Assembly (NCBI RefSeq): GCF_019599405.1
Contig: NZ_RKLQ01000002.1
Span: 248,001-312,000, forward strand
DNA: 64,000 bases
Reading direction: 5' to 3'
Source of the DNA: Haloarcula salinisoli
GTDB lineage: Archaea; Halobacteriota; Halobacteria; Halobacteriales; Haloarculaceae
In this document: positions 1 through 64,000 of the stretch, in pieces
Numbering within the stretch: the stretch's first letter is position 1
Layout of the letters: every line of letters starts with the position of its first letter
Notes under the pieces: model-generated
Seen by the model: the letters and a program-made list of their open reading frames with translations, nothing else
The model's database searches: none
What the model was told of the DNA's origin: nothing
Translations under genes and position numbers: made by a program

Positions 1-145
1 CCAGTGGCGGCCAGATTCCGCTGACCGCCAGGACCAACAGCCCGACGAGGAAGACTGTCCCAGCGCTGCCGAGGATGTCCAGCCCGTACTGGACGGACTG
101 TGGCGGCTCGCCGTCACTCGACGCCGACTCATCGGCACCATTCAT
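1..145 (-). CDS. Hypothetical small membrane protein, N-terminal part
   Basis: The frame starts at ATG 145 and runs off the left edge, giving 48 visible codons. The first 20 residues or so are hydrophilic and acidic (MNGADESASSDGEPP). A hydrophobic stretch, AGTVFLVGLLVLAVSGIW, follows and looks like one transmembrane segment. It is divergent from the DNA polymerase gene. No family is recognised, and the C-terminus lies outside the window. Confidence 0.5.
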   Translation of the reverse strand, partial: MNGADESASSDGEPPQSVQYGLDILGSAGTVFLVGLLVLAVSGIWPPL

Positions 146-242
146 TCGTGCGTGCGTACCGGGAGACGAACAATCAAAATTCCGCTGTGGCAACCAGTTA
201 CCGTCCGCTAGCCTTTTGCGGACCGGCGCGTTGAGAGATACT

Positions 243-1823
243 GTGCCACTCTCGACGCCGGCCCGTATCGTCAGCGAGCTGGCCAGCCGTGGTTACAACG
301 CCGAACCGGCGGCAGTGACGCGTCTGGCCGGCGCGCCGGAGTCAGAGACCGCGCTCGAACGCGCACTGGAAACGATGCCCGACGACGCGCTAAAACTCAC
401 CGTCGACCACGTCGATTCGGTACTCGACCGGTCGGAATCGCGTGCCGCCGCCACGTCGACGCCGGGCCAGGACGCCGAGACCGGGGCGAGTGCAGTCACG
501 TCGGCGACCGAACCCGAAGACCCCTCTGTTTCAACTGGAACGGAGCCGCCAAACTCGCCCGACGTGGGGGACGGTGTTCCAGTCGAAACGAAGGGGTCTC
601 GCGACGTTGATATATCTAAGCGTGCCATCGAGGTCGCCAACGACATGACCGGCGACTCGACGGGCACCGGAGAGTACAACGACTTCGTGCAGGTGTTCCG
701 GGACCGCTACGAGAAGCTCGCGAGCAAGCTGCGGGGACGGGTGAACCACCGCCCGACCGACGCCATCGAGAACATGGCCGGGGGAAGCGAGGCCGCCCTC
801 ATCGGGATGGTCTCCGATATCCGCTCGACCGCCAGCGGCCACTGGCTGGTCGAACTCGAAGACACCAACGGCACGTTCCCGTGTCTGGTGATGAAAGACC
901 GCCCCATCGCCGACCTTGTCCAGCAGCTCCTGCTGGACGAGGTCATCGCTGTCGACGGAACCCTGGCCGACGATTCCGGAATTTTGTTCGTCGACTCGCT
1001 GCACTTCCCGGACATCCCCCGGACCCACAGCCCGTCGACGGCCGACCGACCGGTTCAGGCCGCGCTCATCTCCGACGTCCACGTCGGTAGCCAGGAGTTC
1101 ATGGAAGACGCCTGGCACCGCTTTACCGACTGGCTCCACACCCCCGAAGCGGAACACGTCGAGTACCTGCTCATCGCCGGCGACATGGTCGAGGGCGTCG
1201 GCATCTACCCCGAACAGGACAAGGAGCTGGACATCATCGACATCTACGAGCAGTACGAGCAGTTCTCGGAGTATCTCAAGGAGGTCCCCGGCGACATGGA
1301 GATTCGCATGATTCCGGGCAACCACGACGCCGTCCGGCTGGCCGAGCCCCAGCCCGGCTTCGACGAGGAACTCCGGGATATCATGTCCGTCCACGACGCC
1401 AGCGTCCACTCGAACCCCGCCCTCGTGACGGTGGAGGGCGTCACCATCCTCATGTATCACGGCGTCTCGCTGGACGAGGTCATCGCGGAACTGCCCGACG
1501 AGGAGGCCAGCTACGAGGAGCCCCACAAGGCGATGTACCAGCTCCTGAAAAAGCGCCACGTCGCCCCGCAGTACGGCGGCCACACCCGTCTCGCACCCGA
1601 AGACAGGGACTATCTGGTGATGGAGGAGGTCCCCGACGTCTTCCACACCGGCCACGTCCACAAGCTGGGCTGGGGGAAGTACCACAACGTGCTGGCGCTG
1701 AATTCGGGCTGCTGGCAGGCCCAGACGGAGTTCCAGAAGTCCGTCAACATCGACCCCGACTCGGGCTACGCGCCCATCCTGGACCTGGACACGCTGGATA
1801 TGACGGTCCGTAAATTCACCTGA
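243..1823 (+). CDS. polB: DNA polymerase D (Pol II) small subunit DP1
   Basis: Exonuclease subunit of the euryarchaeal replicative polymerase D, which pairs with the large catalytic subunit DP2 (not in this window). I chose GTG 243, which gives 526 residues beginning VPLSTPARIVSELASRGYNA; the frame is open further upstream but overlaps the divergent gene and looks non-coding. An acidic, low-complexity linker covers roughly residues 65-130. An OB-fold-like segment is near 180-220. A calcineurin-type phosphoesterase domain follows, with DVH at 278-280, GD near 312, GNHD at 359-362 and HVH at 471-473. The metal-binding motifs look intact, so 3'-5' exonuclease activity is expected. Confidence 0.95.
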   Translation: MPLSTPARIVSELASRGYNAEPAAVTRLAGAPESETALERALETMPDDALKLTVDHVDSVLDRSESRAAATSTPGQDAETGASAVTSATEPEDPSVSTGTEPPNSPDVGDGVPVETKGSRDVDISKRAIEVANDMTGDSTGTGEYNDFVQVFRDRYEKLASKLRGRVNHRPTDAIENMAGGSEAALIGMVSDIRSTASGHWLVELEDTNGTFPCLVMKDRPIADLVQQLLLDEVIAVDGTLADDSGILFVDSLHFPDIPRTHSPSTADRPVQAALISDVHVGSQEFMEDAWHRFTDWLHTPEAEHVEYLLIAGDMVEGVGIYPEQDKELDIIDIYEQYEQFSEYLKEVPGDMEIRMIPGNHDAVRLAEPQPGFDEELRDIMSVHDASVHSNPALVTVEGVTILMYHGVSLDEVIAELPDEEASYEEPHKAMYQLLKKRHVAPQYGGHTRLAPEDRDYLVMEEVPDVFHTGHVHKLGWGKYHNVLALNSGCWQAQTEFQKSVNIDPDSGYAPILDLDTLDMTVRKFT

Positions 1824-1938
1824 ACCTTTTTGCTGCGGGGGGTTCGCGATGCGAACCCCCGCTTGCAAAAACGTTCATGAAAAAGGCCGGAAGCGCGCCA
1901 GCGGCGCGCTTCCGGGGAACCGGCGGCGGAGCCGCCGG
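1821..1938. repeat. Structured T-tract/A-tract element, copy 1
   Basis: The element begins with the TGA stop of the polymerase gene (TGAACCTTTTT). It continues with a hairpin with 10-bp arms (1838-1847/1851-1860), then GCAAAAACGTTCATGAAAAAGG. Two more hairpins follow: 13-bp arms at 1887-1899/1903-1915 and 8-bp arms at 1920-1927/1931-1938. The T-tract can pair with either of two A-tracts. The same plan recurs at 19626-19745 and 26156-26289. A termination role is plausible because archaeal terminators are T-tracts. The rest of this gap to 2142 holds no gene that I can support; an AT-rich patch near 2101-2116 may be the promoter of the next gene. Confidence 0.75.
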
Positions 1939-2142
1939 ATGATTTTCTCGACAGCCTGCCCTCCCCCGTCTTCGCGGCACGGAGGCCGCTCACGGCCACT
2001 GTGTCGGCGCCGTGGACGACTCGCACCGCTGTCCTGCTTCCCCCGTCACCGACCCAGCCAACATTCACCGCTACCCCGGACCACCAGACTCGTTCGCCGC
2101 TCAATAGGGAATTAAGGGGTTCCCCGTCCAGTATCTCTCTGT

Positions 2143-3435
2143 ATGAGCGACGACGACCACGGATTCGAGACAGACGCCCTGCACGTCGGCCAGGAAGAAC
2201 CGGACAGCGAAGCCCGAGCGCGGGCCCCGCCTATCTACCAGACCACCTCCTACGTCTTTGAGGACGCCGAAGACGCCGCTGCCCAGTTTGCACTCGAAAA
2301 ACCGGGCCACATCTACTCGCGGCTGATGAACCCCACCGTCGGGCAGCTCCAGGAGCGGCTGGCCACACTCGAAGGCGGGGTGGGTGCTGTCGCCACCGCG
2401 TCTGGGATGGCCTCGCTGAACCTCGCGACCTTCCTGCTCGCCGACGTCGGCGACAACGTCGTCACCGCCTCCTCACTCTACGGGGGCACGTACACCTACT
2501 ACACCCATACTGCGCCACGCAACGGCGTCGAGACCCGCTTCGTCGACACGCTGGATTACGACGCCTACGCCGAGGCCATCGACGACGACACGGCCTACGT
2601 CCACTGCGAGACCATCGGTAATCCCGCCCTAGTGACTCCGGACCTCCAGCGGCTGGCCGACATCGCCCACGACCACGGCTGTCCGTTCTTCGTCGACAAC
2701 ACCTTCGCGACGCCGTACCTCTGTAACCCCCTCGAACACGGCGCGGACCTCGTCTGGAACTCCACGACGAAGTGGATACACGGCCACGGGACGACCGTGG
2801 GCGGTGTGCTAGTCGACGGGGGTTCGTTCCCCTGGGAGGAGCACGCCGAGAAGTACCCCGAAATCGCCGGCGACAACCCGGCCTACCACGGCGTCAACTT
2901 CCAGGAGCGCTTTGGCGACGCCGCCTTCACGTACGCCGCCATCGCCCGCGGGCTGCGTGACCTGGGCTGCCAGCAGTCCCCCTTCGACGCCTGGCAGACG
3001 ATGCAGGGCCTGGAGACGCTCCCCGCCAGGATGGACCGCCACTGCGACAACGCCATGGCCGTCGCGGAGTTCCTCGACGACCACCCCGAGGTCTCCTGGG
3101 TCACCTACCCCGGCCTCTCCGACCACGAGACCCACGAGGCCGCAAGCGAGTATCTGGACGGCGGCTACGGCGGGATGATAACGTTCGGGCTGGAGGCGGG
3201 CTACGACGCCGCCCGCTCGACGGTGGAGTCGACCGAGATCGCGAGCCTGCTCGCCAACGTCGGCGACGCGAAGACGCTCATCATCCACCCCGCCAGCACG
3301 ACTCACCAGCAACTTACCGACGAGGAGCAGGCCGCCGCCGGCGTCAGTGGCGACATGGTCCGGCTCTCCGTCGGGACGGAAGCCGTCGACGACATCATCG
3401 CCGACCTCGACCAGGCTATCGCCCAGTCGTCGTAA
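2143..3435 (+). CDS. metY: O-acetylhomoserine sulfhydrylase (Cys/Met metabolism PLP enzyme)
   Basis: A 430-residue PLP-dependent enzyme of the Cys/Met metabolism family. It would convert O-acetylhomoserine and sulfide to homocysteine in methionine synthesis. Visible features are the N-terminal FETDALHVGQ and PPIYQTTSYVF, the YSRLMNPT substrate/PLP loop, D185 in VDNTF (pyridine nitrogen contact) and the Schiff-base lysine K210 in STTKWIHGHGT. The C-terminal IIHPASTTHQQLTDEEQ segment is typical of the sulfhydrylase branch, and the length also fits this rather than cystathionine gamma-synthase (about 380 residues). The usual partner metX is not adjacent. ATG 2143 is the natural start. Confidence 0.93.
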   Translation: MSDDDHGFETDALHVGQEEPDSEARARAPPIYQTTSYVFEDAEDAAAQFALEKPGHIYSRLMNPTVGQLQERLATLEGGVGAVATASGMASLNLATFLLADVGDNVVTASSLYGGTYTYYTHTAPRNGVETRFVDTLDYDAYAEAIDDDTAYVHCETIGNPALVTPDLQRLADIAHDHGCPFFVDNTFATPYLCNPLEHGADLVWNSTTKWIHGHGTTVGGVLVDGGSFPWEEHAEKYPEIAGDNPAYHGVNFQERFGDAAFTYAAIARGLRDLGCQQSPFDAWQTMQGLETLPARMDRHCDNAMAVAEFLDDHPEVSWVTYPGLSDHETHEAASEYLDGGYGGMITFGLEAGYDAARSTVESTEIASLLANVGDAKTLIIHPASTTHQQLTDEEQAAAGVSGDMVRLSVGTEAVDDIIADLDQAIAQSS

Positions 3436-3633
3436 CCGACGACCACATCCTGCTTTTCGAGACCTCACGAACTGACTGACCAATCTAACGGTCTTCGAGC
3501 CAATAGAGGATGTATTCTCTCACTTGGCCGAGTTCTATGTTTGCACGTGTATCTTTTTCGCTGATTCTGTGACAATCCAAAGAAAGAAGTCGGTACTGTC
3601 CTAACAGTGTCACACATCCACGGAGCTACCCCC

Positions 3634-3774
3634 ATGCCCGTGCTCAAACGACTCACGGACGCGCTCGGCGGCCGGAACGAGTCCTACGTCTGTCGGTTCT
3701 GCCGGCTCACATTCGAACGGGAGCGACGCAACTGCCCGGCCTGTGGCTGTGGCACGATAGAACCGGACCGGTAA
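3634..3774 (+). CDS. Small haloarchaeal zinc-ribbon protein
   Basis: A 46-residue frame from ATG 3634 to TAA 3774. Two Cys pairs, C20-x2-C23 (VCRFC) and C34-x2-C37 (CPAC), with a further Cys at 39, form a rubredoxin-like zinc ribbon in a basic N-terminal context (MPVLKRLTDALGGR). It ends with TIEPDR. The role is unknown. It sits alone between metY and the convergent serB. Confidence 0.75.
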   Translation: MPVLKRLTDALGGRNESYVCRFCRLTFERERRNCPACGCGTIEPDR

Positions 3775-3788
3775 GGCCGTCGCCGGCG

Positions 3789-4421
3789 CTACAGCACGTC
3801 TCGCTCTTCGAGCAGCGTGTACAGCTCGTCCATCGTCGAGACGGTCACGTCACACGCGGGCTCGACGGCGGGTTTCGGCTCGAAGCCGACGGCCAGTCCG
3901 GCGACTTCGAGCATCGGGAGGTCGTTGGCGCCGTCGCCGATGGCGATGGTATCCGACCGGTCCTCGCCGACGATAGCCGTCGCGACTTCCAGGGCGTCGT
4001 CTTTGGTGCCCTCGATGAGCGGGCCTTCGACCGCGCCGGTCAGTGCGCCGTCCGCGACCGGCAGGCGGTTGGCGACGATGGCGTCGACCTCGACGCCCTC
4101 CGTTTCGAGTGCAGCTTCGACCCCGCGGTCGAACCCGCCGGTCAGAATCGAGACGTAGTGGCCGGCCTCCCGTAGCGCGGCGATGACCTCGGCCGCGCCG
4201 GGGCGCAGCTCGACCTCGTCGAAGGCCGCCTGTGCCTGCTCGTCGGGCAGGTCAGCGAGCAGTTCACAGCGCTGGCGAAGGCTCTCGGCGTATTCTATCT
4301 CGTTGTTCATCGCCCGCTCGGTGATATCGGCCATGTCCTGGGCGGTGCCGTTCTGGTTGCCCAGCAACACGGTCATCTCCGAGTCGGAGAGGGTCCCGTC
4401 GAAGTCGAAGGCGACTAGCAT
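3789..4421 (-). CDS. serB: Phosphoserine phosphatase SerB
   Basis: A 210-residue HAD-superfamily hydrolase catalysing the last step of serine biosynthesis (O-phosphoserine to serine). Motif I is DFDGT at residues 6-10, with nucleophile D6 and acid/base D8. Motif II is S91-x-LTGG, motif III is K140 and motif IV is GDGAND at 162-167. The frame is open far upstream, but the natural start is ATG 4421, directly before LVAFDFDGTL. The upstream residues are not family-like. Length matches archaeal SerB. Confidence 0.93.
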   Translation of the reverse strand: MLVAFDFDGTLSDSEMTVLLGNQNGTAQDMADITERAMNNEIEYAESLRQRCELLADLPDEQAQAAFDEVELRPGAAEVIAALREAGHYVSILTGGFDRGVEAALETEGVEVDAIVANRLPVADGALTGAVEGPLIEGTKDDALEVATAIVGEDRSDTIAIGDGANDLPMLEVAGLAVGFEPKPAVEPACDVTVSTMDELYTLLEERDVL

Positions 4422-4545
4422 TGCGTGGTGGTTCTGGGCCAAACCTTTCAAACTATCCGGTTTCACCCGGGCGGCGAAAACCGATACACAGTGCTGTTGG
4501 AACGGACGTATCGGGGATAAAATGGGTGTGGTTGGCGAGACGTCG

Positions 4546-4668
4546 CTACGCCAATTCCAAACAGAAATAGGTTGTTCTCCAGAAGTCGCCGTGACACGAC
4601 GCGTTTTCACGCTCTTCAAGTTCGAAATCGGGGCTCTCGTCCAGGGATTCGATATAGTGGTCTGACAT
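4546..4668 (-). CDS. Candidate RiPP-type precursor peptide (40 aa)
   Basis: A 40-codon frame from ATG 4668 to TAG 4546, divergent from the ATP-grasp gene. The first 22 residues are strongly acidic (MSDHYIESLDESPDFELEE and on) and contain an F-x-L patch at 15-17, like leader motifs bound by RRE domains. The last 17, SCHGDFWRTTYFCLELA, change character: two Cys (25 and 36), Trp, Tyr, a Thr-Thr pair, Asp and Glu. That is a credible core for a cyclised or crosslinked peptide. An AT-rich TATA-like tract lies 18-35 nt upstream, which implies a leaderless transcript. Being real, and being the substrate of the neighbouring enzymes, are inferences; no homologue could be checked. Confidence 0.5.
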   Translation of the reverse strand: MSDHYIESLDESPDFELEERENASCHGDFWRTTYFCLELA

Positions 4669-4685
4669 CCCAATATGAAGGTTAG

Positions 4686-4703
4686 AAATAATAAATAATA
4701 AAT
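4686..4703 (-). promoter_or_regulatory. TATA-like promoter of the 40-aa peptide
   Basis: An uninterrupted A/T tract, read on the minus strand as TTTATTATTTATTATTTC, in otherwise GC-rich DNA. Its centre is about 27 nt ahead of ATG 4668, the usual spacing for a leaderless haloarchaeal transcript. Confidence 0.5.
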
Positions 4704-4730
4704 GTAGTGGTAGAAGAAATTAAATCACTG

Positions 4731-4749
4731 CGCGACTGCGGCAGTCGCG
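4731..4749. promoter_or_regulatory. Perfect palindrome midway between divergent promoters
   Basis: CGCGACTGCGGCAGTCGCG has 9-bp arms around one central G. The centre (4740) is about 45 nt from the TATA-like tract of the peptide gene (centre about 4695) and 46 nt from that of the ATP-grasp gene (about 4786). This is where a shared operator would sit. Alternatively, it belongs to the class of short perfect hairpins with 3-nt loops seen elsewhere in the window. Confidence 0.45.
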
Positions 4750-4773
4750 GGGGTCGTGGATTAGTATCTCACT

Positions 4774-4789
4774 CGAAAACGCTTATTTT
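4774..4789 (+). promoter_or_regulatory. BRE/TATA-like promoter of the ATP-grasp gene
   Basis: CGAAAACG (BRE-like) is followed by TTATTTT at 4783-4789, centred 26 nt before ATG 4812. This spacing supports ATG 4812 as a leaderless start rather than the in-frame ATG at 4803. Confidence 0.5.
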
Positions 4790-4811
4790 CCTATATCTGA
4801 AAATGAAATAT

Positions 4812-5765
4812 ATGTCTATTGTCGTCATCGGTCGGGCGGGGTTGGGTGAAATCCAGCTCCTCGAAGCAGCGCTCCGTGACCAGGGTGGTGACCCAATCGT
4901 CGTCGACATCTCCGAGTGGCCCGGCGGGGCTCCCATACGGCTCGACCCGGCGAGCGACGAGTTCGTCACGGACGCCCAGTTTTCCCTGGACGATGTCGGC
5001 AGCGTCTACGCCCACGCCCCCTCCCTGTTCCGACCAACAGATATCTGCTTCAAGAAACAGTTCGACGACCAGAACCCGTATTCGGCGTTGATACAGCTCA
5101 AGGAGTATCGCAGTCTCTTCGAAAGTCTCTGCCGGGTTTTCGAGTCGAACGGCGTTCCCGTGATTCCGAGCGAGTCCACCCACTACCTCCAGGAGCGAAA
5201 GCCCTGGCAGCTCCGCCAGTTCGAACAGCGGGACCTTCCGGTTCCAGATACGGTGTTTACCAACGACCCGTCGGTCGTCCGGGAGTTCTGTTCTGCACAC
5301 GAGCGGGTACTGTTCAAACCAGTATCCCGCGGGGCGGAGCCAAACGTCGTGACCGAGGCGGACCTGGACCCCGAGAAGCTCGCTAACCTCGAGACTGCGC
5401 CGGTCCAGTTCCAGGCGTTCGTCCCCGGCGAGGACCTCCGGGTCTACGTTCTCGACGGCGCGGTTGTCGGTGCGACCAGATACGAGAGCGAGGCCTACTC
5501 GTTCAAGGTCGCGGACCGGCGCGGCGAGGAGGTCGAGCTGGTCCCGGCGACGCTCTCATCTGAGGTCCGCGAGACAGCACTGGCTGCCGCAGACGCGACC
5601 GGACTCACCTTCGGCGCCGTCGATATCCGCCGACGTCCCGATGGCGGGCACGCGCTCCTCGAGGTGAACCAGACCCCCGCGTTCGCCTACGCCGATGCCA
5701 ACAGCGGCCAGTCTGTGAGCGATGCGCTGGCGAAGTACCTGACGACGACTGCCCACCAACCGTGA
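4812..5765 (+). CDS. ATP-grasp enzyme, putative peptide-modifying ligase
   Basis: A 317-residue ATP-grasp protein resembling RimK and MvdD-type peptide maturases. The N-terminal pre-ATP-grasp part (about 1-120) starts SIVVIGRAGLG. ATP-grasp landmarks are K130 (ERKPW), K169 (LFKPVSRG), the QAFVPGEDLRVYV strand with R210, D271 (DIRR) and E284/N286 (LLEVNQTP). The end, SGQSVSDALAKYL, is also like graspetide cyclases. Such enzymes form amide or ester bonds by acyl-phosphate activation. The following gene overlaps by 4 nt (GTGA), so the two should be co-translated. Substrate and bond type cannot be read from sequence; glutamate ligase activity is the main alternative. ATG 4812 was chosen from promoter spacing; ATG 4803 is possible. 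Confidence 0.8.
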   Translation: MSIVVIGRAGLGEIQLLEAALRDQGGDPIVVDISEWPGGAPIRLDPASDEFVTDAQFSLDDVGSVYAHAPSLFRPTDICFKKQFDDQNPYSALIQLKEYRSLFESLCRVFESNGVPVIPSESTHYLQERKPWQLRQFEQRDLPVPDTVFTNDPSVVREFCSAHERVLFKPVSRGAEPNVVTEADLDPEKLANLETAPVQFQAFVPGEDLRVYVLDGAVVGATRYESEAYSFKVADRRGEEVELVPATLSSEVRETALAAADATGLTFGAVDIRRRPDGGHALLEVNQTPAFAYADANSGQSVSDALAKYLTTTAHQP

Positions 5766-6736
5766 CGCCCGAGACTGAGACCACGATTCCAGACGGCGAG
5801 TTCGGTTTCACCTGGGGAGCCACGGAGTCGCTCTGGTACCTGCTGGACAGTGATGGGGGACTTCGGGGCGTCTCGGAGGACGTCGTCACGATGCTCCGGG
5901 ACTTGGCCACCGGCGAACTCTCAAGGGACGAACTGCCGGACAATGCGGCCACCGTCCTCGACCGCTTGATAGAGCAGGGGTACGTCCGCCAGAACGGCCC
6001 CGTCGAACGGGTGGTCACACCCGACGATATCCGATTCTGGCCACGGGCGGCGCTGTTCCTCGGTCTGGCCTCGGTACTGGTCACCGTCGCCGCGTCACAG
6101 ATCGGCTCACTTCCGAACAGTGTGAGCGCACTGACCCCGTTCGATATCGTGACTGTCGTGGCCCTCACAATCGTCACGATACTCGTTCACGAGGGGGGCC
6201 ACTACGTCGCGTCCCGGCCGTACTTCGACCCCTCGCTCCAGCTCTCGACGATGAACGGCATTATCCCGGTCTTGACCACGAAGACCCACGAGGCCTGGAT
6301 ACTTCCCCGTAATGTGCGGCGGTGGATCAGTCTGGCCGGGCCCTTCGTGGAGGTAAGCTTCATCCTGTCGGTCGTCGGCGCCACCGTCGGGGCGGCCGGC
6401 TGGACGCTCGGACTCCAGCTCTACGTCATCGGGTCGGTGTTCCGGATTGCCGGCAGTCTCTGTCCACTGTTCCACGGCGACGGCTACTGGCTGTTCGTGG
6501 ACACGTTCGGACTCGTGAACGTCCGAAAACGTGGCCTGGAGGACTTCCGCGAACGGACGATTTCGGGGCCGTCGGCATACATCGTCGTCTCGTATGCGTT
6601 CGCCGGCATCCTCATCTCCGTCTCGTTGATTTCGATGCTCCTCAGGGGCCCGGTCGGTATCGCGGTGGCCGCCGTCTGGGGCCTGGTCGTCCTCTACGCG
6701 AAACGGGACCGCCTGCCAGGGGCACAGCTCGGGTGA
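5762..6736 (+). CDS. PqqD-like (RRE) domain fused to membrane M50-type metalloprotease
   Basis: A 324-residue protein starting at GTG 5762, overlapping the ATP-grasp stop. Residues about 12-78 form a small winged-helix unit (ESLWYLLDSDGG, VVTMLRDLATGELSRDELP, VLDRLIEQGYV), the layout of PqqD-like RiPP recognition elements. Membrane segments follow. The one at about 125-142 leads into HEGGH (143-147), a complete HEXXH zinc site. HGDGYWLFVD (238-247) matches the LDGYYLLSD-type motif of M50 peptide zinc metalloproteases such as YydH. Hydrophobic segments at about 195-235 and 270-312 complete the membrane domain. The likely role is to bind a leader peptide and cleave or help export it. The fusion and coupling to an ATP-grasp enzyme point to peptide maturation. 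Confidence 0.8.
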   Translation: MTPETETTIPDGEFGFTWGATESLWYLLDSDGGLRGVSEDVVTMLRDLATGELSRDELPDNAATVLDRLIEQGYVRQNGPVERVVTPDDIRFWPRAALFLGLASVLVTVAASQIGSLPNSVSALTPFDIVTVVALTIVTILVHEGGHYVASRPYFDPSLQLSTMNGIIPVLTTKTHEAWILPRNVRRWISLAGPFVEVSFILSVVGATVGAAGWTLGLQLYVIGSVFRIAGSLCPLFHGDGYWLFVDTFGLVNVRKRGLEDFRERTISGPSAYIVVSYAFAGILISVSLISMLLRGPVGIAVAAVWGLVVLYAKRDRLPGAQLG

Positions 6737-6746
6737 CCCGAAACAG

Positions 6747-6792
6747 GGACCTCACTCCGTTCGGTCCTGCGAACCGGTGGCGAAGCCACCGG
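6747..6792. repeat. Two hairpins between convergent genes
   Basis: The first hairpin is GGACC (6747-6751), 11-nt loop TCACTCCGTTC, GGTCC (6763-6767). The second is CCGGTGGC (6774-6781), loop GAA, GCCACCGG (6785-6792). The first belongs to the constant 11-nt loop family. They sit between the stops of the protease and helicase genes and could act as a bidirectional 3' end. Confidence 0.7.
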
Positions 6793-6800
6793 ACACGCAG

Positions 6801-9002
6801 CTACGGCTTCGGCGGTGGCCCGTCGTAGGCGCCCATATCCTGATAGAAGTTCAACAGCGCGAACTTCAACTTCTCGGGGCCGATGTCGACCATCTCCTTG
6901 CGCTCCTCGGGCGGGAACCGGCCGCGGACGGCGTAGTCGTGCATCTCCATCTCCGCCGCTTCGGTGTAGCGCTTATCCAGCAGGATGCGCGCGCCGAAGT
7001 CCTCTGGCGAGCGGACCACCCGGCCCAGGGCCTGTCTGGTCTTTCTGACAGTGGGAATCTCGACGGCGTAGCGCCAGCCGGCCTCGTCGTCCTTCGAGGC
7101 CTCCCGGTGGTCGCCCTCGCCCTCCCCGAACGCGGTCTGGTAGGCGTCCTGGACCGCTTCCATCCGGTCGTCCAGATGGGGATAGGGCACGCCCAGCACG
7201 ACGACGGTCCGGGCGTCGTCGCCGTCGTAGCTCACGCCCTCGCCCAGCGTCCCCCACAGCGAGGTAAAGAGGACGGCGCCGTCGTCGTCGGTGAAAGCCT
7301 CCCGCAGGTCGCGGGCCTGTTTGCCCGGTTCGTCAAGATACCGGGTCCCGGAGACGGCCACCATCTGGTGGTAGCGCTCGGCCTCGCTGTAGGAGGGGCA
7401 GAAGACGAGCGTGTTTCCGGGGGTAAAGCGGATGATATCCTCCAGGGTTCGCGCTATCGTGCGCTGGGTCTCGGGGTCGTCCCGTTCGCTGGAAAACAGC
7501 GCCGGCCCGGAGACGGCGTAGGTCCGGCGCCGGTCTTCCGGAAACTGGTCGCCGTAGGCCATCGTCACCGGCTCGTCCAGGCCGACGACGTCCTCGGTCA
7601 CGTCGAAGGGGCGGACGGTGGCGCTCATCAACACGGCGGCGTGCAGATCGTCGAACAGCTCGCGGGTCACCTGCTCCGGGATGCAGGTGTACAGCTCCGC
7701 GCGGCCGTAGACCTCGCTCGTGGACTCGTCCCGTCGGACGCTGACGACGGGGTACTGCCCGGTGGCGTCCGATTCGGAGAGCCAGTCGGCCAGAAAGCCC
7801 GCTGCCTGGAGCGTCTGGCACTCCTTGCGGGTGTCCAGTTCCCCCTCTTTGAACTGCTCCTCGTAGCGCTCGTCGAGTTCCCGACCGAGGTCCAGCGCCA
7901 GGTCGACCTCCTCGTGAAAGCCCGGCCCGCTGTAGGCCTGGAAGAACGAGAGGGTCAGATCGTCCTTCCGGTCGTCGTTCGCGATGGTGATGTCGTCCCA
8001 GTGCTCGTCGACGGCCTCGCGGTCGCCAAATCCAAACGAATCCTCGTAGGTCTCGACCAGCGCGTCCCGAAAGGTACCCAGCACGTTCGCGGCGTTCTCG
8101 GCTCGCGAGTCCTCGACGCCGGAGAGCTCCTCGATGGCCTGGTCTACGGTGTTCTCGGTCAGCGTACGGCGGGCGTGGTCGCGAGCGGCGGACTCGACGT
8201 TGTGGGCCTCGTCGAAGACGGCGATGATGTCCTCGGGGTCCCGGCCGATCCAGCGGAAGAACTGCTCGCGGATGGTCGGGTCCAGCAGGTGATGATAGTT
8301 ACAGACGACGAGGTCGACGCCCTCCATCCCCTCCTTGAGGAGCTCGTACCCACACAGCCCCCGGTCGCCGGCGTACTCGTAGACGTCGTCGGGCGTGCGC
8401 ACGTCGTCGTAGAGCCAGGCGTAGAACTCGCTGGTGTCGACGGTGAGGTTCCGGTAGTAGTGGTCACAGGTCGACCGTTCGCTCTCGAGTTCGTCCATCT
8501 CTTCCTGGAGGTCCCGCAGCTCCTCGACGACGGCGTTGCGGGCCTCCATCGCCTCGCTGTCACCGTCCTGGCCCGCCGCCAGTAGCTCCCCCTCGCGCTC
8601 TTCCAGCTGAGCGATGTCTTCCTCCACGTCGACGAGTTCCCGGGTCGTGTCCCGCAGGGCCTGGCACTCCTCGTAGTCCACGTCGATGTGACACATCGAC
8701 CCCTTCCCCCGGAAGACGACCGCACGGAGCCGCTCCTGTTCGGTGATGGCGCGGGCGTCCTCGACGAACTGGCGCATCTGCTGGTGGACGTTGGTCGTGA
8801 TGACGACGGTCTTGCCCGTCTCGCGGGCGTGTTCCAGCGCCGGGACCAGCGACGCGAGCGTCTTCCCCGTTCCGCAGGCCCCCTCGAAGAGCACGTCGTC
8901 GCCCTCCCCCAGCGCCTCGTAGATGGTGTCCATCGCCTCCCGCTGGTGGTCGTAGGGCTCCTCGAAGGGGAAAAAGCGTAGATAGCCGTCGTCTGTCGTC
9001 AC
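6801..9002 (-). CDS. XPD/Rad3-like superfamily 2 DNA helicase
   Basis: A 733-residue 5'-3' helicase of the XPD/Rad3/DinG group, expected in DNA repair. The order is DHQREAM, Walker A GACGTGKT (41-48), DEAH (264-267) and a C-terminal helicase domain with ALGRVVRSPEDFGARILLD. Four Cys that could hold the Fe-S cluster are C104, C113, C179 and C217. The stretch between C113 and C179 is Glu/Leu-rich and probably a coiled coil. I chose GTG 9002 (VTTDDGYLRFFPF), because the open frame further upstream runs into hairpin-rich non-coding DNA. It is convergent with the M50 gene. Confidence 0.9.
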   Translation of the reverse strand: MTTDDGYLRFFPFEEPYDHQREAMDTIYEALGEGDDVLFEGACGTGKTLASLVPALEHARETGKTVVITTNVHQQMRQFVEDARAITEQERLRAVVFRGKGSMCHIDVDYEECQALRDTTRELVDVEEDIAQLEEREGELLAAGQDGDSEAMEARNAVVEELRDLQEEMDELESERSTCDHYYRNLTVDTSEFYAWLYDDVRTPDDVYEYAGDRGLCGYELLKEGMEGVDLVVCNYHHLLDPTIREQFFRWIGRDPEDIIAVFDEAHNVESAARDHARRTLTENTVDQAIEELSGVEDSRAENAANVLGTFRDALVETYEDSFGFGDREAVDEHWDDITIANDDRKDDLTLSFFQAYSGPGFHEEVDLALDLGRELDERYEEQFKEGELDTRKECQTLQAAGFLADWLSESDATGQYPVVSVRRDESTSEVYGRAELYTCIPEQVTRELFDDLHAAVLMSATVRPFDVTEDVVGLDEPVTMAYGDQFPEDRRRTYAVSGPALFSSERDDPETQRTIARTLEDIIRFTPGNTLVFCPSYSEAERYHQMVAVSGTRYLDEPGKQARDLREAFTDDDGAVLFTSLWGTLGEGVSYDGDDARTVVVLGVPYPHLDDRMEAVQDAYQTAFGEGEGDHREASKDDEAGWRYAVEIPTVRKTRQALGRVVRSPEDFGARILLDKRYTEAAEMEMHDYAVRGRFPPEERKEMVDIGPEKLKFALLNFYQDMGAYDGPPPKP

Positions 9003-9089
9003 TGGGGGGTAGTTGGCCGCTATCGGGCAAAAGGGTTCGGCCCTAGGAACAGTATGCGATACGTCTGATAGTGGTGCCGGGACCCCGAA

Positions 9090-9259
9090 CCGCCAGAAAG
9101 CCCCCGACCGTTCGAGTGCCGATAGGCTCACTTCGCTCGCCTATCGAGGTTTCGTTCGCTTCGCTCACGAAACTGCCGGGGCTCGCTGCGCGCCTCGCTT
9201 CGCTCGGTGCTAGCGTCGCCCAGGCTACTCGAACGGTCGGCCCCTTTCAGTCCCACCCG
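9090..9259. repeat. Hairpin cluster bounded by a 14-bp inverted repeat
   Basis: CGCCAGAAAGCCC leads into one arm, CCGACCGTTCGAGT (9104-9117); its exact complement lies at 9227-9240, followed by CCCCTTTCAGTCCCACCC. Inside are two hairpins of the constant-loop family: GATAGGC/GCCTATC (9121-9145, loop TCACTTCGCTC) and GTTTCGT/ACGAAAC (9049+100 offset, 9149-9173, loop TCGCTTCGCTC). The flanking GCCAGAAAG and CAGTCCCACCC motifs recur at 25801-25961. No gene is seen in 9003-9350, which presumably also carries the promoters of both flanking genes. Confidence 0.7.
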
Positions 9260-9350
9260 CGGTGATTAGTCAATCGGCTACACGCACCCGTTCCTGGTCG
9301 GTCGCCGATACTCCCGGCAGTCACTTGCCTCAGCAGTCCTTCGTTGGGAT

Positions 9351-10079
9351 ATGCATCGCTCGCTCGCCGTCGTCACGCTCGTCGTGCTGGCGGGCTGTAG
9401 CGGTCTCGGACTCGGGGCAAGCGCCGACGAGCCGACGGTGACGCCGGTCCCCATCACCACGCCGGACGCCTCTGACGTCGACGTTCCCAGAGCCAACGGG
9501 AGCGTCGACATCGACCGGGTTCTCGCGCGCCACGACGCGGCCCTTTCGGACCGGAGCTTCCACCGCCGGGTCGTACGCGAGGGACCACAGAACACCAGGG
9601 ACGTGTGGGTGGACCGCGAGCGCGGCGTCGTGCGGGTCCGGCGGACCCTCGGGCCGGTCGTCGACGACGCCATCCTGTTCGACGGCCGGCGCTACCGGGT
9701 GGCCAGCGACGACCCGGACCGGGCCTACACCAGCGAGCCGAGCAACGCCACGGTCCCGTACGTCCCCACCCGGTCCGGCGAGGCCCGCCTCGGACAGGTC
9801 CTGCTCGAGGACGGCTACCAGCGGGTCGACACGGTCCGTCGTGGCGGGCGAAACCTGGCGGTCGTCGCCGTCAACGCCACGGGACGGGGGTCCGGGGTGG
9901 ACCCCTCGATTTCGGCCCAGTCGCGGCTCTACGTCGATAGCGAGGGCGTCATCAGGGAGGTCGACCACTGGGAGCGCCGGCCCGACGGGACCATCGTCTA
10001 CCTTCGGATGGCGGTCACCACCGATACGGAGCGCGTGCCTGTCCCGTGGTGGGCCGAGGATATCGGAGTGTACGGGTAA
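9351..10079 (+). CDS. Haloarchaeal lipoprotein, function unknown
   Basis: A 242-residue protein with a short signal peptide and lipobox (MHRSLAVVTLVVLAGCSG), so it is probably anchored by lipid on the outer face of the membrane. A Thr/Pro/Asp-rich linker follows to about residue 45. The remainder (DIDRVLARHDAALSDRSFHR, VWVDRERGVVRVRRTLG, IREVDHWERRPDGTIVYLRM) is a beta-rich domain of the type common in haloarchaeal lipoproteins of unknown function. The lack of an RR motif suggests Sec export. Confidence 0.8.
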   Translation: MHRSLAVVTLVVLAGCSGLGLGASADEPTVTPVPITTPDASDVDVPRANGSVDIDRVLARHDAALSDRSFHRRVVREGPQNTRDVWVDRERGVVRVRRTLGPVVDDAILFDGRRYRVASDDPDRAYTSEPSNATVPYVPTRSGEARLGQVLLEDGYQRVDTVRRGGRNLAVVAVNATGRGSGVDPSISAQSRLYVDSEGVIREVDHWERRPDGTIVYLRMAVTTDTERVPVPWWAEDIGVYG

Positions 10080-10085
10080 CCGTCG

Positions 10086-11480
10086 TCAGTGGTGGTCGTG
10101 GGCCGTCCCGTCGGCCGGAACGGAGTGGTCGGCGGTGTACGCACCTGGTGACTCCTCGAAGGTCCGTCGACACGTCGCCGAACAGAAGTGGTAGGTTTCG
10201 CCGTCGGCCGCCGCACTGGGTCCGTCATCGCCGACCCGCATCCCACAGACCGGGTCGCGGTACTGGCCGGGCGCGCCCAGCCCACGGCGGTAGACGTACA
10301 GCAGGAACCCGGAGAGCCCAAAGGCCAGCAGGTTCAGTACGAGCGTGTAATCGACCACGAAGAACTCCTGTTCGGTGGCCGTCTCGCCGCCGGCGAGGTC
10401 CGGGACGATGCCCAGCAGGTCGAACAGCTGTTCCATCAGGAACCCGGTAAACGCCATCGTCACGAAGAAGACGCCGAGGATGTACAGCATCACTTTCCAG
10501 CCGTAGTACTTCCGGTAGACGTTCAGGACTGGAATCGTGATGAGGTCGGCGTAGACGAACGCGATGACGCCGGCGAAGCTGACACCGCCGCCCCAGAGTG
10601 CGACGGCGAACGGGACGTTGCCCATGCTGCCGACGAAGCTCACCACGGCGATAGCAACCCCCATCACGGCGTTCTCGGCACTCACGAGGACCCCGTCGCC
10701 GCCGAGGAACAGGCTGTTCCACACCCACTGTGGGACGAAGACGATGACGAACCCGGATATCAGGAAGCCGGCGACGACGTCCGTCCAGAGCATCGACCAC
10801 TCCTTGCGGTACTGGTTCGCGACTTTGTACCAGCCGCCCCACGAGCGCAGTTCCTCGCGCCAGCTTCCCCGCCCCGCGACCGCCTGCTCGTAGGTCTCCA
10901 GACAGCCCGGCGAACAGAATTTGAGCGTCTCCCCACCGTCCGTGACGACGGTGTACTCGTCTTTGCCCTCCATCCCACAGGTCGGGTCCTCCGTGGTGCC
11001 GGCCTCGCGGTCGCGTTCGGCCAGCTCCTCGCGAACCCGCTCGAAGAGCGTCTCGGGCAGCGTCAGGTGGACCAGCAGCGCCATCACGGCGATGAGTATC
11101 AGTCCACCGAGCAGTTCGGCCAGCAGGAACTCCCAGCCCAGCAGGACGAGTATCATCAGCCCCAGTTCGACGATGAGGTTGGTCGACGCGAACATAAAGG
11201 CGAGGAACGGGACGACGTGGGCCCCCTTCTTGAACAGTCCCTTGCCGATGGCGACGGCGCCGAAGCTACAGCCGCTGCTGGCCGCGCCGAACAGCGTCGC
11301 TCGCGTGACGCCCCGAACGTCGCCGCGGCCGAGGAGCTGGGCCATCCGTTCTTTCGAGACGTACACCTGAACGAGGCTGGTGATGACAAGTCCCATGATG
11401 ATGGCCCAGGCCGCCGTCCAGAGGAAGCCGACGCCGATGCGGAGCGCTTCGAGCACGCTGTCGATGAGTATCATCTGCAT
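10086..11480 (-). CDS. DUF318-type permease with two YHS metal-binding domains
   Basis: A 464-residue membrane protein. Two blocks of hydrophobic segments (about 5-150 and 225-395) belong to the DUF318/ArsP-like permease group; SSGCSFGAVAIGKGLFKKGA is the signature loop. Two YHS-type domains are inserted: DPTCGME...FCSPGCLETYE (about 165-200) and DPVCGMRV...FCSATCRRTFE (about 405-445). The tail ends DHH. YHS domains bind soft metals, so this is probably a copper or other metal efflux component. It follows a SHOCT-domain membrane protein by 14 nt, probably in one operon. ATG 11480 is used; ATG 11474 is also possible. Confidence 0.85.
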   Translation of the reverse strand: MQMILIDSVLEALRIGVGFLWTAAWAIIMGLVITSLVQVYVSKERMAQLLGRGDVRGVTRATLFGAASSGCSFGAVAIGKGLFKKGAHVVPFLAFMFASTNLIVELGLMILVLLGWEFLLAELLGGLILIAVMALLVHLTLPETLFERVREELAERDREAGTTEDPTCGMEGKDEYTVVTDGGETLKFCSPGCLETYEQAVAGRGSWREELRSWGGWYKVANQYRKEWSMLWTDVVAGFLISGFVIVFVPQWVWNSLFLGGDGVLVSAENAVMGVAIAVVSFVGSMGNVPFAVALWGGGVSFAGVIAFVYADLITIPVLNVYRKYYGWKVMLYILGVFFVTMAFTGFLMEQLFDLLGIVPDLAGGETATEQEFFVVDYTLVLNLLAFGLSGFLLYVYRRGLGAPGQYRDPVCGMRVGDDGPSAAADGETYHFCSATCRRTFEESPGAYTADHSVPADGTAHDHH

Positions 11481-11494
11481 CCCGATTCACCGGC

Positions 11495-11869
11495 CTAGGG
11501 CTCCCCGCGCTGCAGCGTCTGCCGCCGCCGTTCGAACTCTTCGTCGTCGATGTCGCCCCGGGCGTACCGCTCTCGGAGCGCCGACATCGCGTCGTCGCTG
11601 CCGCCGCCGTTGCTGGCCCCGTCTGCACTCCTGTAGAGGGCGTAGGCGGCGACGCCGCCGAGCAGGAGGAGCGCGGGCCACAGGAGCCAGACGCCCCAGC
11701 CCATGCCCCAGCCCATCCCGCCGTGGGTCCCCATCCAGCCGTCGTGGTGGTGCCTGCCGTCGTCACCGGAGTGGGCGGCGGCCGGACCGGTGGCCGCGAG
11801 CACGACGACCAGCGCGACGAGCGCGAGCCGGACGATACGACCGAGCGCCGCTCCCGAACTGTCGTTCAT
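11495..11869 (-). CDS. SHOCT-domain membrane protein
   Basis: A 124-residue protein from ATG 11869. A signal-like hydrophobic segment ends in AAAHSG. A His/Gly/Met/Trp-rich segment follows (HHHDGWMGTHGGMGWGMGW), then a transmembrane segment (VWLLWPALLLLGGVAAYALY) and a C-terminal SHOCT motif (LRERYARGDIDDEEFERRRQTL). The Met/His-rich part resembles metal-handling peptides and fits the YHS permease downstream. A GTG 30 nt upstream would give a longer form. Confidence 0.8.
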   Translation of the reverse strand: MNDSSGAALGRIVRLALVALVVVLAATGPAAAHSGDDGRHHHDGWMGTHGGMGWGMGWGVWLLWPALLLLGGVAAYALYRSADGASNGGGSDDAMSALRERYARGDIDDEEFERRRQTLQRGEP

Positions 11870-11972
11870 ACTAGTGGATACACGGTGCTCGTTCACCACT
11901 GTTGTCGTTCAGAATCGAAAGGTCACCGGCGGCAAAACTGTGGGTTCAAAACCGTCGTGCGGACCGCTCGTT

Positions 11973-12953
11973 TCAGGCCGCTTCCGGGACCGCTTCGGGC
12001 TCGATGTACACCTTGCGGATGTCGCCGTTGGTGGCTTTCAGTTCGTCCTCGATAGCCGTAATCGCGTCGTCCATCGCCTCGGTCTCGAGGCCGTCACGGA
12101 AGGCGATATCCGCGGAGACGATGACTTCGTTGGGACCGAAATACACCGTCCGGAAGTCGACGATGGATTCGACGTGCTCGTTACTGGTGATGACGTCACG
12201 CAGTCGCTTGCCCTCGTCTGCGGGGAGGCTCTCGCCCAGCAGGAGCCGCTTGTTCTCCCAGGCCAGCGCCAGGGCAAAGCCCATCAGCATGATACCGATG
12301 AGCACCGCCGAAATCTGGTCGTAGACGGGGTTGTCGGTCAGCTGTGCGAGGACGAGCCCCACGAGCGCGATGACGATACCCAGCAGCGCGATGGTGTCCT
12401 CGGTCAGTGCGGTCAGCGTCGTCACGTCGCTGGTCTTGCGGAACGCCTCCCGGTAACTGTCCCAGTCGTTGCGTTTCATCTGCCGTTGCATCTCCGCGCG
12501 GGCCTTGTACAGCGCCCACGTCTCGAAGGCAAAGGCGCCCAGCAGGACCGTGTAGTTCACCCATACCGGGTCGAGCCACGCCGGCGGCGTGTACTGGATA
12601 AAGAGGAAGTCGATGCCGCCGCTGCCCCCGCCGTGGCCGCCGTGGCTGGTAATCTCGCTGTAGCCGTGTTTCAGGCTCTCCCAGCCCGCGATACCGAACA
12701 GGAACACCGAGACCAGAAAGCTGTAGAAGAACTGTGATTTGCCGTAACCGAAGGGGTGCTGTCGGGTGGCTTTCCGCTCGGAGTAGCGGATACCGATGAG
12801 GAGGAACACCTGGTTGCCAGTGTCGGAGAGAGAGTGGTAGGTCTCCGACAGCATCGCTGCGCTCCCGGTCAACAGGAAGCCGAAGAACTTCAGGATAGCA
12901 ATGGCTCCGTTGGCGACCAGGGCGGCTAAGACGACTGATTTGCTGCCTGCCAT
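11973..12953 (-). CDS. Cation diffusion facilitator (CDF) transporter
   Basis: A 326-residue CDF family metal/proton antiporter. Signatures are the first membrane segments with ETYHSLSDTGNQ, RQHPFGYGKSQFF, a Gly/His-rich loop (TSHGGHGGGSGG) that could bind metal, a later segment with LTEDTIALLGI, and a cytoplasmic C-terminal domain (VDFRTVYFGPNEVIVSADIAF). ATG 12953 is the start, because upstream codons overlap the divergent phosphoesterase. The substrate (Zn, Fe, Mn or Co) cannot be assigned. Confidence 0.9.
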   Translation of the reverse strand: MAGSKSVVLAALVANGAIAILKFFGFLLTGSAAMLSETYHSLSDTGNQVFLLIGIRYSERKATRQHPFGYGKSQFFYSFLVSVFLFGIAGWESLKHGYSEITSHGGHGGGSGGIDFLFIQYTPPAWLDPVWVNYTVLLGAFAFETWALYKARAEMQRQMKRNDWDSYREAFRKTSDVTTLTALTEDTIALLGIVIALVGLVLAQLTDNPVYDQISAVLIGIMLMGFALALAWENKRLLLGESLPADEGKRLRDVITSNEHVESIVDFRTVYFGPNEVIVSADIAFRDGLETEAMDDAITAIEDELKATNGDIRKVYIEPEAVPEAA

Positions 12954-12992
12954 TATCACCCCCTCACGATGCCGGGTGAAAGTGGTTCTGGA

Positions 12993-12998
12993 TTTATA
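12993..12998 (+). promoter_or_regulatory. TATA box of the phosphoesterase gene
   Basis: TTTATA within GATTTATATC, 22-27 nt before ATG 13020, which suggests a leaderless transcript. It lies in the 66-bp gap between the divergent CDF and phosphoesterase genes. Confidence 0.5.
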
Positions 12999-13019
12999 TC
13001 TGGAGCAGAAAGGAAGCGT

Positions 13020-13529
13020 ATGCTCACCGTCATCTCCGATACGCACGGCACCGACTCCCACCGACTGACTGGCCAGACCCTCGATGCGGTCCGGGCCGCC
13101 GACCACGTGGTCCACGCCGGGGATTTCACGACCGAAGCCGTCTACGACGCTATCCAGGCTGAGGCCGCCGGGCTGACTGCGGTCGCCGGCAACAACGAGC
13201 GGCCGGCGCTGCGGGAACGCCTGCCTGCCGAGGCGACCGTCGAGTGGGCCGGCCACCGTCTCCTGGTCGTCCACGGCCACCGCCACTCCGACACCGCCCT
13301 GGCCATGCTCGCCCGTCAGGAGGACGCGGATATCGTCGTCGTCGGCCACTCCCATCGGCCCGAACTCGGCGAGCTGGACGGTCGGTTGCTCGTCAATCCG
13401 GGGAGCTACGCCGACCCGCGCCGCTACCGCCCGGCCCACGCCGAACTCGACGTCGACGAGGGGGCGCTTCGGGTCCGCCTGCGTTCGCCCGACGGGGAAG
13501 TTTTCGAGACGGTCACGCGGCCACGGTGA
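13020..13529 (+). CDS. YfcE/MJ0936-type metallophosphoesterase
   Basis: A 169-residue calcineurin-like phosphoesterase. Motifs in order are SDTHG, HAGD, GNNE (in place of GNHD), VHGH and GHSH. This is the small YfcE/MJ0936 class, which hydrolyses phosphodiesters in vitro with Mn or Ni. The final third, LVNPGSYADPRR, is typical. The natural substrate is unknown. The start at MLTVISDTHG is fixed by family alignment and TATA spacing. Confidence 0.9.
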   Translation: MLTVISDTHGTDSHRLTGQTLDAVRAADHVVHAGDFTTEAVYDAIQAEAAGLTAVAGNNERPALRERLPAEATVEWAGHRLLVVHGHRHSDTALAMLARQEDADIVVVGHSHRPELGELDGRLLVNPGSYADPRRYRPAHAELDVDEGALRVRLRSPDGEVFETVTRPR

Positions 13530-13593
13530 GCCGACCCGATACGCGCCACGCCACCCCGAAACCTCTTTGTCCGGTGGCCGTCAACCGCCGGCT

Positions 13594-13725
13594 ATGATAG
13601 AGGTCGGGCTGCTCACGTGGGTGCTTCTCGCGCTCGTCCTGGGCTTTTTCTTCTTCATGTACCTGATGGTCAGACGGTCCATCCTCGGGTTCAAAGAGGG
13701 GATGCAGGGCGGCCGCGAGAAGTAA
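13594..13725 (+). CDS. Small single-pass membrane protein
   Basis: A 43-residue frame from ATG 13594 to TAA 13725. A short N-terminus is followed by a long hydrophobic segment (LLTWVLLALVLGFFFFMYLM) and a basic, hydrophilic tail (VRRSILGFKEGMQGGREK). Its composition and clean spacing between genes make it credible. The function is not known. Confidence 0.65.
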   Translation: MIEVGLLTWVLLALVLGFFFFMYLMVRRSILGFKEGMQGGREK

Positions 13726-13740
13726 CCGTGCGCTCGCGGA

Positions 13741-14481
13741 CTAGAACGTCAACGTCACCGACTGCGCCTCGGTAATCGTGACGGTCTTTTCTCTCGTCTC
13801 CCCTTCGTAGTCGGCGCTGAACGTCACCTCGCCGGTCAGTTCGATGGGGTCGCCGCTGACGACCGCATTCCCGCCCGTCACCCCGTCGTTCGTGTGCGAG
13901 ATGAATACCTTCACCTGGTCTGTCAGGTCCTCGCCCTCCGCCGTCTCGACGGTCACGTCCACTTTGTAGGCCTCTGGCAAGCTAATTTCGCCCAGGTCGG
14001 TGTCCGATGTAAACGAGAGTTTGTCTATCACGTAGACGTCGGGCACCCCGTCGATCGAGTCACCGTAACCACTCTCGCGAACCACTGTGTAGTCGAGGCC
14101 CGAAGTGAGTTCCGCCGAGAACGTGCCGTCCTCCTCGGGTGAGACGATCTCCGGGTACTCGGGGATAGTCAGGAAGTCTATCTGCCCCGACGTCACCGGT
14201 GACCCCGACGGTCCGACCAGCGACCCGGAGACGGTAACCGACTCGTCCTCAGAGGGCGTCTCCGTCTCGGAGGGCGTCTCCGTCTCGGAGGGCGTCTCCC
14301 CCGGCGTGTCGGTTCCGCCCATCGATTCTGGCTCTGTCTCCTTGACCTGACTGTCAGTCTCTGGGTCACTCTCCTCGGTTCCCTCGCCATTGCTGCCACC
14401 GAAACACCCCGCCAGTCCGCCAACACCGGCGACGCCGGTGGCAGCGAGGAACTGACGACGCAACATTGTCTGCCTCTCCAT
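13741..14481 (-). CDS. Tat lipoprotein with Ser/Thr/Glu-rich linker
   Basis: A 246-residue protein with a twin-arginine signal (LRRQFLAATG) and lipobox (GGLAGCFGG), so it is exported folded and lipid-anchored. A low-complexity linker to about residue 80 contains tandem SETETP repeats that are visible as short DNA repeats near 14262-14300. The C-terminal part (VTVSGSLVGPSGSPVTSGQIDF and on) is beta-rich and may be an Ig-like or carboxypeptidase-regulatory-like fold. ATG 14481 has a GGAAGGA just upstream; ATG 14466 is the alternative. The function is unknown. Confidence 0.8.
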   Translation of the reverse strand: MERQTMLRRQFLAATGVAGVGGLAGCFGGSNGEGTEESDPETDSQVKETEPESMGGTDTPGETPSETETPSETETPSEDESVTVSGSLVGPSGSPVTSGQIDFLTIPEYPEIVSPEEDGTFSAELTSGLDYTVVRESGYGDSIDGVPDVYVIDKLSFTSDTDLGEISLPEAYKVDVTVETAEGEDLTDQVKVFISHTNDGVTGGNAVVSGDPIELTGEVTFSADYEGETREKTVTITEAQSVTLTF

Positions 14482-14604
14482 ATTCCTTCCTTCTGAGTCT
14501 GTAATAAAATTGTTCTGGTGAGCGGTTCAATTTGTGTGCCACTCCGCGACCAAATCTCTCTGCGGTCCCGAAAATGGTTTGGCCGCGACGCCGGAGTTGC
14601 AGGT

Positions 14605-15684
14605 ATGGACCCGCGAATCCGCGAACACGCGTCCGTCATCGTCGACCACTCCATCGACCTCTCCGAGGGCGACGACCTCGTCATCGACGCCCATCCCGTC
14701 GCCGAGGACCTCGTCGTCGCGCTCCACGAACTCGCCGCCGACCGCGGTGCGAACCCGCTCGTCGTCCAGGACCGGCTGGGCGAGCGCTATCAACGGGCCT
14801 TCCTCCGGAACCGCGACGAGTTCGAAACGCCCGGCCACATGGAGGCGCTGTACGAGGCGATGGACTGCTATATCGCCATCCGAGCGAACGCGAACGTCAC
14901 CGAGACCAGCGACGTCGACCCCGAGACCAACGCCGCCTACCAGCAGGCGATGCAACCGCTGCTCGCCGAGCGGCTGTCGAAGCCGTGGTGTCTCACCCAG
15001 TACCCGGCCGCGGCCAACGCCCAGCTTGCGGGGATGTCCACCGAGGCCTACGAAGACTTCGTCTGGGACGCCGTCAACAAGGACTGGGACGCCGTTCGGG
15101 AACACCAGTCACAGATGGTCGACATCTTAGACCCCGCAGACGAGGTCCGCATCGTCTCCGGCGAACGGACCGACGTGACGATGTCCGTCGCCGGCAACCC
15201 GACGCTCAACGACTACGGCGAGAAGAACCTCCCCGGCGGCGAGGTCTTCACCGCGCCCGTCGCCGACAGCGTCGAGGGCGAGGTCCTCTTCGACAAACCC
15301 CTCTACCACCAGGGCCGGGAGATTACCGACGTTTTCCTCCGGTTCGAGGGCGGCGACGTGGTCGAACACAGCGCCGGCAAGAACGAGGACTTGCTGTCGG
15401 AAGTCCTCTCGACCGACGAGGGCGCGAGCCGGCTGGGCGAGCTCGGCATCGGGATGAACCGCGACATCGACCGCTTTACCTACAACATGCTGTTCGACGA
15501 GAAGATGGGCGACACCGTTCACATGGCCGTCGGTCGCGCCTACGAGGAGACCGTCGGCGAGGACAACGAGCAGAACGACTCCGCGGTCCACGTCGACATG
15601 ATCGTCGACATGAGCGAGGAGTCGTTCATCGAGGTGGACGGGGAGAAAGTGCAGGAGGATGGGACGTTCGTGTTCGAGGAGTAG
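14605..15684 (+). CDS. M29-family aminopeptidase
   Basis: A 359-residue metallo-aminopeptidase of the thermophilic AmpS/AmpT type (MEROPS M29), a cytoplasmic exopeptidase releasing N-terminal residues. Candidate metal ligands are E213 (PGGEVFTAPV), E279 (GELGIGMN), H306 (GDTVHMAVGRAYEE), H329 and D331 (AVHVDMIVDM). N-terminal repeats of HASVIVDHSIDLSEGDDLVID are typical. ATG 14605 fits the family start. The gene ends in GAGGAGTAG, a motif that repeats in the array directly downstream. Confidence 0.9.
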   Translation: MDPRIREHASVIVDHSIDLSEGDDLVIDAHPVAEDLVVALHELAADRGANPLVVQDRLGERYQRAFLRNRDEFETPGHMEALYEAMDCYIAIRANANVTETSDVDPETNAAYQQAMQPLLAERLSKPWCLTQYPAAANAQLAGMSTEAYEDFVWDAVNKDWDAVREHQSQMVDILDPADEVRIVSGERTDVTMSVAGNPTLNDYGEKNLPGGEVFTAPVADSVEGEVLFDKPLYHQGREITDVFLRFEGGDVVEHSAGKNEDLLSEVLSTDEGASRLGELGIGMNRDIDRFTYNMLFDEKMGDTVHMAVGRAYEETVGEDNEQNDSAVHVDMIVDMSEESFIEVDGEKVQEDGTFVFEE

Positions 15685-15933
15685 CGAGGTCGCGAACAGC
15701 GAGGGACCGTCGGTCCCTCGGGCAGTCGGGCGGCAGCGCCGCCCGACGACGTAGTGAGCGACCTCGAACCGGAGCGGGGAGCGAAGCGACCCGCGGAGGA
15801 GTAGCGAGAAAGCGACCGCAGGGAGCTTTCTCGGATTGCGAGCGGGGAACGGCGTGACCCGCGAGCAGTAGCGAGGTCGACCAACGGGAGACCTCGAACC
15901 GTAACGGCGAACGCAGTGAGCCGTGGAGGAGTA
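15685..15933. repeat. Iterated hairpin array downstream of the aminopeptidase
   Basis: Units start near GGAGGAGTAGCGAG and contain hairpins whose arms vary but whose loop is a near-constant 11 nt. Arms/loops are CGAGAAAGC with GACCGCAGGGA (15805-15833), GCGGG with GAGCGAAGCGA (15774-15794), GCGGG with GAACGGCGTGA (15842-15862), CGAGGTC with GACCAACGGGA (15872-15896) and ACGGC with GAACGCAGTGA (15904-15924). The first unit (15687-15766) has two further perfect hairpins nested inside its loop. No gene is seen from 15685 to 16055. Confidence 0.85.
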
Positions 15934-16027
15934 GTCCGTCTTCGCCACTGTCTGTGTGCGTTTTGAAGAAATGTCGAACCGCGCTATCGAGCGGATACTT
16001 ATCGCTAGTGGACAAACAAAAAATTAC

Positions 16028-16033
16028 TTTATA
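16028..16033 (+). promoter_or_regulatory. TATA box of the serine protease gene
   Basis: TTTATA in ACTTTATATC, 23-28 nt before ATG 16056, within an AT-rich island. Confidence 0.5.
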
Positions 16034-16055
16034 TCTTCGATAATAATAGGCGGGC

Positions 16056-17621
16056 ATGGACCGGTCCTTCGATGGATTTTCCCGCCGTGAGGCACTCGGG
16101 GTGTTCTCGGGTGCGTTAACTGTGGGGATTAGCGGCTGTAGCGACCTGGGGAGCGAGGAGACGCCAGCGACGACGTCGGCGGCGGCGACGCCGGAACAGA
16201 CGGCCACGCCGACAGCGCCGATGGACAAACCCACCATCGAACGCCAGACGGTTCTCCGGGACAAGGCCGCGATTCCGAATATCCGGTGGACGGTCTCCGG
16301 CACGATCGAGTGGCCGGAGGCCGAGTACTACGACCGGGTCCAGGAGCCGCTTCTCGGGACGTGGGAGCGAGAGGGTACGGAACTCCAGTTCAACGACGAC
16401 CTGACGTTTTCGTACCGTGAGTCCGGTCAAGAGGCCACCGGAACGTACGAGACGTACCCGCCCGAGCAGCTTCTTCGGGTCACATATTCTGACGGAAGCG
16501 AGTACGAACGGCGCTACGAGATCGACACGGATGGGGGAACGCCTGTTCTCGAGCTCTCGGAGCCAGACGGATCAGGGACCGAACAGTTAGAGCAAACTGT
16601 CGACGGCGAGGACGGTCGTAGCTCAGTCGTCGAGATAATCAGGGATTACGGCGTGTACGCAGCCGAGGACGCCGAGACGAACTCCAGAGACCTCACCGCG
16701 GGAGCGACGGGGTCGGGGTTTATCGTCAGTCCGGACGGCTACGTCGTGACGAACGCTCACGTCGTCGGCACCGACAAAGACCCCGAGGAGCAGATTTACT
16801 ACCAGCTCGCGGCCGAAACACGACAGGCCATACAGGGGGAACTGGCAGGCGACGACGACCTCAGCGAGAGCGAGCAACAGGAACTGACCGACATTTTCAC
16901 GACCAAGTTAAACGATTACTACGCAGAGAAGTCCACTGTCGCCTCGGTCTCGACGAGCGTCGGCGTCCTCAGTGGCACCGCGACGCCGGACGAGGAGTTC
17001 AGCGCCAAGAGCTGGTCGGCGTCCGTCGAGACGACCGGCTCTGTCTACGAAGAGGTCGACGGCGAGACGACGTGGGGCCGGGACATCGCCGTTCTCAAAG
17101 TCGACGTGGACCACCCGCTCCCGACCGTCCGGCTGGGCGACTCTACCGGACTCGGAACCGGCGCGGACCTGTTCGTCATCGGCTATCCGACTATCGGCAT
17201 CGAGTCCCTGTTCACGGACCGCAATACAACGCTGGAGCCGTCTCTGTTCTCCGGTGTCGTCAGTGCACGGCGAACGCTGAAATCCGACGTGGAGACGATT
17301 CAGACCGACGCCGCGATCAACAGCGGCAACAGCGGCGGTCCGGTGTACAACAGCGACGGGGAAGTCGTCGGCGTCGCGACGTTCGGGCCCGCGGACTCCA
17401 GCATCGAAGATACGGGCTTTGCCCTCCCCATCGAAACCGCGACGGAATTCCTCGAAGAACTCGGTGTCGAGCCCGAACAGAGCGAGCTCTCGACGACCTA
17501 CCAGGAGGGGTTGAACGCGCTGTGGCGAGACGACTGCGAGACGGTCGACGAGAAGATGAACGACGTGCTGGATATGTGGTCGGACCACCCGTACGCCGAG
17601 GATATCAAAGGCGAGTGCTGA
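16056..17621 (+). CDS. Tat lipoprotein trypsin-like serine protease (DegP/HtrA type)
   Basis: A 521-residue secreted protease. The signal has a twin arginine at 10-11 and a lipobox Cys at 28 (GISGCSD), then a Thr/Ala/Pro linker. Residues about 75-185 form an extra beta-rich domain. The trypsin-like domain has H235 (TNAHVVG), D343 (GRDIAVLKV) and S426 (GNSGGPV). Between His and Asp sits an insertion of about 100 residues, partly charged helix (240-300), longer than in typical HtrA. No PDZ domain is evident; the tail ends with an acidic helix and a terminal Cys. It presumably handles damaged proteins at the cell surface. Confidence 0.88.
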   Translation: MDRSFDGFSRREALGVFSGALTVGISGCSDLGSEETPATTSAAATPEQTATPTAPMDKPTIERQTVLRDKAAIPNIRWTVSGTIEWPEAEYYDRVQEPLLGTWEREGTELQFNDDLTFSYRESGQEATGTYETYPPEQLLRVTYSDGSEYERRYEIDTDGGTPVLELSEPDGSGTEQLEQTVDGEDGRSSVVEIIRDYGVYAAEDAETNSRDLTAGATGSGFIVSPDGYVVTNAHVVGTDKDPEEQIYYQLAAETRQAIQGELAGDDDLSESEQQELTDIFTTKLNDYYAEKSTVASVSTSVGVLSGTATPDEEFSAKSWSASVETTGSVYEEVDGETTWGRDIAVLKVDVDHPLPTVRLGDSTGLGTGADLFVIGYPTIGIESLFTDRNTTLEPSLFSGVVSARRTLKSDVETIQTDAAINSGNSGGPVYNSDGEVVGVATFGPADSSIEDTGFALPIETATEFLEELGVEPEQSELSTTYQEGLNALWRDDCETVDEKMNDVLDMWSDHPYAEDIKGEC

Positions 17622-17728
17622 GTCGTCGTCGCTGAACCGCCGGATTTCCGGTGGACGGACTGATACGGCCAGACGACACGCGAGAGTCTGGACGCGCTAC
17701 TTATCCCCGTCTGTGCCCTACATGTCGT

Positions 17729-18103
17729 ATGGCTGACCAACCTTCGCTCCTCGTCCGCGCCGTCTGGTTCCTCCTCGTGGGCTGGTGGCTCACCGGCCTC
17801 TGGCTCTCCGTCGCCTGGCTGTTGAACGTCACCATCATCGGCATTCCGCTGGGTATCAAGATGATAAACTGGGTCCCGTACGTCCTCTCGCTGAAGAAAC
17901 GCGAGCGGTACGTCGAGGCAGGCGCCGGCAAATCACAGTACTCCATCCCGGTCCGGGCCGTGTGGTTCCTCCTGGTCGGCTGGTGGGCCAGCGGCGTCTG
18001 GACCGGTGTCGCCTACACGCTGACGCTCTCTATCGTCGGCATCCCGCTTGCCGTGTGGATGTACGGCAAGCTCCCCTTCGTGGTGTCGCTGTACAACTAC
18101 TGA
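17729..18103 (+). CDS. YccF-domain inner membrane protein
   Basis: A 124-residue membrane protein made of two copies of the YccF domain. VRAVWFLLVGWWLTGLW and NVTIIGIPLGIKM are repeated as VRAVWFLLVGWWASGVW and LSIVGIPLAVWM. ATG 17729 (MADQPSLL) is favoured because upstream residues are not family-like. It overlaps the end of the convergent DnaJ-domain gene by 7 nt. The function of YccF proteins is unknown. Confidence 0.88.
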   Translation: MADQPSLLVRAVWFLLVGWWLTGLWLSVAWLLNVTIIGIPLGIKMINWVPYVLSLKKRERYVEAGAGKSQYSIPVRAVWFLLVGWWASGVWTGVAYTLTLSIVGIPLAVWMYGKLPFVVSLYNY

Positions 18104-19101
18104 GACTGGTCGGTCGAACGCTCGCCGTCCCGAACCGCCGTCCCGTACGCGATACCGGCTGCCGTCGCAATGATTGGGAGGGCAAGCAGCATATCGATTC
18201 CCAGCGGGCTGTACGACGCGATACCTGGCATCGTTCCCGAGAGGGAATACACCGGCCCGACCGGCAGGACACCGACGGCGGAGAGTCCGAGCAGGCCGGT
18301 CGTCCCCGTCGTCGAGAGCGGGTACCGGCTTCCGGCCCATGCCAGCCCACCCAGCCCCGCGACGAAGGTCACAGCCGTCGCCATCGGCAGTAGCGACGCG
18401 GTCCCGACGAGTGCGAGCAGAAAGGCGAGATACACCATCGACCCGATACCCGCTGCATACCCCATTCGCACCACCAGTGGCCCGTTCGTCTGTTCGGCAT
18501 CGTCGGCCGTGGTCCCTGCCTGGTCTGTGGCCGCTGCCTGGTCTTCGCTCCCTCGGGACCGGCTCCGACCTGTACGGTTGCGTGTTCGCTCCCTGCGCCG
18601 GGCGGCGCTTCTGGACCCGCTTCCGCTGACACCATCGGCGGTCCACGAGGCACCGTGTCGACTCGTCGCGGACTCGTACTGCCATTCGCCGTCGGCTGCC
18701 CGCTCGTCTCGCTCGCGGTTCACCCACTGGTCGGCCTGTCCTGGTGTCGACCGCGAGCGCTCGGACCACTGTGAGTCGGACTCGCTTGCACGTGCCGTCT
18801 GCTCGGTACGGGACCGTCGGTCGGTTTGCCCCCGACCCGCGTCGGCCCAGTCGGGCCGCTGTCGCTGCCGCCGCTGTCCGGAGTCCCCAGAGCCCGCCCG
18901 GTCGCCGGTTCTCTCTCGCTGTCGGAACTGTTCGAGGGTCTCTTTCGCTTCCTGGACCTTGCGGAACTTGCCTGCCGCCTCCGGGTCGTCGGTCACGTCG
19001 GGGTGGTGCGTTTTCACCTTCTGCCGATACGCCGCTTCCAGTTCCTCGTCGCCGTCGGAAATCGACACCCCGAGAATCTCACGGGCCCGGTCCGTATCCA
19101 T
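18097..19101 (-). CDS. DnaJ-domain membrane protein
   Basis: A 334-residue protein. An N-terminal J domain (about 1-65) carries the HPD motif (KTHHPDVTDD). A long, charged, Arg/Ser/Gln-rich, probably disordered segment spans about 65-205. Four or more hydrophobic segments follow in 210-320 (MVYLAFLLALVG, AVTFVAGLGGLAW, IDMLLALPIIATAAGIAYG). It may recruit DnaK (Hsp70) to the membrane. ATG 19101 directly follows the TAG of a tiny upstream frame (TAGATG), so the two may be translationally linked. Confidence 0.85.
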   Translation of the reverse strand: MDTDRAREILGVSISDGDEELEAAYRQKVKTHHPDVTDDPEAAGKFRKVQEAKETLEQFRQRERTGDRAGSGDSGQRRQRQRPDWADAGRGQTDRRSRTEQTARASESDSQWSERSRSTPGQADQWVNRERDERAADGEWQYESATSRHGASWTADGVSGSGSRSAARRRERTRNRTGRSRSRGSEDQAAATDQAGTTADDAEQTNGPLVVRMGYAAGIGSMVYLAFLLALVGTASLLPMATAVTFVAGLGGLAWAGSRYPLSTTGTTGLLGLSAVGVLPVGPVYSLSGTMPGIASYSPLGIDMLLALPIIATAAGIAYGTAVRDGERSTDQSQ

Positions 19102-19173
19102 CTAGAATCGCTCCATCGTGCGGACGCAGATCGCCCCAGCCAGACCGAAACCGCTCGCTATCATTGCTCCCAT
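19102..19173 (-). CDS. Possible 23-aa hydrophobic peptide upstream of the dnaJ-like gene
   Basis: ATG 19173 opens a 23-codon frame, MGAMIASGFGLAGAICVRTM and on, ending TAG at 19102 immediately before the next ATG. The first 16 residues could span a membrane. A TTTTATAA box lies about 45-52 nt upstream on the same strand. It could be a small protein, a leader that couples translation, or chance. Confidence 0.3.
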   Translation of the reverse strand: MGAMIASGFGLAGAICVRTMERF

Positions 19174-19355
19174 GCCGAGTATCCGTCCGTTCTGGATACT
19201 GGTAAGAGGGACCTGACTTATAAAATTTTTCGAGAAAAATATAAAATTAACTATCGGTATCTGTGTCCGCCGCCGCATCTCGACAGGTGACAGCGGAAGA
19301 TACCGACGGCCCTCGACGCCGACGGATTCTCCACGGTGGAGGCCTATGGTAGCCC

Positions 19356-19628
19356 ATGGCACTCGGCCAGCTCGAACTCGCTTTGCGCGTCCTCGCGGGC
19401 CTGTTCGTCATCGTCGCGCCGACGCTGCTCTTTCTCGGCCTCTGGCGCGGCCTGCAGTCGATGCAGGACGACGCGCTCGTCCGGCGGGTCAGAGAGCGCG
19501 CCGAGGCCGACGACGCCTCGGGACTCTCGCTCAGCCCCACGGCCTCGCCGGACTCGCCGGTCGTGACCTGTCCGACCTGTGGCGCTGGTAACCGCGACGA
19601 CACCGCCTACTGTCGACAGTGCCTCTGA
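19356..19628 (+). CDS. Membrane-anchored zinc-ribbon protein
   Basis: A 90-residue protein. One hydrophobic segment near the N-terminus (VLAGLFVIVAPTLLFLGLW) is followed by a charged, Ala-rich stretch and a C-terminal zinc ribbon, CPTCGAGNRDDTAYCRQC. This is a common haloarchaeal architecture with unknown role. Its TGA is the first triplet of the structured element at 19626. Confidence 0.8.
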   Translation: MALGQLELALRVLAGLFVIVAPTLLFLGLWRGLQSMQDDALVRRVRERAEADDASGLSLSPTASPDSPVVTCPTCGAGNRDDTAYCRQCL

Positions 19629-19745
19629 ACCTTTTTCTGCGTCGGGTTCGCGCAAAGCGCGAACCGCTCCTCGAAAAACGTTCGCGAAAAAGGCCGGTGG
19701 CTCACTCCGTTCGCCACCGGGGAAACGGCTCCCTTCGGTCGCCGT
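19626..19745. repeat. Structured T-tract/A-tract element, copy 2
   Basis: It starts at the stop codon, TGAACCTTTTTC. The first hairpin is GGTTCGCGC-AAA-GCGCGAACC, followed by CCTCGAAAAACGTTCGCGAAAAAGG. Next is CCGGTGGC/GCCACCGG (19694-19720) with the 11-nt loop TCACTCCGTTC. Last is ACGGC/GCCGT (19725-19745) with loop TCCCTTCGGTC. CCTTTTTC can pair with GAAAAAGG. It lies between the zinc-ribbon gene and the convergent radical SAM gene. Confidence 0.8.
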
Positions 19746-19749
19746 ACAC

Positions 19750-20778
19750 TCAGTCGTCCGCGGTCGCCCGGCTCCCGCCCGCCCCGCCCGACAGTGGCGT
19801 TCGCTCCACGACCGTCCCGTCGTAGGTCGGATACTGCTCGACGATTTCGCCTTTGGGCACGTCGCCCTCCTCGACCATCTCCTCTAAGAGCCACCAGGCG
19901 AGTTCGACGTGCTCGGACTTGGCGACGTAGAACTCCTCGGGGACGCCCAGTTCGTCGAGGCGGGCCTCGCTCACCCATGCCTTTCCATACACGAGCGTGC
20001 CGTCCTCGGTGACGTCGTCGAACTCCCGGCGGATGTTCTCGGCCATCCGCTTCAGTCGGGAGCGGTGCTGGGCGGCGTCTTTGAAGACGCTGGTACAGAA
20101 GTAGACCTTCTCGTGGTCACCCATCTGTTCGAGGATGTCGTGAGAGCCCTCGACGGCGCTCATGTGGTCTTCCTTGAGCTCGAACCCTTCCTCCTGCATC
20201 CGGCGGTAGTTGCCGTCGGACATCTCGAACTCGTTGATGTTACAGAAGTCCGCGGCGCCCTCGTCGAGGAACTCCAGGAACTCCGGTTCGGCGCGGATGC
20301 CGGGAATCTCGAAGGCCGGGGTGAGTCCTTCCTCGCGGGCGATGTAGAGAATCTCCTCCCACTCGGTGCCGTGCATATCGCCCCACAGCTCCAGTGGCGG
20401 GTGGAAGCGAATCTCGTCCAGGCCCGCCTCGCTGAGCCGGCGCATATTCTCGCGACCGCCGGTGATACCGGTGTAGAGGTGCGTGTGGTGGTCCTCGCCG
20501 AACTCGTCTTTGAGCAGTTCCAGATAGTGACAGGTCCGGTCGAGTACCTCCTGTGGTTCGCCGCCCGTAATCGAGGTGCCCAGCGCGCTCATGCGCTTTG
20601 CCTCCTCGATGACGTCGCTGTCGTCCTCGATGGGACGCTCGTTGGCGTACATCTGGGTGACGTTCTTGCGGTTCTCCCCGAGAGGGCAGTAGAAACAGTC
20701 CCGCTGGTCGCAGTAGCCGTAGACAAAGAGTACCATCTTGCCGCCTTTGGCGCACTGCTCGCAGCCCTCGGAGATCAT
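19750..20778 (-). CDS. COG2108-like radical SAM protein
   Basis: A 342-residue protein of the archaeal radical SAM group related to pyruvate formate-lyase activases. An N-terminal C6-x2-C9 pair precedes the cluster motif C23-x4-C28-x2-C31 (CDQRDCFYCPLGE). ITGGEP is the SAM-binding GGE-like motif, and FHPPLELWG and FCNINEFEMSD follow. The reaction is unknown. The spacing between the first two cluster cysteines is one residue longer than the canonical CX3CX2C. ATG 20778 is preferred, as upstream codons do not look family-like. Confidence 0.85.
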   Translation of the reverse strand: MISEGCEQCAKGGKMVLFVYGYCDQRDCFYCPLGENRKNVTQMYANERPIEDDSDVIEEAKRMSALGTSITGGEPQEVLDRTCHYLELLKDEFGEDHHTHLYTGITGGRENMRRLSEAGLDEIRFHPPLELWGDMHGTEWEEILYIAREEGLTPAFEIPGIRAEPEFLEFLDEGAADFCNINEFEMSDGNYRRMQEEGFELKEDHMSAVEGSHDILEQMGDHEKVYFCTSVFKDAAQHRSRLKRMAENIRREFDDVTEDGTLVYGKAWVSEARLDELGVPEEFYVAKSEHVELAWWLLEEMVEEGDVPKGEIVEQYPTYDGTVVERTPLSGGAGGSRATADD

Positions 20779-20840
20779 TGAGTACCAATCCTTGCTCGTG
20801 GAGTGACAAAAAGCGTGCGAAACTGGCCGCACGGATGGCG

Positions 20841-20864
20841 TCGCTCAAACCGGGGTTTGAGCGA
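20841..20864. repeat. Perfect 11-bp inverted repeat between divergent genes
   Basis: TCGCTCAAACC, a GG spacer and GGTTTGAGCGA. It is centred 75 nt upstream of the radical SAM start and 50 nt upstream of the lipoprotein start. It could be an operator or a cruciform-forming hairpin. Confidence 0.6.
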
Positions 20865-20902
20865 ACGTCGCCTATAGGGTCCGCACCCGTGTCGGCCCAC
20901 GT

Positions 20903-21218
20903 ATGGTCGACGGTAACTCCCGACGCTCGTACATCAAACTGCTCGCGGCGGGCGCTGGAACCGCGCTGGCGGGCTGTTCGTCGCTGGGCTCGCCGGGCGA
21001 GCGGGACGACCCGACGCCCGGCACGACGACCGAGACGCCGACGCCCAGCGACCCGTCGGTAGAGAAAATCGACGACTGGCAGTACGAGCCGGGCGAGACG
21101 GACGGTGGCTACTCCCAGTCGTCGGGTGGCAGCCAGGCTCGACACCGAACTCGAGACGATGGACACGATTCTGGAGACGGCCGCGGACCCGTCGAGCGAG
21201 ACGGACGACGGGAGCTGA
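20903..21218 (+). pseudogene. Lipoprotein gene with apparent frameshift
   Basis: ATG 20903 starts a Tat/lipoprotein signal (SRRSYIKLLAAGAG, then LAGCSSLG). A Thr/Pro linker and a short acidic part ending near YSQSSGG follow. From about 21126 the continuing frame turns Arg-rich and unlike a halophile, and runs on through the next gene. A +1 shift restores an acidic C-terminus (VAARLDTELETMDTILETAA and on) ending at TGA 21218. The likely intact product is about 105 residues. Either the gene is broken or there is a one-base sequence error. Confidence 0.55.
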
Positions 21219-21366
21219 CCGCACGTCGCCGCCGGGCTTATGCCGCCGCCACGACCAGTAAGCGTATGGCCGGGCCGCGGCGGGACGCCACCGGACCCCC
21301 GGTCGGCCGACCCGGGCCACGTCAGATAGGCACGCCGTTGATACGTGTCAGATTCCAATATGGACT

Positions 21367-21846
21367 ATGGACGACGAGGAGGCAGACCCGGTCGGCGGGT
21401 CGCTCCCGATGGGTGACTCACTCGACGAGCGGGTCCTGGCGGCCAGCGAAGAACTCATCCGCTACGTCGAGGTCATCGCCGCGCTGGTCATCGTGTTACT
21501 GTTCGCCATCGGCGTGTTCGACCTCGGGCTCCAGATATTCAACAGCGCACTCAGCGGCCGCATCACCGACCCGCTGGTCGTGGTCGGCTTCATCGACACC
21601 GCCCTCCTCCTCTTTATCATCGTCGAGGTGTACCAGACCGTCGTCGCCTACACGCAGGAGAGCGAGACCCGCCGCATCGTCCGGCTGGTCATCTACACGG
21701 GCGTCATCGCGATGGTCCGGAAAGCCATCATCTTCCGGACGGGCGAGTACGCCGACGAGGAGGCGGCGCTGATGGCCGCCGGCTCGTACACGCTCATCAT
21801 CATCGGGCTCGCCGTGTTGCTCGTCGTGGAACGTCGCACCACGTAG
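21367..21846 (+). CDS. PsiE-like membrane protein
   Basis: A 159-residue protein with four hydrophobic segments (VEVIAALVIVLLFAIGVFDL, LVVVGFIDTALLLFIIVEVY, IVRLVIYTGVIAMVRKAIIF, YTLIIIGLAVLLVV). The pattern EVYQTVVAY...RLVIYTGVIAMVRK resembles the phosphate-starvation-inducible PsiE family, whose function is unknown. ATG 21367 is used; ATG 21415 (MGDSLDERV) is also plausible. Confidence 0.8.
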   Translation: MDDEEADPVGGSLPMGDSLDERVLAASEELIRYVEVIAALVIVLLFAIGVFDLGLQIFNSALSGRITDPLVVVGFIDTALLLFIIVEVYQTVVAYTQESETRRIVRLVIYTGVIAMVRKAIIFRTGEYADEEAALMAAGSYTLIIIGLAVLLVVERRTT

Positions 21847-21904
21847 GGTGGCAATCTTTGCCACGCCCGAAGACAATTAAAGGCCGCTGGCATACCACCG
21901 ACCA

Positions 21905-23005
21905 ATGCTGCTGGTGCTGTGCGTGGACCTGGACGACGACCTCGGGCGCAAGACCGACGTCGAGACGCCCGTCGTCGGCCGCGACAACGTCGTCGACGCA
22001 GCCGTCGCGCTGGCCAGCGCGGACCCGGAGGACTCCGACGTCAACGTCCTCTTCGAGGGGGTCCACATCGCCGACGAGATCGACGACGAGCCCGTCGAGG
22101 TCGCGGCGGTCACGGGCGTCGACGCCGGCGACGTGGCCGCCAACCGCGCCGTCGGCGAGGAGGTCGACACCGTCCTCGCATCCCTCGCGGCCAACGAGGA
22201 CGTCCGGGCCATCGTCGTGACCGACGGCGCCCAGGACGAGTCCGTCGTACCGGTCATCCGCTCGCGCATCCGCATCGACGGGGTCCGCCGCGTCGTCGTC
22301 CGGCAGGCACAGGACCTCGAATCGATGTACTACACTATCAAGCAGGTGCTCAACGACCCCGAGACGCGGGGGACTATTCTCGTCCCGCTCGGCATCCTCC
22401 TGCTCATCTACCCGATGACAATCGCCGTCGAGTCCCTGGGCTATCCAGGGTCGGCGCTTGGCATCATTTCGGGCCTGCTGGGACTCTACGTGCTGGGGCG
22501 TGGGCTCGGCGTCGAGCGCATCCTCGACGAGGCCGTCGACCGCGCGACCTCCGGCTTCTACGGCGGCCGCATCACCATCATCACCTACGTCGTCGCCGCG
22601 GCCCTGCTGGCCATCGGCGGGCTCAGCGGCGTCACCGCCTACGAGAACCAGCCCAAACCCCTCTCGGCCGTCGAGGTGCTCGCAGCGCTGGTCAACGGCG
22701 CAGTCCAGTGGTTCGCCGCCGCCGGCATCACCTCCAGCCTGGGCCGGGTAACCGACGAGTACCTCAACGGGAGCTTCGAGTGGCGCTACCTCAACGCGCC
22801 CTTCTACGTACTGGCCATCGGCGGCGTCCTCCACGGACTCAGCGCCTTCTTCCTCGGTAGTCGCACCCTGGAGTATCTCGCCGTCGTCCTCACCGGCGGG
22901 ACGCTGCTGGGACTGGCGAGCACACTCGCCTTCGCCATCGCCGAGTCTCGCCTGAACGCCGCCGAGCGCCACAACCAAGGCCCTGGCGGCCCCTCCTCGG
23001 AGTAA
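21905..23005 (+). CDS. DUF373 family membrane protein
   Basis: A 366-residue archaeal protein. A soluble N-terminal half (LLVLCVDLDDDLGRKTDVETPVVGR, VVTDGAQDESVVPVIRSR) is followed by about six membrane segments from residue 155 on. This is the archaea-wide DUF373 family, function unknown. Its stop overlaps the ATG of the next gene (TAATG), so the two are probably coupled. Confidence 0.88.
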   Translation: MLLVLCVDLDDDLGRKTDVETPVVGRDNVVDAAVALASADPEDSDVNVLFEGVHIADEIDDEPVEVAAVTGVDAGDVAANRAVGEEVDTVLASLAANEDVRAIVVTDGAQDESVVPVIRSRIRIDGVRRVVVRQAQDLESMYYTIKQVLNDPETRGTILVPLGILLLIYPMTIAVESLGYPGSALGIISGLLGLYVLGRGLGVERILDEAVDRATSGFYGGRITIITYVVAAALLAIGGLSGVTAYENQPKPLSAVEVLAALVNGAVQWFAAAGITSSLGRVTDEYLNGSFEWRYLNAPFYVLAIGGVLHGLSAFFLGSRTLEYLAVVLTGGTLLGLASTLAFAIAESRLNAAERHNQGPGGPSSE

Positions 23006-23301
23006 TGTACGTCTCCCGCGCCGTGAAAAGTATCCGCGAGGACCCCATCGAGGGCGAATCGGTCGGACTCGCGCTGACGACGGCTGACGACGCCGACCCG
23101 GACGCCGTCGCCGCGGCCGCCGAAGCCGCCGGCGGGACCGTCGAACGCCGCCTCCAGTTCGACGACCTCGCCGTCTCGGTGGCCCACGAGGCCGTCGCCG
23201 ACGTCTGTGCCATCGACGGGCTCGACGCCGTCGAGACGACCGACGCCATCGCTATCACGACCGAAGCGGCGACCGACGAGGATGTCGAGTTCGACGGGTG
23301 A
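23005..23301 (+). CDS. Hypothetical acidic protein coupled to DUF373
   Basis: A 98-residue, Ala/Asp-rich soluble protein starting in the stop codon of the DUF373 gene. VALTTADDADPDAVAAAAEAAGG and VERRLQFDDLAVSVAHEAVADVCAI suggest a small alpha/beta domain. The glycosyltransferase gene overlaps its end by 20 nt. No function is recognised. Confidence 0.75.
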   Translation: MYVSRAVKSIREDPIEGESVGLALTTADDADPDAVAAAAEAAGGTVERRLQFDDLAVSVAHEAVADVCAIDGLDAVETTDAIAITTEAATDEDVEFDG

Positions 23302-23965
23302 CCCCACGGTCAGTTTCGTCGTGCCCGCCAGGAACGAGGCCGACTATCTCCCCGCGACGCTGTCCTCGATTCGGTCGACGGCGGCGTCGGTCGACCACGA
23401 GTGTCTCGTCGTCGACGGCGACAGCGACGACGACACCCGAGCTATCGCCAGTGACCACGGCGCTCGCGTCCTTACCTGCCCGGCCACGGGCCAGGGAGAC
23501 GCCAGACACCGCGGCGCCCGCCACGCGAGCGGCCAGTGGCTCGCCTTTATCGACGCCGACACCCGCCTGCGACCCGACTACACCGAGGCGATGCTCTCCT
23601 TTGTCCGTGACCGGGACCTCGCCGGGGCCAACAGCCGCTGTCGCGTCACCGGCGGCTGGCGCACCGTTCCCTTCGAATGCCTCTTCAACCACGGGTTGCC
23701 CAGACTGTCGCCGCCGCCGTTCCCGGGGTTCAACGTCTTCGTCTCGCGGCCGGCGTACTTCGACGTGGGCGGGTTCGCGAGCGGCCCCAACGAGGACCTC
23801 ACCTTCAGCCACCGGCTCGGCCGGGCCTACGCCACCGCGACCTGCCCCCGTGTCCTCGTCGAGACCTCCGGCCGGCGGATGACCGAGGACGGCATCCTCC
23901 GGACAGTCGGCTACTACACGAAACTCGAATATCGACGACTGCGCGCCGCCGAAAGCCGTAACTGA
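23282..23965 (+). CDS. Family 2 glycosyltransferase
   Basis: A 227-residue GT-A fold transferase. VSFVVPARNEADYLPATLSSI opens the nucleotide-sugar domain, VVDGDSDDDT follows, and FIDADTRLRPD holds the DxD-type metal site. There is no membrane anchor. ATG 23282 overlaps the preceding gene and begins just before the conserved strand. Sugar donor and acceptor are unknown. Confidence 0.88.
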   Translation: MSSSTGDPTVSFVVPARNEADYLPATLSSIRSTAASVDHECLVVDGDSDDDTRAIASDHGARVLTCPATGQGDARHRGARHASGQWLAFIDADTRLRPDYTEAMLSFVRDRDLAGANSRCRVTGGWRTVPFECLFNHGLPRLSPPPFPGFNVFVSRPAYFDVGGFASGPNEDLTFSHRLGRAYATATCPRVLVETSGRRMTEDGILRTVGYYTKLEYRRLRAAESRN

Positions 23966-23992
23966 CTCATAATACGTGCAGTATAATGTGCT

Positions 23993-25759
23993 ATGAGCGC
24001 GCTCACCCATCCCGTCGTCGTCCTCGGGATGCTCTCGACAGCGCTCGCGTTGCTCATCGCGGGGGTGGCCTGGCAACAGCGAGCGACGCGGGGCGCACGG
24101 ACCTACACGGTCCTGATGGTCACACTGGCCGTGTGGTCGACGCTATACGTCGGGCAGCTGCTCGTGCCGACGGTGGCCGGCAAGCGCCCGTGGTTCGTCG
24201 CTCGGCACGCGATGAGTCCGCTGTTCGCGATGGCGTTCTGGGTGTTCGCCGCCCAGTACACCGACCGCCGGGAACTGCTCGACCGCCGGCTACTGGCCCC
24301 CATCGTCGCCGTCGGCCTCGCCTTCGTCGGCCTGGTACTGGTAAATCCCGGCGAGCTGTACTGGTCGGCGCTCGCGCTCGACACGATGGGTGCGCTCTTC
24401 CTGCTCGAACTCACGCTCGGCCCGCTGTTCTGGCTCAACTGCGTCTACATCTTCGGGGTCGTCGGCGTCGCCCACGTCCTTATCGTCTCGACGTGGAAAC
24501 GCACCTTCGCCAGCTATCGGCCACAGCTGCTCGTGTTGACGGTCGTCGGCTCCGTCGAGTTCGGCCTCTCCGTGCTCTTTCTCTCGGAACACACGACGCT
24601 GCTCCCGGCGCTGAACCCATGGCCCAACGTCCAGCTCATCACCTACGGCGCGACCATCGCCGCCATCCCCATCGGCTGGTCGTACGTCAACGACTTCTTC
24701 TTCGACATCCAGCCCCTGGCCCGCCAGGCCGTCATCGAGAGCATGGACGACGCCGTCTACATCGTCGACCGCGAGGGGACGATTCGGTACACGAACCCGC
24801 CGGGGAACCGACTCCTGGGCCGGTCCCCCGACGCCGACGCTCCGACCGAACCGGTCGAGACGGCCTTCGCCGCCCGGCCGACGCTGTTGTCCTGCTACGA
24901 GCAGTCCGTCGCCGGCACCCCGGTCGACGACGACACCATCCTCGCCTGCGAGATAGACGGCGAGCAGCGCTTCTACGACATCGGCGTCTCCACGATAGAA
25001 AACTCCACGGGGGAGGGCGCCGGCGTCGTCGTCGTCGGTCGCGACATCACCGAGGAACGTCGCCAGCGCGGCCAGCTCCAGGTTCGCACCGCCCAGCTCG
25101 AACGCCAGAACGAACGCTTAGACCAGTTCGGCCAGTTCGTCTCCCACGACCTGCGCAACCCAATCCAGGTCGCCTCGGGCTACGTCGAACTCGCCCGCGA
25201 GACGGAGGACCTCTCCCGGCTCGACGACGTCGACCGCGCCATCCGCCGGATGAGCGAGATGGTCGAGGAGCTGCGCGAACTGACTACCGTCGACCGCGAC
25301 AGCCTCGACGCGGACCGCGTCAACGTCGCCCAGACCGCCCACACTGCCTGGGCCCACGTCGACACCGGCGACGCCGCTCTGCGGGTCTCCGAAAACGCCA
25401 TCATCATCGCCGACCCCGACTACCTGCTCCACATCTTCGAGAACCTCTTTCGGAACTCGATGGAACACGGGCTCCCCGAGGAGACCGGCGCGGCGTTGGG
25501 CGACGGCGGCGGCCTCACCGTCACCGTCGGCCCGCTCGACGGCGGCTTCTTCATCGAAGACGACGGCGTCGGCATCCCCGAAGACGAACGCGACGCCGTC
25601 CTCGACCACGGCTACACCACCACCAACGAGGGCACCGGCCTCGGAATGTCTATCGTCCGCACCATCGCCGACGCCCACGAGTGGACCGTCTCTGTGACGG
25701 AGAGCGACGCCGGTGGGGCGCGGTTCGAGTTCCGGAACGTGGACCGGCCCGGGGAATGA
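23993..25759 (+). CDS. Sensor histidine kinase with 7TM input and PAS domain
   Basis: A 588-residue kinase. The first about 230 residues hold seven hydrophobic segments of the histidine-kinase 7TM type. A PAS-like domain (about 240-355) begins AVIESMDDAVYIVDREG and ends VVVGRDITEERR. A short coiled coil leads to the phospho-acceptor (FVSHDLRNPIQ) and an HATPase domain with ENLFRNSMEHG (N box), DDGVGIPEDE (G1) and GTGLGMSIVRTI (G2). There is no receiver domain and no regulator next door. The signal is unknown. Confidence 0.92.
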   Translation: MSALTHPVVVLGMLSTALALLIAGVAWQQRATRGARTYTVLMVTLAVWSTLYVGQLLVPTVAGKRPWFVARHAMSPLFAMAFWVFAAQYTDRRELLDRRLLAPIVAVGLAFVGLVLVNPGELYWSALALDTMGALFLLELTLGPLFWLNCVYIFGVVGVAHVLIVSTWKRTFASYRPQLLVLTVVGSVEFGLSVLFLSEHTTLLPALNPWPNVQLITYGATIAAIPIGWSYVNDFFFDIQPLARQAVIESMDDAVYIVDREGTIRYTNPPGNRLLGRSPDADAPTEPVETAFAARPTLLSCYEQSVAGTPVDDDTILACEIDGEQRFYDIGVSTIENSTGEGAGVVVVGRDITEERRQRGQLQVRTAQLERQNERLDQFGQFVSHDLRNPIQVASGYVELARETEDLSRLDDVDRAIRRMSEMVEELRELTTVDRDSLDADRVNVAQTAHTAWAHVDTGDAALRVSENAIIIADPDYLLHIFENLFRNSMEHGLPEETGAALGDGGGLTVTVGPLDGGFFIEDDGVGIPEDERDAVLDHGYTTTNEGTGLGMSIVRTIADAHEWTVSVTESDAGGARFEFRNVDRPGE

Positions 25760-25800
25760 GGCGTGTGAGTAGCGGTCAGGCACGTAGGCGTTGGTGCGTT

Positions 25801-25961
25801 GAGCCAGAAAGCCCCGCTAGCAACGACTGGAACCGACAGCGTGAACAGCCAGAAAGTCCCTGGAGACGCTTCTCGTCTCCCAACCCTCGCGGAGCCGGAG
25901 GCCCCGCTCAGTCCCACCCATGTCGGCTGGCCAAACAGCTACGGGTGGGACTGTCTGGCTG
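25801..25961. repeat. Intergenic element with GCCAGAAAG and CAGTCCCACCC motifs
   Basis: GAGCCAGAAAGCCCCG occurs at 25801, and CAGCCAGAAAG at 25846-25856 pairs imperfectly with CTGTCTGGCTG at 25951-25961. Nested inside are GGAGACG/CGTCTCC and an 11-bp pair, CAGTCCCACCC (25909-25919) with GGGTGGGACTG (25943-25953). The same motifs flank the cluster at 9090-9259. No protein-coding gene is seen from 25760 to the tRNA at 26079. An AATATTAAT patch near 26010 and a T-tract near 26048 may be tRNA promoter signals. Confidence 0.6.
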
Positions 25962-26078
25962 TATCTGATGTCTGCTACCACAGTGGGACCGCTCCCAGAG
26001 CGGCGCTGGAATATTAATGCCCGACGTAGCCGGCCGATTCGGACGGTTTTTGACGCTGCCCCGTTTTTGGCCCCGTGT

Positions 26079-26153
26079 GGGCACGTAGCTCAGCCCGGAT
26101 AGAGCGTCGGACTTCTAATCCGACGGTCGTGGGTTCGAATCCCACCGTGCCCG
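26079..26153 (+). tRNA. tRNA-Arg (anticodon TCT)
   Basis: A cloverleaf with acceptor GGGCACG/CGTGCCC and discriminator G. The D arm contains TAGCTCAG. The anticodon arm is TCGGA-CTTCTAA-TCCGA, giving anticodon TCT. The T arm is GTGGG-TTCGAAT-CCCAC. It has no intron, and CCA is not encoded. Confidence 0.95.
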
Positions 26154-26155
26154 TC

Positions 26156-26289
26156 GACCTTTTTCGTCGTCGCCCTTCCTCGCGAGCCTACGGCTCGCTG
26201 CGGGAGGGCTCCTCGAAAAACGTCGATGAAAAAGGCCGGCATCTCGCTTCGCTCGATGCCGGTGAACCGCGCTTACTTCGTTCGCGCGG
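26156..26289. repeat. Structured T-tract/A-tract element, copy 3
   Basis: It begins two bases after the tRNA with GACCTTTTTCGTCG. A compound hairpin (GCGAGCC-TAC-GGCTCGC inside CCTTCC/GGAGGG) is followed by CCTCGAAAAACGTCGATGAAAAAGG. Then come CCGGCATC/GATGCCGG with loop TCGCTTCGCTC, and CCGCGC/GCGCGG (26267-26289) with loop TTACTTCGTTC. The plan matches copies at 1821 and 19626. CCTTTTTC/GAAAAAGG can pair. Confidence 0.8.
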
Positions 26290-26594
26290 ACATCCCGCAA
26301 TCTTGGGGATTCGGGTAATGGTGTGAGGACCCCGTCCAAACATCGATTGCTCTGGAAGGAAGAGCAGAATGTCGGCAGCTGGTTCGAGACACCCGAAACC
26401 CGCGAACTGAGCGACCCAGTATTTCCGACGCCGCTCGTCGATATTGTGATTCGGTGTCGTGAATTCCGTCGCGGATTACGATGTGCTTCGCTATCGATAC
26501 CGATTGGTCTCGCAGCTGTTCAAGAATCCGGTCAGCTAGACATTGTTGCCAGCGGGTAGTCTTTCGTATAGAGGGTGCCCCAGCAAACACAGGC
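26290..26594. other. Gene-poor stretch, possible degenerate sequence
   Basis: No convincing gene. It is somewhat less GC-rich than its surroundings. Both strands have short open frames, but none has the acidic composition of the other proteins here. A minus-strand segment, RILEQLRDQSVSIAKHIVIR, looks protein-like without a recognisable start or family. It may be a decayed gene between the tRNA-Arg and the toxin-antitoxin pair. Confidence 0.3.
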
Positions 26595-26891
26595 TCAGTC
26601 GAACCCGTATCGCTTGTGCGCGTCGTCGATAGCCAGTATTTCGATTACCCGGACCTCTTCTGCGGCCTCGAGAATATCGTAAAATGCCGTATGCGTTCGG
26701 CCGATATGCAACCGGTATAGCTCCTTGCCGTCGACGACGAGCTTCTCCCTGTCGCCGGACCCGGCGTCCGGCCTCGGGTAGGGGTCGTCGGCCAGTTTCT
26801 GAAGGTTGTCCTTGACGATTCGGGCGCTCTTCTCGTCTAACGCGGCGACGTACTCGCGGGCTTCCGCCGCGAGGAGGACCTCATAACTCAT
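26595..26891 (-). CDS. RelE/ParE-type toxin
   Basis: A 98-residue protein with the RelE fold pattern: YEVLLAAEAREYVAAL, then KSARIVKDNLQKLADDPYPRPD, KLVVDGKELYRLHIGRTHTAFYDI and VRVIEILAIDDAHKRYG. It is likely an mRNA interferase or gyrase-type toxin. ATG 26891 lies inside the antitoxin gene (11-nt overlap), the usual translational coupling for these modules. Confidence 0.85.
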   Translation of the reverse strand: MSYEVLLAAEAREYVAALDEKSARIVKDNLQKLADDPYPRPDAGSGDREKLVVDGKELYRLHIGRTHTAFYDILEAAEEVRVIEILAIDDAHKRYGFD

Positions 26892-27078
26892 CGAGCGAGG
26901 TCAGCTCGTCGCTGTCTACCTCTCGCACCGTCTTCGCTCGTTCGGCCAGTTGTCGGCGCTGGTGTTCCTGTATCAACTCACCCAGCAGGTCGTCGTACGT
27001 CTCACCGGCCTCTTTCAGTTCGCTCAGCTCTTTCCACCGTTCCTCGGTGACTGGGATTCGCTTGGTTGCCTTCGACAT
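26881..27078 (-). CDS. Antitoxin partner of the RelE-type toxin
   Basis: A 65-residue, highly charged protein. MSKATKRIPVTEERWKELSE suggests an RHH-like DNA-binding start, followed by helical YDDLLGELIQEHQRRQLAERAK and an acidic tail that would cover the toxin. ATG 27078 is chosen over an upstream in-frame codon because of composition. An AT-rich upstream patch with GTTGTAACGATTGTAA-type half-sites could be the promoter/operator. Confidence 0.8.
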   Translation of the reverse strand: MSKATKRIPVTEERWKELSELKEAGETYDDLLGELIQEHQRRQLAERAKTVREVDSDELTSLDEL

Positions 27079-27220
27079 GAGTGCCCCCTCGTGTGCAATC
27101 CTTACAATCGTTACAACAAAAACCTTCGGCGACACGGCTGTTTTTGGGTAGACTTCGGCACCGGCGAGACCCCAGTCGTGGTGCCAGAGACAGGAGAAAC
27201 GCGCTCGACGACCCGAACCT

Positions 27221-28795
27221 CTAGTTCTCCGTCAGCCGACCCACGGCCTGGGACACTTCCTCTATCGTCGCGGCCTGTTCCTCGTTGGCGGCGGCGATCT
27301 GTTCGGCTTCGGCGGCGACGGTGTCGGCCTGTGCGACGAGTTCGTCCAGCATACTCGCGACTTCCTCGGTGCTTGCGGCCTGTTCGTCGGTGGCGTCGGA
27401 GACCTCGCGGATGCCCTGGGCGGTCTCCTGGACGGCGTCGGCGATGTCGTCGAGCAGCTCCATCGCTTCGGAGACGCGCTCGATGCCGGCCTCTATCTGT
27501 TCGGTCGTCTCGTCTAAGCTCTCGACGGTGTCCTCGGTGTCGGCCTCGATGGCGTGGACGAGCGTCTCTATCTCCTGGGCGCGCTCCTGTGAGTCGCCGG
27601 CCAGGGACTTGACCTCGTCGGCGACGACGGCGAAGCCGCTGCCGGCCTCACCGGCGCGAGCGGCTTCGATGGAGGCGTTCAGCGCGAGGATGTTGGTCTG
27701 TTCGGCGATGTCGTTGATGACCTCGACGACGGAATCGATTTCGCCGACCCGGTCCTGGAGTTCGTCCACGTCGTCTGAGACGTCGTCGACGGCGTCGCCG
27801 ACGTCGTCCATCACGCCCATAGCGTCGTCGGCGGCCGACTGGCCGTCCTCGGCGAGGTCACGCGCCCGCTGACTGTTGCCCTCGACCTCGCTGGCGCTGG
27901 CGGCGACCTCCTCGACGGTGGCGCTCATGTTCGACACCTCGCTGGCGATGGACTGGATGCGCTCGGACTGTTCGCCGGTCAGGTCGGATATCTGCTGGGA
28001 GGACTGGGCGACGCCGTCGGAGGACTCCTTGAGCTCGGCCATCGGCGTTTCGAGGTCGTCCTCGACCTCCGCGGCGAGTTGCTCGCGCTGTTCGATCTCG
28101 TCCTGGAGCTTCTGGCTGTAGGAGTGGATGTACGTGTCCGCGACGACCTGCATGTCCAGATTGATGATTCGCAACACGGATATGATATCCTCGCGGAGGT
28201 CAGCAATCTCCTCGCCGACCACGCCCTGGACGGTATCGAGCACGTCTCCGTCCGACACATCCCCGCCGGCTGTGGCGGTGCCACCGTCCGTCGCGGCGTC
28301 TCCGAGCGAGGCCTGGAGTCGCTCGGTGATGCGTTCGCTCGCCCGCTCGGTCAGCAAGGGGAGGATGAGGTCGTAGTAGACCCCGTACTGGCCGATGTAG
28401 TGTTTCATCGGCATCTCGAGGATATCGTGCAGCTTGCCGATGCGGGCGCGGTTCTTGAAGTACTCCTCGCCGTACTCCCCGTCGCCCAGCGTGACGAAAT
28501 ACGCCTTCTGCGTTTCCTTCAGTGCGTCGACGGCTTTGGGTGACCGGCCGATTACCTCGACCGTCTGCTCGTACTGCGTGAGGTTCTCGTAGAACATCTC
28601 GCCGATCGACTCGGCGTTGTCTTCGAACAGCGGCCGGAGCGCCGCCAGTCGCTCCCGGTCGCTGTCGTCGAAGTTCACGAAGTCCTTCCGCCACTGAATC
28701 TCCGTCTGGTCCAGTCCGATCTCTCGGACGAGTGCGTCGACATCGACCTGGTCGTTCAGCCCGCCCTGGCCGAATTTGGAAGCGTAGTCCGCCAT
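27221..28795 (-). CDS. hemAT: HemAT heme-based aerotaxis transducer
   Basis: A 524-residue soluble chemoreceptor. An N-terminal globin-sensor domain (about 25-175) carries the expected proximal heme ligand H123 in RIGKLHDILEMPMKHYIG. A linker (175-235) is followed by a methyl-accepting signalling domain with the highly conserved hairpin tip, IAEQTNILALNASIEAARAGEAGSGFAVVADEVKSLA. Gln/Glu-rich methylation-site-like heptads flank it. It would sense oxygen and signal to CheA. No transmembrane segment is present, as in known HemATs. Confidence 0.95.
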   Translation of the reverse strand: MADYASKFGQGGLNDQVDVDALVREIGLDQTEIQWRKDFVNFDDSDRERLAALRPLFEDNAESIGEMFYENLTQYEQTVEVIGRSPKAVDALKETQKAYFVTLGDGEYGEEYFKNRARIGKLHDILEMPMKHYIGQYGVYYDLILPLLTERASERITERLQASLGDAATDGGTATAGGDVSDGDVLDTVQGVVGEEIADLREDIISVLRIINLDMQVVADTYIHSYSQKLQDEIEQREQLAAEVEDDLETPMAELKESSDGVAQSSQQISDLTGEQSERIQSIASEVSNMSATVEEVAASASEVEGNSQRARDLAEDGQSAADDAMGVMDDVGDAVDDVSDDVDELQDRVGEIDSVVEVINDIAEQTNILALNASIEAARAGEAGSGFAVVADEVKSLAGDSQERAQEIETLVHAIEADTEDTVESLDETTEQIEAGIERVSEAMELLDDIADAVQETAQGIREVSDATDEQAASTEEVASMLDELVAQADTVAAEAEQIAAANEEQAATIEEVSQAVGRLTEN

Positions 28796-29052
28796 ACGAG
28801 GACTGAGAGTAATCTATTACTTATACTTACAGCGGCAGTATTCACGTTTGATAGTGGTCTCACCGACAGCGGCGGGATGACCGGCCATCTCACTGGGGAA
28901 CGCCGAGGGTGGTTCTGAGCGACTGCCCCCTGGGGTCCACCACAGCGTGGTGCCGGCCACTGACGCTGTCGACTGCCGACCGTCTCGGCGTCGTTTCCCG
29001 TCCCTTCTGGCAGGTCGCAAGCGTTTTGCCGGCGGCCACTGTACCCCGACTC

Positions 29053-29499
29053 ATGCCCGACTGTCCGCTCGCCGACGACTGCCCAAGCTTCACAGAACGC
29101 ATCGAGGGGATGGGCTGTACGCACTACGGCGACCGCGGGGGTGCCGAGTGGTGTAACCACTACAATCAGCCCATTTCGGACCTGAAGAGCCAGCCCGTCA
29201 AGCCGGGCCAGGAGGTCGTCGTCGAGGTAGACGACATCCACGAGAGCGGGGCCGGCGTCGGCCGGACCGAGGACGGCTTCATCGTCATGGTCGACGGCGT
29301 CCTGCCGCCGGCCAGGTCGAAAGTCCAGATTACAAAGGTCCGGTCGAACCACGCGCGAGCGGACGAACTCGAACGGCTCGAACTGGACGAGGACGACGAG
29401 GCCGACGAGGAAGCGGACGAGGGCGGCTATCAGGGCGACGACGAAGACGAGGAAGACGACGAGCGGCTGGGCAGCCGCGACAACTTCTGGGGCAGCTAG
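29053..29499 (+). CDS. TRAM-domain protein with N-terminal Cys cluster
   Basis: A 148-residue protein. The N-terminal region has several Cys (CPLADDC, GMGCTHYG, EWCNHY), probably a metal site. The TRAM domain (about 55-100) reads VKPGQEVVVEVDDIHESGAGVGR...GFIVMVDGVLPPARSKVQITKV, a small RNA-binding beta-barrel. A very acidic tail follows. Archaeal TRAM proteins act as RNA chaperones or tRNA-binding factors. ATG 29053 gives the expected start. Confidence 0.88.
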   Translation: MPDCPLADDCPSFTERIEGMGCTHYGDRGGAEWCNHYNQPISDLKSQPVKPGQEVVVEVDDIHESGAGVGRTEDGFIVMVDGVLPPARSKVQITKVRSNHARADELERLELDEDDEADEEADEGGYQGDDEDEEDDERLGSRDNFWGS

Positions 29500-29507
29500 G
29501 GCACGGA

Positions 29508-29514
29508 TTTTTTT
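29508..29514 (+). terminator. T-tract terminator of the TRAM gene
   Basis: Seven consecutive T, 9 nt after the TRAM stop codon and before the next start. Archaeal transcription commonly ends at such tracts. Confidence 0.5.
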
Positions 29515-29537
29515 CGGTCTCGCCCGAGGTACCGGGT

Positions 29538-30320
29538 ATGGACCTCGAACTTGCTGGCAACGCTGTACTGTGTACGGCCGCGACGAGTGGACTGGGACGG
29601 GCGAGCGCCGAGCGGTTCGCTCGCGAGGGCTGTGACGTGGCCGTCTGTGGGACGACACCGGCCCACGTCGAGGAGACGCGGGCGGCGCTGGACGACATCG
29701 GCGACGGCGACGTCCTGGCCGTCGAGGCCGACATCACCGATCCCGACGAGGTCGAGGCGTTCGTCGAGGAGACCGTCGAGACCTTCGGCGGCCTGGACCA
29801 CGTCGTCACGAGCGCGGGGGGGCCCGCACCGGGGCCGTTCATCGAGACGACCGAGCGCGAGTGGTACACCGCCTACGACCTGCTGGTGATGAGCGTCGTC
29901 TGGACGACCCGCCACGCCTACCCCTACCTCAAAGAGTCCGACGCCGGCACCATCGTCAACATCACCTCCCGGTCGGTCCAGGAGGTCATCGACGACCTCG
30001 TCCTCTCGAACTCGGTCCGACGGGCGGTCATCGGGCTGATGGAGACCCAGGCCCGCGAGTTTGCCCCCGAGGTCCGGGTCAACGCGGTGCTCCCCGGGGC
30101 CCACGAGACACCACGTATCGAGGAGCTCGTGGAGGCCGCCGTCGAACGCGGCGAGTACGACTCCTACGAGGAGGGGCTGGCGTCGTGGTCGGACGCGCCG
30201 CTGGGCCGGGTCGGACAGCCAGAGGAACTGGGCGACGTGGTGGCGTATCTGTCCTCGGCCCGGTCGTCGTATGTCACCGGCACCGCGCTCCCGGTCGATG
30301 GTGGGTCGATGCGGAGTTAG
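29538..30320 (+). CDS. SDR family oxidoreductase with atypical active site
   Basis: A 260-residue short-chain dehydrogenase/reductase. The cofactor motif is TAATSGLGRA rather than TGGxxGIG, followed by DITDPDEV and an SAGG stretch in place of NNAG. ITSRSVQE supplies the catalytic-type Ser. The usual YxxxK is replaced: the aligned stretch is LSNSVRRAVIGL, so Tyr and Lys are missing. A subgroup of SDRs with LxNxxR in this position is known, so the protein may be active by another mechanism or not act as a classical reductase. Ends PVDGGSMRS. Confidence 0.85.
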   Translation: MDLELAGNAVLCTAATSGLGRASAERFAREGCDVAVCGTTPAHVEETRAALDDIGDGDVLAVEADITDPDEVEAFVEETVETFGGLDHVVTSAGGPAPGPFIETTEREWYTAYDLLVMSVVWTTRHAYPYLKESDAGTIVNITSRSVQEVIDDLVLSNSVRRAVIGLMETQAREFAPEVRVNAVLPGAHETPRIEELVEAAVERGEYDSYEEGLASWSDAPLGRVGQPEELGDVVAYLSSARSSYVTGTALPVDGGSMRS

Positions 30321-30504
30321 CGGGAAACCGAACAAAGTGAGGTTTCCCGAAACGGAACGGCGACCGGAGGGAGCCGTGGAGTTAGGGAGACATCTCCAAG
30401 CGACGCGGTGAGCGTAGCGACCGCGGAGCATAGCGGGAAACCAAGCGAAGCGAGGTTTTCCGAGCCGTTCAGCATCGAGGTGTCTCGCAGCGCGAGACAC
30501 CTCG
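30318..30504. repeat. Hairpin array downstream of the SDR gene
   Basis: Hairpins with the near-constant 11-nt loop: CGGGAAACC/GGTTTCCCG with GAACAAAGTGA (30321-30349), ACGGC/GCCGT with GACCGGAGGGA (30357-30377), a CGCGGT/ACCGCG pair around GAGCGTAGCG (30404-30425) and CGGGAAACC/GGTTTTCCG with AAGCGAAGCGA (30434-30462). A 12-bp hairpin CGAGGTGTCTCG/CGAGACACCTCG closes the array near 30476-30504. The layout mirrors 15685-15933, including TAGCGGGAAACC repeated at both ends. Confidence 0.8.
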
Positions 30505-30735
30505 CTATTGAGGCGGCTGGAATCGGTCCCGAGGCGACCCGTTCCCGGTCGCGAGCTGCCACACCAGCACGCCGAGACAGACGAGCGCGACGGCGGCCGT
30601 GGCGATGTACCCGACGCTGTCGACGGCAAACAGCTGCTCGGGGAAAAGCGCGGCCAGGACGAGCAGGCCGACAGCGGAGAAGCCGACCAGCAGTGGCACG
30701 ACGGTGAGCCAGAACTGCCGGAGAACGCCGCTCAT
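30505..30735 (-). CDS. Small two-pass membrane protein
   Basis: A 76-residue protein from ATG 30735 with two hydrophobic segments (WLTVVPLLVGFSAVGLLVLAALF and VGYIATAAVALVCLGVLVWQLA), an acidic turn between them and a hydrophilic tail. It is probably an integral membrane protein. No family is recognised. Confidence 0.7.
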   Translation of the reverse strand: MSGVLRQFWLTVVPLLVGFSAVGLLVLAALFPEQLFAVDSVGYIATAAVALVCLGVLVWQLATGNGSPRDRFQPPQ

Positions 30736-30784
30736 ACCCCTCCTGTCGAGGCCGGTTGGTATGACCGTTTTGTCCGATTGACTG

Positions 30785-31072
30785 TCACCACGTCTCGATG
30801 GTGCCGTCGTCGATGTCCTCGACACAGCCCTGGCAGTCGGGGTGGTCGGGGTCGAAACACTCCGGCCGGGCCGCCTCGTCCAGCGAGACGGCGCGGCGGT
30901 CGGCGTGGCGACGACAGACGATTCTGGCGCGACCGTCGTCATCGCGTGGGAGCCCGGCCATCGCGGCTCGCTTCCCGTCGCTGTAGGCGCGTTTGGCCTC
31001 GGAGAGCTGGTTTCCGACCGACCGGATGGTTCCGCTGATAAAACGCTCCAGCCGGGCGTCGTCGTCGGCCAT
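30785..31072 (-). CDS. Haloarchaeal conserved protein (DUF7091-like)
   Basis: A 95-residue soluble protein. ARLERFISGTIRSVGNQLSEAKRAYSDGKRAAMAGLP forms a helical start. A Cys/His-containing part (VCRRHADRRAVSLDE, PECFDPDHPDCQGCVEDI) could bind zinc. This resembles a conserved haloarchaeal family of unknown function. ATG 31072 lies 168 nt from the divergent rpa start. Confidence 0.75.
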   Translation of the reverse strand: MADDDARLERFISGTIRSVGNQLSEAKRAYSDGKRAAMAGLPRDDDGRARIVCRRHADRRAVSLDEAARPECFDPDHPDCQGCVEDIDDGTIETW

Positions 31073-31240
31073 ACCTACGCTATCGGCCGACGCCAAATCA
31101 ATCTTCCCGACGGGCCAAGTGGGACCCAGGTGACCGTCCCGGACTTTCACTTTCACTACGCCAGACGAGACTTTATAACCGAACGCGACCAACCGTCGAT
31201 TGTCTCCCACCGAAAAACAAAGCGGAGACAGTGAAAGCCA

Positions 31241-32182
31241 ATGTCAGAGACAGATTTGCGTACCCACGCTGAAGAGATACACGAGCAGTTTTCCGACCAG
31301 CTCGACATCGACGTCGACGACGTCTTCGAGCGCCTCGACACGCTGGTCAACGAGTACAAGGTGCCCGCGACCGAGGCCCGCCGGAGCGTCGTCAACACGT
31401 ACCTTGACGAGGCCGGGATGGAGCGCGACCAGCTCGGCGGCGGTGGCGGCGGCAACGAACAGGTCGACCTCGCGGACGTCGACGCCCCCGAGGAGTGGGT
31501 CGACATCCGCGCGACGGTCGTCGAGCTGTGGGACCCCCGCGCCGACGCCGTGGCCCAGGTCGGGCTCCTGGGCGACGAGACGGGCACAATCAAGTTCACC
31601 AAGTGGTCCAAATCCGACCTGCCCGAACTGGAGGCGGGCAAGTCCTACGAGCTACGGAACGTCGTCACCGACGAGTACCAGGGCCGGTTCTCGGTCAAGC
31701 TCAACCGGACGACGACCATCGAGGAGCTGGACGAGGAGATAGAGGTCGGCGACGACAGCGTCGAGGTCGAGGGCGCGCTGGTGGACATCCAGTCGGGCTC
31801 GGGGCTCATCAAGCGCTGTCCGGAAGAGGAGTGCACCCGCGTCCTCCAGAACGGTCGCTGCAGCGAGCACGGCGAGGTCGAAGGGGAGTTCGACCTCCGA
31901 ATCAAGGGCGTGCTCGACGACGGCGAGGAGGTCACCGAGGTCATCTTCGACGAGGAAGCCACGGAGAAACTCACCGGTATCACGCTGGAGGAGGCAAAGG
32001 AGATGGCGATGGACGCGCTCGACACCACCGTCGTGGCCGACGAGATGCGCGCCGACATCCTCGGGCGCTACTACAGGGTCACCGGCCCGACGTTCGGTCG
32101 CTACGTCCTGGCGGACGACCAGGAGCGACTGACCGGGACCGTGGATGCGGACGAACTACTCATCAAAGCGAGGTCGATATAG
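31241..32182 (+). CDS. rpa: Replication protein A (single-stranded DNA-binding)
   Basis: A 313-residue RPA. The N-terminal helical segment (about 1-60) is followed by a Gly linker (GGGGGGN), an OB fold (about 80-160: VDIRATVVELWDPRADAVAQVGLLGDETGTIKFTKW) and a second OB-like region with an embedded zinc finger, CPEEECTRVLQNGRCSEHG. It coats ssDNA in replication and repair. Length and the RPA-associated gene directly downstream match the rpa3-rpap3 type operon of haloarchaea. A TTTATAA box is at 31172-31178, about 65 nt before the ATG. Confidence 0.93.
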   Translation: MSETDLRTHAEEIHEQFSDQLDIDVDDVFERLDTLVNEYKVPATEARRSVVNTYLDEAGMERDQLGGGGGGNEQVDLADVDAPEEWVDIRATVVELWDPRADAVAQVGLLGDETGTIKFTKWSKSDLPELEAGKSYELRNVVTDEYQGRFSVKLNRTTTIEELDEEIEVGDDSVEVEGALVDIQSGSGLIKRCPEEECTRVLQNGRCSEHGEVEGEFDLRIKGVLDDGEEVTEVIFDEEATEKLTGITLEEAKEMAMDALDTTVVADEMRADILGRYYRVTGPTFGRYVLADDQERLTGTVDADELLIKARSI

Positions 32183-32791
32183 ATGGCTACTACCCCCACC
32201 CGCGAAGTCGCCCGACGCGTCTTCGCCCGCGAGTTCAACGACGCGAGTTACACGTTCAAGGAATCCGACGACGACCGGGCACCGGTGTACGTCCTACTGC
32301 CGACGGGCCAGCGCGCGAACCGCGTGTTCCTCGTCGGGACGCTGACCGAAACCGAAGATGTCGGCGAGGACAGCGAGTACTGGCAGGGCCGGGTCGTCGA
32401 CCCGAACGGCGATACGTTCTTCATGTACGCCGGGCAGTACCAGCCCGACGCGGCCTCGATGCTGCGCGAGCTGGAGCCGCCCGCCTACGTTTCCGTCGTG
32501 GGCAAGCCACGGACCTACGAGACCGATGAAGGCGACGTGAACGTCTCCGTCCGTCCGGAGTCCATCTCGCAGGTCGACGAGGCCACCCGCGACCGCTGGG
32601 TCGTCGAGGCCGCCGAGCGCACGTTAGAGCGCATTCGCCGCTTCAACGAGGCCGACCCGGAGGACCCGGACATCGACGAGTACGTCGCGATGGCCCACGA
32701 GGAGTACGGCGACGACGTCGAGCCGTACCGCCAGTCGGTGGTCGGGGCCCTCGAGAGTATGGAAGACGCCGCTGAAGCTAGCGCCGACTGA
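32183..32791 (+). CDS. RPA-associated protein (RPAP, COG3390 type)
   Basis: A 202-residue protein beginning at the base after the rpa stop codon, so it is almost certainly co-transcribed. TPTREVARRVFAREFNDASYTFKESDDDRAPVYVLLPTG and VFLVGTLTETEDVG...WQGRVVDPNGDTFFMYAGQYQP form an OB fold like those of haloarchaeal RPA-associated proteins. A helical acidic tail follows. It likely forms a complex with the upstream RPA. Confidence 0.92.
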   Translation: MATTPTREVARRVFAREFNDASYTFKESDDDRAPVYVLLPTGQRANRVFLVGTLTETEDVGEDSEYWQGRVVDPNGDTFFMYAGQYQPDAASMLRELEPPAYVSVVGKPRTYETDEGDVNVSVRPESISQVDEATRDRWVVEAAERTLERIRRFNEADPEDPDIDEYVAMAHEEYGDDVEPYRQSVVGALESMEDAAEASAD

Positions 32792-32812
32792 GTCCCTCGC
32801 GGTCGATTTATT

Positions 32813-33229
32813 TCACAGCTCGAGCAGTTCGACCAGTGTCCCGTCCGGGTCCCGGACGAACAGGATTCGGGTCCCGCTCTCGGTCGTCTGCGGTTCGGCG
32901 ATGGTCTCGACACCGTCGGGCAGCGCCTCGTAGACCGAGTCGAGGTCCTCGACTTCTAGCCCCAGGTGTGTGGCACCGGGCTGGTTGAGTTCGCCCTCGG
33001 GGTGGTCATCGCCCTCGGGCGTGTATTCGACGAGTTCGATACGGGCGTCGCCGGCGTCCAGATGGACGAAATCGGCGCTCGCCCCGTCGATACCGACGCC
33101 GGTGGCGAAGGCCTCGCCGCCGACGGAGAACTCGCTCAGAACGTCGAGCCCGAGCGTGTCCCGGTAGAAGGCGACGGCGCGGTCGAGATTGCTGACAGTG
33201 ATGGCGTAGTGGTGTGCGGTGGGGTCCAT
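32813..33229 (-). CDS. Glyoxalase/VOC family protein
   Basis: A 138-residue vicinal-oxygen-chelate protein. HHYAITVSNLDRAVAFYRDTLGLDVL opens the first beta-alpha-beta-beta-beta module. GATHLGLEVEDLDSVYEAL and TRILFVRDPDGTLVELLEL form the second. Metal-type ligands are His 6 or 7, Glu in ARIELVEY, His in THLGLEV and the final Glu in LVELLEL. It may be a methylmalonyl-CoA epimerase-like or glyoxalase I-like enzyme; the substrate is not predictable. ATG 33229 fits the fold. Confidence 0.88.
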   Translation of the reverse strand: MDPTAHHYAITVSNLDRAVAFYRDTLGLDVLSEFSVGGEAFATGVGIDGASADFVHLDAGDARIELVEYTPEGDDHPEGELNQPGATHLGLEVEDLDSVYEALPDGVETIAEPQTTESGTRILFVRDPDGTLVELLEL

Positions 33230-33339
33230 ACCGGACGCTCTTTTCCCGTTCGTAAACAGTTTGGCGTGTTTTCCGCCGCCGTGCCGTGCGAGCGTCTGAC
33301 AAACCATTAAATACGATGAGAGACGAATAAGACACAACA

Positions 33340-33780
33340 ATGGGGAACAAAAACAAGACTATCTCGTTCCGGGTCAGCGAGGACAAGTTCGAGACGCTCC
33401 GGGAGATCGCCGAGGAACGCGATATCTCGCTGTCGGCGGTCTTTCGCGACTACGTCGACACGCTCGTCGACCACGACGGCCAGGTGACGGTCGCGCCGGA
33501 CCACGAGATAGAGGCCGCGACGACCGAGGAGACCAGCTCCGAGAGCTTCCCGCCGAAAGTCGAGGTGCCAAAGAGCTTCGTCCGCGAGCACGAACGCCTC
33601 GAACTGGAGGCCGAGCATCTCCGCGAACAGCTCGAAGAGCACAAGCGCTACGTCACGAAGCTGCGCACGCAACTCGACGAGATGGACCAGGACGAGGTCA
33701 TCCACCTCGAAGACCTAGACGAGGGCGAAGAGGAGGAAGACGCCTCCTACCGCATCGGCAGCTTCGACGACGAGTTCTGA
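33340..33780 (+). CDS. Ribbon-helix-helix protein with C-terminal coiled coil
   Basis: A 146-residue predicted regulator. KTISFRVSEDKFETLREIAEERDISLSAVFRDYVDTLV is an RHH DNA-binding domain (about 6-45). A Glu-rich coiled coil (EHERLELEAEHLREQLEEHKRYVTKLRTQLDEM) and an acidic tail follow. It is reminiscent of the long RHH cell-division regulator CdrL of haloarchaea, but I cannot confirm orthology. An ATTAAATA promoter lies at 33306-33313, 27-34 nt before the ATG. Confidence 0.82.
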   Translation: MGNKNKTISFRVSEDKFETLREIAEERDISLSAVFRDYVDTLVDHDGQVTVAPDHEIEAATTEETSSESFPPKVEVPKSFVREHERLELEAEHLREQLEEHKRYVTKLRTQLDEMDQDEVIHLEDLDEGEEEEDASYRIGSFDDEF

Positions 33781-33799
33781 CTGAGCCTTTCTCACGGCC

Positions 33800-34462
33800 C
33801 TACTGTCGCGCGATGACCGACTGGATGACCTTTCGCTCCCCTTTCCGCAGGTGTTCGGCCGCCGTACTCGGTGCACAGGAAAGCGCCGCGGCGACGTCTT
33901 CCTGGTCGGCTTCCCGCGGGGTGGCGTAGTAGCCCAGTTCCAGCCCGGCTTCGAGAGCCGCCTGCTGGCGCTCGCTCAGATAGCTCTCGGTGACCTGCGG
34001 GAGCCCGGTCAGGCCGCCGACGGACTGGACGGTGGCCTCGACCGGGTCCGGCACTGCCTCGATGGCGCGCTGTATCACCTCGCTCGGTCCGAAGGCGGAC
34101 ATCGACACGCGGCCGTCTTCGTGGTACAGGATGGGCGGCACGACGACGAGCCCGCGGTAGCTGACGGGTTCGAACATCGCCCGCGAGGTCGGCGTCATCT
34201 CGTCGAAGATGTACGCGTAGAAGGCGTCGTCGCCCGCGGGCTCCAGTTCGTAGTCGATGACTGCCTCGATGTCGCTTGCCGCCGCGTCGTAGGCGTCGAT
34301 GTCGCCGACGACGTAGTGGAGTATCCCCAGCGTCCCGCCCGCCCAGTTCCACTGCAGCGCGGTCGCCCGCTCGATGTAGGGGGCGTTCATCAGTACGTCG
34401 AACATCGGATGTATCTCGGATTCGCGGCCGCCGGCGTCGAGCTCCAGCCGGACGTGTTTCAT
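33800..34462 (-). CDS. HTH-10 (bacterioopsin activator-like) regulator
   Basis: A 220-residue transcription regulator. An N-terminal sensor-like domain (about 1-150) is followed by the HTH-10 motif, YLSERQQAALEAGLELGYYATPREADQEDVAAALSCAPSTAAEHLRKGERKV. It resembles the regulators at 35859 and 49026. ATG 34462 (MKHVRLELD) matches their starts. Ligand and targets are unknown. Confidence 0.9.
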   Translation of the reverse strand: MKHVRLELDAGGRESEIHPMFDVLMNAPYIERATALQWNWAGGTLGILHYVVGDIDAYDAAASDIEAVIDYELEPAGDDAFYAYIFDEMTPTSRAMFEPVSYRGLVVVPPILYHEDGRVSMSAFGPSEVIQRAIEAVPDPVEATVQSVGGLTGLPQVTESYLSERQQAALEAGLELGYYATPREADQEDVAAALSCAPSTAAEHLRKGERKVIQSVIARQ

Positions 34463-34548
34463 AGCCGGGCGTTCCAGCGACGGCTCACTTAAACCTACCG
34501 CGCAGTTCCGGCAGGACCGACTCCTGGCACCGGGCAGTACGTCGAGAT

Positions 34549-35361
34549 ATGCAGACACTGGTGACAGGTGCGACGGGGACGCTTGGAACGGCACTCATCC
34601 CACGGCTGCAGGCTGCAGGACACGAGGTCAGGGTGGCCAGCCGGTCGCCGCCCGCGGACGCGACCGCCGACTGGGTCGAACTGGACCTCGCGAGCGGTGA
34701 CGGCCTCGCGGCCGCAGTCCGCGACGTCGATGTCGTCGTCCACGCCGCGACGGCGCCGACGGGCGACAGTGAGACGGTCGACGTCGAGGGAACGAGACGG
34801 CTGCTCGACGCGGCGGCGGACGCCGGCGTCTCGAATTTCGTCTATCCCTCCATCGCCGGCATCGACGATATCCCGTACTCCTACTACGAGCACAAACTGG
34901 CGGCCGAGCGCGCCATCGAGGACAGCGACGTGCCAGACACGATACTGCGGGCGACACAGTTCCACGAGTTCGTCGCCGACATCTTCGACACGCTGTCGAA
35001 GCTGCCGGTGTGGCCACTGCCGACCGAGATGCGGATACAGCCGGTCGCAGTCGCGGAGGTGGCCGACGTACTGGTCGAGGAAGCCGTTCCCGAGCCCCGC
35101 GGACGGATGCCACCGATGGGCGGACCTCAGGTCCACACCGTCGGCGACCTGGCTCGGGGCTACCGGACGGCAAAGGGGCTGCGCCGCCCCATCGTCCGGT
35201 TGCCGATTCCCACAGCGACGTTCCGTGCGTTCCGGGACGGCAAGGCGACCTGTCCGGACCGGGCGGTCGGGACGGTGACGTGGCAGGCCTGGCTGGAGAA
35301 CGGGCGTTCGCCGTCGGAGCGGTCCGATGGCGCTGTCGGGGCGCCAGCGGAGACTACCTGA
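34549..35361 (+). CDS. NAD(P)-binding extended SDR/NmrA-like protein
   Basis: A 270-residue Rossmann protein starting LVTGATGTLGTALIPRLQAAGHEVRVASR, the GxxGxxG of atypical extended SDRs. WVELDLASGDGL, VVVHAATAP and VYPSIAGIDDIPYSYYEHKLAAER follow; the last holds a YxxxK (YYEHK). Such proteins are reductases, epimerases or redox sensors. Divergent from the HTH-10 gene, which may regulate it. It overlaps the convergent DUF5814-like gene by 8 nt. Confidence 0.85.
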   Translation: MQTLVTGATGTLGTALIPRLQAAGHEVRVASRSPPADATADWVELDLASGDGLAAAVRDVDVVVHAATAPTGDSETVDVEGTRRLLDAAADAGVSNFVYPSIAGIDDIPYSYYEHKLAAERAIEDSDVPDTILRATQFHEFVADIFDTLSKLPVWPLPTEMRIQPVAVAEVADVLVEEAVPEPRGRMPPMGGPQVHTVGDLARGYRTAKGLRRPIVRLPIPTATFRAFRDGKATCPDRAVGTVTWQAWLENGRSPSERSDGAVGAPAETT

Positions 35362-35809
35362 CCAGGTGGTTCCGCCGTTCGCCGGCCAGGCGCTCCATCT
35401 CGCGGTTGCCGTCGACGCCCGCGAGCGTCTCGATAGCTTCGAGCGTGCGGACGCTGTCGTCCAGAAAGGAGAGGATGTCGCCGGGGTAGGCATACAGCAT
35501 GTAGTCGTCGGTCATCACGTCGACGATGGCGTCGGGACCCAATCCCTGCTCGCGCAGCTCCAGCAGATAGCTGATGAACTTCCGCTCCGGGCAGCCACAG
35601 TGGGGGGCCGCCTGGCAGTCACAGTCGATGAAGTCCTCGGCGAAATCCAGCACCCGCTCGCGGGAGGCGTCGTCTAACTTCGCCAGCCCCTCGCCCTGGA
35701 AGAGGATATCCAGCGTCGCCCCCTTGAACGCCCCTTTGGGGAAACTCGTCTCCAGCTGGGAGGCGAGTTGCTGGTGGTTCTTGACGTATATCTTGTCGGT
35801 GATGGCCAC
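35354..35809 (-). CDS. Conserved haloarchaeal protein (DUF5814-like)
   Basis: A 151-residue protein, MAITDKIYVKNHQQLASQLE and on, with a central Cys cluster (CDCQAAPHCGCPERKF) that could bind zinc or iron-sulfur. ELREQGLGPDAIVDVMTDDYMLYAYPGDILSFLDDSVRTLEAI follows. It looks like a strongly conserved haloarchaeal family that I associate with DUF5814; function unknown. Confidence 0.8.
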   Translation of the reverse strand: MAITDKIYVKNHQQLASQLETSFPKGAFKGATLDILFQGEGLAKLDDASRERVLDFAEDFIDCDCQAAPHCGCPERKFISYLLELREQGLGPDAIVDVMTDDYMLYAYPGDILSFLDDSVRTLEAIETLAGVDGNREMERLAGERRNHLVR

Positions 35810-35858
35810 GCGTGGTCGGCTGTACGTGGTAGCCGAGTAAAAGCGTCCCGGGACGGCA

Positions 35859-36518
35859 TCAGAACTCCGCCAGCACGGCCCGCATCACCTTCGATTCGGC
35901 CTTCCGGAGGTGGGTGCCGGCGGTCTGGGGCGAGCAATCGAGTACCTCGGCCACGTCGGCCTGGGTTGCCCGCCGGGGCTGATCGTAGTAGCCAAGCGCC
36001 AGCGCGGCGTCGACGGCCTCGCGCTGGCGCTCGGAGAGCGTCGTCTCCAGTTCGTCCAGCCGCCCGCGGAACCGGCCGACCTCCTCGACCTCGATATCCA
36101 TGGCGTCGGGGGAGTCGTCGAAGGCTCGCTGCAGCGCCTCCGTGTCACCCACGACGCGGCCGTGCATGGCCCCGTCGCGGTAGATAATCGGCGTTCGTAC
36201 CACGAACCCCGACAGCCGGTCCCCCTGGTGGATGGCGTCGAACAGCGAGGTTTCGAGCGGGCGCATCACGAGCAGGGCGTAGCTAGTGTCGTCGTAGTCG
36301 GCCACCTCGACGGATTCGACGCCGGGCGTCTCGGCAGCGCCCGCGGCGAAGGCATCGGTGTCTCCGTCGATAGCAAAGAGGACCGTCTCGACGCCGTCGA
36401 CGGTGGTGTTCACTTCGAGCACCCGTGCCTCCTCGATGTCCGGGGAGTTCGCGAGCAGGTCGAAGAAGGCCGGCGACGCCTCGGGGTCGACGCGGGCCGT
36501 GGCCCGAATCTGTCTCAT
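35859..36518 (-). CDS. HTH-10 regulator, divergent from an ABC exporter
   Basis: A 219-residue regulator of the bacterioopsin activator type. The N-terminal domain starts RQIRATARVDPEASPAFFDLLANS. The HTH is TLSERQREAVDAALALGYYDQPRRATQADVAEVLDCSPQTAGTHLRKAESKV. ATG 36518 is chosen. A TTTATATC box 22-29 nt upstream (minus strand, about 36540-36547) implies a nearly leaderless transcript. The divergent DrrA-like ABC gene starts 88 nt away, so this protein may control that exporter. Confidence 0.9.
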   Translation of the reverse strand: MRQIRATARVDPEASPAFFDLLANSPDIEEARVLEVNTTVDGVETVLFAIDGDTDAFAAGAAETPGVESVEVADYDDTSYALLVMRPLETSLFDAIHQGDRLSGFVVRTPIIYRDGAMHGRVVGDTEALQRAFDDSPDAMDIEVEEVGRFRGRLDELETTLSERQREAVDAALALGYYDQPRRATQADVAEVLDCSPQTAGTHLRKAESKVMRAVLAEF

Positions 36519-36605
36519 GGGACCCACTCCCGCAAGGCGGCGATATAAACCCCACTTCTATACCCCACAGCAGCTACTCGGCCGTGTCGGCGCTTGGATA
36601 CGGTG

Positions 36606-37649
36606 ATGCCTTCGAACGCAGCACATCAGGACGCACCGACACACAGCGATGGGCCGCCGGCGGTCGACGCCGAGGGGCTGTCGCTGACGTACGCCGACGG
36701 CACCGAGGCCGTCCGGGACGTCTCGCTCACGATTCCGCGCGGGGAGTTCTTCGGCTTCCTCGGACCCAACGGCGCGGGCAAGACGACGACTATCAAGCTG
36801 CTCTCGACGCTGCTGGCGCCGACCGGTGGGACGGCCCGCATCAACGGGTACGACGTGGTCGACGAGCGCGCTGCTGTCCGTGGAACCGTCGGCTACATGG
36901 CCCAGCATATCAGCGTCGACACGGAGCTCACCGCCCGCGAGAACCTGCGGTTCGCCTGTGAGGCCTACGGCGTGACCGGCGGTGACCGCATCGACGAACT
37001 GCTCGACCTCGTGGACCTCGCCGACGTGGCCGACACCCCCGCTGGCAACTTCTCCGGTGGGATGCAGAAACGGCTGGACGCCGCGATGGCGCTCGTCCAC
37101 GACCCGGCGCTCGTCTTTCTGGACGAACCCACGACCGGGCTGGACCCGAAGGCCCGCAACCGGCTGTGGGACTACTTCGAGCGCATCAACGACGCGGGCA
37201 CTACCATCTTCCTCACGACACAGTATCTCGAAGAGGCCGACGCCCTCTGTGACCGGCTGGCGGTCATCCGCGACGGCGAGCTGGTCGCCGACGACTCGCC
37301 GACAGCGCTGAAGCGACGCGTCGGTGGCACGCGACTCACCATCGACGTCGAGGGCGACGAGCAGGCCGTCGAAACCGCCGCGCGGGTCGCCCGCCGGAGC
37401 GGCCTGCTCACCGACGAGGCGGCCCTCGAAACCACCGCCGACGGGCTCACCGTCGCCACGTCTGCCCCCGGCGACCACGGTCCTGACCTCCTCGTGGCGC
37501 TCCGGGACGCCGGCGTCTCGGTGACGGGCTTCGACGTCGAGGAGGCCACGCTCGACGACGTCTTCCTCACTATTGCTGACGAAGGTACTCCGGGGCTCGA
37601 CGCCGAGACCACACAGCCGATAGCGGCCACTCCGGCGGGGTCCCGATGA
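36606..37649 (+). CDS. DrrA-type ABC transporter ATP-binding protein
   Basis: A 347-residue ATPase. Walker A is GPNGAGKTT, the Q loop is near YMAQHISVD, the signature is FSGGMQKRLD, Walker B is LVFLDEPTTGLD and the switch His position is Gln (TTQYLEEAD), as is common in DrrA proteins. The C-terminal extension (about 240-325) with FDVEEATLDDVFLTI is typical of the drug/daunorubicin exporter group. ATG 36606 was chosen over an upstream TTG. It overlaps the permease gene by 4 nt (ATGA). Confidence 0.92.
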   Translation: MPSNAAHQDAPTHSDGPPAVDAEGLSLTYADGTEAVRDVSLTIPRGEFFGFLGPNGAGKTTTIKLLSTLLAPTGGTARINGYDVVDERAAVRGTVGYMAQHISVDTELTARENLRFACEAYGVTGGDRIDELLDLVDLADVADTPAGNFSGGMQKRLDAAMALVHDPALVFLDEPTTGLDPKARNRLWDYFERINDAGTTIFLTTQYLEEADALCDRLAVIRDGELVADDSPTALKRRVGGTRLTIDVEGDEQAVETAARVARRSGLLTDEAALETTADGLTVATSAPGDHGPDLLVALRDAGVSVTGFDVEEATLDDVFLTIADEGTPGLDAETTQPIAATPAGSR

Positions 37650-38500
37650 GCGCCGCGACCGAGCGCCCGACGCCGGCGGGCAACGGCCTCCCGAGAGACG
37701 TCTGGGTCAATTTCAAGCGCTGGTCCCGGAAGGCGATGCGGAACCCGACGGCCTTCTTCCTCGAAATCGCCGTCGGCGTCCTCTCACTGCTGTTGTTCTC
37801 GGCGGTGTTCGGCGACGTCGGCGAACTCGCACTCGAAACGGCGGGGTACGGCGGCGTGGAGTATCTGACCTACCTGGTCCCAGCGGTGTTCATGCAGGCG
37901 ACGATGGGTTCTGCCTTCACGTCCGGCGTGGGGCTGGTCGGGGACCTGGAGAGCGGGATGTTCGAGAAGGTCACCGTCACGCCGATGGGGTGGACCGCCG
38001 TGTTGCTGGGGAAGGCAGCAGCTGACCTGTTGCGTATCCTCGTCCAGGTGGTGGTCGTCCTCGCGCTGGCTGTCGCGCTGGGGGCGTCCGTCGAGACCGG
38101 TGTCTCGGGCGTGGTCGGAATCGCGGCCGTCTGTCTGCTCGTCGGCCTGCTGTTCATGTCCGTCGCCAACATCCTCGGCGTACTCGTCCGCGACGAGGAG
38201 GCCATCAACGCCGCCTCGATGCTGTTCATGTTCCCCTTACTCTTCCTCTCGCCGGCCTATATCCCGGTCGCCGACGACGTCGAGTGGCTCGCTCGACTTA
38301 ACCCGATAACCTACGGCGTCGACGCGACTCGCGCGCTCGTGCTGGGTGAGGACGTCTCGACGGTGCTCTCCGTCACCCGCTTTGGCGGTATCTACGACAC
38401 ACTCGTCCCGTCGGTGGCGATACTCGTCGGGCTGAACGTCCTCGTCGGCGCCCTCGCCGTCTGGGTCCTTCGGCGGGCCAGTAGCGCCGACGCCGGCTGA
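37646..38500 (+). CDS. ABC-2 type permease (DrrB-like)
   Basis: A 284-residue membrane protein with about six hydrophobic segments. VWVNFKRWSRKAMRNPTAFF precedes the first segment. AVFMQATMGSAFTSGVGLVGDLESGMFEKVTVTPMG and LLFLSPAYIPVADDVEWLARLNPITYGVDATRALVLG are ABC-2 hallmarks. It pairs with the overlapping ATPase gene to form an exporter; the substrate is unknown. Confidence 0.92.
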   Translation: MSAATERPTPAGNGLPRDVWVNFKRWSRKAMRNPTAFFLEIAVGVLSLLLFSAVFGDVGELALETAGYGGVEYLTYLVPAVFMQATMGSAFTSGVGLVGDLESGMFEKVTVTPMGWTAVLLGKAAADLLRILVQVVVVLALAVALGASVETGVSGVVGIAAVCLLVGLLFMSVANILGVLVRDEEAINAASMLFMFPLLFLSPAYIPVADDVEWLARLNPITYGVDATRALVLGEDVSTVLSVTRFGGIYDTLVPSVAILVGLNVLVGALAVWVLRRASSADAG

Positions 38501-38655
38501 GTTGCCGGCATTACCCGGACCCCGCTGACGCGACACCGTCCTCCTCACTCCGCCGTTCACTCGCCGCGGTGGCGTCTTTCCAGCGGTCGAACGCCTCGGC
38601 ACACAGACCGGCGTCTCGACGCGCTCGCTGTCCCGCTCGCCGACCGCGCCGCCGC

Positions 38656-38943
38656 TCACTCGATTTCCAGCGCCCCGCCGGAACTACTCTCGCCGTCGGC
38701 GTTCTCGTCCCACTCGAGTTCGAACTCCACGCTCAGCTCTTTCGGGCCATTGGTCGGTCCCTCGCGCTCGGCTTTGACCTCGAAGGTCGGCGTCGCCGGC
38801 GGATTCATCGTCACCGATTCCCCACCTGCCTTGAGCGTGATGTCGTTCCCCTGCTCTAGGTTATCCGCGACAGTACGGAGAAACGCCGCGATGTCCTCTC
38901 GACGCTGGTCGCTCTCGGACTCGAAGAGCACTTCTTCTGGCAT
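38656..38943 (-). CDS. Amphi-Trp domain protein
   Basis: A 95-residue protein of the haloarchaeal amphi-Trp family: PEEVLFESESDQRREDIAAFLRTVADNLEQG, then ITLKAGGESVTMNPP, TFEVKAEREG and SVEFELEWDE. It forms a small alpha-beta domain of unknown function, often encoded alone. The 155 nt between it and the ABC permease hold no gene that I can support. Confidence 0.85.
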   Translation of the reverse strand: MPEEVLFESESDQRREDIAAFLRTVADNLEQGNDITLKAGGESVTMNPPATPTFEVKAEREGPTNGPKELSVEFELEWDENADGESSSGGALEIE

Positions 38944-39019
38944 AGACGGACGATACGCTCCGTCGACTGATAACAGTGTGCACTACCCGCATCTCCCGGG
39001 AGGAGCCTCCCAGTACCCG

Positions 39020-39577
39020 TCAGTCGAGCTCTTTCACCACTTCTGCGGGGTTCCCTTGGACCACGACATCGGGCGGCACGTCCCGGGTGACCACCGCGCC
39101 CGAGGCCACCACCGACCGGTCGCCGATCTCGACGCCGGGATTGAGGACTGCCTGGCCGCCGACCCAGACGTCGTCGCCGACGGTGACTGGTTTGCCGTAC
39201 TCTTTCCCCTCCGCTCGGGTCGCTGCGTCGAGCGGATGGGTCGCCGTGTAAACGTGGACCGACGGCCCCAGAAGACAGCGGTCGCCGAATTCTATCGGGC
39301 AGACGTCCAGGAAGACACAGCCGAAGTTCGCGAAGAAGCGGTCGCCCAGGGTTATCTGCTCGCCGTAGTCACACCGGAACGGTGGCTCGACGGTCGGGCG
39401 CTCGCCGACCGACCCGCACAGTTCTTCGAGGAGGAGCGCCCGACTCTCCTGGTCGGTCGCGCCGGTCTGGTTGTACAGCCCGACCAGCTCTCTGGCGCGT
39501 TCGCGGTCGGCGACGAGTTCGGGGGCTCGCGGGTTGTACAGCTCCCCGGCGAGCATCTTCGCTTTCTCACTGGGCAT
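39020..39577 (-). CDS. Maltose/galactoside-type O-acetyltransferase
   Basis: A 185-residue left-handed beta-helix acetyltransferase. The N-terminal SEKAKMLAGELYNPRAPELVADRERARELVGLYNQT is the Maa/LacA signature. Hexapeptide repeats follow (ITLGDRFFANFGCVFLDVCPIEFGDRCLLGPSVHVYTATHPL). The catalytic His is in THPLD, and DVWVGGQAVLNPGVEIGDRSVVASGAVVTRDVPP contacts acetyl-CoA. It acetylates a sugar hydroxyl; the acceptor is unknown. Confidence 0.92.
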   Translation of the reverse strand: MPSEKAKMLAGELYNPRAPELVADRERARELVGLYNQTGATDQESRALLLEELCGSVGERPTVEPPFRCDYGEQITLGDRFFANFGCVFLDVCPIEFGDRCLLGPSVHVYTATHPLDAATRAEGKEYGKPVTVGDDVWVGGQAVLNPGVEIGDRSVVASGAVVTRDVPPDVVVQGNPAEVVKELD

Positions 39578-39680
39578 AGGGACGTGTGGTCAGGCGGCGT
39601 CTTACGCCTGTGGGAGCTTCGGTGGGGGCAGCCGGTCCATCCGTCAAAACTCCTATCTTTCCGTACGCCGGATCCAGCCT

Positions 39681-40697
39681 ATGGAAGAGCTAGCCGGCAC
39701 CGTTCTCGTGGGGGAGTCGTTCGAGCCGATTCGTGGCCGGGTCGTCGTCGAGGACGGCGAAATAACGGCCGTCGAGGAAGCCGAGACAGATTCGACCGAC
39801 ATCGTCCTCCCGGCCTTCGTCAACGCCCACACCCACATCGGTGACAGCGTCGCCAAGGACGCGGCCGTCGGGCTGTCGCTGGAGGACGCGGTGGTGCCGC
39901 CGGAGAGCCTGAAACACCGCCGGCTGCAGGCGGCCGACCGACGCGAGCTCGTGACCGCAATGGGCCGGACGCTCAGATACATGCAGCGGACCGGGACGAT
40001 AACCTGTCTCGACTTCCGGGAGTTCGGAGTCGAGGGGGCACGGGCGCTCCGTGACGCCGCCGACCCGCTCGACGTCGAACCGTTCATCTTCGGGAGCGAC
40101 GACACGGCTGTCCTCGAGGTCGCCGACGGCTATGGCGCCTCGGGGGCGAACGACGCCGACTTCACCGACGAACGGGTCGCCTGCGCGGAGCGTGGGGCGC
40201 CTTTCGCTATCCACGCCGGCGAGCCCGACGCCACCGACATCCACCCTGCGCTCGACCTGGAACCGGACCTGCTCGTCCACATGGTCCACGCCGAGCAGGG
40301 CCACCTCGACCGGGTCACCGACCAGTCGGTCCCCATCGTGGCCTGCCCGCGGGCCAACGCCGTCCTCGAGGTCGGCCGGCCGCCGATACGCGACCTGCTC
40401 GACCACGCGACCGTCGCGCTCGGGACGGACAACGTGATGCTGAACCCGCCGAACATGTTCCGTGAGATGGCCTACACGGCGACCCACTTCGACGTGAGCG
40501 CGCGGGAGGTCCTGGGGATGGCGACGACGGCCGGCGCCGAGATTGCGGGGCTCGACTGCGGGCTCGTCGCCCCCGGCAAGCGAGCGGCGCTGACCGTTCT
40601 TGACGGCGACTCGGACAACCTGGCCGGGTCGGCCGACCCGGTGGAAGCAGTCGTCCGGCGCGCCACTCCGGCCGATGTCGAGCGAGTGCTGGTCTGA
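39681..40697 (+). CDS. Amidohydrolase (chlorohydrolase-like) family enzyme
   Basis: A 338-residue metal-dependent hydrolase. The HxH is in PAFVNAHTHIGD, and later ligands are in FAIHAGEPD, HMVHAEQGH and ALGTDNVMLN. A beta-sandwich part at both ends (GRVVVEDGEITAVEEAE and GLVAPGKRAALTVLDGDSD) frames the barrel. It resembles cytosine/guanine deaminase and atrazine-type chlorohydrolase relatives. ATG 39681 starts the family-like sequence. The substrate is unknown. Confidence 0.88.
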   Translation: MEELAGTVLVGESFEPIRGRVVVEDGEITAVEEAETDSTDIVLPAFVNAHTHIGDSVAKDAAVGLSLEDAVVPPESLKHRRLQAADRRELVTAMGRTLRYMQRTGTITCLDFREFGVEGARALRDAADPLDVEPFIFGSDDTAVLEVADGYGASGANDADFTDERVACAERGAPFAIHAGEPDATDIHPALDLEPDLLVHMVHAEQGHLDRVTDQSVPIVACPRANAVLEVGRPPIRDLLDHATVALGTDNVMLNPPNMFREMAYTATHFDVSAREVLGMATTAGAEIAGLDCGLVAPGKRAALTVLDGDSDNLAGSADPVEAVVRRATPADVERVLV

Positions 40698-40766
40698 CGG
40701 CCAGTCGGCGGGCCCGCTGTGCTCTCTCCCCACAAGACCTTTAATACGACTTACACGACGTGCGGT

Positions 40767-41438
40767 ATGCGAAAGGCAGTGGGCACCCTGGCCCTCGCAG
40801 CGTTGCTCCTCCTCGCCGGCTGTGGTGGTGGCGTCGATACCGGTAGTCCCGAAACGGGAGAAACGCCGACTCCCTCGTCGACCGAGAGCGGGGCGGCGAC
40901 CGAACCTGCGACACCGACCCAGTCCGCGACGCCGACCCCCAGCCCCGTCGACTCGTCTCGGGTCGTGTCCTACACCGCGTTGACCGACGAGCAGCAGTCG
41001 GCGTTCCGAACGGCCATCGACGGCGAGGCGACCTTCGTCCCGAACTCGTCGTATATCAACGACTCCGCGGGATACGTCGCGTCGGATAACCCGTTCCGAT
41101 TGCACGACTACGTCCGCTACGATGGCTCGCTGTACCGGATTCAGACCGCGAGGGGCGAACTGTACGCCGCATACGGGATTCAGGCATCGGCAGCCTCGCC
41201 CGGTGCGAACGACACCGTCGTCGCGTTCGAGACGCTCCCGGCGGACGTGCAAGACGAGGTTCGAACGGCGATTACGAACGGTGTATACTCTGCGCCCTGG
41301 GGCAAGTGGCACTCACTGCCCGAACCGCTGGGCGCGGGCGAGACGCCGTACGTGCGCTACGAGAACCAGACGTACGAGATGGAGTACATCGTCGCCGATA
41401 CGTGGGCGACGACGCTGCGCGTCGAGCGGACCGACTAG
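40767..41438 (+). CDS. Haloarchaeal lipoprotein, function unknown
   Basis: A 223-residue protein with signal and lipobox (LALAALLLLAGCGGG) and a long Thr/Pro/Ser linker. The folded part, from about residue 70 (VVSYTALTDEQQSAFRTAID...YDGSLYRIQTARGELY), contains a repeat-like second half (VVAFETLPADVQDEVRTAI...VRYENQTYEMEYIVAD). Two similar modules appear likely. A TTTAATA box lies 21-27 nt before ATG 40767. Its TAG abuts the stop of the convergent aldo-keto reductase. Confidence 0.82.
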   Translation: MRKAVGTLALAALLLLAGCGGGVDTGSPETGETPTPSSTESGAATEPATPTQSATPTPSPVDSSRVVSYTALTDEQQSAFRTAIDGEATFVPNSSYINDSAGYVASDNPFRLHDYVRYDGSLYRIQTARGELYAAYGIQASAASPGANDTVVAFETLPADVQDEVRTAITNGVYSAPWGKWHSLPEPLGAGETPYVRYENQTYEMEYIVADTWATTLRVERTD

Positions 41439-42245
41439 TCACCACGGCGCGAAGCCGGGGTCGATGAGCCGCTCTTCGCGGTCGAGCTCGTCAATTTTCG
41501 CGAGGTCGGCGTCGTCGAGTGTGAGCTGCTGGCTCTCCCAGTTCGCACGGATGTGAGCCTCGCTGGTCGCTTTCGGAATCGCCGCGACGTCGCGCTGGCG
41601 CAGCCAGGCCAGACTGACCTGGACCTCGCTGGCGTCGTGTTTCTGTGCGACGTCGGACAGCTCGGGCACGTCCGCGACTTTCCCGCGGGCGATAGGTGCG
41701 TAGGCGACGACGGCGACGTCCTCGCTCTCGCAGTAGTCCCGCAGTTCGTCCTGCTGGAGGAGTGGATGGCACTCGACCTGGTTCGCGACGATAGGGGCCG
41801 CGGAGTGGTCCTGTGCCGTCGCGACCTGTTCGGGCGTGAAGTTGCTCACCGCGACGTTCTCGACGAGGCCCTCGTCGTAGAGCTCGTTGAGGGCTGGCAT
41901 CGTCTCGCTGGCCTCGTAGCTCCCCGCCGGCCAGTGGACGTACAGCAGGTCGACGCTGTCGAGACCGAGCCGGTCGAGACTCGCCTTCGCGGCCGGGACG
42001 ACGTCGTCGCCGGCGAGGTCGTCGTACCAGAGTTTCGTCGCGACGACGACCTCCTCGCGAGGGACCGAGGACGCCTCGATGCCGGCGCCGACGGCCGACT
42101 CGTTCTCGTAGTACGCCGCGGTGTCGATGTGGCGATATCCCAGCTCAAGCGCCGTCTTTACGCTCTCGGTGGCCTGCTCGCCTTTGTTCTTGTACGTGCC
42201 GAGTCCGAGCGCCGGAAGCCCGTTCGCGACGGTTGGAACGTCCAT
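41439..42245 (-). CDS. Aldo/keto reductase
   Basis: A 268-residue NADPH-dependent reductase. The catalytic tetrad is visible: Asp and Tyr in DTAAYYENE, Lys in VATKLWYDD and His in YVHWPAG. Typical later elements are VSNFTPEQV, NQVECHPLLQQDELRDYCE and IPKATSEAHIRANWE. It reduces small aldehydes or ketones, or 2,5-diketogluconate-like sugars. ATG 42245 precedes VPTVANGLPALGLGTYK. It is divergent from the CinA-like gene. Confidence 0.92.
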   Translation of the reverse strand: MDVPTVANGLPALGLGTYKNKGEQATESVKTALELGYRHIDTAAYYENESAVGAGIEASSVPREEVVVATKLWYDDLAGDDVVPAAKASLDRLGLDSVDLLYVHWPAGSYEASETMPALNELYDEGLVENVAVSNFTPEQVATAQDHSAAPIVANQVECHPLLQQDELRDYCESEDVAVVAYAPIARGKVADVPELSDVAQKHDASEVQVSLAWLRQRDVAAIPKATSEAHIRANWESQQLTLDDADLAKIDELDREERLIDPGFAPW

Positions 42246-42348
42246 GGTGGATGGTGGGAGAGGAGGTCCGTTAGCCCCTCGGTTCCGTGCTCGACCCAGC
42301 AGCCACGGGGCCAAACCCTTACCACTGCGAGGCCCTCAGCGGAACCAG

Positions 42349-43077
42349 ATGGAGGTCGCACTGCTGACCGTCGGCGACGAACTGCTCTCCGGTGACACGG
42401 AGAACACGAACGCGTCGTGGCTGGGCCGACAGCTCACGGCGGCCGGAGCGACCGTCACGCGCGTGCTGACGGTCCCCGACGACGAGTCGGTCATCGCCGA
42501 CGCCGTCGCCCGATACCACGAGGCCTTCGACGCCGTCATCGTCACCGGCGGTATCGGCGGCACGCCGGACGACGTGACGAAAGCCGGCGTCGCACAGGCC
42601 TTCGGCCGCGACCTCGTCGTCCCCGACGGCGTCCGGGCGCATCTCGAAGCGAAGGCCGAACAGTTCGCCGCGGACAACCCCGAGATGGTCGACCGGTACG
42701 AGATGGAACTGGACCTCGACGCGTGGGCGTCGATACCCGAGGGCGGGCAGGCGCTGCTGACCGACGAGAGCTTCGCTGCGGGCTGTGTCGTCGAAAGCGT
42801 CTACGTCCTGCCCGGCATCCCCGCGGAACTGAAAGCGATGTACGCGACCGTCGCCGACGACTTCGACGGGGACCGGACGACGGCGACGATTCACACGCCC
42901 GCGCCGGAGGGCGCGCTGGTCGGCGCGGTTACGGCCGCCCGCGAGCGGTTCGACGTCGCCGTCGGGAGCTACCCCCGGAAAGACGACGCGCCGGGTCGGG
43001 TGAAGATAACCGGCGACGACCCCGAGACTGTGAGCGAGGCGGCGGCGTGGCTTCGCGAGCGAATCGAGACGGTCTGA
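42349..43077 (+). CDS. CinA N-terminal/MoaB-like domain protein
   Basis: A 242-residue protein of the molybdopterin-binding fold (MoaB/Mog, CinA N-terminal half). Landmarks are ALLTVGDELLSGDTENTNASWLGRQL, VTGGIGGTPDDVTKAGVAQAF and LPGIPAELKAM. No C-terminal PncC deamidase domain is present. Stand-alone versions in archaea have been linked to nucleotide or ADP-ribose-type hydrolysis, but the function is uncertain. ATG 42349 fits. Confidence 0.88.
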   Translation: MEVALLTVGDELLSGDTENTNASWLGRQLTAAGATVTRVLTVPDDESVIADAVARYHEAFDAVIVTGGIGGTPDDVTKAGVAQAFGRDLVVPDGVRAHLEAKAEQFAADNPEMVDRYEMELDLDAWASIPEGGQALLTDESFAAGCVVESVYVLPGIPAELKAMYATVADDFDGDRTTATIHTPAPEGALVGAVTAARERFDVAVGSYPRKDDAPGRVKITGDDPETVSEAAAWLRERIETV

Positions 43078-43159
43078 GACGCCTGCGAGGGTAGTCGAAC
43101 CGGCGGCTCACCGCTCGGCGTCCGAAGCTATAGGTATCCCCACTCCTACCCAACTACCG

Positions 43160-43330
43160 ATGGTCGAGAGCCCCTGTACGAACGTCTGTGCCCTCGAAGA
43201 CGGATGCTGTGTCGGCTGCGGGCGGACGATGGCCGAGATCGCCTCCTGGCAGTCGATGAGCGACGAGGAACGAGAGCAGATTGTGCAGGCGATCGAAGAC
43301 GGCGACCGAGCCTATCCGAAATCCGAATAG
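43160..43330 (+). CDS. DUF1289 small Cys-rich protein
   Basis: A 56-residue protein: ESPCTNVCALEDGCCVGCGRTMAEIASWQSMSDEEREQI. This is the DUF1289 pattern of five Cys followed by the E-I-xxW helix, probably a metal-binding site. The function is unknown. It starts at ATG 43160 and is not part of a clear operon. Confidence 0.88.
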   Translation: MVESPCTNVCALEDGCCVGCGRTMAEIASWQSMSDEEREQIVQAIEDGDRAYPKSE

Positions 43331-43393
43331 GCGTCGCGTGGGCCGACCGTCACCCGAGTATCGCAGCCGGCGTGGCGAGCTCCGGGACGCTTC

Positions 43394-43777
43394 TCAGTAG
43401 CGCTGTACCTCCAGGCCGGCGACACGGTCGAAATGACTGTCCCGGGTGACGAGCGTCCCGCCCGCCTCGCGGACGACGCCCGCGATGAGCGTGTCCATCG
43501 GCCCGATTTTCGCACCCCCGTCTTCGAGTTCCGCTTCGATGAGGGCGGCTTCAGCTGCTCCCTCGACCGTGAGTTCCAGCGGCTCGACCCAGTCGAGGTC
43601 CTCGCGAGCGTCCTCGACGCCGCCGGCACCTCGGAGTCGGGCGCCGCCGACGAACACCTCGTGGAGTGCGACCGTCGGGGCGAACAGCGGCCGCTGTTCG
43701 GTCGCGTCGAGGAACGCCGCCATCGCGTCGTTCCCGTGCAGATAGTCGACGAGCGCGCTAGTGTCCAAGCAGTTCAT
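43394..43777 (-). CDS. VapC-type PIN-domain toxin
   Basis: A 127-residue PIN ribonuclease. The acidic site is complete: D5 (NCLDTSALVDYL), Glu in VALHEVFVG, Asp in GPMDTLIAG and Asp in LVTRDSHFDR. VapC toxins cleave tRNA or rRNA. It overlaps the antitoxin gene by 20 nt, giving the standard antitoxin-first order. Confidence 0.9.
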   Translation of the reverse strand: MNCLDTSALVDYLHGNDAMAAFLDATEQRPLFAPTVALHEVFVGGARLRGAGGVEDAREDLDWVEPLELTVEGAAEAALIEAELEDGGAKIGPMDTLIAGVVREAGGTLVTRDSHFDRVAGLEVQRY

Positions 43778-43991
43778 CCTGTCGTCCCTCGAAGTCCTCG
43801 TCGCGTTCCTCGCGTGCCGTCTCGACCTCGCCACGGAGCCCGCTGTCCGCCCACGACCCGAACCCTTTCATGACGTCCTGTTCACCGCCGGTCACGCGAA
43901 GGAGCACGTCGGTGAAGCTCTCGTCCTCCCGTTTCATCTCGCGCAACCGCTCGTAGGCTTCCTCGGTGACGGTTATCGTCTTCGTCGCCAT
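43758..43991 (-). CDS. VapB-type antitoxin
   Basis: A 77-residue protein. ATKTITVTEEAYERLREMKREDESFTDVLLRV is an RHH-like DNA-binding start typical of the archaeal DUF217 antitoxin family. GFGSWADSG and a charged tail, which would occupy the toxin active site, follow. ATG 43991 is preferred to a GTG 9 nt upstream, because a TATA box lies 26 nt ahead. Confidence 0.88.
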   Translation of the reverse strand: MATKTITVTEEAYERLREMKREDESFTDVLLRVTGGEQDVMKGFGSWADSGLRGEVETAREERDEDFEGRQDELLGH

Positions 43992-44022
43992 CGTGTACAC
44001 TTACACGTACACGTAGATATAA
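43992..44022 (-). promoter_or_regulatory. VapBC promoter and operator
   Basis: On the minus strand GTTATATC (TATA, 44015-44022) precedes an inverted repeat, CGTGTAC (44007-44013) with GTACACG (43992-43998), which ends at the start codon. An operator between TATA and ATG is the expected place for autorepression by VapB or VapBC. Confidence 0.55.
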
Positions 44023-44124
44023 CTGCGGGCCAGGGTGAGACCTAGCAGACCCACCAATCCGCGATGGTCACGACGCCGGGACAGATAGCACGACCCACCG
44101 AGACGACCAGTGCCTCCCGGAACA

Positions 44125-45183
44125 CTACGCAGGGCCAGTGTGAGCGGCTTGGGGCACCTGCCCGACGCGACTCGGCGTCCCGTCCGCGCCCACCACCGGC
44201 CACCCCTCGTGCCACCGAACCCGGTCGAGCATGAGGACCCGACGTGGCGTCGCCCCGACCCACGGCTTCCCGGCTACGTAGGCGTGATACAGCAGCCACC
44301 AGCCGCTCCGAGAGTCACGGACCACTGCGCAGTGGCCGGGCGCGCGAAACATCTCGTCGCCCTCGAGGACGGTCGTCCCGGTCACACCGTCGGCCGTGAG
44401 AGGCTCCCCCTCGCGGTTTCGATATGGCCCTCGCAGCCGCTCGGCCCGACCCACGACGACGTGGTAGGTGCTCTCGGCGCCCGCACAGCAGGTCCCCCGC
44501 GAGCCGAAGAGATAGAACGAGCCGTCGCGCTCGACGACGTAGGGCGCCTCGACGCCCGTACCGGCTATCTGGAATTTTTCGCCTGCGATAGCGAGGCCGT
44601 CGTCGGCCAGCCGAACGCCGTAGATGCCCCGGTGACTCCCCCAGACCAGGGAGGGCGTCTCGCCCTCGAACAGCATCGGGTCGATGGCGTTGGGAACACC
44701 GATATCCTCGCTCCGGAAGAGGCCGCCCCGGGGCTCGAAGGGACCGGTTGGCTCGGGCGCTGTCGCGACGCCGACGCCCGGGTTGTCGGCGCCGAATTCG
44801 GCATCGGAGTAGTACAGCAGGGTCCGGCCGGCCAGTCGGCCGACCCCGGGCGCCCACAGCCCCCGATAGCGCGACCACGCTGGCTCCGACTCGAAGGCCG
44901 GCCCGACCGGCTCCCAGTCGACGAGGTTCGACGAGCGCAGTATGGGCACCAACTGGCGTTCGAGCGGGTCCTCGCCCCACTGGTGGTAGGTGCCGTAGGC
45001 GTAGTAGGTGCTCCCAACCCGGCACACGTCGGGGTCCGGGAAGACGTGGTCGTACACCGGATTGTGGTAGGTCCCCGCTGACTGCCCCGCTCGCCGGACA
45101 GTCCCGTCTGCCGTCGAACCGCCCACGCCGACCGTTCCGAGGCTCGCGACCCCGACGGTGGCGAGTAGTTCGCGCCGGTTCAC
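44125..45183 (-). CDS. Tat-exported GH43-family glycosidase
   Basis: A 352-residue protein with a twin-arginine signal (MNRRELLATVGVASLG). The five-bladed beta-propeller of GH43 starts YHNPVYDHVFPDPDVCR. Expected catalytic residues are D50 (PDPD, base), D168 (NAIDPMLF, pKa modulator) and E212 (GVEAPYVV, acid). This suggests an arabinanase or xylosidase acting outside the cell on plant polysaccharide. It is isolated; no transporter or sugar pathway is adjacent. Confidence 0.88.
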   Translation of the reverse strand: MNRRELLATVGVASLGTVGVGGSTADGTVRRAGQSAGTYHNPVYDHVFPDPDVCRVGSTYYAYGTYHQWGEDPLERQLVPILRSSNLVDWEPVGPAFESEPAWSRYRGLWAPGVGRLAGRTLLYYSDAEFGADNPGVGVATAPEPTGPFEPRGGLFRSEDIGVPNAIDPMLFEGETPSLVWGSHRGIYGVRLADDGLAIAGEKFQIAGTGVEAPYVVERDGSFYLFGSRGTCCAGAESTYHVVVGRAERLRGPYRNREGEPLTADGVTGTTVLEGDEMFRAPGHCAVVRDSRSGWWLLYHAYVAGKPWVGATPRRVLMLDRVRWHEGWPVVGADGTPSRVGQVPQAAHTGPA

Positions 45184-45243
45184 AGCGGAGCTTGACCGAC
45201 GGGTGATAAGAGGCCCCTGCCGGCGCTTGCAGCGCTTTTTAGC

Positions 45244-46044
45244 TTAGAGCATCGAGGCGACGACTAACACGGCACCCGCGACGGCCGAGACCACTCCGAC
45301 TCCCTTCGCCAGCCACTCACCCCACTCGAACAGCCGCTCTACCGAGAGCACGAGCGTGATGGCGCCCATCCAGAGGACGTTCATCGACCCGACGACGACC
45401 AGCAGCGCGAACAGCGCCCAGCAACACCCGATACAGTAGGTGCTGAAGCGGGCGCTCATCCGTGCGGCGCCCCGGACGCCCGGCTGATGGTACTCGATCA
45501 GGAATCCGAGCGGCGTTCGGCAGTGTTTCAGACACCGATTTTTGTACGGAGAGAGCTGATACACTGCCAGTAGGAAGAGCGCTCCACCGACCAGGAGCCC
45601 GCTCTGTTCGCGGGCGACCGTGGCGACCGGGAACACGGCGTTGACGACGAGCGGGACGACCCCGGTGAGCGCCCACACGAGCGCATAGGTGCCCATAAAC
45701 GCGCCCACTCGTGTCGCCTTGCCCAGACGCGTGGTTCCATCGAGTGTCTGGTAGTACAGCCCGAACAGCGGTACCGACGACGGATACATCATGGCGACCA
45801 TCATCACGGCCCACATGACCAGGTACAGGACGATGCCCGAGAGCCCGTTCGAGAGGGCCATCGCTTCCGGCCCACCGGGTGCTGACATCCCCGTCCCACC
45901 GTTCCCTGCGCCGGGCATCGGGAGCCACCGCGTCACGACGGCGACCCAGGCGAGCAGCGCGATACCGTAGGTGGCGAGCACGACCAGCGGGACGGACTGG
46001 CGTCCGAAGCGACGCCCAGTCGCCCCTGCTCCGGGAGTCCCCAT
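45244..46044 (-). CDS. DUF2182 metal-binding integral membrane protein
   Basis: A 266-residue membrane protein with about six hydrophobic segments. Diagnostic features are VMWAVMMVAMMYPSSVPL (Met-rich), KNRCLKHCRTPLGF and TYCIGCCWALF (Cys pairs). DUF2182 proteins are usually next to DUF1326 proteins, as here (12 nt apart). The Met and Cys motifs suggest copper, but that is inference. Confidence 0.88.
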   Translation of the reverse strand: MGTPGAGATGRRFGRQSVPLVVLATYGIALLAWVAVVTRWLPMPGAGNGGTGMSAPGGPEAMALSNGLSGIVLYLVMWAVMMVAMMYPSSVPLFGLYYQTLDGTTRLGKATRVGAFMGTYALVWALTGVVPLVVNAVFPVATVAREQSGLLVGGALFLLAVYQLSPYKNRCLKHCRTPLGFLIEYHQPGVRGAARMSARFSTYCIGCCWALFALLVVVGSMNVLWMGAITLVLSVERLFEWGEWLAKGVGVVSAVAGAVLVVASML

Positions 46045-46056
46045 CGCGTGTCCCTC

Positions 46057-46668
46057 TCAGGCGCTCGCCAGTTCGAACTGCCCGAGGTAGGCGTTGCTGC
46101 CCGAGACGTCCCACGAGAACGCGTCGTCGTACGTGACGGTGGCCGTCTTCGACTTCCCGGTCTGCACGACGCCGTCTTTCGTGAGCGGATGCGGTGAGAC
46201 CGTCCCCACCTCCTCGTTGAAACCGACCGCGCCGCCGGCCTCCATGGCGACGACGTCCCCGATTTCGACGGCGAAGTCCGTCCCGTCCCGTTCGAAGTCG
46301 ATGGGCGCGACCGCCACGTCGGCCGATTCGACGTGCGCGTCGGCGACGGCAGCCCAGATACCGCCGGCCCGCCCGAGGAAGATGTCCTCGATGGCACCAC
46401 GCTGTTTTTCCCTCGCGTCCTCGTCGACGAGCAACACCACGTCCCACCCGGTCTCGGGGTCGAACATGACGCCTTCGTCGGTCGAGATGAGCAACCCGAC
46501 GGAGAGGCCGCTCAGGTCGACGTCGCCGTACTGGCCCTTCTGGATGTCCCACGCCAGCGAAACGGTACAGACGTCGTCGTTCGGTGCCTCCAGCCAGAGA
46601 CACTGGCAGGCGACGTCACAGTTGCACGCCTCGACGTAGTCTCCTTTCAGTCTCCATGCGTCTGACAT
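46057..46668 (-). CDS. DUF1326 family protein
   Basis: A 203-residue soluble protein. The N-terminal WRLKGDYVEACNCDVACQCLW has four Cys (15, 17, 21, 23), the hallmark of DUF1326, which is fit for metal binding. FDPETGWDVVLLVDEDAREKQRGAIEDIFLGRAGG is also typical. It is the first gene of a two-gene operon with DUF2182. The function is unknown; metal storage or delivery is a guess from the cysteines. Confidence 0.88.
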   Translation of the reverse strand: MSDAWRLKGDYVEACNCDVACQCLWLEAPNDDVCTVSLAWDIQKGQYGDVDLSGLSVGLLISTDEGVMFDPETGWDVVLLVDEDAREKQRGAIEDIFLGRAGGIWAAVADAHVESADVAVAPIDFERDGTDFAVEIGDVVAMEAGGAVGFNEEVGTVSPHPLTKDGVVQTGKSKTATVTYDDAFSWDVSGSNAYLGQFELASA

Positions 46669-46719
46669 ACGGTAATCTGCGTTGCCCGTGCGCTTTGTTA
46701 TGAACCCACAGACTCCCGG

Positions 46720-46731
46720 TAGTGTTCACTA
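46720..46731. promoter_or_regulatory. Short palindrome upstream of the DUF1326/DUF2182 operon
   Basis: TAGTGTTCACTA, 5-bp arms with a TT spacer, about 52-63 nt ahead of the DUF1326 start. A weak AT-rich TTCATAACAAAG lies between. It could be an operator for a metal-responsive regulator. Confidence 0.3.
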
Positions 46732-46883
46732 TCCGGTCGATAGTGCCGGCCAAGTGCGGGCCGGCCTCGCTGCTCGGTCGGTGTGCTGTATGCCCCGTCG
46801 ACCGTCGAACGACTGGGCTGGCCCTGGGGACAGACGGGTCACTCTCTCGGACCCGTCTCACCCAGCGCCGCGCCGGCTGCAAG

Positions 46884-47840
46884 CTATCGCGGCGTCCAGC
46901 GGGTGACGCTGTCGGCCAGCGCGAGCCGGCCGTGTTGCCAGCGGACGTATCCCAGCAGGGCGAGGCCACCGAGGGCGGCGAACCCGACGAAGACGAGCCC
47001 TTCCTCGCCGACCCACAGTGCGGGCCCGACGATATCGACGGCGAGCAGCTCCGGGGTCTGCTGGGAGTGTCCGAGCCCGAACACTGCGCTCAGTGTGACG
47101 TTGTAGAAGACGTGGAACCCGACCGGAAGCGCCAGCTCGCCGGTCAACACGTACGCGCCGGCGAAAATCAGCCCGGCGAGGAGATAGTAGCCGTACTGAC
47201 TCGCGTGGGTGACCTTCCCGCCGTGGAGGAACCCGAAGACGAGCGTGCTACAGAGCACTGCGAGTCCAACGGCGGCCCATCGCGGGAGGAACCCGTCGGC
47301 GCCTTCGGCGAGGTTCTTGAGCAACACCCCCCGCATGACGAACTCCTCCCACGTCGCCGCCACCGCGACGTAGCCGAAGACGACCGCCATCGCGAGCGCG
47401 AACGGCAGGTCACCCGCGCCACGAGTGACGCCGACGAGCCTCGCCCAGCCGGCCCATAGCGAGACCAGCAACGCGCCGGCGTTGATAGCCGTCGCAATCG
47501 CCGCCCCGGCACTGAACGAGCGCCACCACGAGCGGTCGAGCGTCAACCCGAACTCGCTGACCGGCCGACGGTCGAGCACGCGGGCGCTGCCCAGCACCGC
47601 GGCCACCAGCACCACCGCGAAGCCGGTCGCTTCGAGCGGTTCCCGTATCGGATGGTCGAACCGCGCACGAACTGCCGTCTGGACGAGCGCGAAGGCGAGG
47701 AAGGTCACGACGGTCGGCAGGAGCGCCCGCAAGGGGGCCCGGAGCCGGCGCTGTCTGTCGTTCCACACTGGCCACGTCAGGCGATTCCAGAGCCGTCGCG
47801 TCGTCGTCTCGGCCCCTCGTCCCGTCGGTTCCTCGGGCAT
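46884..47840 (-). CDS. CPBP family intramembrane metalloprotease
   Basis: A 318-residue membrane protein with about eight hydrophobic segments. The CPBP/Abi motifs are present: EEFVMRG (EExxxR), FGFLHGG (FxxxH) and GFHVFYN (HxxxN/B). These proteases can process prenylated or signal-type peptides. ATG 47840 is chosen (MPEEPTGRG). It is divergent from the small HTH gene. Confidence 0.88.
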   Translation of the reverse strand: MPEEPTGRGAETTTRRLWNRLTWPVWNDRQRRLRAPLRALLPTVVTFLAFALVQTAVRARFDHPIREPLEATGFAVVLVAAVLGSARVLDRRPVSEFGLTLDRSWWRSFSAGAAIATAINAGALLVSLWAGWARLVGVTRGAGDLPFALAMAVVFGYVAVAATWEEFVMRGVLLKNLAEGADGFLPRWAAVGLAVLCSTLVFGFLHGGKVTHASQYGYYLLAGLIFAGAYVLTGELALPVGFHVFYNVTLSAVFGLGHSQQTPELLAVDIVGPALWVGEEGLVFVGFAALGGLALLGYVRWQHGRLALADSVTRWTPR

Positions 47841-47940
47841 ATCCCGACCGACGAGCGAGCGCGACGTATCACCACGCACAGCGCTTCCGACCCGGAAGCC
47901 GTGGAGGGCTTTTTATACTTTCTCGACCGGTGCAACGTGT

Positions 47941-48282
47941 ATGGACGAGGATGACGACGAGCTCCTCGCGTTGCTCGACGACGAGTACGCGCGGGCCATC
48001 CTCGCCGAACTCACCACCGAACCGATGTCCGTCACCGAACTCTGTACGGCCTGTGAGATGTCCGATGCCACGGCCTACCGGCGTCTCGACAGACTCCAGG
48101 ACGCGAACCTCGTCACCGAACGACAGGAACTGGACCCCGACGGCCACCACTACAAGTGCTACGAGGCGACGGTCGAGGACGTGACCGTCACCTTCGCCGA
48201 CGGGAGCTACGACGTGGCCGTCACTCGCTCGTCGACCGACCCGGCAGACAGATTCACCGACCTGTTCGAGGGGTTGTCCTGA
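47941..48282 (+). CDS. Winged-helix (ArsR-like) transcription regulator
   Basis: A 113-residue regulator. LLALLDDEYARAILAELTTEPMSVTELCTACEMSDATAYRRLDRLQDANLVTERQ is a winged helix-turn-helix. The C-terminal part (YKCYEATVEDVTVTFADGSYDVAVTRS) is beta-rich. A TTTTATAC box lies 23-30 nt upstream of ATG 47941. It leads a three-gene cassette with two small membrane proteins, spaced 1 nt and then overlapping 4 nt. Confidence 0.88.
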   Translation: MDEDDDELLALLDDEYARAILAELTTEPMSVTELCTACEMSDATAYRRLDRLQDANLVTERQELDPDGHHYKCYEATVEDVTVTFADGSYDVAVTRSSTDPADRFTDLFEGLS

Positions 48283-48283
48283 G

Positions 48284-48607
48284 ATGTTTGCCCTCCAGCT
48301 TCGTGCGACCGGGACCGAGCCGACGGTCGCCCTGGCCGTGGTGGCGCTCTCGGCGCTCGCGATTGCCCTGTCGCTGGCTATCGCGGCAGTGCTCGTCCAG
48401 GGCTACCGACGGGGTCCCGGACAGCGGGACCTGCTCGTACTCGCCGTCGGCTTGCTGTTGCTCACCACGCTCCCGGAGCTCCTTCGCGTCGGGCTCCCGA
48501 CGGCCACCGGCGTCGGGACCGTGGGCCGTTCGGTCCTCGTCAGCGGCTGTGAACTGCTCGGGCTCGGGACCATCCTGTGGGTCGTCTACGGAGGGGTGTC
48601 AGAGTGA
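48284..48607 (+). CDS. DUF7521-like three-TM membrane protein 1
   Basis: A 107-residue protein with three hydrophobic segments (TVALAVVALSALAIALSLAIAAVLV, DLLVLAVGLLLLTTLPELL, VLVSGCELLGLGTILWVVYG). It follows the HTH gene by one nucleotide. It resembles a haloarchaeal family often seen as pairs after such regulators. The function is unknown; a membrane sensor or co-regulator role is inferred only from linkage. Confidence 0.75.
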   Translation: MFALQLRATGTEPTVALAVVALSALAIALSLAIAAVLVQGYRRGPGQRDLLVLAVGLLLLTTLPELLRVGLPTATGVGTVGRSVLVSGCELLGLGTILWVVYGGVSE

Positions 48608-48909
48608 CGCCATCGCCTGCAGTGCTCCTGGCCGCTCTCACGCCGGAGACGGTCGCGCTCCTCTCGCGCGGGCTGACGGCCGCCGTCGGCCTGTTCGTCG
48701 CCACGCTCGCGTACCGTGGCTTCCGACGGAACGGCGTCCGGAAGATGCGGTGGCTGGCCCTCGGGATTGCACTCCTCACCACGGGCGCGTTCCTCGTCGT
48801 CGCCGTCGTCGAGCGACTCGGGGCCGGTGCCGGGTACATCTTGCTCGCCCGAAACTTCGTGACCGTCGCGGGGCTCGGTGCCGTGCTGTACGCTCTGCTC
48901 GTCGACTGA
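48604..48909 (+). CDS. DUF7521-like three-TM membrane protein 2
   Basis: A 101-residue protein starting at GTG 48604, which overlaps the previous stop by 4 nt. Hydrophobic segments are SRGLTAAVGLFVATLAYRGF, WLALGIALLTTGAFLVVAVVE and FVTVAGLGAVLYALLVD, with a basic loop (RRNGVRKMR). It is similar in plan to the preceding protein, so it may be a duplication, and the two could form a heteromer. Confidence 0.75.
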   Translation: MTPSPAVLLAALTPETVALLSRGLTAAVGLFVATLAYRGFRRNGVRKMRWLALGIALLTTGAFLVVAVVERLGAGAGYILLARNFVTVAGLGAVLYALLVD

Positions 48910-49025
48910 CGCGTGTCTCGTCGGTCCCGCTTCCGACTCGCGTTCGCCGATCGCGTCAACAGTATAGCGCTACAACCCAGGGACGATGCCGCCGAGTCCG
49001 TCCCCGTCGGACGGCCGCACCGAAC

Positions 49026-49700
49026 TCACTCGCCACCGCCGAACTGGTCCAGCACCGCGTGGACGATGTTCGCTTCGGCCTTCTGGAGGTGGTCGCTGGC
49101 CGTCGGCGGCGCACAGCCGAGTTCGGCGGCGACGTCTTCGTGTGTCGCCCCGCGGGGCTGGTCGTAGTAGCCCAGTTCGAGCGCGGCTGTGACTGCCTCG
49201 CGCTGTCGCTCGCTGAGACTCGCCACCGGCTCGTCGCCCTGGCCCTGGAGCCGACCGATTTCGTCTATCTGGACGTCGACACCATCGGGTGCGGTGTCGA
49301 GCGCACGCTGGAGGGCGGAAGCGTCGCCGACGACCCGGGCCGCCATGGTCCCGTCGCGGTAGACGATGGGTTTGCGGACGATGAGGCCCGCCTGTGTGGA
49401 CGCCCGGTGGATGGCACCGAACAGCGGCGTCTCCAGCGGCCGCATGACGACCAGCACGTACGTCTGTCCCGCCGTCGTCTCAGAGAGTTCCACCGACTCG
49501 ATGCCGGGGGTGTCGGCCGCCCGTTCGGCGACGGCCGTCGGGTCGCCGTCGACGGTGTACAGGAGCGTCGACTGGTCGTCCGCCGTCATGCTCCAGTCGA
49601 CCAGCCGGGCCTCCGCGATGGTCGACGAATCGGCCAGCAACTCGAAGAACTCCGGCGCGTAATCGTCGTCGACGTGGACGGTGACCTGGAGGTGTTTCAC
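49026..49700 (-). CDS. HTH-10 (bacterioopsin activator-like) regulator
   Basis: A 224-residue regulator, third of its kind in the window and closest to the one at 35859 (shared VLVVMRPLET and SLSERQREAV.AAL.LGYYDQPR.AT segments). The C-terminal HTH is ATHEDVAAELGCAPPTASDHLQKAEANIV. I chose GTG 49700 (VKHLQVTVHVD): a GATTTATC box lies 25-32 nt before it, and paralogues begin at the same point. An upstream ATG at 49724 would add eight residues. Confidence 0.88.
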   Translation of the reverse strand: MKHLQVTVHVDDDYAPEFFELLADSSTIAEARLVDWSMTADDQSTLLYTVDGDPTAVAERAADTPGIESVELSETTAGQTYVLVVMRPLETPLFGAIHRASTQAGLIVRKPIVYRDGTMAARVVGDASALQRALDTAPDGVDVQIDEIGRLQGQGDEPVASLSERQREAVTAALELGYYDQPRGATHEDVAAELGCAPPTASDHLQKAEANIVHAVLDQFGGGE

Positions 49701-49790
49701 GCCCCCGTCTATCGGCCGAGGCATGGATAAATCCCCGATGCATACCTCACAGAAGCTCCATTCGACGATGGCCCGTAGCTCAGACCCGAG

Positions 49791-50543
49791 ATGGGCTCAG
49801 AGAGGCGGTCCCGAGACAGCGGACAGCGTATCGACGACGGCGGGGAACGGACCCTGCGGACCGGCCGCCCGCTCGTGGACGGTACCCCGGTCGACGGGCC
49901 GGCGCTCGACGTACACCCCGAGCGTCCCGCGAGTGTCCTCCTGCGACAGTCGCCCCGCCCGCTGGTTTCGGACCCGGCGAGCGAGACGTGGGCGACGCTG
50001 CTTGAGCGGCCGGAGCAGGGCGAGACCGACCGTCCCGTGCTACTCCAGTGGCTCTCACCGGCGTCACCCGCCCCACCGCCACACTCCCATCCGACGACAG
50101 AGACGTTCAGGACGCTCGAGGGGACTCTCACCGTCGTCTGCGATGGCGACCCCGTCCGGCTCGGTCCCGGGGAGTCTCTGACTGTCGAGGCGGGGCAGGC
50201 CCACACCTTCCGCAACGACACCGACGAGACCGTCGCCTTCCGCGCGAAGCTCCCGTCGATGCGGACGGTGACCGGGCTCTATACGGCCTGGGGGCTGGCA
50301 CACGAGCGCGGCCGCGACGACGACGGGACCTATCCCGGTCCGGGACCGATGCAATTGCTCGCCATCGCGGCCGAGATGTACGACGAGACGGCGATGGCGA
50401 TGGCCCCACAGCCGGTCCAGCGCCTCCTCTGGGCCGTCGTCGACCGGGCCGCCAGCCTGGCCGGCGTGACCGGCCTCGACGAGGCGTATCTCGACCCGTC
50501 GTTCTGGGACCGACACGTCGAGCAGCCAGCGTGGGAGCCGTGA
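49791..50543 (+). CDS. Cupin-domain protein
   Basis: A 250-residue protein. The cupin (about 85-150) has motif 1 PPHSHPTTETFRTLEGTLTV and motif 2 LGPGESLTVEAGQAHTFRN, which give the two His, Glu and His metal ligands. Residues 1-80 carry no recognised domain. A C-terminal helical region (LLAIAAEMYDETAMAM) follows. The function is unknown. The start is uncertain because the N-terminus is poorly characterised. Confidence 0.78.
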   Translation: MGSERRSRDSGQRIDDGGERTLRTGRPLVDGTPVDGPALDVHPERPASVLLRQSPRPLVSDPASETWATLLERPEQGETDRPVLLQWLSPASPAPPPHSHPTTETFRTLEGTLTVVCDGDPVRLGPGESLTVEAGQAHTFRNDTDETVAFRAKLPSMRTVTGLYTAWGLAHERGRDDDGTYPGPGPMQLLAIAAEMYDETAMAMAPQPVQRLLWAVVDRAASLAGVTGLDEAYLDPSFWDRHVEQPAWEP

Positions 50544-50676
50544 GGCCGGGACTGACTGACTCAGCACCATCGACGTTCGAGTGCAGCCCGCTGGTCTCGC
50601 CCGGAATCGAGCTGCCGAGACCAGCCGTCGCGGATAGCAACAGGGCTAAGCACGTAACGTCCGGTAGTACCGCCAG

Positions 50677-51000
50677 ATGACGAACACGCCCTTCGACGTC
50701 ACGATTCAGGTGGCAGAAGTCACGGATGCAGAACCGTTCCCCGAAGCGGAGAAACCGGAGATGGTCAAACTCTGGCTCGACCTCGGCGACGAGTCGCTGC
50801 AGTCGGCGGCCCAACTCGGCTACCACCACGACCCAGCGGAACTCGTCGGCAGACAAGTTCTGTGTGCGACGAACCTCGGCTCGGTTCGGATTGCCGAGTT
50901 CGAGTCCGAAGCGCTGACCGTCGGTGTTCCGGGCGACGACGAGAATCCCGTACTCGTTACGCCCGAGAAGTCCGTGCCACTCGGCGGCGTGCTGTATTGA
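50677..51000 (+). CDS. CsaA-like tRNA-binding-domain protein
   Basis: A 107-residue OB-fold protein. VTIQVAEVTDAEPFPEAEKPEMVKLWLDLG, DESLQSAAQLGYHHDPAELVGRQVLCATNLGSVRIAEFESEALTVGVPG and VLVTPEKSVPLGG match the CsaA/Arc1p EMAP-like tRNA-binding domain. In CsaA a conserved RxSxAQI occurs; here it is LQSAAQL, so nucleic-acid contacts may differ. Role: possible chaperone or tRNA binder. The 225 nt after it hold no gene that I can support. Confidence 0.85.
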   Translation: MTNTPFDVTIQVAEVTDAEPFPEAEKPEMVKLWLDLGDESLQSAAQLGYHHDPAELVGRQVLCATNLGSVRIAEFESEALTVGVPGDDENPVLVTPEKSVPLGGVLY

Positions 51001-51225
51001 CCGCTCGATTTCCGCTCGAACTTACCGTGACAGACACGGCCACGTATTGGGAGCTCCAATCTGACCAGCCTAGATAGAGATTCAATCCCATTTCCGTGGG
51101 GCCAGAGTGGTCCATCTCGGGGTCGAGCAGCCGGAGGTCAGCCCGGGTTCGGACTCGGTCGTGTTACACCAGACGAGCGCGGGGGACAGGTCTGCGTACA
51201 ACAACCCACCCTCTCAGCGCAGTTG

Positions 51226-51915
51226 TTAGTCGTCGCTGGCCGAACGCGTCTGTGGCGCGATGTCCCATCGATCTGCAGTCACGCCATCGACGCCGACGTC
51301 CCGCAGCGCGCGGACGTGGTCGACGGTCCGTGCCGCCTTCCAGGCGACGACGTCCAGTCCGTGCTTGCGGGCGGTGGAAACGACGTCGGTTTCGAGGCAG
51401 AGTTCGTAGTGCGGGAACACGTGCGTACAGTCCATATCGACAGCACGTGACAGATTCGTACGGGGACCCTTCTTGAAGAGGAGTCCGTTCGGCACGTCGA
51501 GTTGGCTCCTTTCGATTTCCTCGATAGCCTCCGGGAGGAACGACGACACGCGAACGTCGGACCCGGCCGCCGTTGCCAACTCCAGCGTATCTACCGCGAT
51601 GTCGCGTTCTTTCAGTTCGAGCTGAACGGTCACGTCGTCCGGAACGGTCTGCAGGGCCGCTTCCAGACTCGGAATCGGTTCGCCAGAATCGCACACGGAC
51701 AACTCGCGGAGTTCTGACAGCGGCGTCTCTGAGAGACGGCCATCGGCGTCAGTGACGCGCTCGAGCGTCGCGTCGTGAAACACGACGAGTTCTCCCGAGC
51801 CGCACCGACGAACGTCGATTTCGACCGCGGGGAGCCGGCGGGCGGCTTCACGGATGGCGAGAAGGGTATTCTCCGGAACTTGCTCTGCACAGCCACGATG
51901 GCCGATTATTTCCAT
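51226..51915 (-). CDS. Glycerophosphodiester phosphodiesterase
   Basis: A 229-residue GDPD-family enzyme with the TIM-barrel motifs IIGHRGCAEQVPENTL (H6, R7, E15), AVEIDVR (E32, D34), VVFHDAT (H47) and QLELKERD (Glu/Lys). It releases glycerol 3-phosphate from glycerophosphodiesters. No signal peptide. It is encoded in the same direction as the nucleotidyltransferase and TagB-like genes but 93 nt downstream of them, which suggests a role in polyol-phosphate metabolism. Confidence 0.9.
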   Translation of the reverse strand: MEIIGHRGCAEQVPENTLLAIREAARRLPAVEIDVRRCGSGELVVFHDATLERVTDADGRLSETPLSELRELSVCDSGEPIPSLEAALQTVPDDVTVQLELKERDIAVDTLELATAAGSDVRVSSFLPEAIEEIERSQLDVPNGLLFKKGPRTNLSRAVDMDCTHVFPHYELCLETDVVSTARKHGLDVVAWKAARTVDHVRALRDVGVDGVTADRWDIAPQTRSASDD

Positions 51916-52008
51916 CTAGTCGGTTCCGAACTGCCAGCACGCATCAACGTTGTGTTTCCCCCGTCGGTCCTACTCTCTGATTGTCAGTACTCGCTCGTCG
52001 CACTCGTC

Positions 52009-52689
52009 TCACGCACGATAGCTCCGTTCGGATGCGAGCCACGCCCGAGCGCGTTCGAGGTCGGACGGTCGATTCACTTCGATGTGTCGCTCTGGGGGTA
52101 TCTGGAGCGGCCTGGTCGGTATCCGAGGGTAGACACAGGGGTACCAGTCGTCCAGTCGCTCCCGGAGAACCTGAATCGCCGCCGTCCTGTGCCTGTGGCT
52201 CACGATCCCGACTCCAGCGTGTTGGTGGCCTTCGATGAGCCCGTACGCCGTCACGAGCCCGGACTCGTCACAGCGAATCGCCGTCTCCGTGTCCTGCATC
52301 CCCGGCAGACAGCCGACGAGGTTGTACCGTCCGTCGAGTGCCGTGAACTGCTCGGCCAACTGGCCGATTTCGCGCTCGTCCACCAGCACGTCGCCGTTGA
52401 GTACCAGGATATCGTCGTCGATTCGTTCGAGTACGAGCAGCAACGACGCGGCGTTCTCGTAGCGCTCCCACGCCGGGAACACGATCGGGTCGTCGGGGTC
52501 GTACCTGTCGAGAACGACGTCGTGGCGATACCCGAGGACGACGCTCGTTCCATCGGCGTACCGCCGGAGCAGCGCTCGCTGTCGGTCGTACAGCGTTCGA
52601 CCGTCGAACTCGATGAAGGCCTTCGGTACCTCGTCGGTGTAGTGGCCCATTCGCCGTCCTCGACCGGCAGCGAGGATTACGCCCTGCAT
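52009..52689 (-). CDS. Sugar/polyol-phosphate nucleotidyltransferase (LicC-like)
   Basis: A 226-residue NTP transferase. MQGVILAAGRGRRMGHYTDEVPKAFIEF is the NTP-binding start with Lys, and ILVLNGDVLVDE holds the metal Asp. The short single-domain form and the sequence IEFDGRTLYDRQRALL resemble choline-phosphate or glycerol-phosphate cytidylyltransferases of the LicC type. Its start overlaps the TagB-like gene by 13 nt. The product might be a CDP-alditol used by that gene. Confidence 0.85.
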   Translation of the reverse strand: MQGVILAAGRGRRMGHYTDEVPKAFIEFDGRTLYDRQRALLRRYADGTSVVLGYRHDVVLDRYDPDDPIVFPAWERYENAASLLLVLERIDDDILVLNGDVLVDEREIGQLAEQFTALDGRYNLVGCLPGMQDTETAIRCDESGLVTAYGLIEGHQHAGVGIVSHRHRTAAIQVLRERLDDWYPCVYPRIPTRPLQIPPERHIEVNRPSDLERARAWLASERSYRA

Positions 52690-53663
52690 TCGAGTACCTC
52701 CCGGGCTGTGCGTTCGCCGGCCCGACCGTCCATCGGAATCCCGAGACACTCGAGCCACGACGCTCGCCGCCGTTTCGTGGCTTCCGGCTCGCCGGTCCGG
52801 TACAGTTCGTCGACGAGTTCGAGGGTGAGCGTCTCCGCCGTCACTCCGATTGGGGGCACCGTCTTGCCCGCTGCATCGACGTCCGTCAGTTGAATCAGCG
52901 GCCGGCCAGTGTGCAGCCACTCGGCGATCGAGCCCGAGAAATCCGAGACGAGGATGTCCGACCGCTGTATGCTCTCGATCGGCGTCGTGGCCGTATCGAA
53001 GACGACGTTCGGTACCTCGGCGATCCGCTTTCGACAGTCACGAGTGACGGCCAGACCCGGTCCTTCCCGTCTATCGGTCGGATGCGGTCGAAAGAGGAGT
53101 TCGTACTCCGTCCCGGCAAAACACTCGATAACCGACCGGGCCGTGTTCGCGTACGCTCCCCGGCCGACGAGATAGTTGGTCGGCGCGTACAACACACGGC
53201 GCTCACGGGGTGAGGGCGCGTCGACGAGTTCGTCAGCTTCCGGGATGCCGACGGTGACGACCCGCACGTCGTCGGGCGCGACAGCTCGGTAGGTCCTCGC
53301 CCATCGCTCGCCCGGTGCCAGTGCGGCGGCAACGTGCTCGAGAATCGTTTCCGTCGTCACAGTGACCTCACCTCGACCGATTGACGCGCCGTGTCGGAGG
53401 TGGACGAGCGGGTACGCCTCGTAGAACGAGAACCGCTCGATACCGAAGCGATGGTTGTACACGACGACGCCAGGGTCGATCGCCCGGACGTTCGCGTCGA
53501 CTGCGTCCGGATCTCGAACACTGATTTCGGTGATGGCGTCACTACAGCCCCGGGCATCCTCGCGGACTGGCACGTAGGCCGAGTCGACGTCCACGTGTCG
53601 ATCGACCGCTTCGAACGTTTTCCGCATGAACGGCCGTTCGATAGCGTACAGAACGGCTACCAT
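52677..53663 (-). CDS. TagB/TagF-like polyol-phosphate transferase
   Basis: A 328-residue protein of the CDP-glycerol:poly(glycerophosphate) glycerophosphotransferase family. VVYNHRFGIERFSFYEAYPLVHLRHGAS is the first active-site region. VLYAPTNYL, FRPHPTDRR and ILVSDFSGSIAEWLHTGRPLIQL are the TagF-type nucleotide-binding motifs. In bacteria such enzymes build teichoic acid or capsule backbones. Upstream of it (53664-53972) there is no gene, only an AT-richer region with an inverted repeat. Confidence 0.85.
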   Translation of the reverse strand: MVAVLYAIERPFMRKTFEAVDRHVDVDSAYVPVREDARGCSDAITEISVRDPDAVDANVRAIDPGVVVYNHRFGIERFSFYEAYPLVHLRHGASIGRGEVTVTTETILEHVAAALAPGERWARTYRAVAPDDVRVVTVGIPEADELVDAPSPRERRVLYAPTNYLVGRGAYANTARSVIECFAGTEYELLFRPHPTDRREGPGLAVTRDCRKRIAEVPNVVFDTATTPIESIQRSDILVSDFSGSIAEWLHTGRPLIQLTDVDAAGKTVPPIGVTAETLTLELVDELYRTGEPEATKRRRASWLECLGIPMDGRAGERTAREVLECRA

Positions 53664-53769
53664 TCTCGTGACTGTCGTCGCGACCGCTGTTGGGTACCGA
53701 ATCGAATCGGGACAGAACGCGTGGCCGAACGGCGAAAGATAGCGTGCCCTCCAAGCATAGACCAGCTAG

Positions 53770-53793
53770 GACAGTAGCAGTACTAATACTGTC
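53770..53793. repeat. Inverted repeat upstream of the TagB-like gene
   Basis: GACAGTA (53770-53776) and TACTGTC (53787-53793) around GCAGTACTAA, itself partly palindromic (GTACTAATAC). It lies 107 nt upstream of the TagB-like start in a gene-free gap and may be an operator. Confidence 0.4.
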
Positions 53794-53972
53794 ATGCCTA
53801 TGATAGCAAGCCACTCTTTTACCACCGTGCTATCTGGTCGCATACGCCGAGGTACTCGACATGGAGACCGGTGGGTCAGCGTTCATATGCGATGGCGGCT
53901 CACACCACAGGGGGTCCGATTCGTAACGTATTTCTGTCCCAGCGGGATACCTAAGAATGCTTCAGCCAGCGT

Positions 53973-54044
53973 GTCCGGGTTGGGGTAGTGGTATCCTTCA
54001 GCCTTGTGGTGGCTGAGACGTGGGTTCAATTCCCGCACCCGGAC
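53973..54044 (+). tRNA. tRNA-His (anticodon GTG)
   Basis: A genome-encoded G-1 (53973) pairs with C73. The acceptor TCCGGGT pairs with ACCCGGA. U8 and A14 fall in place with D-arm GGGGTAGTGGTATCC. The anticodon arm CAGCC-TTGTGGT-GGCTG gives GTG. The T arm is GTGGG-TTCAATT-CCCGC. No intron; CCA not encoded. Confidence 0.95.
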
Positions 54045-54177
54045 CTACTTATTTCAGCCGTTCTTCAACGGAGAGAAGATTTAGCTGGACAAATGGCCAT
54101 ATATCACTCACATTCTCGATGAGCGAGTGAAGTGTCCCTTCTGATATATCGTCACCGCTCGCTCTAGGACTGCTTGT

Positions 54178-54876
54178 CTACGAATCAGCTATTAACGACC
54201 TGAGATACTCTGCGTCTATCTTCTCGAACTCGGCTTTTCGGTGGCAACTGATACAGAGTGAGATGACGTTCTCGATGTAATGCGCATCTTCGCGGGTGTG
54301 GTTTTCCGATTCGATGAACGACCTGACCGGCCGGATGTGATGCACGTCGGGATTCCGTCCAAGCTCTTCGTGTGTCTGGCCACAGACTCGACAGGAGTAG
54401 TTGTCGCGTTCGAGCGCTCGTTGGCGAACAGCCCGCCACCCTTTGCCATATTCCTCGTTTCCGCCGCCTTTCCAATTCGGATGCCCGTCACCAGTAAACT
54501 CATCTGAGAGCCATGCTCTCCGGCACGGTTCTCCGCAGAACACGTTTTCACCGATGTGACTCGGATACCGTTCCAACCGTTCGCCACAGCGATCACAGTG
54601 ACAAATTCGTTTGCCTCCATTCCACCGAGGATGGTCTGCACCACTCACAGCCGTCGTTGTATCTACCTCGTCGCTCGCATAGCACGGTGAGCAGAACTTG
54701 CCTGCCTTCTTCTTCGGATAATACTCGAAGGTCTCGCCACAGCAGACACACTCTGCGGAAGCTTTTGCTCCCTGTGACCTGCCTACACCCAGACACTCGT
54801 CTGAGCAATACTTCTCTCGACCTCTCTGGTCGAACTGCTGTCCGCAGTTTTCACATTTCGTCGTCACAAGCGACAC
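54178..54876 (-). CDS. HNH endonuclease with three zinc ribbons
   Basis: A 232-residue protein. Three Cys4 ribbons (C8/C11/C24/C28, C43/C46/C62/C65, C94/C97/C114/C118) precede the repeated HPRWNGG and HPNWKGG motifs seen in homing-type HNH nucleases. The HNH domain follows: SCRVCG (C162, C165), DVHHIRPV (H179, H180), N203 and CISCH (C208, C211, H212). It could be a homing or defence nuclease. GTG 54876 is used; GTG 54867 overlaps the stop of a tiny upstream frame and is also possible. It lies directly downstream of tRNA-His, a common landing site for mobile DNA. Confidence 0.85.
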   Translation of the reverse strand: MSLVTTKCENCGQQFDQRGREKYCSDECLGVGRSQGAKASAECVCCGETFEYYPKKKAGKFCSPCYASDEVDTTTAVSGADHPRWNGGKRICHCDRCGERLERYPSHIGENVFCGEPCRRAWLSDEFTGDGHPNWKGGGNEEYGKGWRAVRQRALERDNYSCRVCGQTHEELGRNPDVHHIRPVRSFIESENHTREDAHYIENVISLCISCHRKAEFEKIDAEYLRSLIADS

Positions 54877-54959
54877 TCCGGAGTTGCGTTCCTGGTGGGG
54901 TTGGTCCCGTTTTGTGATTTAAATTCACGCCCACATTCCGGACAGGTATGCTCCCCCAT
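54864..54959 (-). CDS. Possible truncated C2H2-type zinc-finger peptide
   Basis: A 31-residue frame, MGEHTCPECGREFKSQNG and on, carries the Cys half of a C2H2 finger, but the two His and the helix are missing. It ends in TGA overlapping GTG 54867 of the HNH gene. It may be a remnant, or a short zinc-binding peptide. Low confidence. Confidence 0.3.
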   Translation of the reverse strand: MGEHTCPECGREFKSQNGTNPTRNATPECRL

Positions 54960-55069
54960 CACAACCCCTCCGTTTCGGGTGTGGACCGCCCGCATACTCG
55001 CTTTCTAGACAGTACAACGGCTATTTGCTGCAATCGTATTCGTGCGATAATCGATGACGGATAGTTTGT

Positions 55070-56116
55070 TCAAACCCACGCGAGCGACTGATTTCGTTCG
55101 GCCAGATACTCGGGTGCAATCGTCACCTCGGGTGGCAACGACACAGCTTCGTCGGCCCGAGCAATGATCGTCTCTTGCAAGAAGGGATGGCCGGGGTCGA
55201 ACTGGGGGTTCACCTGCAGTCGCCGCTCATCATCCAGCGTGAACAAATCAGCGTCGAACGCGCGATGATGGAGGGCGTTCATTACCAGCACGTTCTCATC
55301 ATCTTCGACGAGGTCGGGATGGTCACTCCGAGCGAGCACGTGGGCGACATCTAGAACCGACGATTCTTCGATACCCGTCACGACACACTGGTGTTCGAAG
55401 CGCGCAAGCGCGTCGTCTCGGAACTGGCCGCTGACGACGCGTTCCTCGCGGTCGATACGACGACGATACCCCCTGGTATCGGTGACACGGTCGCCAAGTG
55501 GCCAGCGTGTAATCGTCCCCGACGAGACCCATTCAGTCCACTCACTGGGCGCAGCGGCGTCGCTTCGATGGAGCGCTCGTTCGTGCAGCCACGACACTGG
55601 GACTTTCGGCACGTTCAGGATGGCAAAATGAAAGCGGTAGTTCGGAATCTGCGTTCCGTCGTCGTCGTAGTACGTCCCGACCTCGAAGCGAACAGGGACA
55701 CAGAGCCCACAGAACTGGACGACACCGGGCTCTGGCTTTCGAAACATGAGCACTGGAGGAACAGCCGAACGGTTGCCCCGAGCGGCTCGCTCGAACGCCT
55801 GCGCTATTTTCTGGTTCTGGACGGATTCGTCGTATGCGACTCCAGCCTTGGCGTCGCCCCAGTACTCAATATGGCCTCCCGAAACGTCCAGTGCGTCTTT
55901 CCAAGGGTCTGCGTGTTGAGAGACGCCGTCGTCGTTTGAGACGAGAATCAGCGCCGCGGTCTCAGAGGAATCCTCAAAGGAGAGATCTCGAATCCCACCC
56001 GTATTCTTGATACCCGCAGAAAGTGGCCCCCGAATCCAGCGAAGGAATTGGTCGTCCTCGTCTCGCCACGAGCCTTTGTCCCGATAGCGCCGATTCACCT
56101 CGAAGACCGCGTCCAT
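55070..56116 (-). CDS. HNH restriction-type endonuclease
   Basis: A 348-residue protein. The C-terminal HNH domain reads CVVTGIEESSVLDVAHVLARSDHPDLVEDDENVLVMNALHHRAFD, followed by ERRLQVNPQF, as in restriction HNH_2 nucleases. The N-terminal 200 residues (AALILVSNDDG, HIEYWGDAKAGVAYDESVQNQKIAQAFERA, VVQFCGLCVPVRFEVGTYYDDDG) resemble the DNA-recognition module of AspBHI-type modification-dependent enzymes. With no methyltransferase nearby, a type IV-like role against modified DNA is plausible. Confidence 0.8.
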   Translation of the reverse strand: MDAVFEVNRRYRDKGSWRDEDDQFLRWIRGPLSAGIKNTGGIRDLSFEDSSETAALILVSNDDGVSQHADPWKDALDVSGGHIEYWGDAKAGVAYDESVQNQKIAQAFERAARGNRSAVPPVLMFRKPEPGVVQFCGLCVPVRFEVGTYYDDDGTQIPNYRFHFAILNVPKVPVSWLHERALHRSDAAAPSEWTEWVSSGTITRWPLGDRVTDTRGYRRRIDREERVVSGQFRDDALARFEHQCVVTGIEESSVLDVAHVLARSDHPDLVEDDENVLVMNALHHRAFDADLFTLDDERRLQVNPQFDPGHPFLQETIIARADEAVSLPPEVTIAPEYLAERNQSLAWV

Positions 56117-56214
56117 ACCCAGTACACAGTGACCAGCCTCTTTGGTCTATCCCCGCGACCTCAGTCACGTTGCTCCTCAGAACTCCGGGCGGAGTGGGCT
56201 CACCGACAGCGGAG

Positions 56215-57003
56215 CTATTCCCCAGGCACGTCGAGCCCGTAGGCGGCTTCAACGAGCTCACGGAGTCGCCCGACGAACCGCGTCGCTTCTGCACCGTCGA
56301 CGACGTCGTGGTCGACCGTCACCGTGAGGTCGAGTAGCTCGCGGTTCGTCACCCCTCCGTCGACGACCCTCGGCTTCTCGCTGATACCACCGACGGTCAG
56401 CTGTAGCGTGTAGTTCGTCGGGCTAATCACCCACCCGCCGCCCCCGCCGAACATTCCGACGGAGGTGACGGCGACGGTGCCGGCCATGGCTTTCCAGCGT
56501 TCGGGAAACCACTGGGGCAGCCGCCAGAGAAGCCGCCGGACGAACCCGGGGAGTCGGAACGCCAGTTCGGCCACCGGCGAGAGCTCCGTCGGGTCACTGG
56601 AGCTCTGTGCCGCCCGGATATCGTCGTGAATCGACCGGACGGAGCGCTCGTTGGTTCGTCGCACCACGTGGGGGACGCCCAGCCGCTCGCCCCGGACCGT
56701 CGTCTCGACGAGGACGTTGACGTCCACGGCGTCGAAGACGTGGAGGCGCCCACGCCAGTCCCGATACGCGTTGATACGGGGATACGCTTCGAGGGCCCGG
56801 GAGAGACAGAAGACGAGAAACGCGGTAACGGACAGTGACTCGCCGGTCGCCGCTTCGATGGCTTCGATACGCTGTCGGGCCTCGGTCACGTCGACCTCGA
56901 GGAGTCCGTGGACGTTGCTCCGTCGACCCGCCGTTCGCATGTAGTCGACCGTTCCCCGGCGCCGGGCTGGGAACGGTTCGATACGGTCACCGCGGTCGCT
57001 CAT
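56215..57003 (-). CDS. Lipoyl-less 2-oxoacid dehydrogenase E2-like acyltransferase
   Basis: A 262-residue protein equal to the catalytic domain of E2 (CAT-like fold) alone. SVTAFLVFCLSRALEAYPRINAY, VNVLVETTVRGERLGVPHVVRRTNERS and DLTVTVDHDVVDGA are visible; the last is the HxxxDG active-site motif (HDVVDG). No lipoyl or E1/E3-binding domain is present, and no dehydrogenase genes are near. It overlaps the nitroreductase gene by 4 nt, so the two probably act together or are co-regulated. Acyl substrate unknown. Confidence 0.82.
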   Translation of the reverse strand: MSDRGDRIEPFPARRRGTVDYMRTAGRRSNVHGLLEVDVTEARQRIEAIEAATGESLSVTAFLVFCLSRALEAYPRINAYRDWRGRLHVFDAVDVNVLVETTVRGERLGVPHVVRRTNERSVRSIHDDIRAAQSSSDPTELSPVAELAFRLPGFVRRLLWRLPQWFPERWKAMAGTVAVTSVGMFGGGGGWVISPTNYTLQLTVGGISEKPRVVDGGVTNRELLDLTVTVDHDVVDGAEATRFVGRLRELVEAAYGLDVPGE

Positions 57004-58007
57004 ACGACTCGGTCGGCGAGGACGGTCTCCAGCGGCCAGCGTGGTGTGTGCTCGGCCGCCTCGTCGGCGTAGCCCAGTCGGAAGAGGTGCTGTGGCACGC
57101 CCGGCGTGTCGAGTAGGTCACCCAGTTGCGTCCGCAACGCTTGCCGTTCGAGCGTCTGGCTCATCGGATGGACGGCGACGCCCTCGCTGTCGGCGAGCAG
57201 CGCAATCCGTTCGAAGGCCTGCCCGGTCCTGACCTGTGCGACGGGGCCGTCCGAGTCGGTCGACAGGACGCCGATGGCCGGGGCGCTCTGGACGAGCTTC
57301 GAGTTCTTCGCGGCCTCCCTGTCGCCGACGTCGAGGTGGGTGAGGACGGCCTGTCCGATGCGGGCCAGGAGCCACGAACTCCCGAGGGCGCCGATGCCGA
57401 CCCAGTGCCCCAGATCTCTCCGGTAGGCGGGGTCGTCCATCTGGCGTCGGTCGGCCTCGGCCTGTAGCTCGGCGACGGCGGTTTTCAGAACCGGGTCCTC
57501 GACGACCTGCAGCGTGACGCCCGTCGCTGTCTCCACCGCCTCCAGCCGTTCCCGCGCCGTGTCTTCGAGTGGGCGCCCGTCGAACAGTTCGTGACTCGTC
57601 GCCCGTGTCGTGAGCGCGTCGAACAGGTCGGCTGGCCGCGGGTCGGCCGGCTCATCCGCCTCGAGTGTCACGGTCACGACGTCGGCCGACGCGGGGTCGT
57701 GGTACTCGACTTCGGGGTCGAACCCGAACTGTTCGGCCGCGACACAGCAGTTTTCGACGGCACAGCCGAGGCTGATGTACAGTTCTCGTTTGTCCGGGTC
57801 GGCCGCTTCGAGCCACCGTGACTCCTCGGCGGCAATCGTTATTTCGTTCCCGTCCACGTCGAACGCCCAGGGCTGGGCGTTGTGGCTCGACGGCGCCAGG
57901 ATGGCGTATCTGAGCACGAACGTGGCCTGGTCTTCGATGGGTCCGTCGGTGGGAAACGCATCGGCATCGATTTCCCAGACCGACCTCGTGAGTGATGTGG
58001 CCTGCAT
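57000..58007 (-). CDS. Acg-type nitroreductase family protein
   Basis: A 335-residue protein of the Acg/nitroreductase fold. FVLRYAILAPSSHNAQPWAFDVDG is the N-terminal FMN-binding pattern, and YISLGCAVENCCVAAEQFGFDPEV is typical of Acg relatives. The C-terminal half (GQAFERIALLADSEGVAVHPMSQTLE) forms the second FMN-fold-like repeat. Acg itself may store flavin rather than reduce substrates. Upstream DNA is 108 nt to the SDR gene. Confidence 0.85.
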   Translation of the reverse strand: MQATSLTRSVWEIDADAFPTDGPIEDQATFVLRYAILAPSSHNAQPWAFDVDGNEITIAAEESRWLEAADPDKRELYISLGCAVENCCVAAEQFGFDPEVEYHDPASADVVTVTLEADEPADPRPADLFDALTTRATSHELFDGRPLEDTARERLEAVETATGVTLQVVEDPVLKTAVAELQAEADRRQMDDPAYRRDLGHWVGIGALGSSWLLARIGQAVLTHLDVGDREAAKNSKLVQSAPAIGVLSTDSDGPVAQVRTGQAFERIALLADSEGVAVHPMSQTLERQALRTQLGDLLDTPGVPQHLFRLGYADEAAEHTPRWPLETVLADRVV

Positions 58008-58115
58008 ATCGTAAAATGTTCGCGAGAGTACATAAACCGAGACTACCAGTCGCTGTCACGCTCGTCTACTGAGCGTGTCGATGTCTCTATCGATACGAAC
58101 AGTCCCCTCCGCAGG

Positions 58116-59027
58116 CTACGTCGCCGCCCCTTCGAGTGGCTCCTCGATATCGAGGACGTCGGCACTGAACTCCCAGAGACGCCGAGCGTTGTCTCGGTCA
58201 CGGGCCGCTGGTGACGGCGTCGTGGGCTGCTGGTCGACGAAGTACCGCCCGGAGATATCCGCGGTCCGGGGGGAGACGGCGGGGAACAGTAGTTCCGCGG
58301 CGCCATCAGCGACGGTCGTCACCCCTGGCACTGCCGAGAGGCCGCCCATGAGCTGTGGCAGTGGCCGCGGGAGAAACCGACTGAACCCCGAGCCCGGTAT
58401 CGCACCCGGATGGATGCTGTTCGAGGTGATAGCTCGCTCCGTGGCGTCGAGTCGGCGGGCCAGTTCAGAGGCGAACAGGATGTTTGCCAGTTTCGAGTGG
58501 CTGTAGGCCCACCAGCTGGCATGTCGGTCGACATCCTGCACCCGCTCTAAGTCCAGTGCGGTGCCCTGGTGGGCCGCCGACGCCGTGGTGACGATACGGG
58601 CGTCGTCTGCCAGGTGGCCGAGGAGCGCCGTGGTCAGGAGAAACGGCGAGAGGTGGTTGACGTGGAACGTGTATTCGACGCCGAGGTCACTCAATCGCCC
58701 CTCGCGGAACAGCCCGCCGGCGTTGTTGACGAGGATATCTACCCCGTCGGTGTCGGTACGGACGGTTTCAGCGAGCTCCCGAACGCCGTCGACGCTTGCG
58801 AAGTCCGCTTTCACGAACCGGCCGTCGGCATCGAGGCCGTCGAACTCGTCGACGACAGCCTCGCCCGCTGTTTCGTCCCGTCCGTGCACGATGACGTCGG
58901 CGCCGAGCCGGCCCAGTGCCAGCGCGGCGTCCCGGCCGATACCGCTCGTCGACCCGGTGACGAGCGCTTGCTGCCCGGTGCAGTCCACGTCAGCGACGCC
59001 TGCGAGTTCCTCCGGGGAACGAGACAT
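58116..59027 (-). CDS. SDR oxidoreductase (retinol dehydrogenase-like)
   Basis: A 303-residue classical SDR. ALVTGSTSGIGRDAAL holds the TGxxxGIG cofactor motif, HGRD follows the second strand, then NNAGG, TTASAAH with the catalytic Ser, and YSHSK (YxxxK). The C-terminal extension (about 245-303) is as in the WW-domain/retinol dehydrogenase group. The His-Gly-Arg stretch after strand 2 suggests NADPH preference. Substrate unknown. Confidence 0.9.
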   Translation of the reverse strand: MSRSPEELAGVADVDCTGQQALVTGSTSGIGRDAALALGRLGADVIVHGRDETAGEAVVDEFDGLDADGRFVKADFASVDGVRELAETVRTDTDGVDILVNNAGGLFREGRLSDLGVEYTFHVNHLSPFLLTTALLGHLADDARIVTTASAAHQGTALDLERVQDVDRHASWWAYSHSKLANILFASELARRLDATERAITSNSIHPGAIPGSGFSRFLPRPLPQLMGGLSAVPGVTTVADGAAELLFPAVSPRTADISGRYFVDQQPTTPSPAARDRDNARRLWEFSADVLDIEEPLEGAAT

Positions 59028-59089
59028 ACTGAATCACAGGGGCTCCACAGGGAAGCCGGCATCGTCGGCGTGGGGCACCGGCACAAGCG

Positions 59090-61960
59090 CTACGAAACCG
59101 CCTGCACCAGCGCCCGAACCTCGTCCCTCGACAGCGGCTCCACCGCGACCCGCTCTCCGTCCGCCGAGTAGAAGAGACTCGTCGTCACTTCCCTTCCTGG
59201 ATACACACTCGCGAGCACGTGGTAGTAGACGCTCAACTGTTTGCGGTACTCCGCCTGGGCGCGCCGGCTCCCGTCGGTCTTGTAGTCGATAATCTCGACG
59301 CGGTCTGCGGTCAGGTGCACCAGGTCGACGACGCCGGTAATCGCCACTCGCTCGCCGTCGACCTCCAGGGGCAAGACGGCGTCCTCCTCGGCGAACAACT
59401 CGCCGGTCAGGCCAGCAATGAGCTCCTGAATACGCTCCTCGTGCTCGTTCGATGGCGTCACGTCCGCACCCAGAACGTACGCTTCGGCGAAGTCGTGGAC
59501 CTGTGTTCCAAAGTCCATCCCGCCCTCTCCGTCCCGCTCTATCTCTACACTCTCGCCACCGCCCTCGAACACGCCGTCGTCCATGAGCGAGTGCGGGCTG
59601 TAACTCGCCGGTCCATCGGGCGACGCGATAGTGAAGGGCAACTGTGACTGTTCGGTCTCCGTTGCCACTACGCGCTCGATCTCGGTACTCCCGTCCTGCA
59701 CCTCGACGGGCAGCTCCTGGAGGAACGTGTTGGGCTTCTCGCCACCCGCAAACACCAGGTGGTGCTCGGCGCGGGTAATCGCGACGTACAGCAACCGTCG
59801 TTCCTCGTCGTATCCGTCGGGGAGACAGCGCCGGTAGACGTCGTAGCGCCAGTTGTCGTAGATATGGGGGTACAGCCCCTCCTCACCGTACACCTTCCGC
59901 TGGCGGACGCCCACGGACTCCTCGTAGCGAAGCACGCCCGAGCTCCGCGTCCGGGGTGGGAACCGTCCCTCGTTCATGTTCGCCAAAATCACGATGGGAT
60001 ACTCCAGCCCCTTCGCCGAGTGGATGGTCTGGACGGTCACCGAGTCCTCGCTGGCGCTGGTGTGGACGCCGTGTGTGCTCCCGTTCTCGATACCGTCTTG
60101 GATGAAGCGAATCAGGTCGCCGCGGGTGAACGTGGTCGAATCGTGCACCGACTGGACGAGATGGAGGATGACGTCGGCGTACTCGCCGGTCATCCCGTAG
60201 CGCTCGAAGACGCGCCGAGTGAGCGAGCCGACGCTTGCCAGTTCTCGAAGGGAGTCGCGAAACGCCGCCATATTCTCGGGGTAGCGCTCGTCTTCGAGGA
60301 TGGCGTCTATCTCGTCGATGGTGTAGCTCGCCCGTTCGAGGACGACGGCCCAGCCACGGTCGGCGTCGCTGTCGACGATTCGCAGCCAGGCGAGCAACAG
60401 CTTCGCGGGGTCGCTGCGGAACAGTTCGACGTCGCCGTCGTAGGCGACCGGGACGTCGTATTCTCCCGCGACGTCCAGCAGTTCACGACCGAAATCCCGC
60501 GTCCGCGTGAGGACGGCGATATCCTCGAACGTCGGCGCTCGTGGCTCGCCGTCCTCGTCCTCGACGGGATAGTCCGCGTTGCCGACGATGTCCTGTACCT
60601 TCGCGAGGACGGCTTCGTACTCGTCCTCGTGTGCCAGCGCCTCGATAGTCGTCTCGTCGAAGGGCGCGTTCGACTGGAGGGAGTCGACCTCGCCCAGGTC
60701 CTCGACGTCGACGCTGTCGGAACTCGTCGCCGGCGTCTCCAGGGCGTGTTCGGAGAAGTCCAGAATCGACTGCGTCGAGCGGTAGTTCTCGGTCAGCGAG
60801 ATGCGCTCGACGTTGTCTGTCTGGAAGCCGACCCGCGTGTCGTCGGGGTCGTTCAGCTCCGCGGCGAACCGTTCGAGTCGCGTCTCGAACTCGGTGATGT
60901 TCTCGACGTCGGCGTACTGGAACGAGTAGATGCTCTGTTTCCAGTCGCCGACGACCGAGAGGTTGTCCGTCTCGGCGAGCAACAGGGCGAGCTTGAACTG
61001 TATCTCGCTTGCGTCCTGGAACTCGTCGACCATCACGTACTCGAAGCCGACGCGCTCGCGAAGCTGTGGAGATTCACACAGCTGCACGAACGCGAGCAAC
61101 TGCAGGAAGCCGAAGTTGAGGTAGTTCCGCGCGAGTGCGAACTCGAGGTACTCGACGTAGAGGTCGTGGACGAACGCTTCGAGTTCGCTTCTATCCGATT
61201 CGAACACGTCCCTGGCGACGCTGTCGTCGAGTTGTTTCGTCCCGCGCCCGCCGCGAAGCTCCGTCTTCGATGGCGCGTCGGGGCGGTAGGTCTTCGACCG
61301 GCCGAACCCGGACAGGGCTTCCCGGAGCTTCGACTGCTTCGACCCACCGTTGCGGGGTTCGTTCACTGCGTCAAACTGGGATTTGAACGCCCCAAACGAA
61401 CCATGCAGCGCGTCCGCCCCGTCGCGATACCAGCCCTCGGCGGTCGGGAAGACGCCCTTCGACGCCAGTTCGTTGACGAGTTCGAGTCCTTCGAGCGGGT
61501 TCGAGAGTACCCGAAACAGGTCCGTGTACTCCGGATGTCGGTCCCGGAACTGGCCGTAGAACTCCCTGAAGTACTCGCGTTCGACGAACTCGTCCTCGAC
61601 GATGCGCGTCGAGCCGGTGATTCGGTCGTCGATACCCAGATGCGTCGGTGCGCGATAGCCGTGTTCGGCCAGCAGGTCGTAGCAGTAGGCGTGAAACGTC
61701 TGGATGGGCGCGTCGGCGAGTTCTCGCATCCCGTACGAGCAGTTCTCGACGATGCGTTCGCGCATCTCCGTGGCCGCGCTGTTGGTGAAGGTCACCAGCA
61801 GGACGTCCTCGGGTTCCACGGCGGGCTGGTCGACGATGTTCGCGTACCGGCGTGTGATGGTGAACGTCTTCCCGGTCCCGGCCCCGGCGTCGACGTGATA
61901 GATGCCCTCGGTCCCGTCGATGAGCCGTTGCTGGGCGTCGTTGGGCGAGAGCTCGCTCAT
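59090..61960 (-). CDS. AddA/RecB-like UvrD-family helicase-nuclease
   Basis: A 956-residue superfamily 1 helicase. Walker A is GAGTGKT (26-32), followed by LLVTFTNSAATEMRERI (Ia), VMVDEFQDAS (motif II), VVGDWKQSIYSFQYAD (III), ISLTENYRST (IV), VQTIHSAKGLEYPIVILANM (V) and RLLYVAITRAEHHLV (VI). A C-terminal PD-(D/E)XK nuclease carries GVVDLVHLTADRVEIIDYKTDG. It pairs with the next gene upstream (4-nt ATGA overlap) in an AddAB-like complex that would process double-strand breaks. Confidence 0.92.
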   Translation of the reverse strand: MSELSPNDAQQRLIDGTEGIYHVDAGAGTGKTFTITRRYANIVDQPAVEPEDVLLVTFTNSAATEMRERIVENCSYGMRELADAPIQTFHAYCYDLLAEHGYRAPTHLGIDDRITGSTRIVEDEFVEREYFREFYGQFRDRHPEYTDLFRVLSNPLEGLELVNELASKGVFPTAEGWYRDGADALHGSFGAFKSQFDAVNEPRNGGSKQSKLREALSGFGRSKTYRPDAPSKTELRGGRGTKQLDDSVARDVFESDRSELEAFVHDLYVEYLEFALARNYLNFGFLQLLAFVQLCESPQLRERVGFEYVMVDEFQDASEIQFKLALLLAETDNLSVVGDWKQSIYSFQYADVENITEFETRLERFAAELNDPDDTRVGFQTDNVERISLTENYRSTQSILDFSEHALETPATSSDSVDVEDLGEVDSLQSNAPFDETTIEALAHEDEYEAVLAKVQDIVGNADYPVEDEDGEPRAPTFEDIAVLTRTRDFGRELLDVAGEYDVPVAYDGDVELFRSDPAKLLLAWLRIVDSDADRGWAVVLERASYTIDEIDAILEDERYPENMAAFRDSLRELASVGSLTRRVFERYGMTGEYADVILHLVQSVHDSTTFTRGDLIRFIQDGIENGSTHGVHTSASEDSVTVQTIHSAKGLEYPIVILANMNEGRFPPRTRSSGVLRYEESVGVRQRKVYGEEGLYPHIYDNWRYDVYRRCLPDGYDEERRLLYVAITRAEHHLVFAGGEKPNTFLQELPVEVQDGSTEIERVVATETEQSQLPFTIASPDGPASYSPHSLMDDGVFEGGGESVEIERDGEGGMDFGTQVHDFAEAYVLGADVTPSNEHEERIQELIAGLTGELFAEEDAVLPLEVDGERVAITGVVDLVHLTADRVEIIDYKTDGSRRAQAEYRKQLSVYYHVLASVYPGREVTTSLFYSADGERVAVEPLSRDEVRALVQAVS

Positions 61961-64000
61961 CGGTCGCCCTCCAGCAGCAGGTCACGGTGGTCGACCCGAC
62001 GGTAGTTCGGCTCGCCGCCGGGACCGTCGACGGGGAACCGTTCCTCCCCGGCCCGCCGGCGGTCGAGTTCGGCCAGCCGCTCCTCGATAAACTCCTCGAA
62101 GCGGTCGAGGTCTTCCCGGAAGTACGCCCGCTTTCGGACGCCGTTGAGGGCGCGAATCGCCTGGTCGCTGCCCTTCTCCGCGTCGACGTCGTCGGGGGTG
62201 CCTGCGACGACGGCCTCGGTGAACTGCTCGGCGAACTCGGACGCTCGGAGTTCGGCCCTGTCGGTCGTCTCTGGGAACGACAGCCCATCGACGATATCGG
62301 CGTACGCCTCGAAGCCCAGCGCTTCGAACGTCGCGACGCAGTCGCTGTAGCCGTCCAGTAACTCGTCGTACGCGTCTCGCGACCCCACGTACTCGTCGAA
62401 CGTCGTCGGGTGGTACGAGACGGTGGTGAGTGTGTCGTCGAGATTCGCCTCGCCAGCGACGACGTCGTCCAGATTGTCGAGGAAGTAAAAGAAGGTGAAC
62501 TCCAGTCGCTCGTCCGGCCGGACGGTGCGATAGTGCGTGAGATACAGGAGCGCCTGGTAGTCGACGGTGTCACTCGGCGGGTCGATTGCGGACTGTTTAA
62601 CCACGTCGTAGGCCGACTTCTTCGACCCGCTCTTGTAATCCAGCAGGTGGTCGGGCGCGTACACGAGGTCGATGAGCCCCTTGATGCCCAGTTCGGCGTT
62701 CTCGAACCACCGCTCGGTTATCGGCGCGTCGACCGGTCTGTCGAACCGCTCTGCGAACGTGTTGGTCCCGAAGCCCGAGGCCGCGGTGAGAAAGTCACCG
62801 GCCTCTGGTCGGTTCGCATCGAGGAACGCCATAATCGTCTCCAGTCCGATTCGATAGCGCCGCGCACGGAGCGTCCGGTCGTGTTCGGGGTAGAACGGCC
62901 GCACCTCCGAGCACATCAGTTCGACCACCTCGTCGACGACCGACTCGTCGACGCTCTCGGGGTGGTTCACGTAGAACTCCGCGAAGTCGTGAAACAGCTG
63001 CCCTTCCTCGAAGTAATCGGCGTCCGGGCTGTCGAGCAACCGGCTGAACAGATAGTCCCGCGGCGAGTTGACGTAGGTGTTGAGGCTGGACTGACTGATG
63101 GTCTCGACCGATTCGGACTCGACCGGCGGGTCGAGGGGTTCTCGCTCGAAGCCACCGCCGTCTCCGTTCCGTGGTCGACTGTAGCTGACCGAGTCGAGGT
63201 CGCTGAACTGGCTGCACTCCGCGTCCAGGAGCTCGTTGAAGTACAGACACGGAGTCACCGGCTGCCCGCCGGCCGTATCCTGGACGAGGTAGTACTGTTC
63301 GCGCCCGCTCTGGAGGAGCAACTGGAACCGTCGGATGTACCGTTCGAACTGTTCGGCCGTGTCGACCCACGGTCGCTGTGGGGCCGAGTGGGTCCACCCC
63401 TCGTCGAGGCCGAGATAGAAGACGACCGGTCGGCCGACGTAGCCCGAGGACTTCGCGTCGGCGAGCAGGACACCGCTGTTCTCGCGGTCGACCGGCACCT
63501 CGTAGGTGTCGAGGTAGTACTCCAGTCGCCCGAGCGCGTCGGCCGTGACTGGCGTCTCCAGCAGGCCCAGCGTCTCCAGTTCTGTCCGGAGCCGGTCGAG
63601 TGTCGCGCCCGATTTCGACTCGTAGGTTTCCAGTACGTCTCGAAACGTCCGTGACGCTATCTCCGCACAGCACGCCTGTAGCCACTCGAGGTCGGGATGG
63701 CTGACTGCCGAGAGTCGCTTTTCGTCGTGGGCGACACCGAGGTCGACGCCGCAGTGAGACAGGATGGGTTTGACGTCCGCGACGGTGGTGTCGCTCCCGC
63801 GATGTGCGACCCGGAGCAAGCGCACCAGCGCCCGGTGGTCGGGGTCGTCCACGAAGCCGGGCCCGCCGTAGTAGGGAATATCCGCAGATTCGAACGCCGA
63901 TTCGACCAGCGAGGAGTACTGACTGCCGTTCTCGAGGACGACCGCGACGTCGTCTGCACGCTCCTCGTCGATGGAGTCGAGCAGCGCGTCGACGATGTGG
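61957..64000 (-). CDS. AddB-like PD-(D/E)XK nuclease subunit, 5' end outside the window
   Basis: 681 codons are visible, and the frame remains open at the right edge (ALLDSIDEERADDVAVVLEN near the border), so the gene is truncated by the window. An internal GTG at 63852 is not the start. The helicase-like N-terminal part continues into SSGYVGRPVVFYLGLDEGWTH (motif V-like). The C-terminal nuclease is ELGIKGLIDLVYAPDHLLDYKSGSKK with Asp and DYK. The final residues overlap the AddA-like start. Confidence 0.88.
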   Translation of the reverse strand, partial: HIVDALLDSIDEERADDVAVVLENGSQYSSLVESAFESADIPYYGGPGFVDDPDHRALVRLLRVAHRGSDTTVADVKPILSHCGVDLGVAHDEKRLSAVSHPDLEWLQACCAEIASRTFRDVLETYESKSGATLDRLRTELETLGLLETPVTADALGRLEYYLDTYEVPVDRENSGVLLADAKSSGYVGRPVVFYLGLDEGWTHSAPQRPWVDTAEQFERYIRRFQLLLQSGREQYYLVQDTAGGQPVTPCLYFNELLDAECSQFSDLDSVSYSRPRNGDGGGFEREPLDPPVESESVETISQSSLNTYVNSPRDYLFSRLLDSPDADYFEEGQLFHDFAEFYVNHPESVDESVVDEVVELMCSEVRPFYPEHDRTLRARRYRIGLETIMAFLDANRPEAGDFLTAASGFGTNTFAERFDRPVDAPITERWFENAELGIKGLIDLVYAPDHLLDYKSGSKKSAYDVVKQSAIDPPSDTVDYQALLYLTHYRTVRPDERLEFTFFYFLDNLDDVVAGEANLDDTLTTVSYHPTTFDEYVGSRDAYDELLDGYSDCVATFEALGFEAYADIVDGLSFPETTDRAELRASEFAEQFTEAVVAGTPDDVDAEKGSDQAIRALNGVRKRAYFREDLDRFEEFIEERLAELDRRRAGEERFPVDGPGGEPNYRRVDHRDLLLEGDR

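Follow-up and report, generated by a model that had tools for sequence, protein, structure and literature searches.

A predicted graspetide-type peptide pathway of haloarchaea that pairs an ATP-grasp enzyme with an RRE-M50 fusion protease

What might be made by three closely packed genes, one of them only 40 codons long, that lie between a phosphatase gene and a helicase gene in a haloarchaeon? The locus is part of a stretch of 64,000 nucleotides (here called the window; it begins at base 248001 of contig C2) of the 4.03-Mb genome of Haloarcula salinisoli. Flanked on one side by a serB-like gene for a HAD-family phosphatase (3789-4424, minus strand) and on the other by a gene for an XPD/Rad3-like helicase (6801-9131, minus strand; Pfam), the genes encode a peptide of 40 residues (MSDHYIESLDESPDFELEERENASCHGDFWRTTYFCLELA; 4546-4668, minus strand, ATG to TAG), an ATP-grasp enzyme of 317 residues (4812-5765, plus strand) and an M50-type protease of 324 residues (5762-6736, plus strand, GTG start). 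The longest frame of the ATP-grasp gene opens at 4707 and its homologues begin at M4812; the peptide gene is divergent from it, at a distance of 143 nt from its start. The ATP-grasp stop and the M50 start overlap by four nucleotides (GTGA, 5762..5765, plus strand), through which the two genes are likely coupled translationally. The first-pass annotation had described this layout, with its 40-codon peptide, divergent ATP-grasp gene and 4-nt overlap with the fusion gene, accurately. A 55-residue frame resembling a four-cysteine zinc ribbon (3607-3774, plus strand) has no Pfam match and shares 50-75% identity with sister species. The reading favored here, to which we assign a probability of roughly 0.78, is that the locus encodes a graspetide-type RiPP pathway of haloarchaea, consisting of a precursor, a macrocyclase and an RRE-M50 leader peptidase.

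By homology, the ATP-grasp enzyme is a PsnB-like macrocyclase. Its profile matched PDB entry 7drm over the full length (2.4e-73); entries 7drm-7drp are PsnB, the plesiocin synthetase. With the same profile, other graspetide synthetases scored between 1e-23 and 1e-28, and enzymes of the RimK/LysX type between 1e-10 and 1e-18. The best NCBIfam match of the window protein was TIGR04187 ("ATP-grasp ribosomal peptide maturase"), which all 15 members match, but its 97.9 bits lie far below the curated cut-off of 350 and do not place it within that subfamily. All members also match MvdC, MvdD and RimK-type models. When the PsnB sequence was compared with a plasmid collection, the closest enzyme was that of a type II locus (see below) of Halocatena (37%); bacterial PsnB relatives on plasmids (L036 and L037) were accompanied by no small frame with a FIEDL-like motif. 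K169, R210, D271, E284 and N286 are present in the window protein, and the last four are invariant in 24 ATP-grasps and PsnB. R210 is aligned with the arginine of PsnB (Arg213) that reportedly, in work by Song and colleagues from 2021, recognizes the ring-forming acid. Judged by these matches, the enzyme groups with the graspetide synthetases and not with RimK/LysX, and its predicted catalytic residues are kept, which supports the first-pass interpretation. In one paralogue of the loci termed type IV below (L031, 4596-5549; L066, 9427-10635; L067, 9376-10470), Gln replaces Lys169 of the ATP site, so that this protein is possibly a noncatalytic partner.

The coupled gene encodes, again by homology, an RRE-M50 fusion protease. 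Its HEGGH zinc motif (H143, E144 and H147; 6188..6202, plus strand) and its second M50 motif, P-x3-G-D-G-Y (residues 234-242; 6461..6487, plus strand), correspond to the HExxH and P-x3-GDG motifs that are invariant in 15 sequences (H143, E144, H147, P235, G239, D240 and G241), and the protein has about five hydrophobic stretches. With HExxH, an Asp ligand in the second motif and membrane segments, it has the predicted make-up of an M50 membrane metalloprotease. The Pfam M50 model gave a weak match in all 15 members, with the window protein below the cut-off; the protease part matched daptide_HExxH in 15 of 15 (best 2.8e-20) and YydH/LiaK in 11 of 15. Residues 12-80 (5795..6001, plus strand), folded alone with one homologue, yielded a confident AF2 model of a winged helix (pLDDT 90.1, pTM 0.77; strand-strand-strand-helix-(helix)-helix), the leading structural matches of which were nearly all RREs (Z 4-7.4), namely those of lasso peptide, sactipeptide, microcin, cyanobactin and thiopeptide enzymes. 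Foldseek ranked the RRE of PbtF first, although weakly (E-value 0.28), and hhalign aligned the N-terminus with archaeal PqqD at a probability of 84%, with shuffled controls much lower. By its modeled fold, the N-terminus is an RRE; the PqqD-like domain fused to a HEXXH protease that had been proposed at first pass is thus recovered by the model, the structural matches, hhalign and the invariant motifs alike. Distant M50 homologues from other archaeal classes also carry a PqqD-like N-terminal domain; in genome G552, this domain has a Pfam match that is significant and in frame with the M50 part. Longer PqqD-like/M50 fusions, in frames of 392-495 codons, were observed in non-haloarchaeal archaea (L068, 2746-3921; L069, 5713-6978; L070, 6824-8140; L071, 6806-8290; all minus strand), with no graspetide-type ATP-grasp in the stretches examined.

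A 40-codon frame alone would be meaningless; taken together with its conservation, linkage and substitution pattern, however, it is by these indications a genuine gene. Searches carried out first with the M50 sequence and then with an M50 profile yielded 19 complete ATP-grasp/M50 pairs in 17 haloarchaeal genomes, and all 19 had a relative of the peptide beside them, a frame of 30-47 codons within ∼20-350 nt that has a leader box close to its start and varies in its C-terminal part. The first-pass expectation of a conserved frame of 30-60 codons adjoining homologous pairs was therefore confirmed. Depending on the genome, the peptide gene lies upstream or downstream of the pair and on either strand; its linkage to the pair is therefore no by-product of an operon. 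The peptide profile was built from 14 loci, the frames of which had been found by similarity and inspection. Applied unchanged to five later pairs, it gave exactly one match each, at the expected place (E 9e-11 to 1.3e-6), to peptides with 16-22 residues in common with the nearest training sequence; these pairs are not fully independent, as they come from a single genus that also gave training loci. With the window peptide as query, tblastn returned a 23-residue match of 70% beside a second pair (6.5e-7). Among 382 haloarchaeal genomes, the profile scored below 1e-9 in only 13, all of which carry the pair. The L028 and L029 peptides differ by nine synonymous and two nonsynonymous changes (∼25 synonymous and 92 nonsynonymous sites), a pattern that speaks for purifying selection on such near-identical peptides; among close relatives in general, most substitutions are synonymous.

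By alignment, residues 1-22 of the window peptide (4603..4668, minus strand) are the leader part, with the box H-Y-I-E ... L-E-E-R-E-N; the corresponding box of the family is H-[FY]-[IV]-E-x-L ... E-x-R-x-[NST], in which R20 is invariant and H4 and E18 occur in at least 90% of the sequences. Residues 23-40 (ASCHGDFWRTTYFCLELA; 4549..4602, minus strand) are the presumed core, the boundary being placed where conservation ends. A TATA-like, T-rich box ∼20-35 nt 5′ of the ATG (4688..4703, minus strand) is, by its consensus position, the putative promoter of the peptide gene; a T-rich box occurs ∼30-40 nt 5′ of most of the 19 peptide ATGs, and the stretch 5′ of these ATGs contains 64-85% A+T, compared with a background of 36%. 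The peptide has no Pfam match and no significant NCBIfam match, a type II relative found no match in the PDB, and the rest of the window's genome yielded no paralogues. The two RefSeq records that were checked annotate no gene at the peptide positions, and annotation-based mining could therefore miss such precursors. An orphan leader-like sequence (DVHSVEDLEERSNAPPMATVLAPA) was also observed within a 168-codon frame of genome G203 (L149, 6855-7358, minus strand), where neither an ATP-grasp nor an M50 of this family occurs within 14 kb.

Only the peptide, the ATP-grasp and the M50 protease are common to all 19 loci; no third conserved gene (exporter, immunity or regulator) was found across clades in the neighborhoods. 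The ATP-grasp gene lies immediately 5′ of the M50 gene in 16 of the pairs, and at L031, L066 and L067, two ATP-grasp paralogues adjoin the M50 gene on the opposite strand. Two pairs, each on a plasmid, belong to RefSeq genomes (Halorussus salilacus and Halocatena salina). Exceptions to strict linkage are an ATP-grasp/peptide without M50 (L148; see below) and an M50 without both partners nearby (L018). The three linked genes have a sporadic, cassette-like distribution. Many congeners of the window's host have serB and rad3 side by side, only ∼80-100 nt apart (L133, L134, L142, L143 and L146, for example), and in others the gap holds different cargo, that is, a cupin-like gene, a toxin-antitoxin-like pair or a membrane protein. 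In the window it measures 2.4 kb (4425-6800) and is filled by the cassette. The M50 gene was absent from all ∼20 same-genus genomes searched, and no cassette remnants were found in the gap of sister species; as the gap is short or otherwise filled and M50 is lacking, the cassette was presumably gained recently or is often lost. By this comparison, the serB-rad3 gap is an indel hot spot and the cassette accessory. Viral contigs contained no relatives of the ATP-grasp or the M50 protease. A contig scan with a single M50 sequence returned one locus only, L018, from a haloarchaeal MAG (5019-5915), where the M50 homologue has no ATP-grasp or recognizable peptide within 10.9 kb. In genome G377, a fragment comprising the C-terminal ∼63 residues of M50 (L032, 6956-7204, plus strand) is probably the remainder of a decayed cassette. 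At L025, an ABC transporter ATPase gene (5238-6218, plus strand) with a likely permease beside it lies directly 5′ of the ATP-grasp gene; it is the only adjoining transporter noted and is not kept at other loci.

The peptides fall into four types, parallel to the tree of the ATP-grasps. Type I (window, L019, L020, L021, L063 and L065) has a long leader and a short core; in type II (L022-L024 and L026-L029), HFVEDLEERxNA is followed by TT[LM]AxGE(E); type III (L025, L030 and L064) contains TxxxS[CT]xxx[ED]xx, and type IV (L031, L066 and L067, with two ATP-grasps each) TxxTSxPxxD. The spacing [ST]x4[DE] is present in 15 of 15 acid-bearing cores, compared with an expectation of ∼5 of 19 cores and none of 5,000 shuffles, a statistic that has to be read with the fact that the pattern was seen before testing, that eight spacings were tried, that +9 is also enriched, and that relatedness inflates it. 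In the window core, the Ser/Thr-acid pair at +5 is T33-E38, the putative donor/acceptor pair. Four of the six type I cores (L020, L021, L063 and L065), the enzymes of which are closest to that of the window, lack Asp and Glu altogether (TYYTGGCIAYC, TVVSTPITWFGG, PALTGVMGNVYFGA and TRVTCPLSC), and an ω-ester within the core is therefore impossible as their product. Their enzymes may cyclize the peptide onto its C-terminus or use other chemistry, and, four of six cores being acid-free, a loss of 18 Da per crosslink cannot, judged from the sequences, be taken for granted in the clade of the window. An extra ATP-grasp with its own precursor (MEHFVEDLNESDVEQTDRKADEAPPTPITWFGG) was observed in genome G147 (L127, 399-1542; L148, G147:C9), with no M50 of the family in 15 kb; it is perhaps served in trans by the other locus of that genome. 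This peptide was located by a weak profile match (7.8e-4). Compared with that of L021, it is identical in MxHFVEDLNESDV and in TPITWFGG, with several synonymous differences, and unlike in the 12 residues between. The acid-free core TPITWFGG is thus letter-identical in two species (L021 and L127), and the identical ends with a diverged middle indicate that leader, spacer and core are separable and that the acid-free core is under selection.

Two of the features expected of a graspetide, a homologous synthetase with kept residues and a short precursor with a conserved leader beside it, were found. The nearest relative of solved structure over the full length of the ATP-grasp is PsnB, which acts on the plesiocin precursor PsnA. 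Plesiocin has the leader motif LFIEDL, which the box HF[IV]EDL resembles, and the core motif TTxxxxEE. The latter is fitted by type II cores, TTxAxGE(E), at L024, L026 and L027, but not by the window core, TTYFCLEL, with its single acid (plesiocin belongs to group 2). Plesiocin carries several core repeats, in contrast to the single core of 9-29 residues in the haloarchaeal cassette, which is furthermore archaeal and paired with an RRE-M50 protease. The protease has a close parallel in the daptide peptidase MpaP, an RRE-dependent intramembrane peptidase (PMC10036551) in which an RRE is likewise fused to a leader-removing HExxH protease. All 15 members match the MpaP model (NF041824) with their protease part, to which the match is confined; the window protein reaches 29.6 bits against a cut-off of 300. 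The oxidative decarboxylase, aminotransferase and methyltransferase of daptide loci are not recurrent in the cassette neighborhoods, which contain an ATP-grasp instead. YydH/EpeP/LiaK (NF058609) is a membrane M50 maturation protease as well, for which no RRE is noted in PMC10885120; EpeP is probably also an exporter (PMC10885120). An epipeptide radical-SAM epimerase was not found to recur beside the cassette pairs.

Taken together, the following pathway is proposed. The peptide gene would be transcribed from its own promoter, and the leader box of its product would be bound by the ATP-grasp, which would convert a carboxylate of the peptide into an acyl phosphate and join it to a Thr or Ser side chain. 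In the window, this would most likely connect Glu38 to Thr33 and give one small macrolactone. The RRE of the coupled M50 protease would then grip the same leader and carry the modified peptide to the zinc site in the membrane, where M50 would remove the leader. As no dedicated exporter is conserved, the short product would exit by way of the protease or together with it. For this RRE-guided cleavage and release, MpaP (PMC10036551) and EpeP (PMC10885120) are direct precedents. Graspetides characterized up to 2022 were protease inhibitors (PMC8939145), and candidate roles of the product are antagonism, signaling and the inhibition of serine proteases that haloarchaea secrete. The precursor family at 19 of 19 pairs and the RiPP homology of both enzymes support what the first-pass annotation had read as a RiPP-like locus.

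The acid-free cores bear on a different course of the reaction, in which the ATP-grasp would activate the C-terminal carboxylate of the peptide and form a side-chain-to-tail lactone or thiolactone, similar to autoinducing peptides, at least in the clade of the window. Beside the four acid-free cores of this clade, the preservation of TPITWFGG between L021 and L127 with synonymous changes, despite the diverged spacer, is in line with it, as is the Cys or Thr that the peptides of L020, L021, L065 and the window have at position −5 from their end. However, L019 and L063 have no Cys, Ser or Thr at −5, the arginine aligned with the acid-recognizing residue of PsnB is kept also in the enzymes with acid-free cores, an acid is fixed at +5 from Ser/Thr in the other peptide types, and, to our knowledge, no known graspetide synthetase activates a peptide C-terminus. 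We therefore consider it unlikely, and just as doubtful is its fuller version, that acid-free Thr, Ser or Cys side-chain-to-tail rings are formed by the ATP-grasp of this clade and trimmed and exported by RRE-M50. Far less probable still is that the ATP-grasp acts as a RimK-like ligase that attaches an amino acid to the peptide, and that M50 then cuts the modified residue off. The enzyme does belong to the RimK superfamily, the peptide is short and acidic, and the M50 proteases TglG and TmoG cleave modified residues from scaffold peptides (PMC10885120), but the graspetide synthetases are closest over the full length, RimK-type enzymes are ∼55 orders of magnitude weaker, and a scaffold should keep its C-terminus, which here is the most variable part. 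That the short peptide serves as a regulatory leader or is an antisense product, with the enzymes acting on another substrate, could be suspected from its divergent position in the window but is hardly credible, given that its sequence is kept though side and strand change between genomes, that it is substituted in the manner of coding sequence, and that it co-occurs with the pair.

The graspetide-type pathway with an RRE-M50 leader peptidase has parts that are known already, namely graspetides and the RRE-M50 fusion of daptides; apparently new is their combination in haloarchaea. The arrangement had at first been called undescribed, which does not hold for the fusion as such (daptide MpaP, PMC10036551; PqqD-M50 in other archaea) but, in the literature searched, does for its combination with an ATP-grasp in haloarchaea. 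In the main texts of openly accessible papers, no haloarchaeal graspetides and no pairing of a graspetide synthetase with RRE-M50 were found to be described. As far as its main text goes, a 2026 graspetide survey (PMC13097080) distinguishes 43 groups that combine ATP-grasp and precursor as here, several with neighboring proteases; it proposes one archaeal group, reports group 36 only from Thermoprotea, and mentions neither a haloarchaeal group nor an RRE-M50 partner, with overlap between the cassette and one of the 43 groups possible. That halophiles make RiPPs is demonstrated by archaeal lanthipeptides (PMC12144867), which also come from haloarchaea but are made by different enzymes; graspetides and ATP-grasps are unmentioned there. 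If the proposal is true, graspetide-type peptides extend to haloarchaea in a minimal form of ∼2.2 kb, of which precursor, cyclase and leader peptidase are identified, and one leader code is common to four precursor types with different cores. As the candidate leader peptidase comes with a leader-binding domain fused to it, the cleavage step would be directly testable, and haloarchaeal hosts for the expression of RiPPs are already available (PMC12144867). The subgroup with acid-free cores, predicted to be unable to form the usual crosslink, raises a sharp chemical question: should its rings close on the C-terminus, it would provide an archaeal, autoinducer-like cyclic peptide from an enzyme family for which only side-chain joining is assumed.

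Follow-up and report, generated by a model that had tools for sequence, protein, structure and literature searches.

A predicted haloarchaeal graspetide precursor encoded beside a PsnB-like ATP-grasp ligase and an RRE-site-2 protease fusion

Introduction

What does a 40-codon open reading frame (ORF) beside an ATP-grasp gene encode in a haloarchaeon, if it encodes anything? The frame lies at positions 4546-4668 (minus strand) of a 64,000-nucleotide stretch of the Haloarcula salinisoli genome (the window), between the genes for SerB (3789-4421, minus strand) and an ATP-grasp protein (4812-5765, plus strand), from which it is divergent and 143 bp upstream. The original prediction, made from the DNA letters, described it as a candidate precursor peptide with a leader-like and a core-like part and proposed ester links of the ATP-grasp kind. 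To our knowledge, graspetides were previously known almost solely from bacteria. Openly available surveys of archaeal RiPPs cover lanthipeptides and YcaO, radical-SAM and lasso types, and graspetides are not among them (PMC12144867, PMC10105419). A 2026 survey, in its accessible text, describes an archaeal graspetide group confined to Thermoprotea; haloarchaeal members may be listed in its supplement (PMC13097080). Because of that group, archaeal graspetides are not wholly new.

Results and Discussion

The short frame is very probably a genuine RiPP precursor gene

The ORF starts with ATG, ends cleanly with TAG and is translated as MSDHYIESLDESPDFELEERENASCHGDFWRTTYFCLELA. A leave-one-out precursor profile, from which the window ORF was excluded, placed it first among the 1430 ORFs of the window. 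Its E-value was 7e-8 and that of the runner-up 0.17, indicating that it is more than a chance frame. In its leader, 14 codons differ from those of the cognate at locus L055, 7/14 synonymously, and the protein is recognisably conserved in that stretch. The gene has a G+C content of 50%, between that of the intergenic DNA (37%) and the window (65%). The translation bears out the residues singled out earlier: two cysteines 11 apart (Cys25 and Cys36), Thr32 and Thr33, Asp28 and Glu38.

A direct search for the peptide in 146 family genomes recovered only the query, with no close ortholog outside its own genome (best other E = 0.1), and a single-protein scan of the genome contigs found nothing. No family for the peptide was found in Pfam or NCBIfam, and no PDB chain matched the precursor profile. 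A reading of the region as an RNA element is unsupported, since Rfam finds no RNA within 4400-4850.

A TATA-like T/A tract, TTTATTATTTATTATTT (4686-4702, minus strand), is located 18-34 nt upstream of the ATG. When the DNA upstream of 25 cognate precursors is aligned, the A+T fraction reaches its maximum, 0.84, between -38 and -32. This makes a TATA box plausible, with a 5' leader that is very short or missing, and in this looser sense the leaderless spacing first proposed may hold. The AT-rich divergent intergenic region also contains a perfect 9-bp inverted repeat with a 1-nt spacer, CGCGACTGC-G-GCAGTCGCG (4731-4749). It is a possible operator; no such repeat turned up in the few relatives scanned.

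The ATP-grasp protein is closest to the plesiocin macrocyclase

The best NCBIfam match of the ATP-grasp protein was TIGR04187, a graspetide-type maturase (E = 6e-28, below the cut-off). A profile of 17 haloarchaeal homologues matched PsnB (PDB 7drm) over its full length at E = 1e-70, far ahead of MdnC, CdnC and RimK (about 1e-18 for RimK); the same profile also matched MdnB and AMdnB. The enzyme is thus homologous to characterised graspetide ligases. Its AlphaFold model (pLDDT 87) has PsnB as the top Foldseek match in the PDB (TM 0.83), and the catalytic-type K/D/E/N columns are invariant in the alignment. In the ATP-grasp tree, rooted at the midpoint only, the nearest sequences from outside are Bacillota loci with TTxxxxEE cores. 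Sequence comparison and the predicted fold therefore place the window enzyme closest to PsnB, the macrocyclase of the group 2 graspetide plesiocin, and the tree agrees with a ligase of this type.

The downstream gene encodes an RRE-site-2 protease fusion

The ATP-grasp gene overlaps by 4 bp with a gene (5762-6736, plus strand) whose product weakly matches NF041824 (daptide_HExxH, the daptide intramembrane protease; E = 3.6e-7, below the cut-off). In the structural model (pLDDT 89.6), residues 11-78 (5792-5995) form an RRE-like winged helix resembling leader-bound lasso-peptide RREs (6jx3_B, lasso B1/leader, Z 6.1; 5v1u_C, Z 5.5); these Z-scores, from VIA-align, are middling, but the leader-bound RREs among the matches are two in number and independent of each other, and a heterocyclase RRE is matched as well. 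The C-terminal S2P domain (about residues 124-298) resembles RseP (Z 10.4) and SpoIVFB (Z 9.5) and contains the HExxH zinc motif HEGGH (residues 143-147; 6188-6202), of which H143, E144 and H147 are invariant in the alignment. The protein thus combines an N-terminal RRE with an S2P metalloprotease, as does MpaP, the fusion that removes daptide leaders (PMC10036551). Most leader proteases of graspetides are unknown (PMC8939145, PMC12291112).

Cognate precursors share a leader and differ in their cores

The ATP-grasp and RRE-S2P pair occurs in 6/146 family genomes and 17/392 order genomes, with no further carriers in a class-wide sample. A cognate short ORF is found in about 20 haloarchaeal loci with the ATP-grasp. 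Cognates were spotted first in the DNA upstream of and divergent from the ATP-grasp gene, and then, by profile, convergent and downstream at other loci. They share one leader motif, [HT][FY][IV]E-x-L...(L/V)EER-x-N, followed by a variable core, generally with Thr/Ser and Asp/Glu. Their presence at nearly every related locus (none was detected at L075, which is incomplete) upholds the proposed split into leader and core as well as the link to the ATP-grasp. In the window, the leader corresponds to residues 1-23, MSDHYIESLDESPDFELEERENA (4600-4668), the exact boundary of which we infer, and the core to residues 24-40, SCHGDFWRTTYFCLELA (4546-4599). The F-x-L first seen as the leader feature was not retained; conservation falls instead on H-(F/Y)-I-E-x-L, close to the N terminus, and on LEER-x-N, which precedes the core. 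Over 22 loci, the ATP-grasp and the M50 protease are the only conserved neighbours; no other conserved cluster gene, such as a transporter or regulator, was found there.

Core types track the ATP-grasp tree. Plesiocin and group 2 cores are defined by TTxxxxEE repeats. In clade B, which comprises Natrialbaceae and some members of the window's family, cores are of the type TTxAxGEE (TTLAVGEE, TTMALGEE, TTFAIGEE) or TTxAxGEC, frequently joined by a TxACxETGC unit as the second. Clade C cores follow [TS][TSC]xxx[ED], and those of clade D, with two ATP-grasps, are TSxPxDD-like. The Bacillota loci nearest outside the haloarchaea combine repeated TTMALGEE/TTQAVGEE/TTFALGEE units, which match the clade B cores, with the leader LFIEELE, an M50 neighbour and a related ATP-grasp. 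Clade A, comprising the window and Halorussus at a node that is not strongly supported, has variable, T-containing cores, half of them with two cysteines.

The window core ends in RTTYFCLELA. Its one TTxxxxE unit has L as the next residue, with a single acid where the plesiocin-type motif has its EE pair. TTxxxxE arises in 0.5% of shuffles and TTxxCxE in 0.08%, and TTYFCLE parallels the second repeat of L087 (TTMACFE, the most alike) and TTQACYE of L088. Zero, one and two cysteines occur in 11, 2 and 15 cores, against Poisson expectations of 8.9, 10.2 and 5.8; these cores are phylogenetically non-independent, yet the pattern appears in both clades A and B. The over-representation of two-Cys cores fits the disulfide proposed earlier. 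Six clade A cores (L056-L059, L079, L080) lack Asp/Glu 3-9 residues after a Thr/Ser, showing that the TTxxxxE rule is not universal in the window's clade. Cores without a downstream acid there include YYTGGCIAYC, RVTCPLSC, VVSTPITWFGG and ALTGVMGNVYFGA; in L079 an Asp stands only two residues after the Thr. Such cores do not sit easily with an ester between side chains and constitute the main unexplained point.

The three genes form a block that is missing from several congeners

The peptide, ATP-grasp and RRE-S2P genes together span 4465-6800, flanked by SerB and an XPD-like helicase. The order MetY-SerB-XPD is kept in congeners, and in several of them SerB and the helicase almost touch, with a 2.3-kb block missing. 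At L181, window positions 4464 and 6805 correspond to 2170 and 2202, so about 30 bp stand in place of the window's 2.34 kb; junctions at L182-L184, L187, L169 and L172 are similar. Other congeners have several hundred bp of unrelated DNA at this site. Neither a cognate peptide (best E = 0.47) nor an M50 gene was found at the congener loci without the block, indicating that peptide, ligase and protease are gained or lost together.

Comparison with known systems

Among known systems, plesiocin (PsnA2/PsnB) comes nearest. Similarities include a single ATP-grasp closest to PsnB, TTxxxxEE cores in relatives of the window locus and, in the Bacillota members examined here, a short N-terminal leader motif F-I/V-E-E/D-L. 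The window system differs in its haloarchaeal host, in a core with one TTxxxxE and two cysteines rather than TTxxxxEE repeats, and in its neighbouring RRE-S2P protease, whereas the accessible text of the survey reports group 2 with an NHLM-type transporter (PMC13097080). Microviridins (MdnB/MdnC) share the ATP-grasp fold and precursor-directed ligation, but the window leader lacks PFFARFL, there is no microviridin core, and the locus has one ATP-grasp instead of two ligases. Group 36 of Thermoprotea is likewise made up of predicted archaeal graspetides; as described in that same accessible text, it is set apart by its confinement to Thermoprotea and by co-occurrence with a weak chromosome-segregation HMM match instead of an RRE-S2P (PMC13097080).

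The protease resembles MpaP in domain order, in its NF041824 similarity and in the proposed removal of a leader (PMC10036551). Unlike daptide clusters, these loci have an ATP-grasp and no conserved aminotransferase, methyltransferase or dehydrogenase: MpaB, C, D and M, which convert a C-terminal Thr to Dmp, are not among the conserved neighbours over 22 loci, and the window cassette is bounded by SerB and the XPD-like helicase. Judged by ligase and precursor, the window system belongs with the graspetides, nearest to group 2, and would form a side-chain ester or amide macrocycle.

Proposed pathway and alternatives

Taken as a whole, the comparisons suggest, with a probability of roughly 85%, that ORF 4546-4668 encodes the precursor of a haloarchaeal graspetide. 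In the best reading, the product would carry at least one Thr-Glu macrolactone and perhaps a Cys25-Cys36 disulfide, its leader being cut by the RRE-S2P. The peptide would be made from its own divergent promoter, and its acidic, helix-prone leader (HYIESL...LEEREN) would dock on the PsnB-like ligase. The ligase would phosphorylate a core carboxylate, most likely that of Glu38, which Thr33 or Thr32 would attack; closure of the omega-ester macrocycle would lower the mass by 18 Da. A disulfide between Cys25 and Cys36 may add a second ring. The RRE of the neighbouring protein would then bind the leader; the zinc protease of that protein, embedded in the membrane, would clip it off and so free the core. 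With a single acid at the E position, the Thr pair should yield one ring. By analogy with the TTxxxxEE relatives, an ester from Thr33 or Thr32 to Glu38 is favoured; the Thr-to-acid part of the original prediction holds up well, and its other candidate acid, Asp28, is weaker and precedes the Thr pair. The ORF, the homologies, the co-inheritance, the conserved motifs and the folds are shown by the analysis; from them we infer that the peptide is expressed, ligated with this ring connectivity and a disulfide, cleaved and exported, and that it acts in protease inhibition or signalling. Several observations weigh against the graspetide reading: the one acid in place of an EE pair, the clade A cores lacking an acid 3-9 residues after a Thr/Ser, the ATP-grasp loci with no M50 gene nearby, and the lack of a close peptide ortholog elsewhere in the 146 family genomes.

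The acid-free cores of the window's clade, together with the strong conservation of EER before the core, lend some weight to a RiPP precursor that serves this ATP-grasp and is closed or capped differently, through activation of the C-terminal carboxylate or the leader-proximal LEER Glu, or through ligation of an external amine. The window core, however, has TTxxxxE, the enzyme is closest to PsnB, and acids follow Thr/Ser in all of clades B, C and D, so that we regard this as quite unlikely. Likewise quite unlikely is a more far-reaching proposal: that the plesiocin-type ligase of this clade has moved to new ring chemistry, in which cores of 8-17 residues that lack a usable side-chain acid are closed via a leader-proximal Glu or their own C-terminal carboxylate. 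A disulfide would serve as second lock, and release would fall to an RRE-guided intramembrane protease and not a peptidase-containing transporter.

Two other explanations dispense with a modified peptide and are both very improbable. The RimK, LysX and MptN families give significant matches to the ATP-grasp, and RimK is among its fold matches, as would suit a RimK/LysX-type amino-acid ligase whose substrate is a protein or metabolite, encoded next to an unrelated microprotein; the far better PsnB match, the adjacent cognate precursors with plesiocin motifs and the RRE protein in the operon argue against it. That no peptide is made, the ORF being a chance frame or an upstream extension of the SerB frame region, would accord with its shortness and with a SerB frame that is open upstream across the region. 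This is countered by the leave-one-out match and by the position of the region within the block missing from congeners in which the SerB alignment stops at about this point. The graspetide precursor is the preferred reading.

On this reading, the loci would define a family of haloarchaeal graspetides together with the gene for the precursor. The minimal cassette has three genes, acquired or lost as one unit, and the RRE-S2P would be a candidate remover of the graspetide leader. With the acid-free cores, it becomes possible to test directly how far the ring chemistry of ATP-grasp enzymes extends. Survey supplements aside, no earlier description of graspetides paired with an RRE-S2P and divergent acid-poor cores was found in the open literature.

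Variant locus architectures

Several loci depart from the window arrangement. Three Halorussus loci (L070, L071, L072) have two tandem ATP-grasp genes, one short TSxPxDD-type precursor and an RRE-S2P on the opposite strand. At three others (L079, L080, L081) the precursor adjoins the ATP-grasp with no RRE-S2P within about 10 kb, and two of these species have a second locus with one; a Halorussus family search added one locus, in genome G303, seemingly identical with L079. At L079-L081 and L088, no M50 gene was found close to the ATP-grasp. At L076/L088, a single ATP-grasp gene is accompanied by three precursor ORFs in tandem, which differ in their cores, and the RRE-S2P match of this genome is on another contig. 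In Metabacillus malikii (L091, 4172-4408), a plesiocin-like precursor with three TTxxxxEE units adjoins an ATP-grasp and an M50 gene, a context in which group 2 graspetides of bacteria, too, may be served by a protease of the RRE-S2P type.
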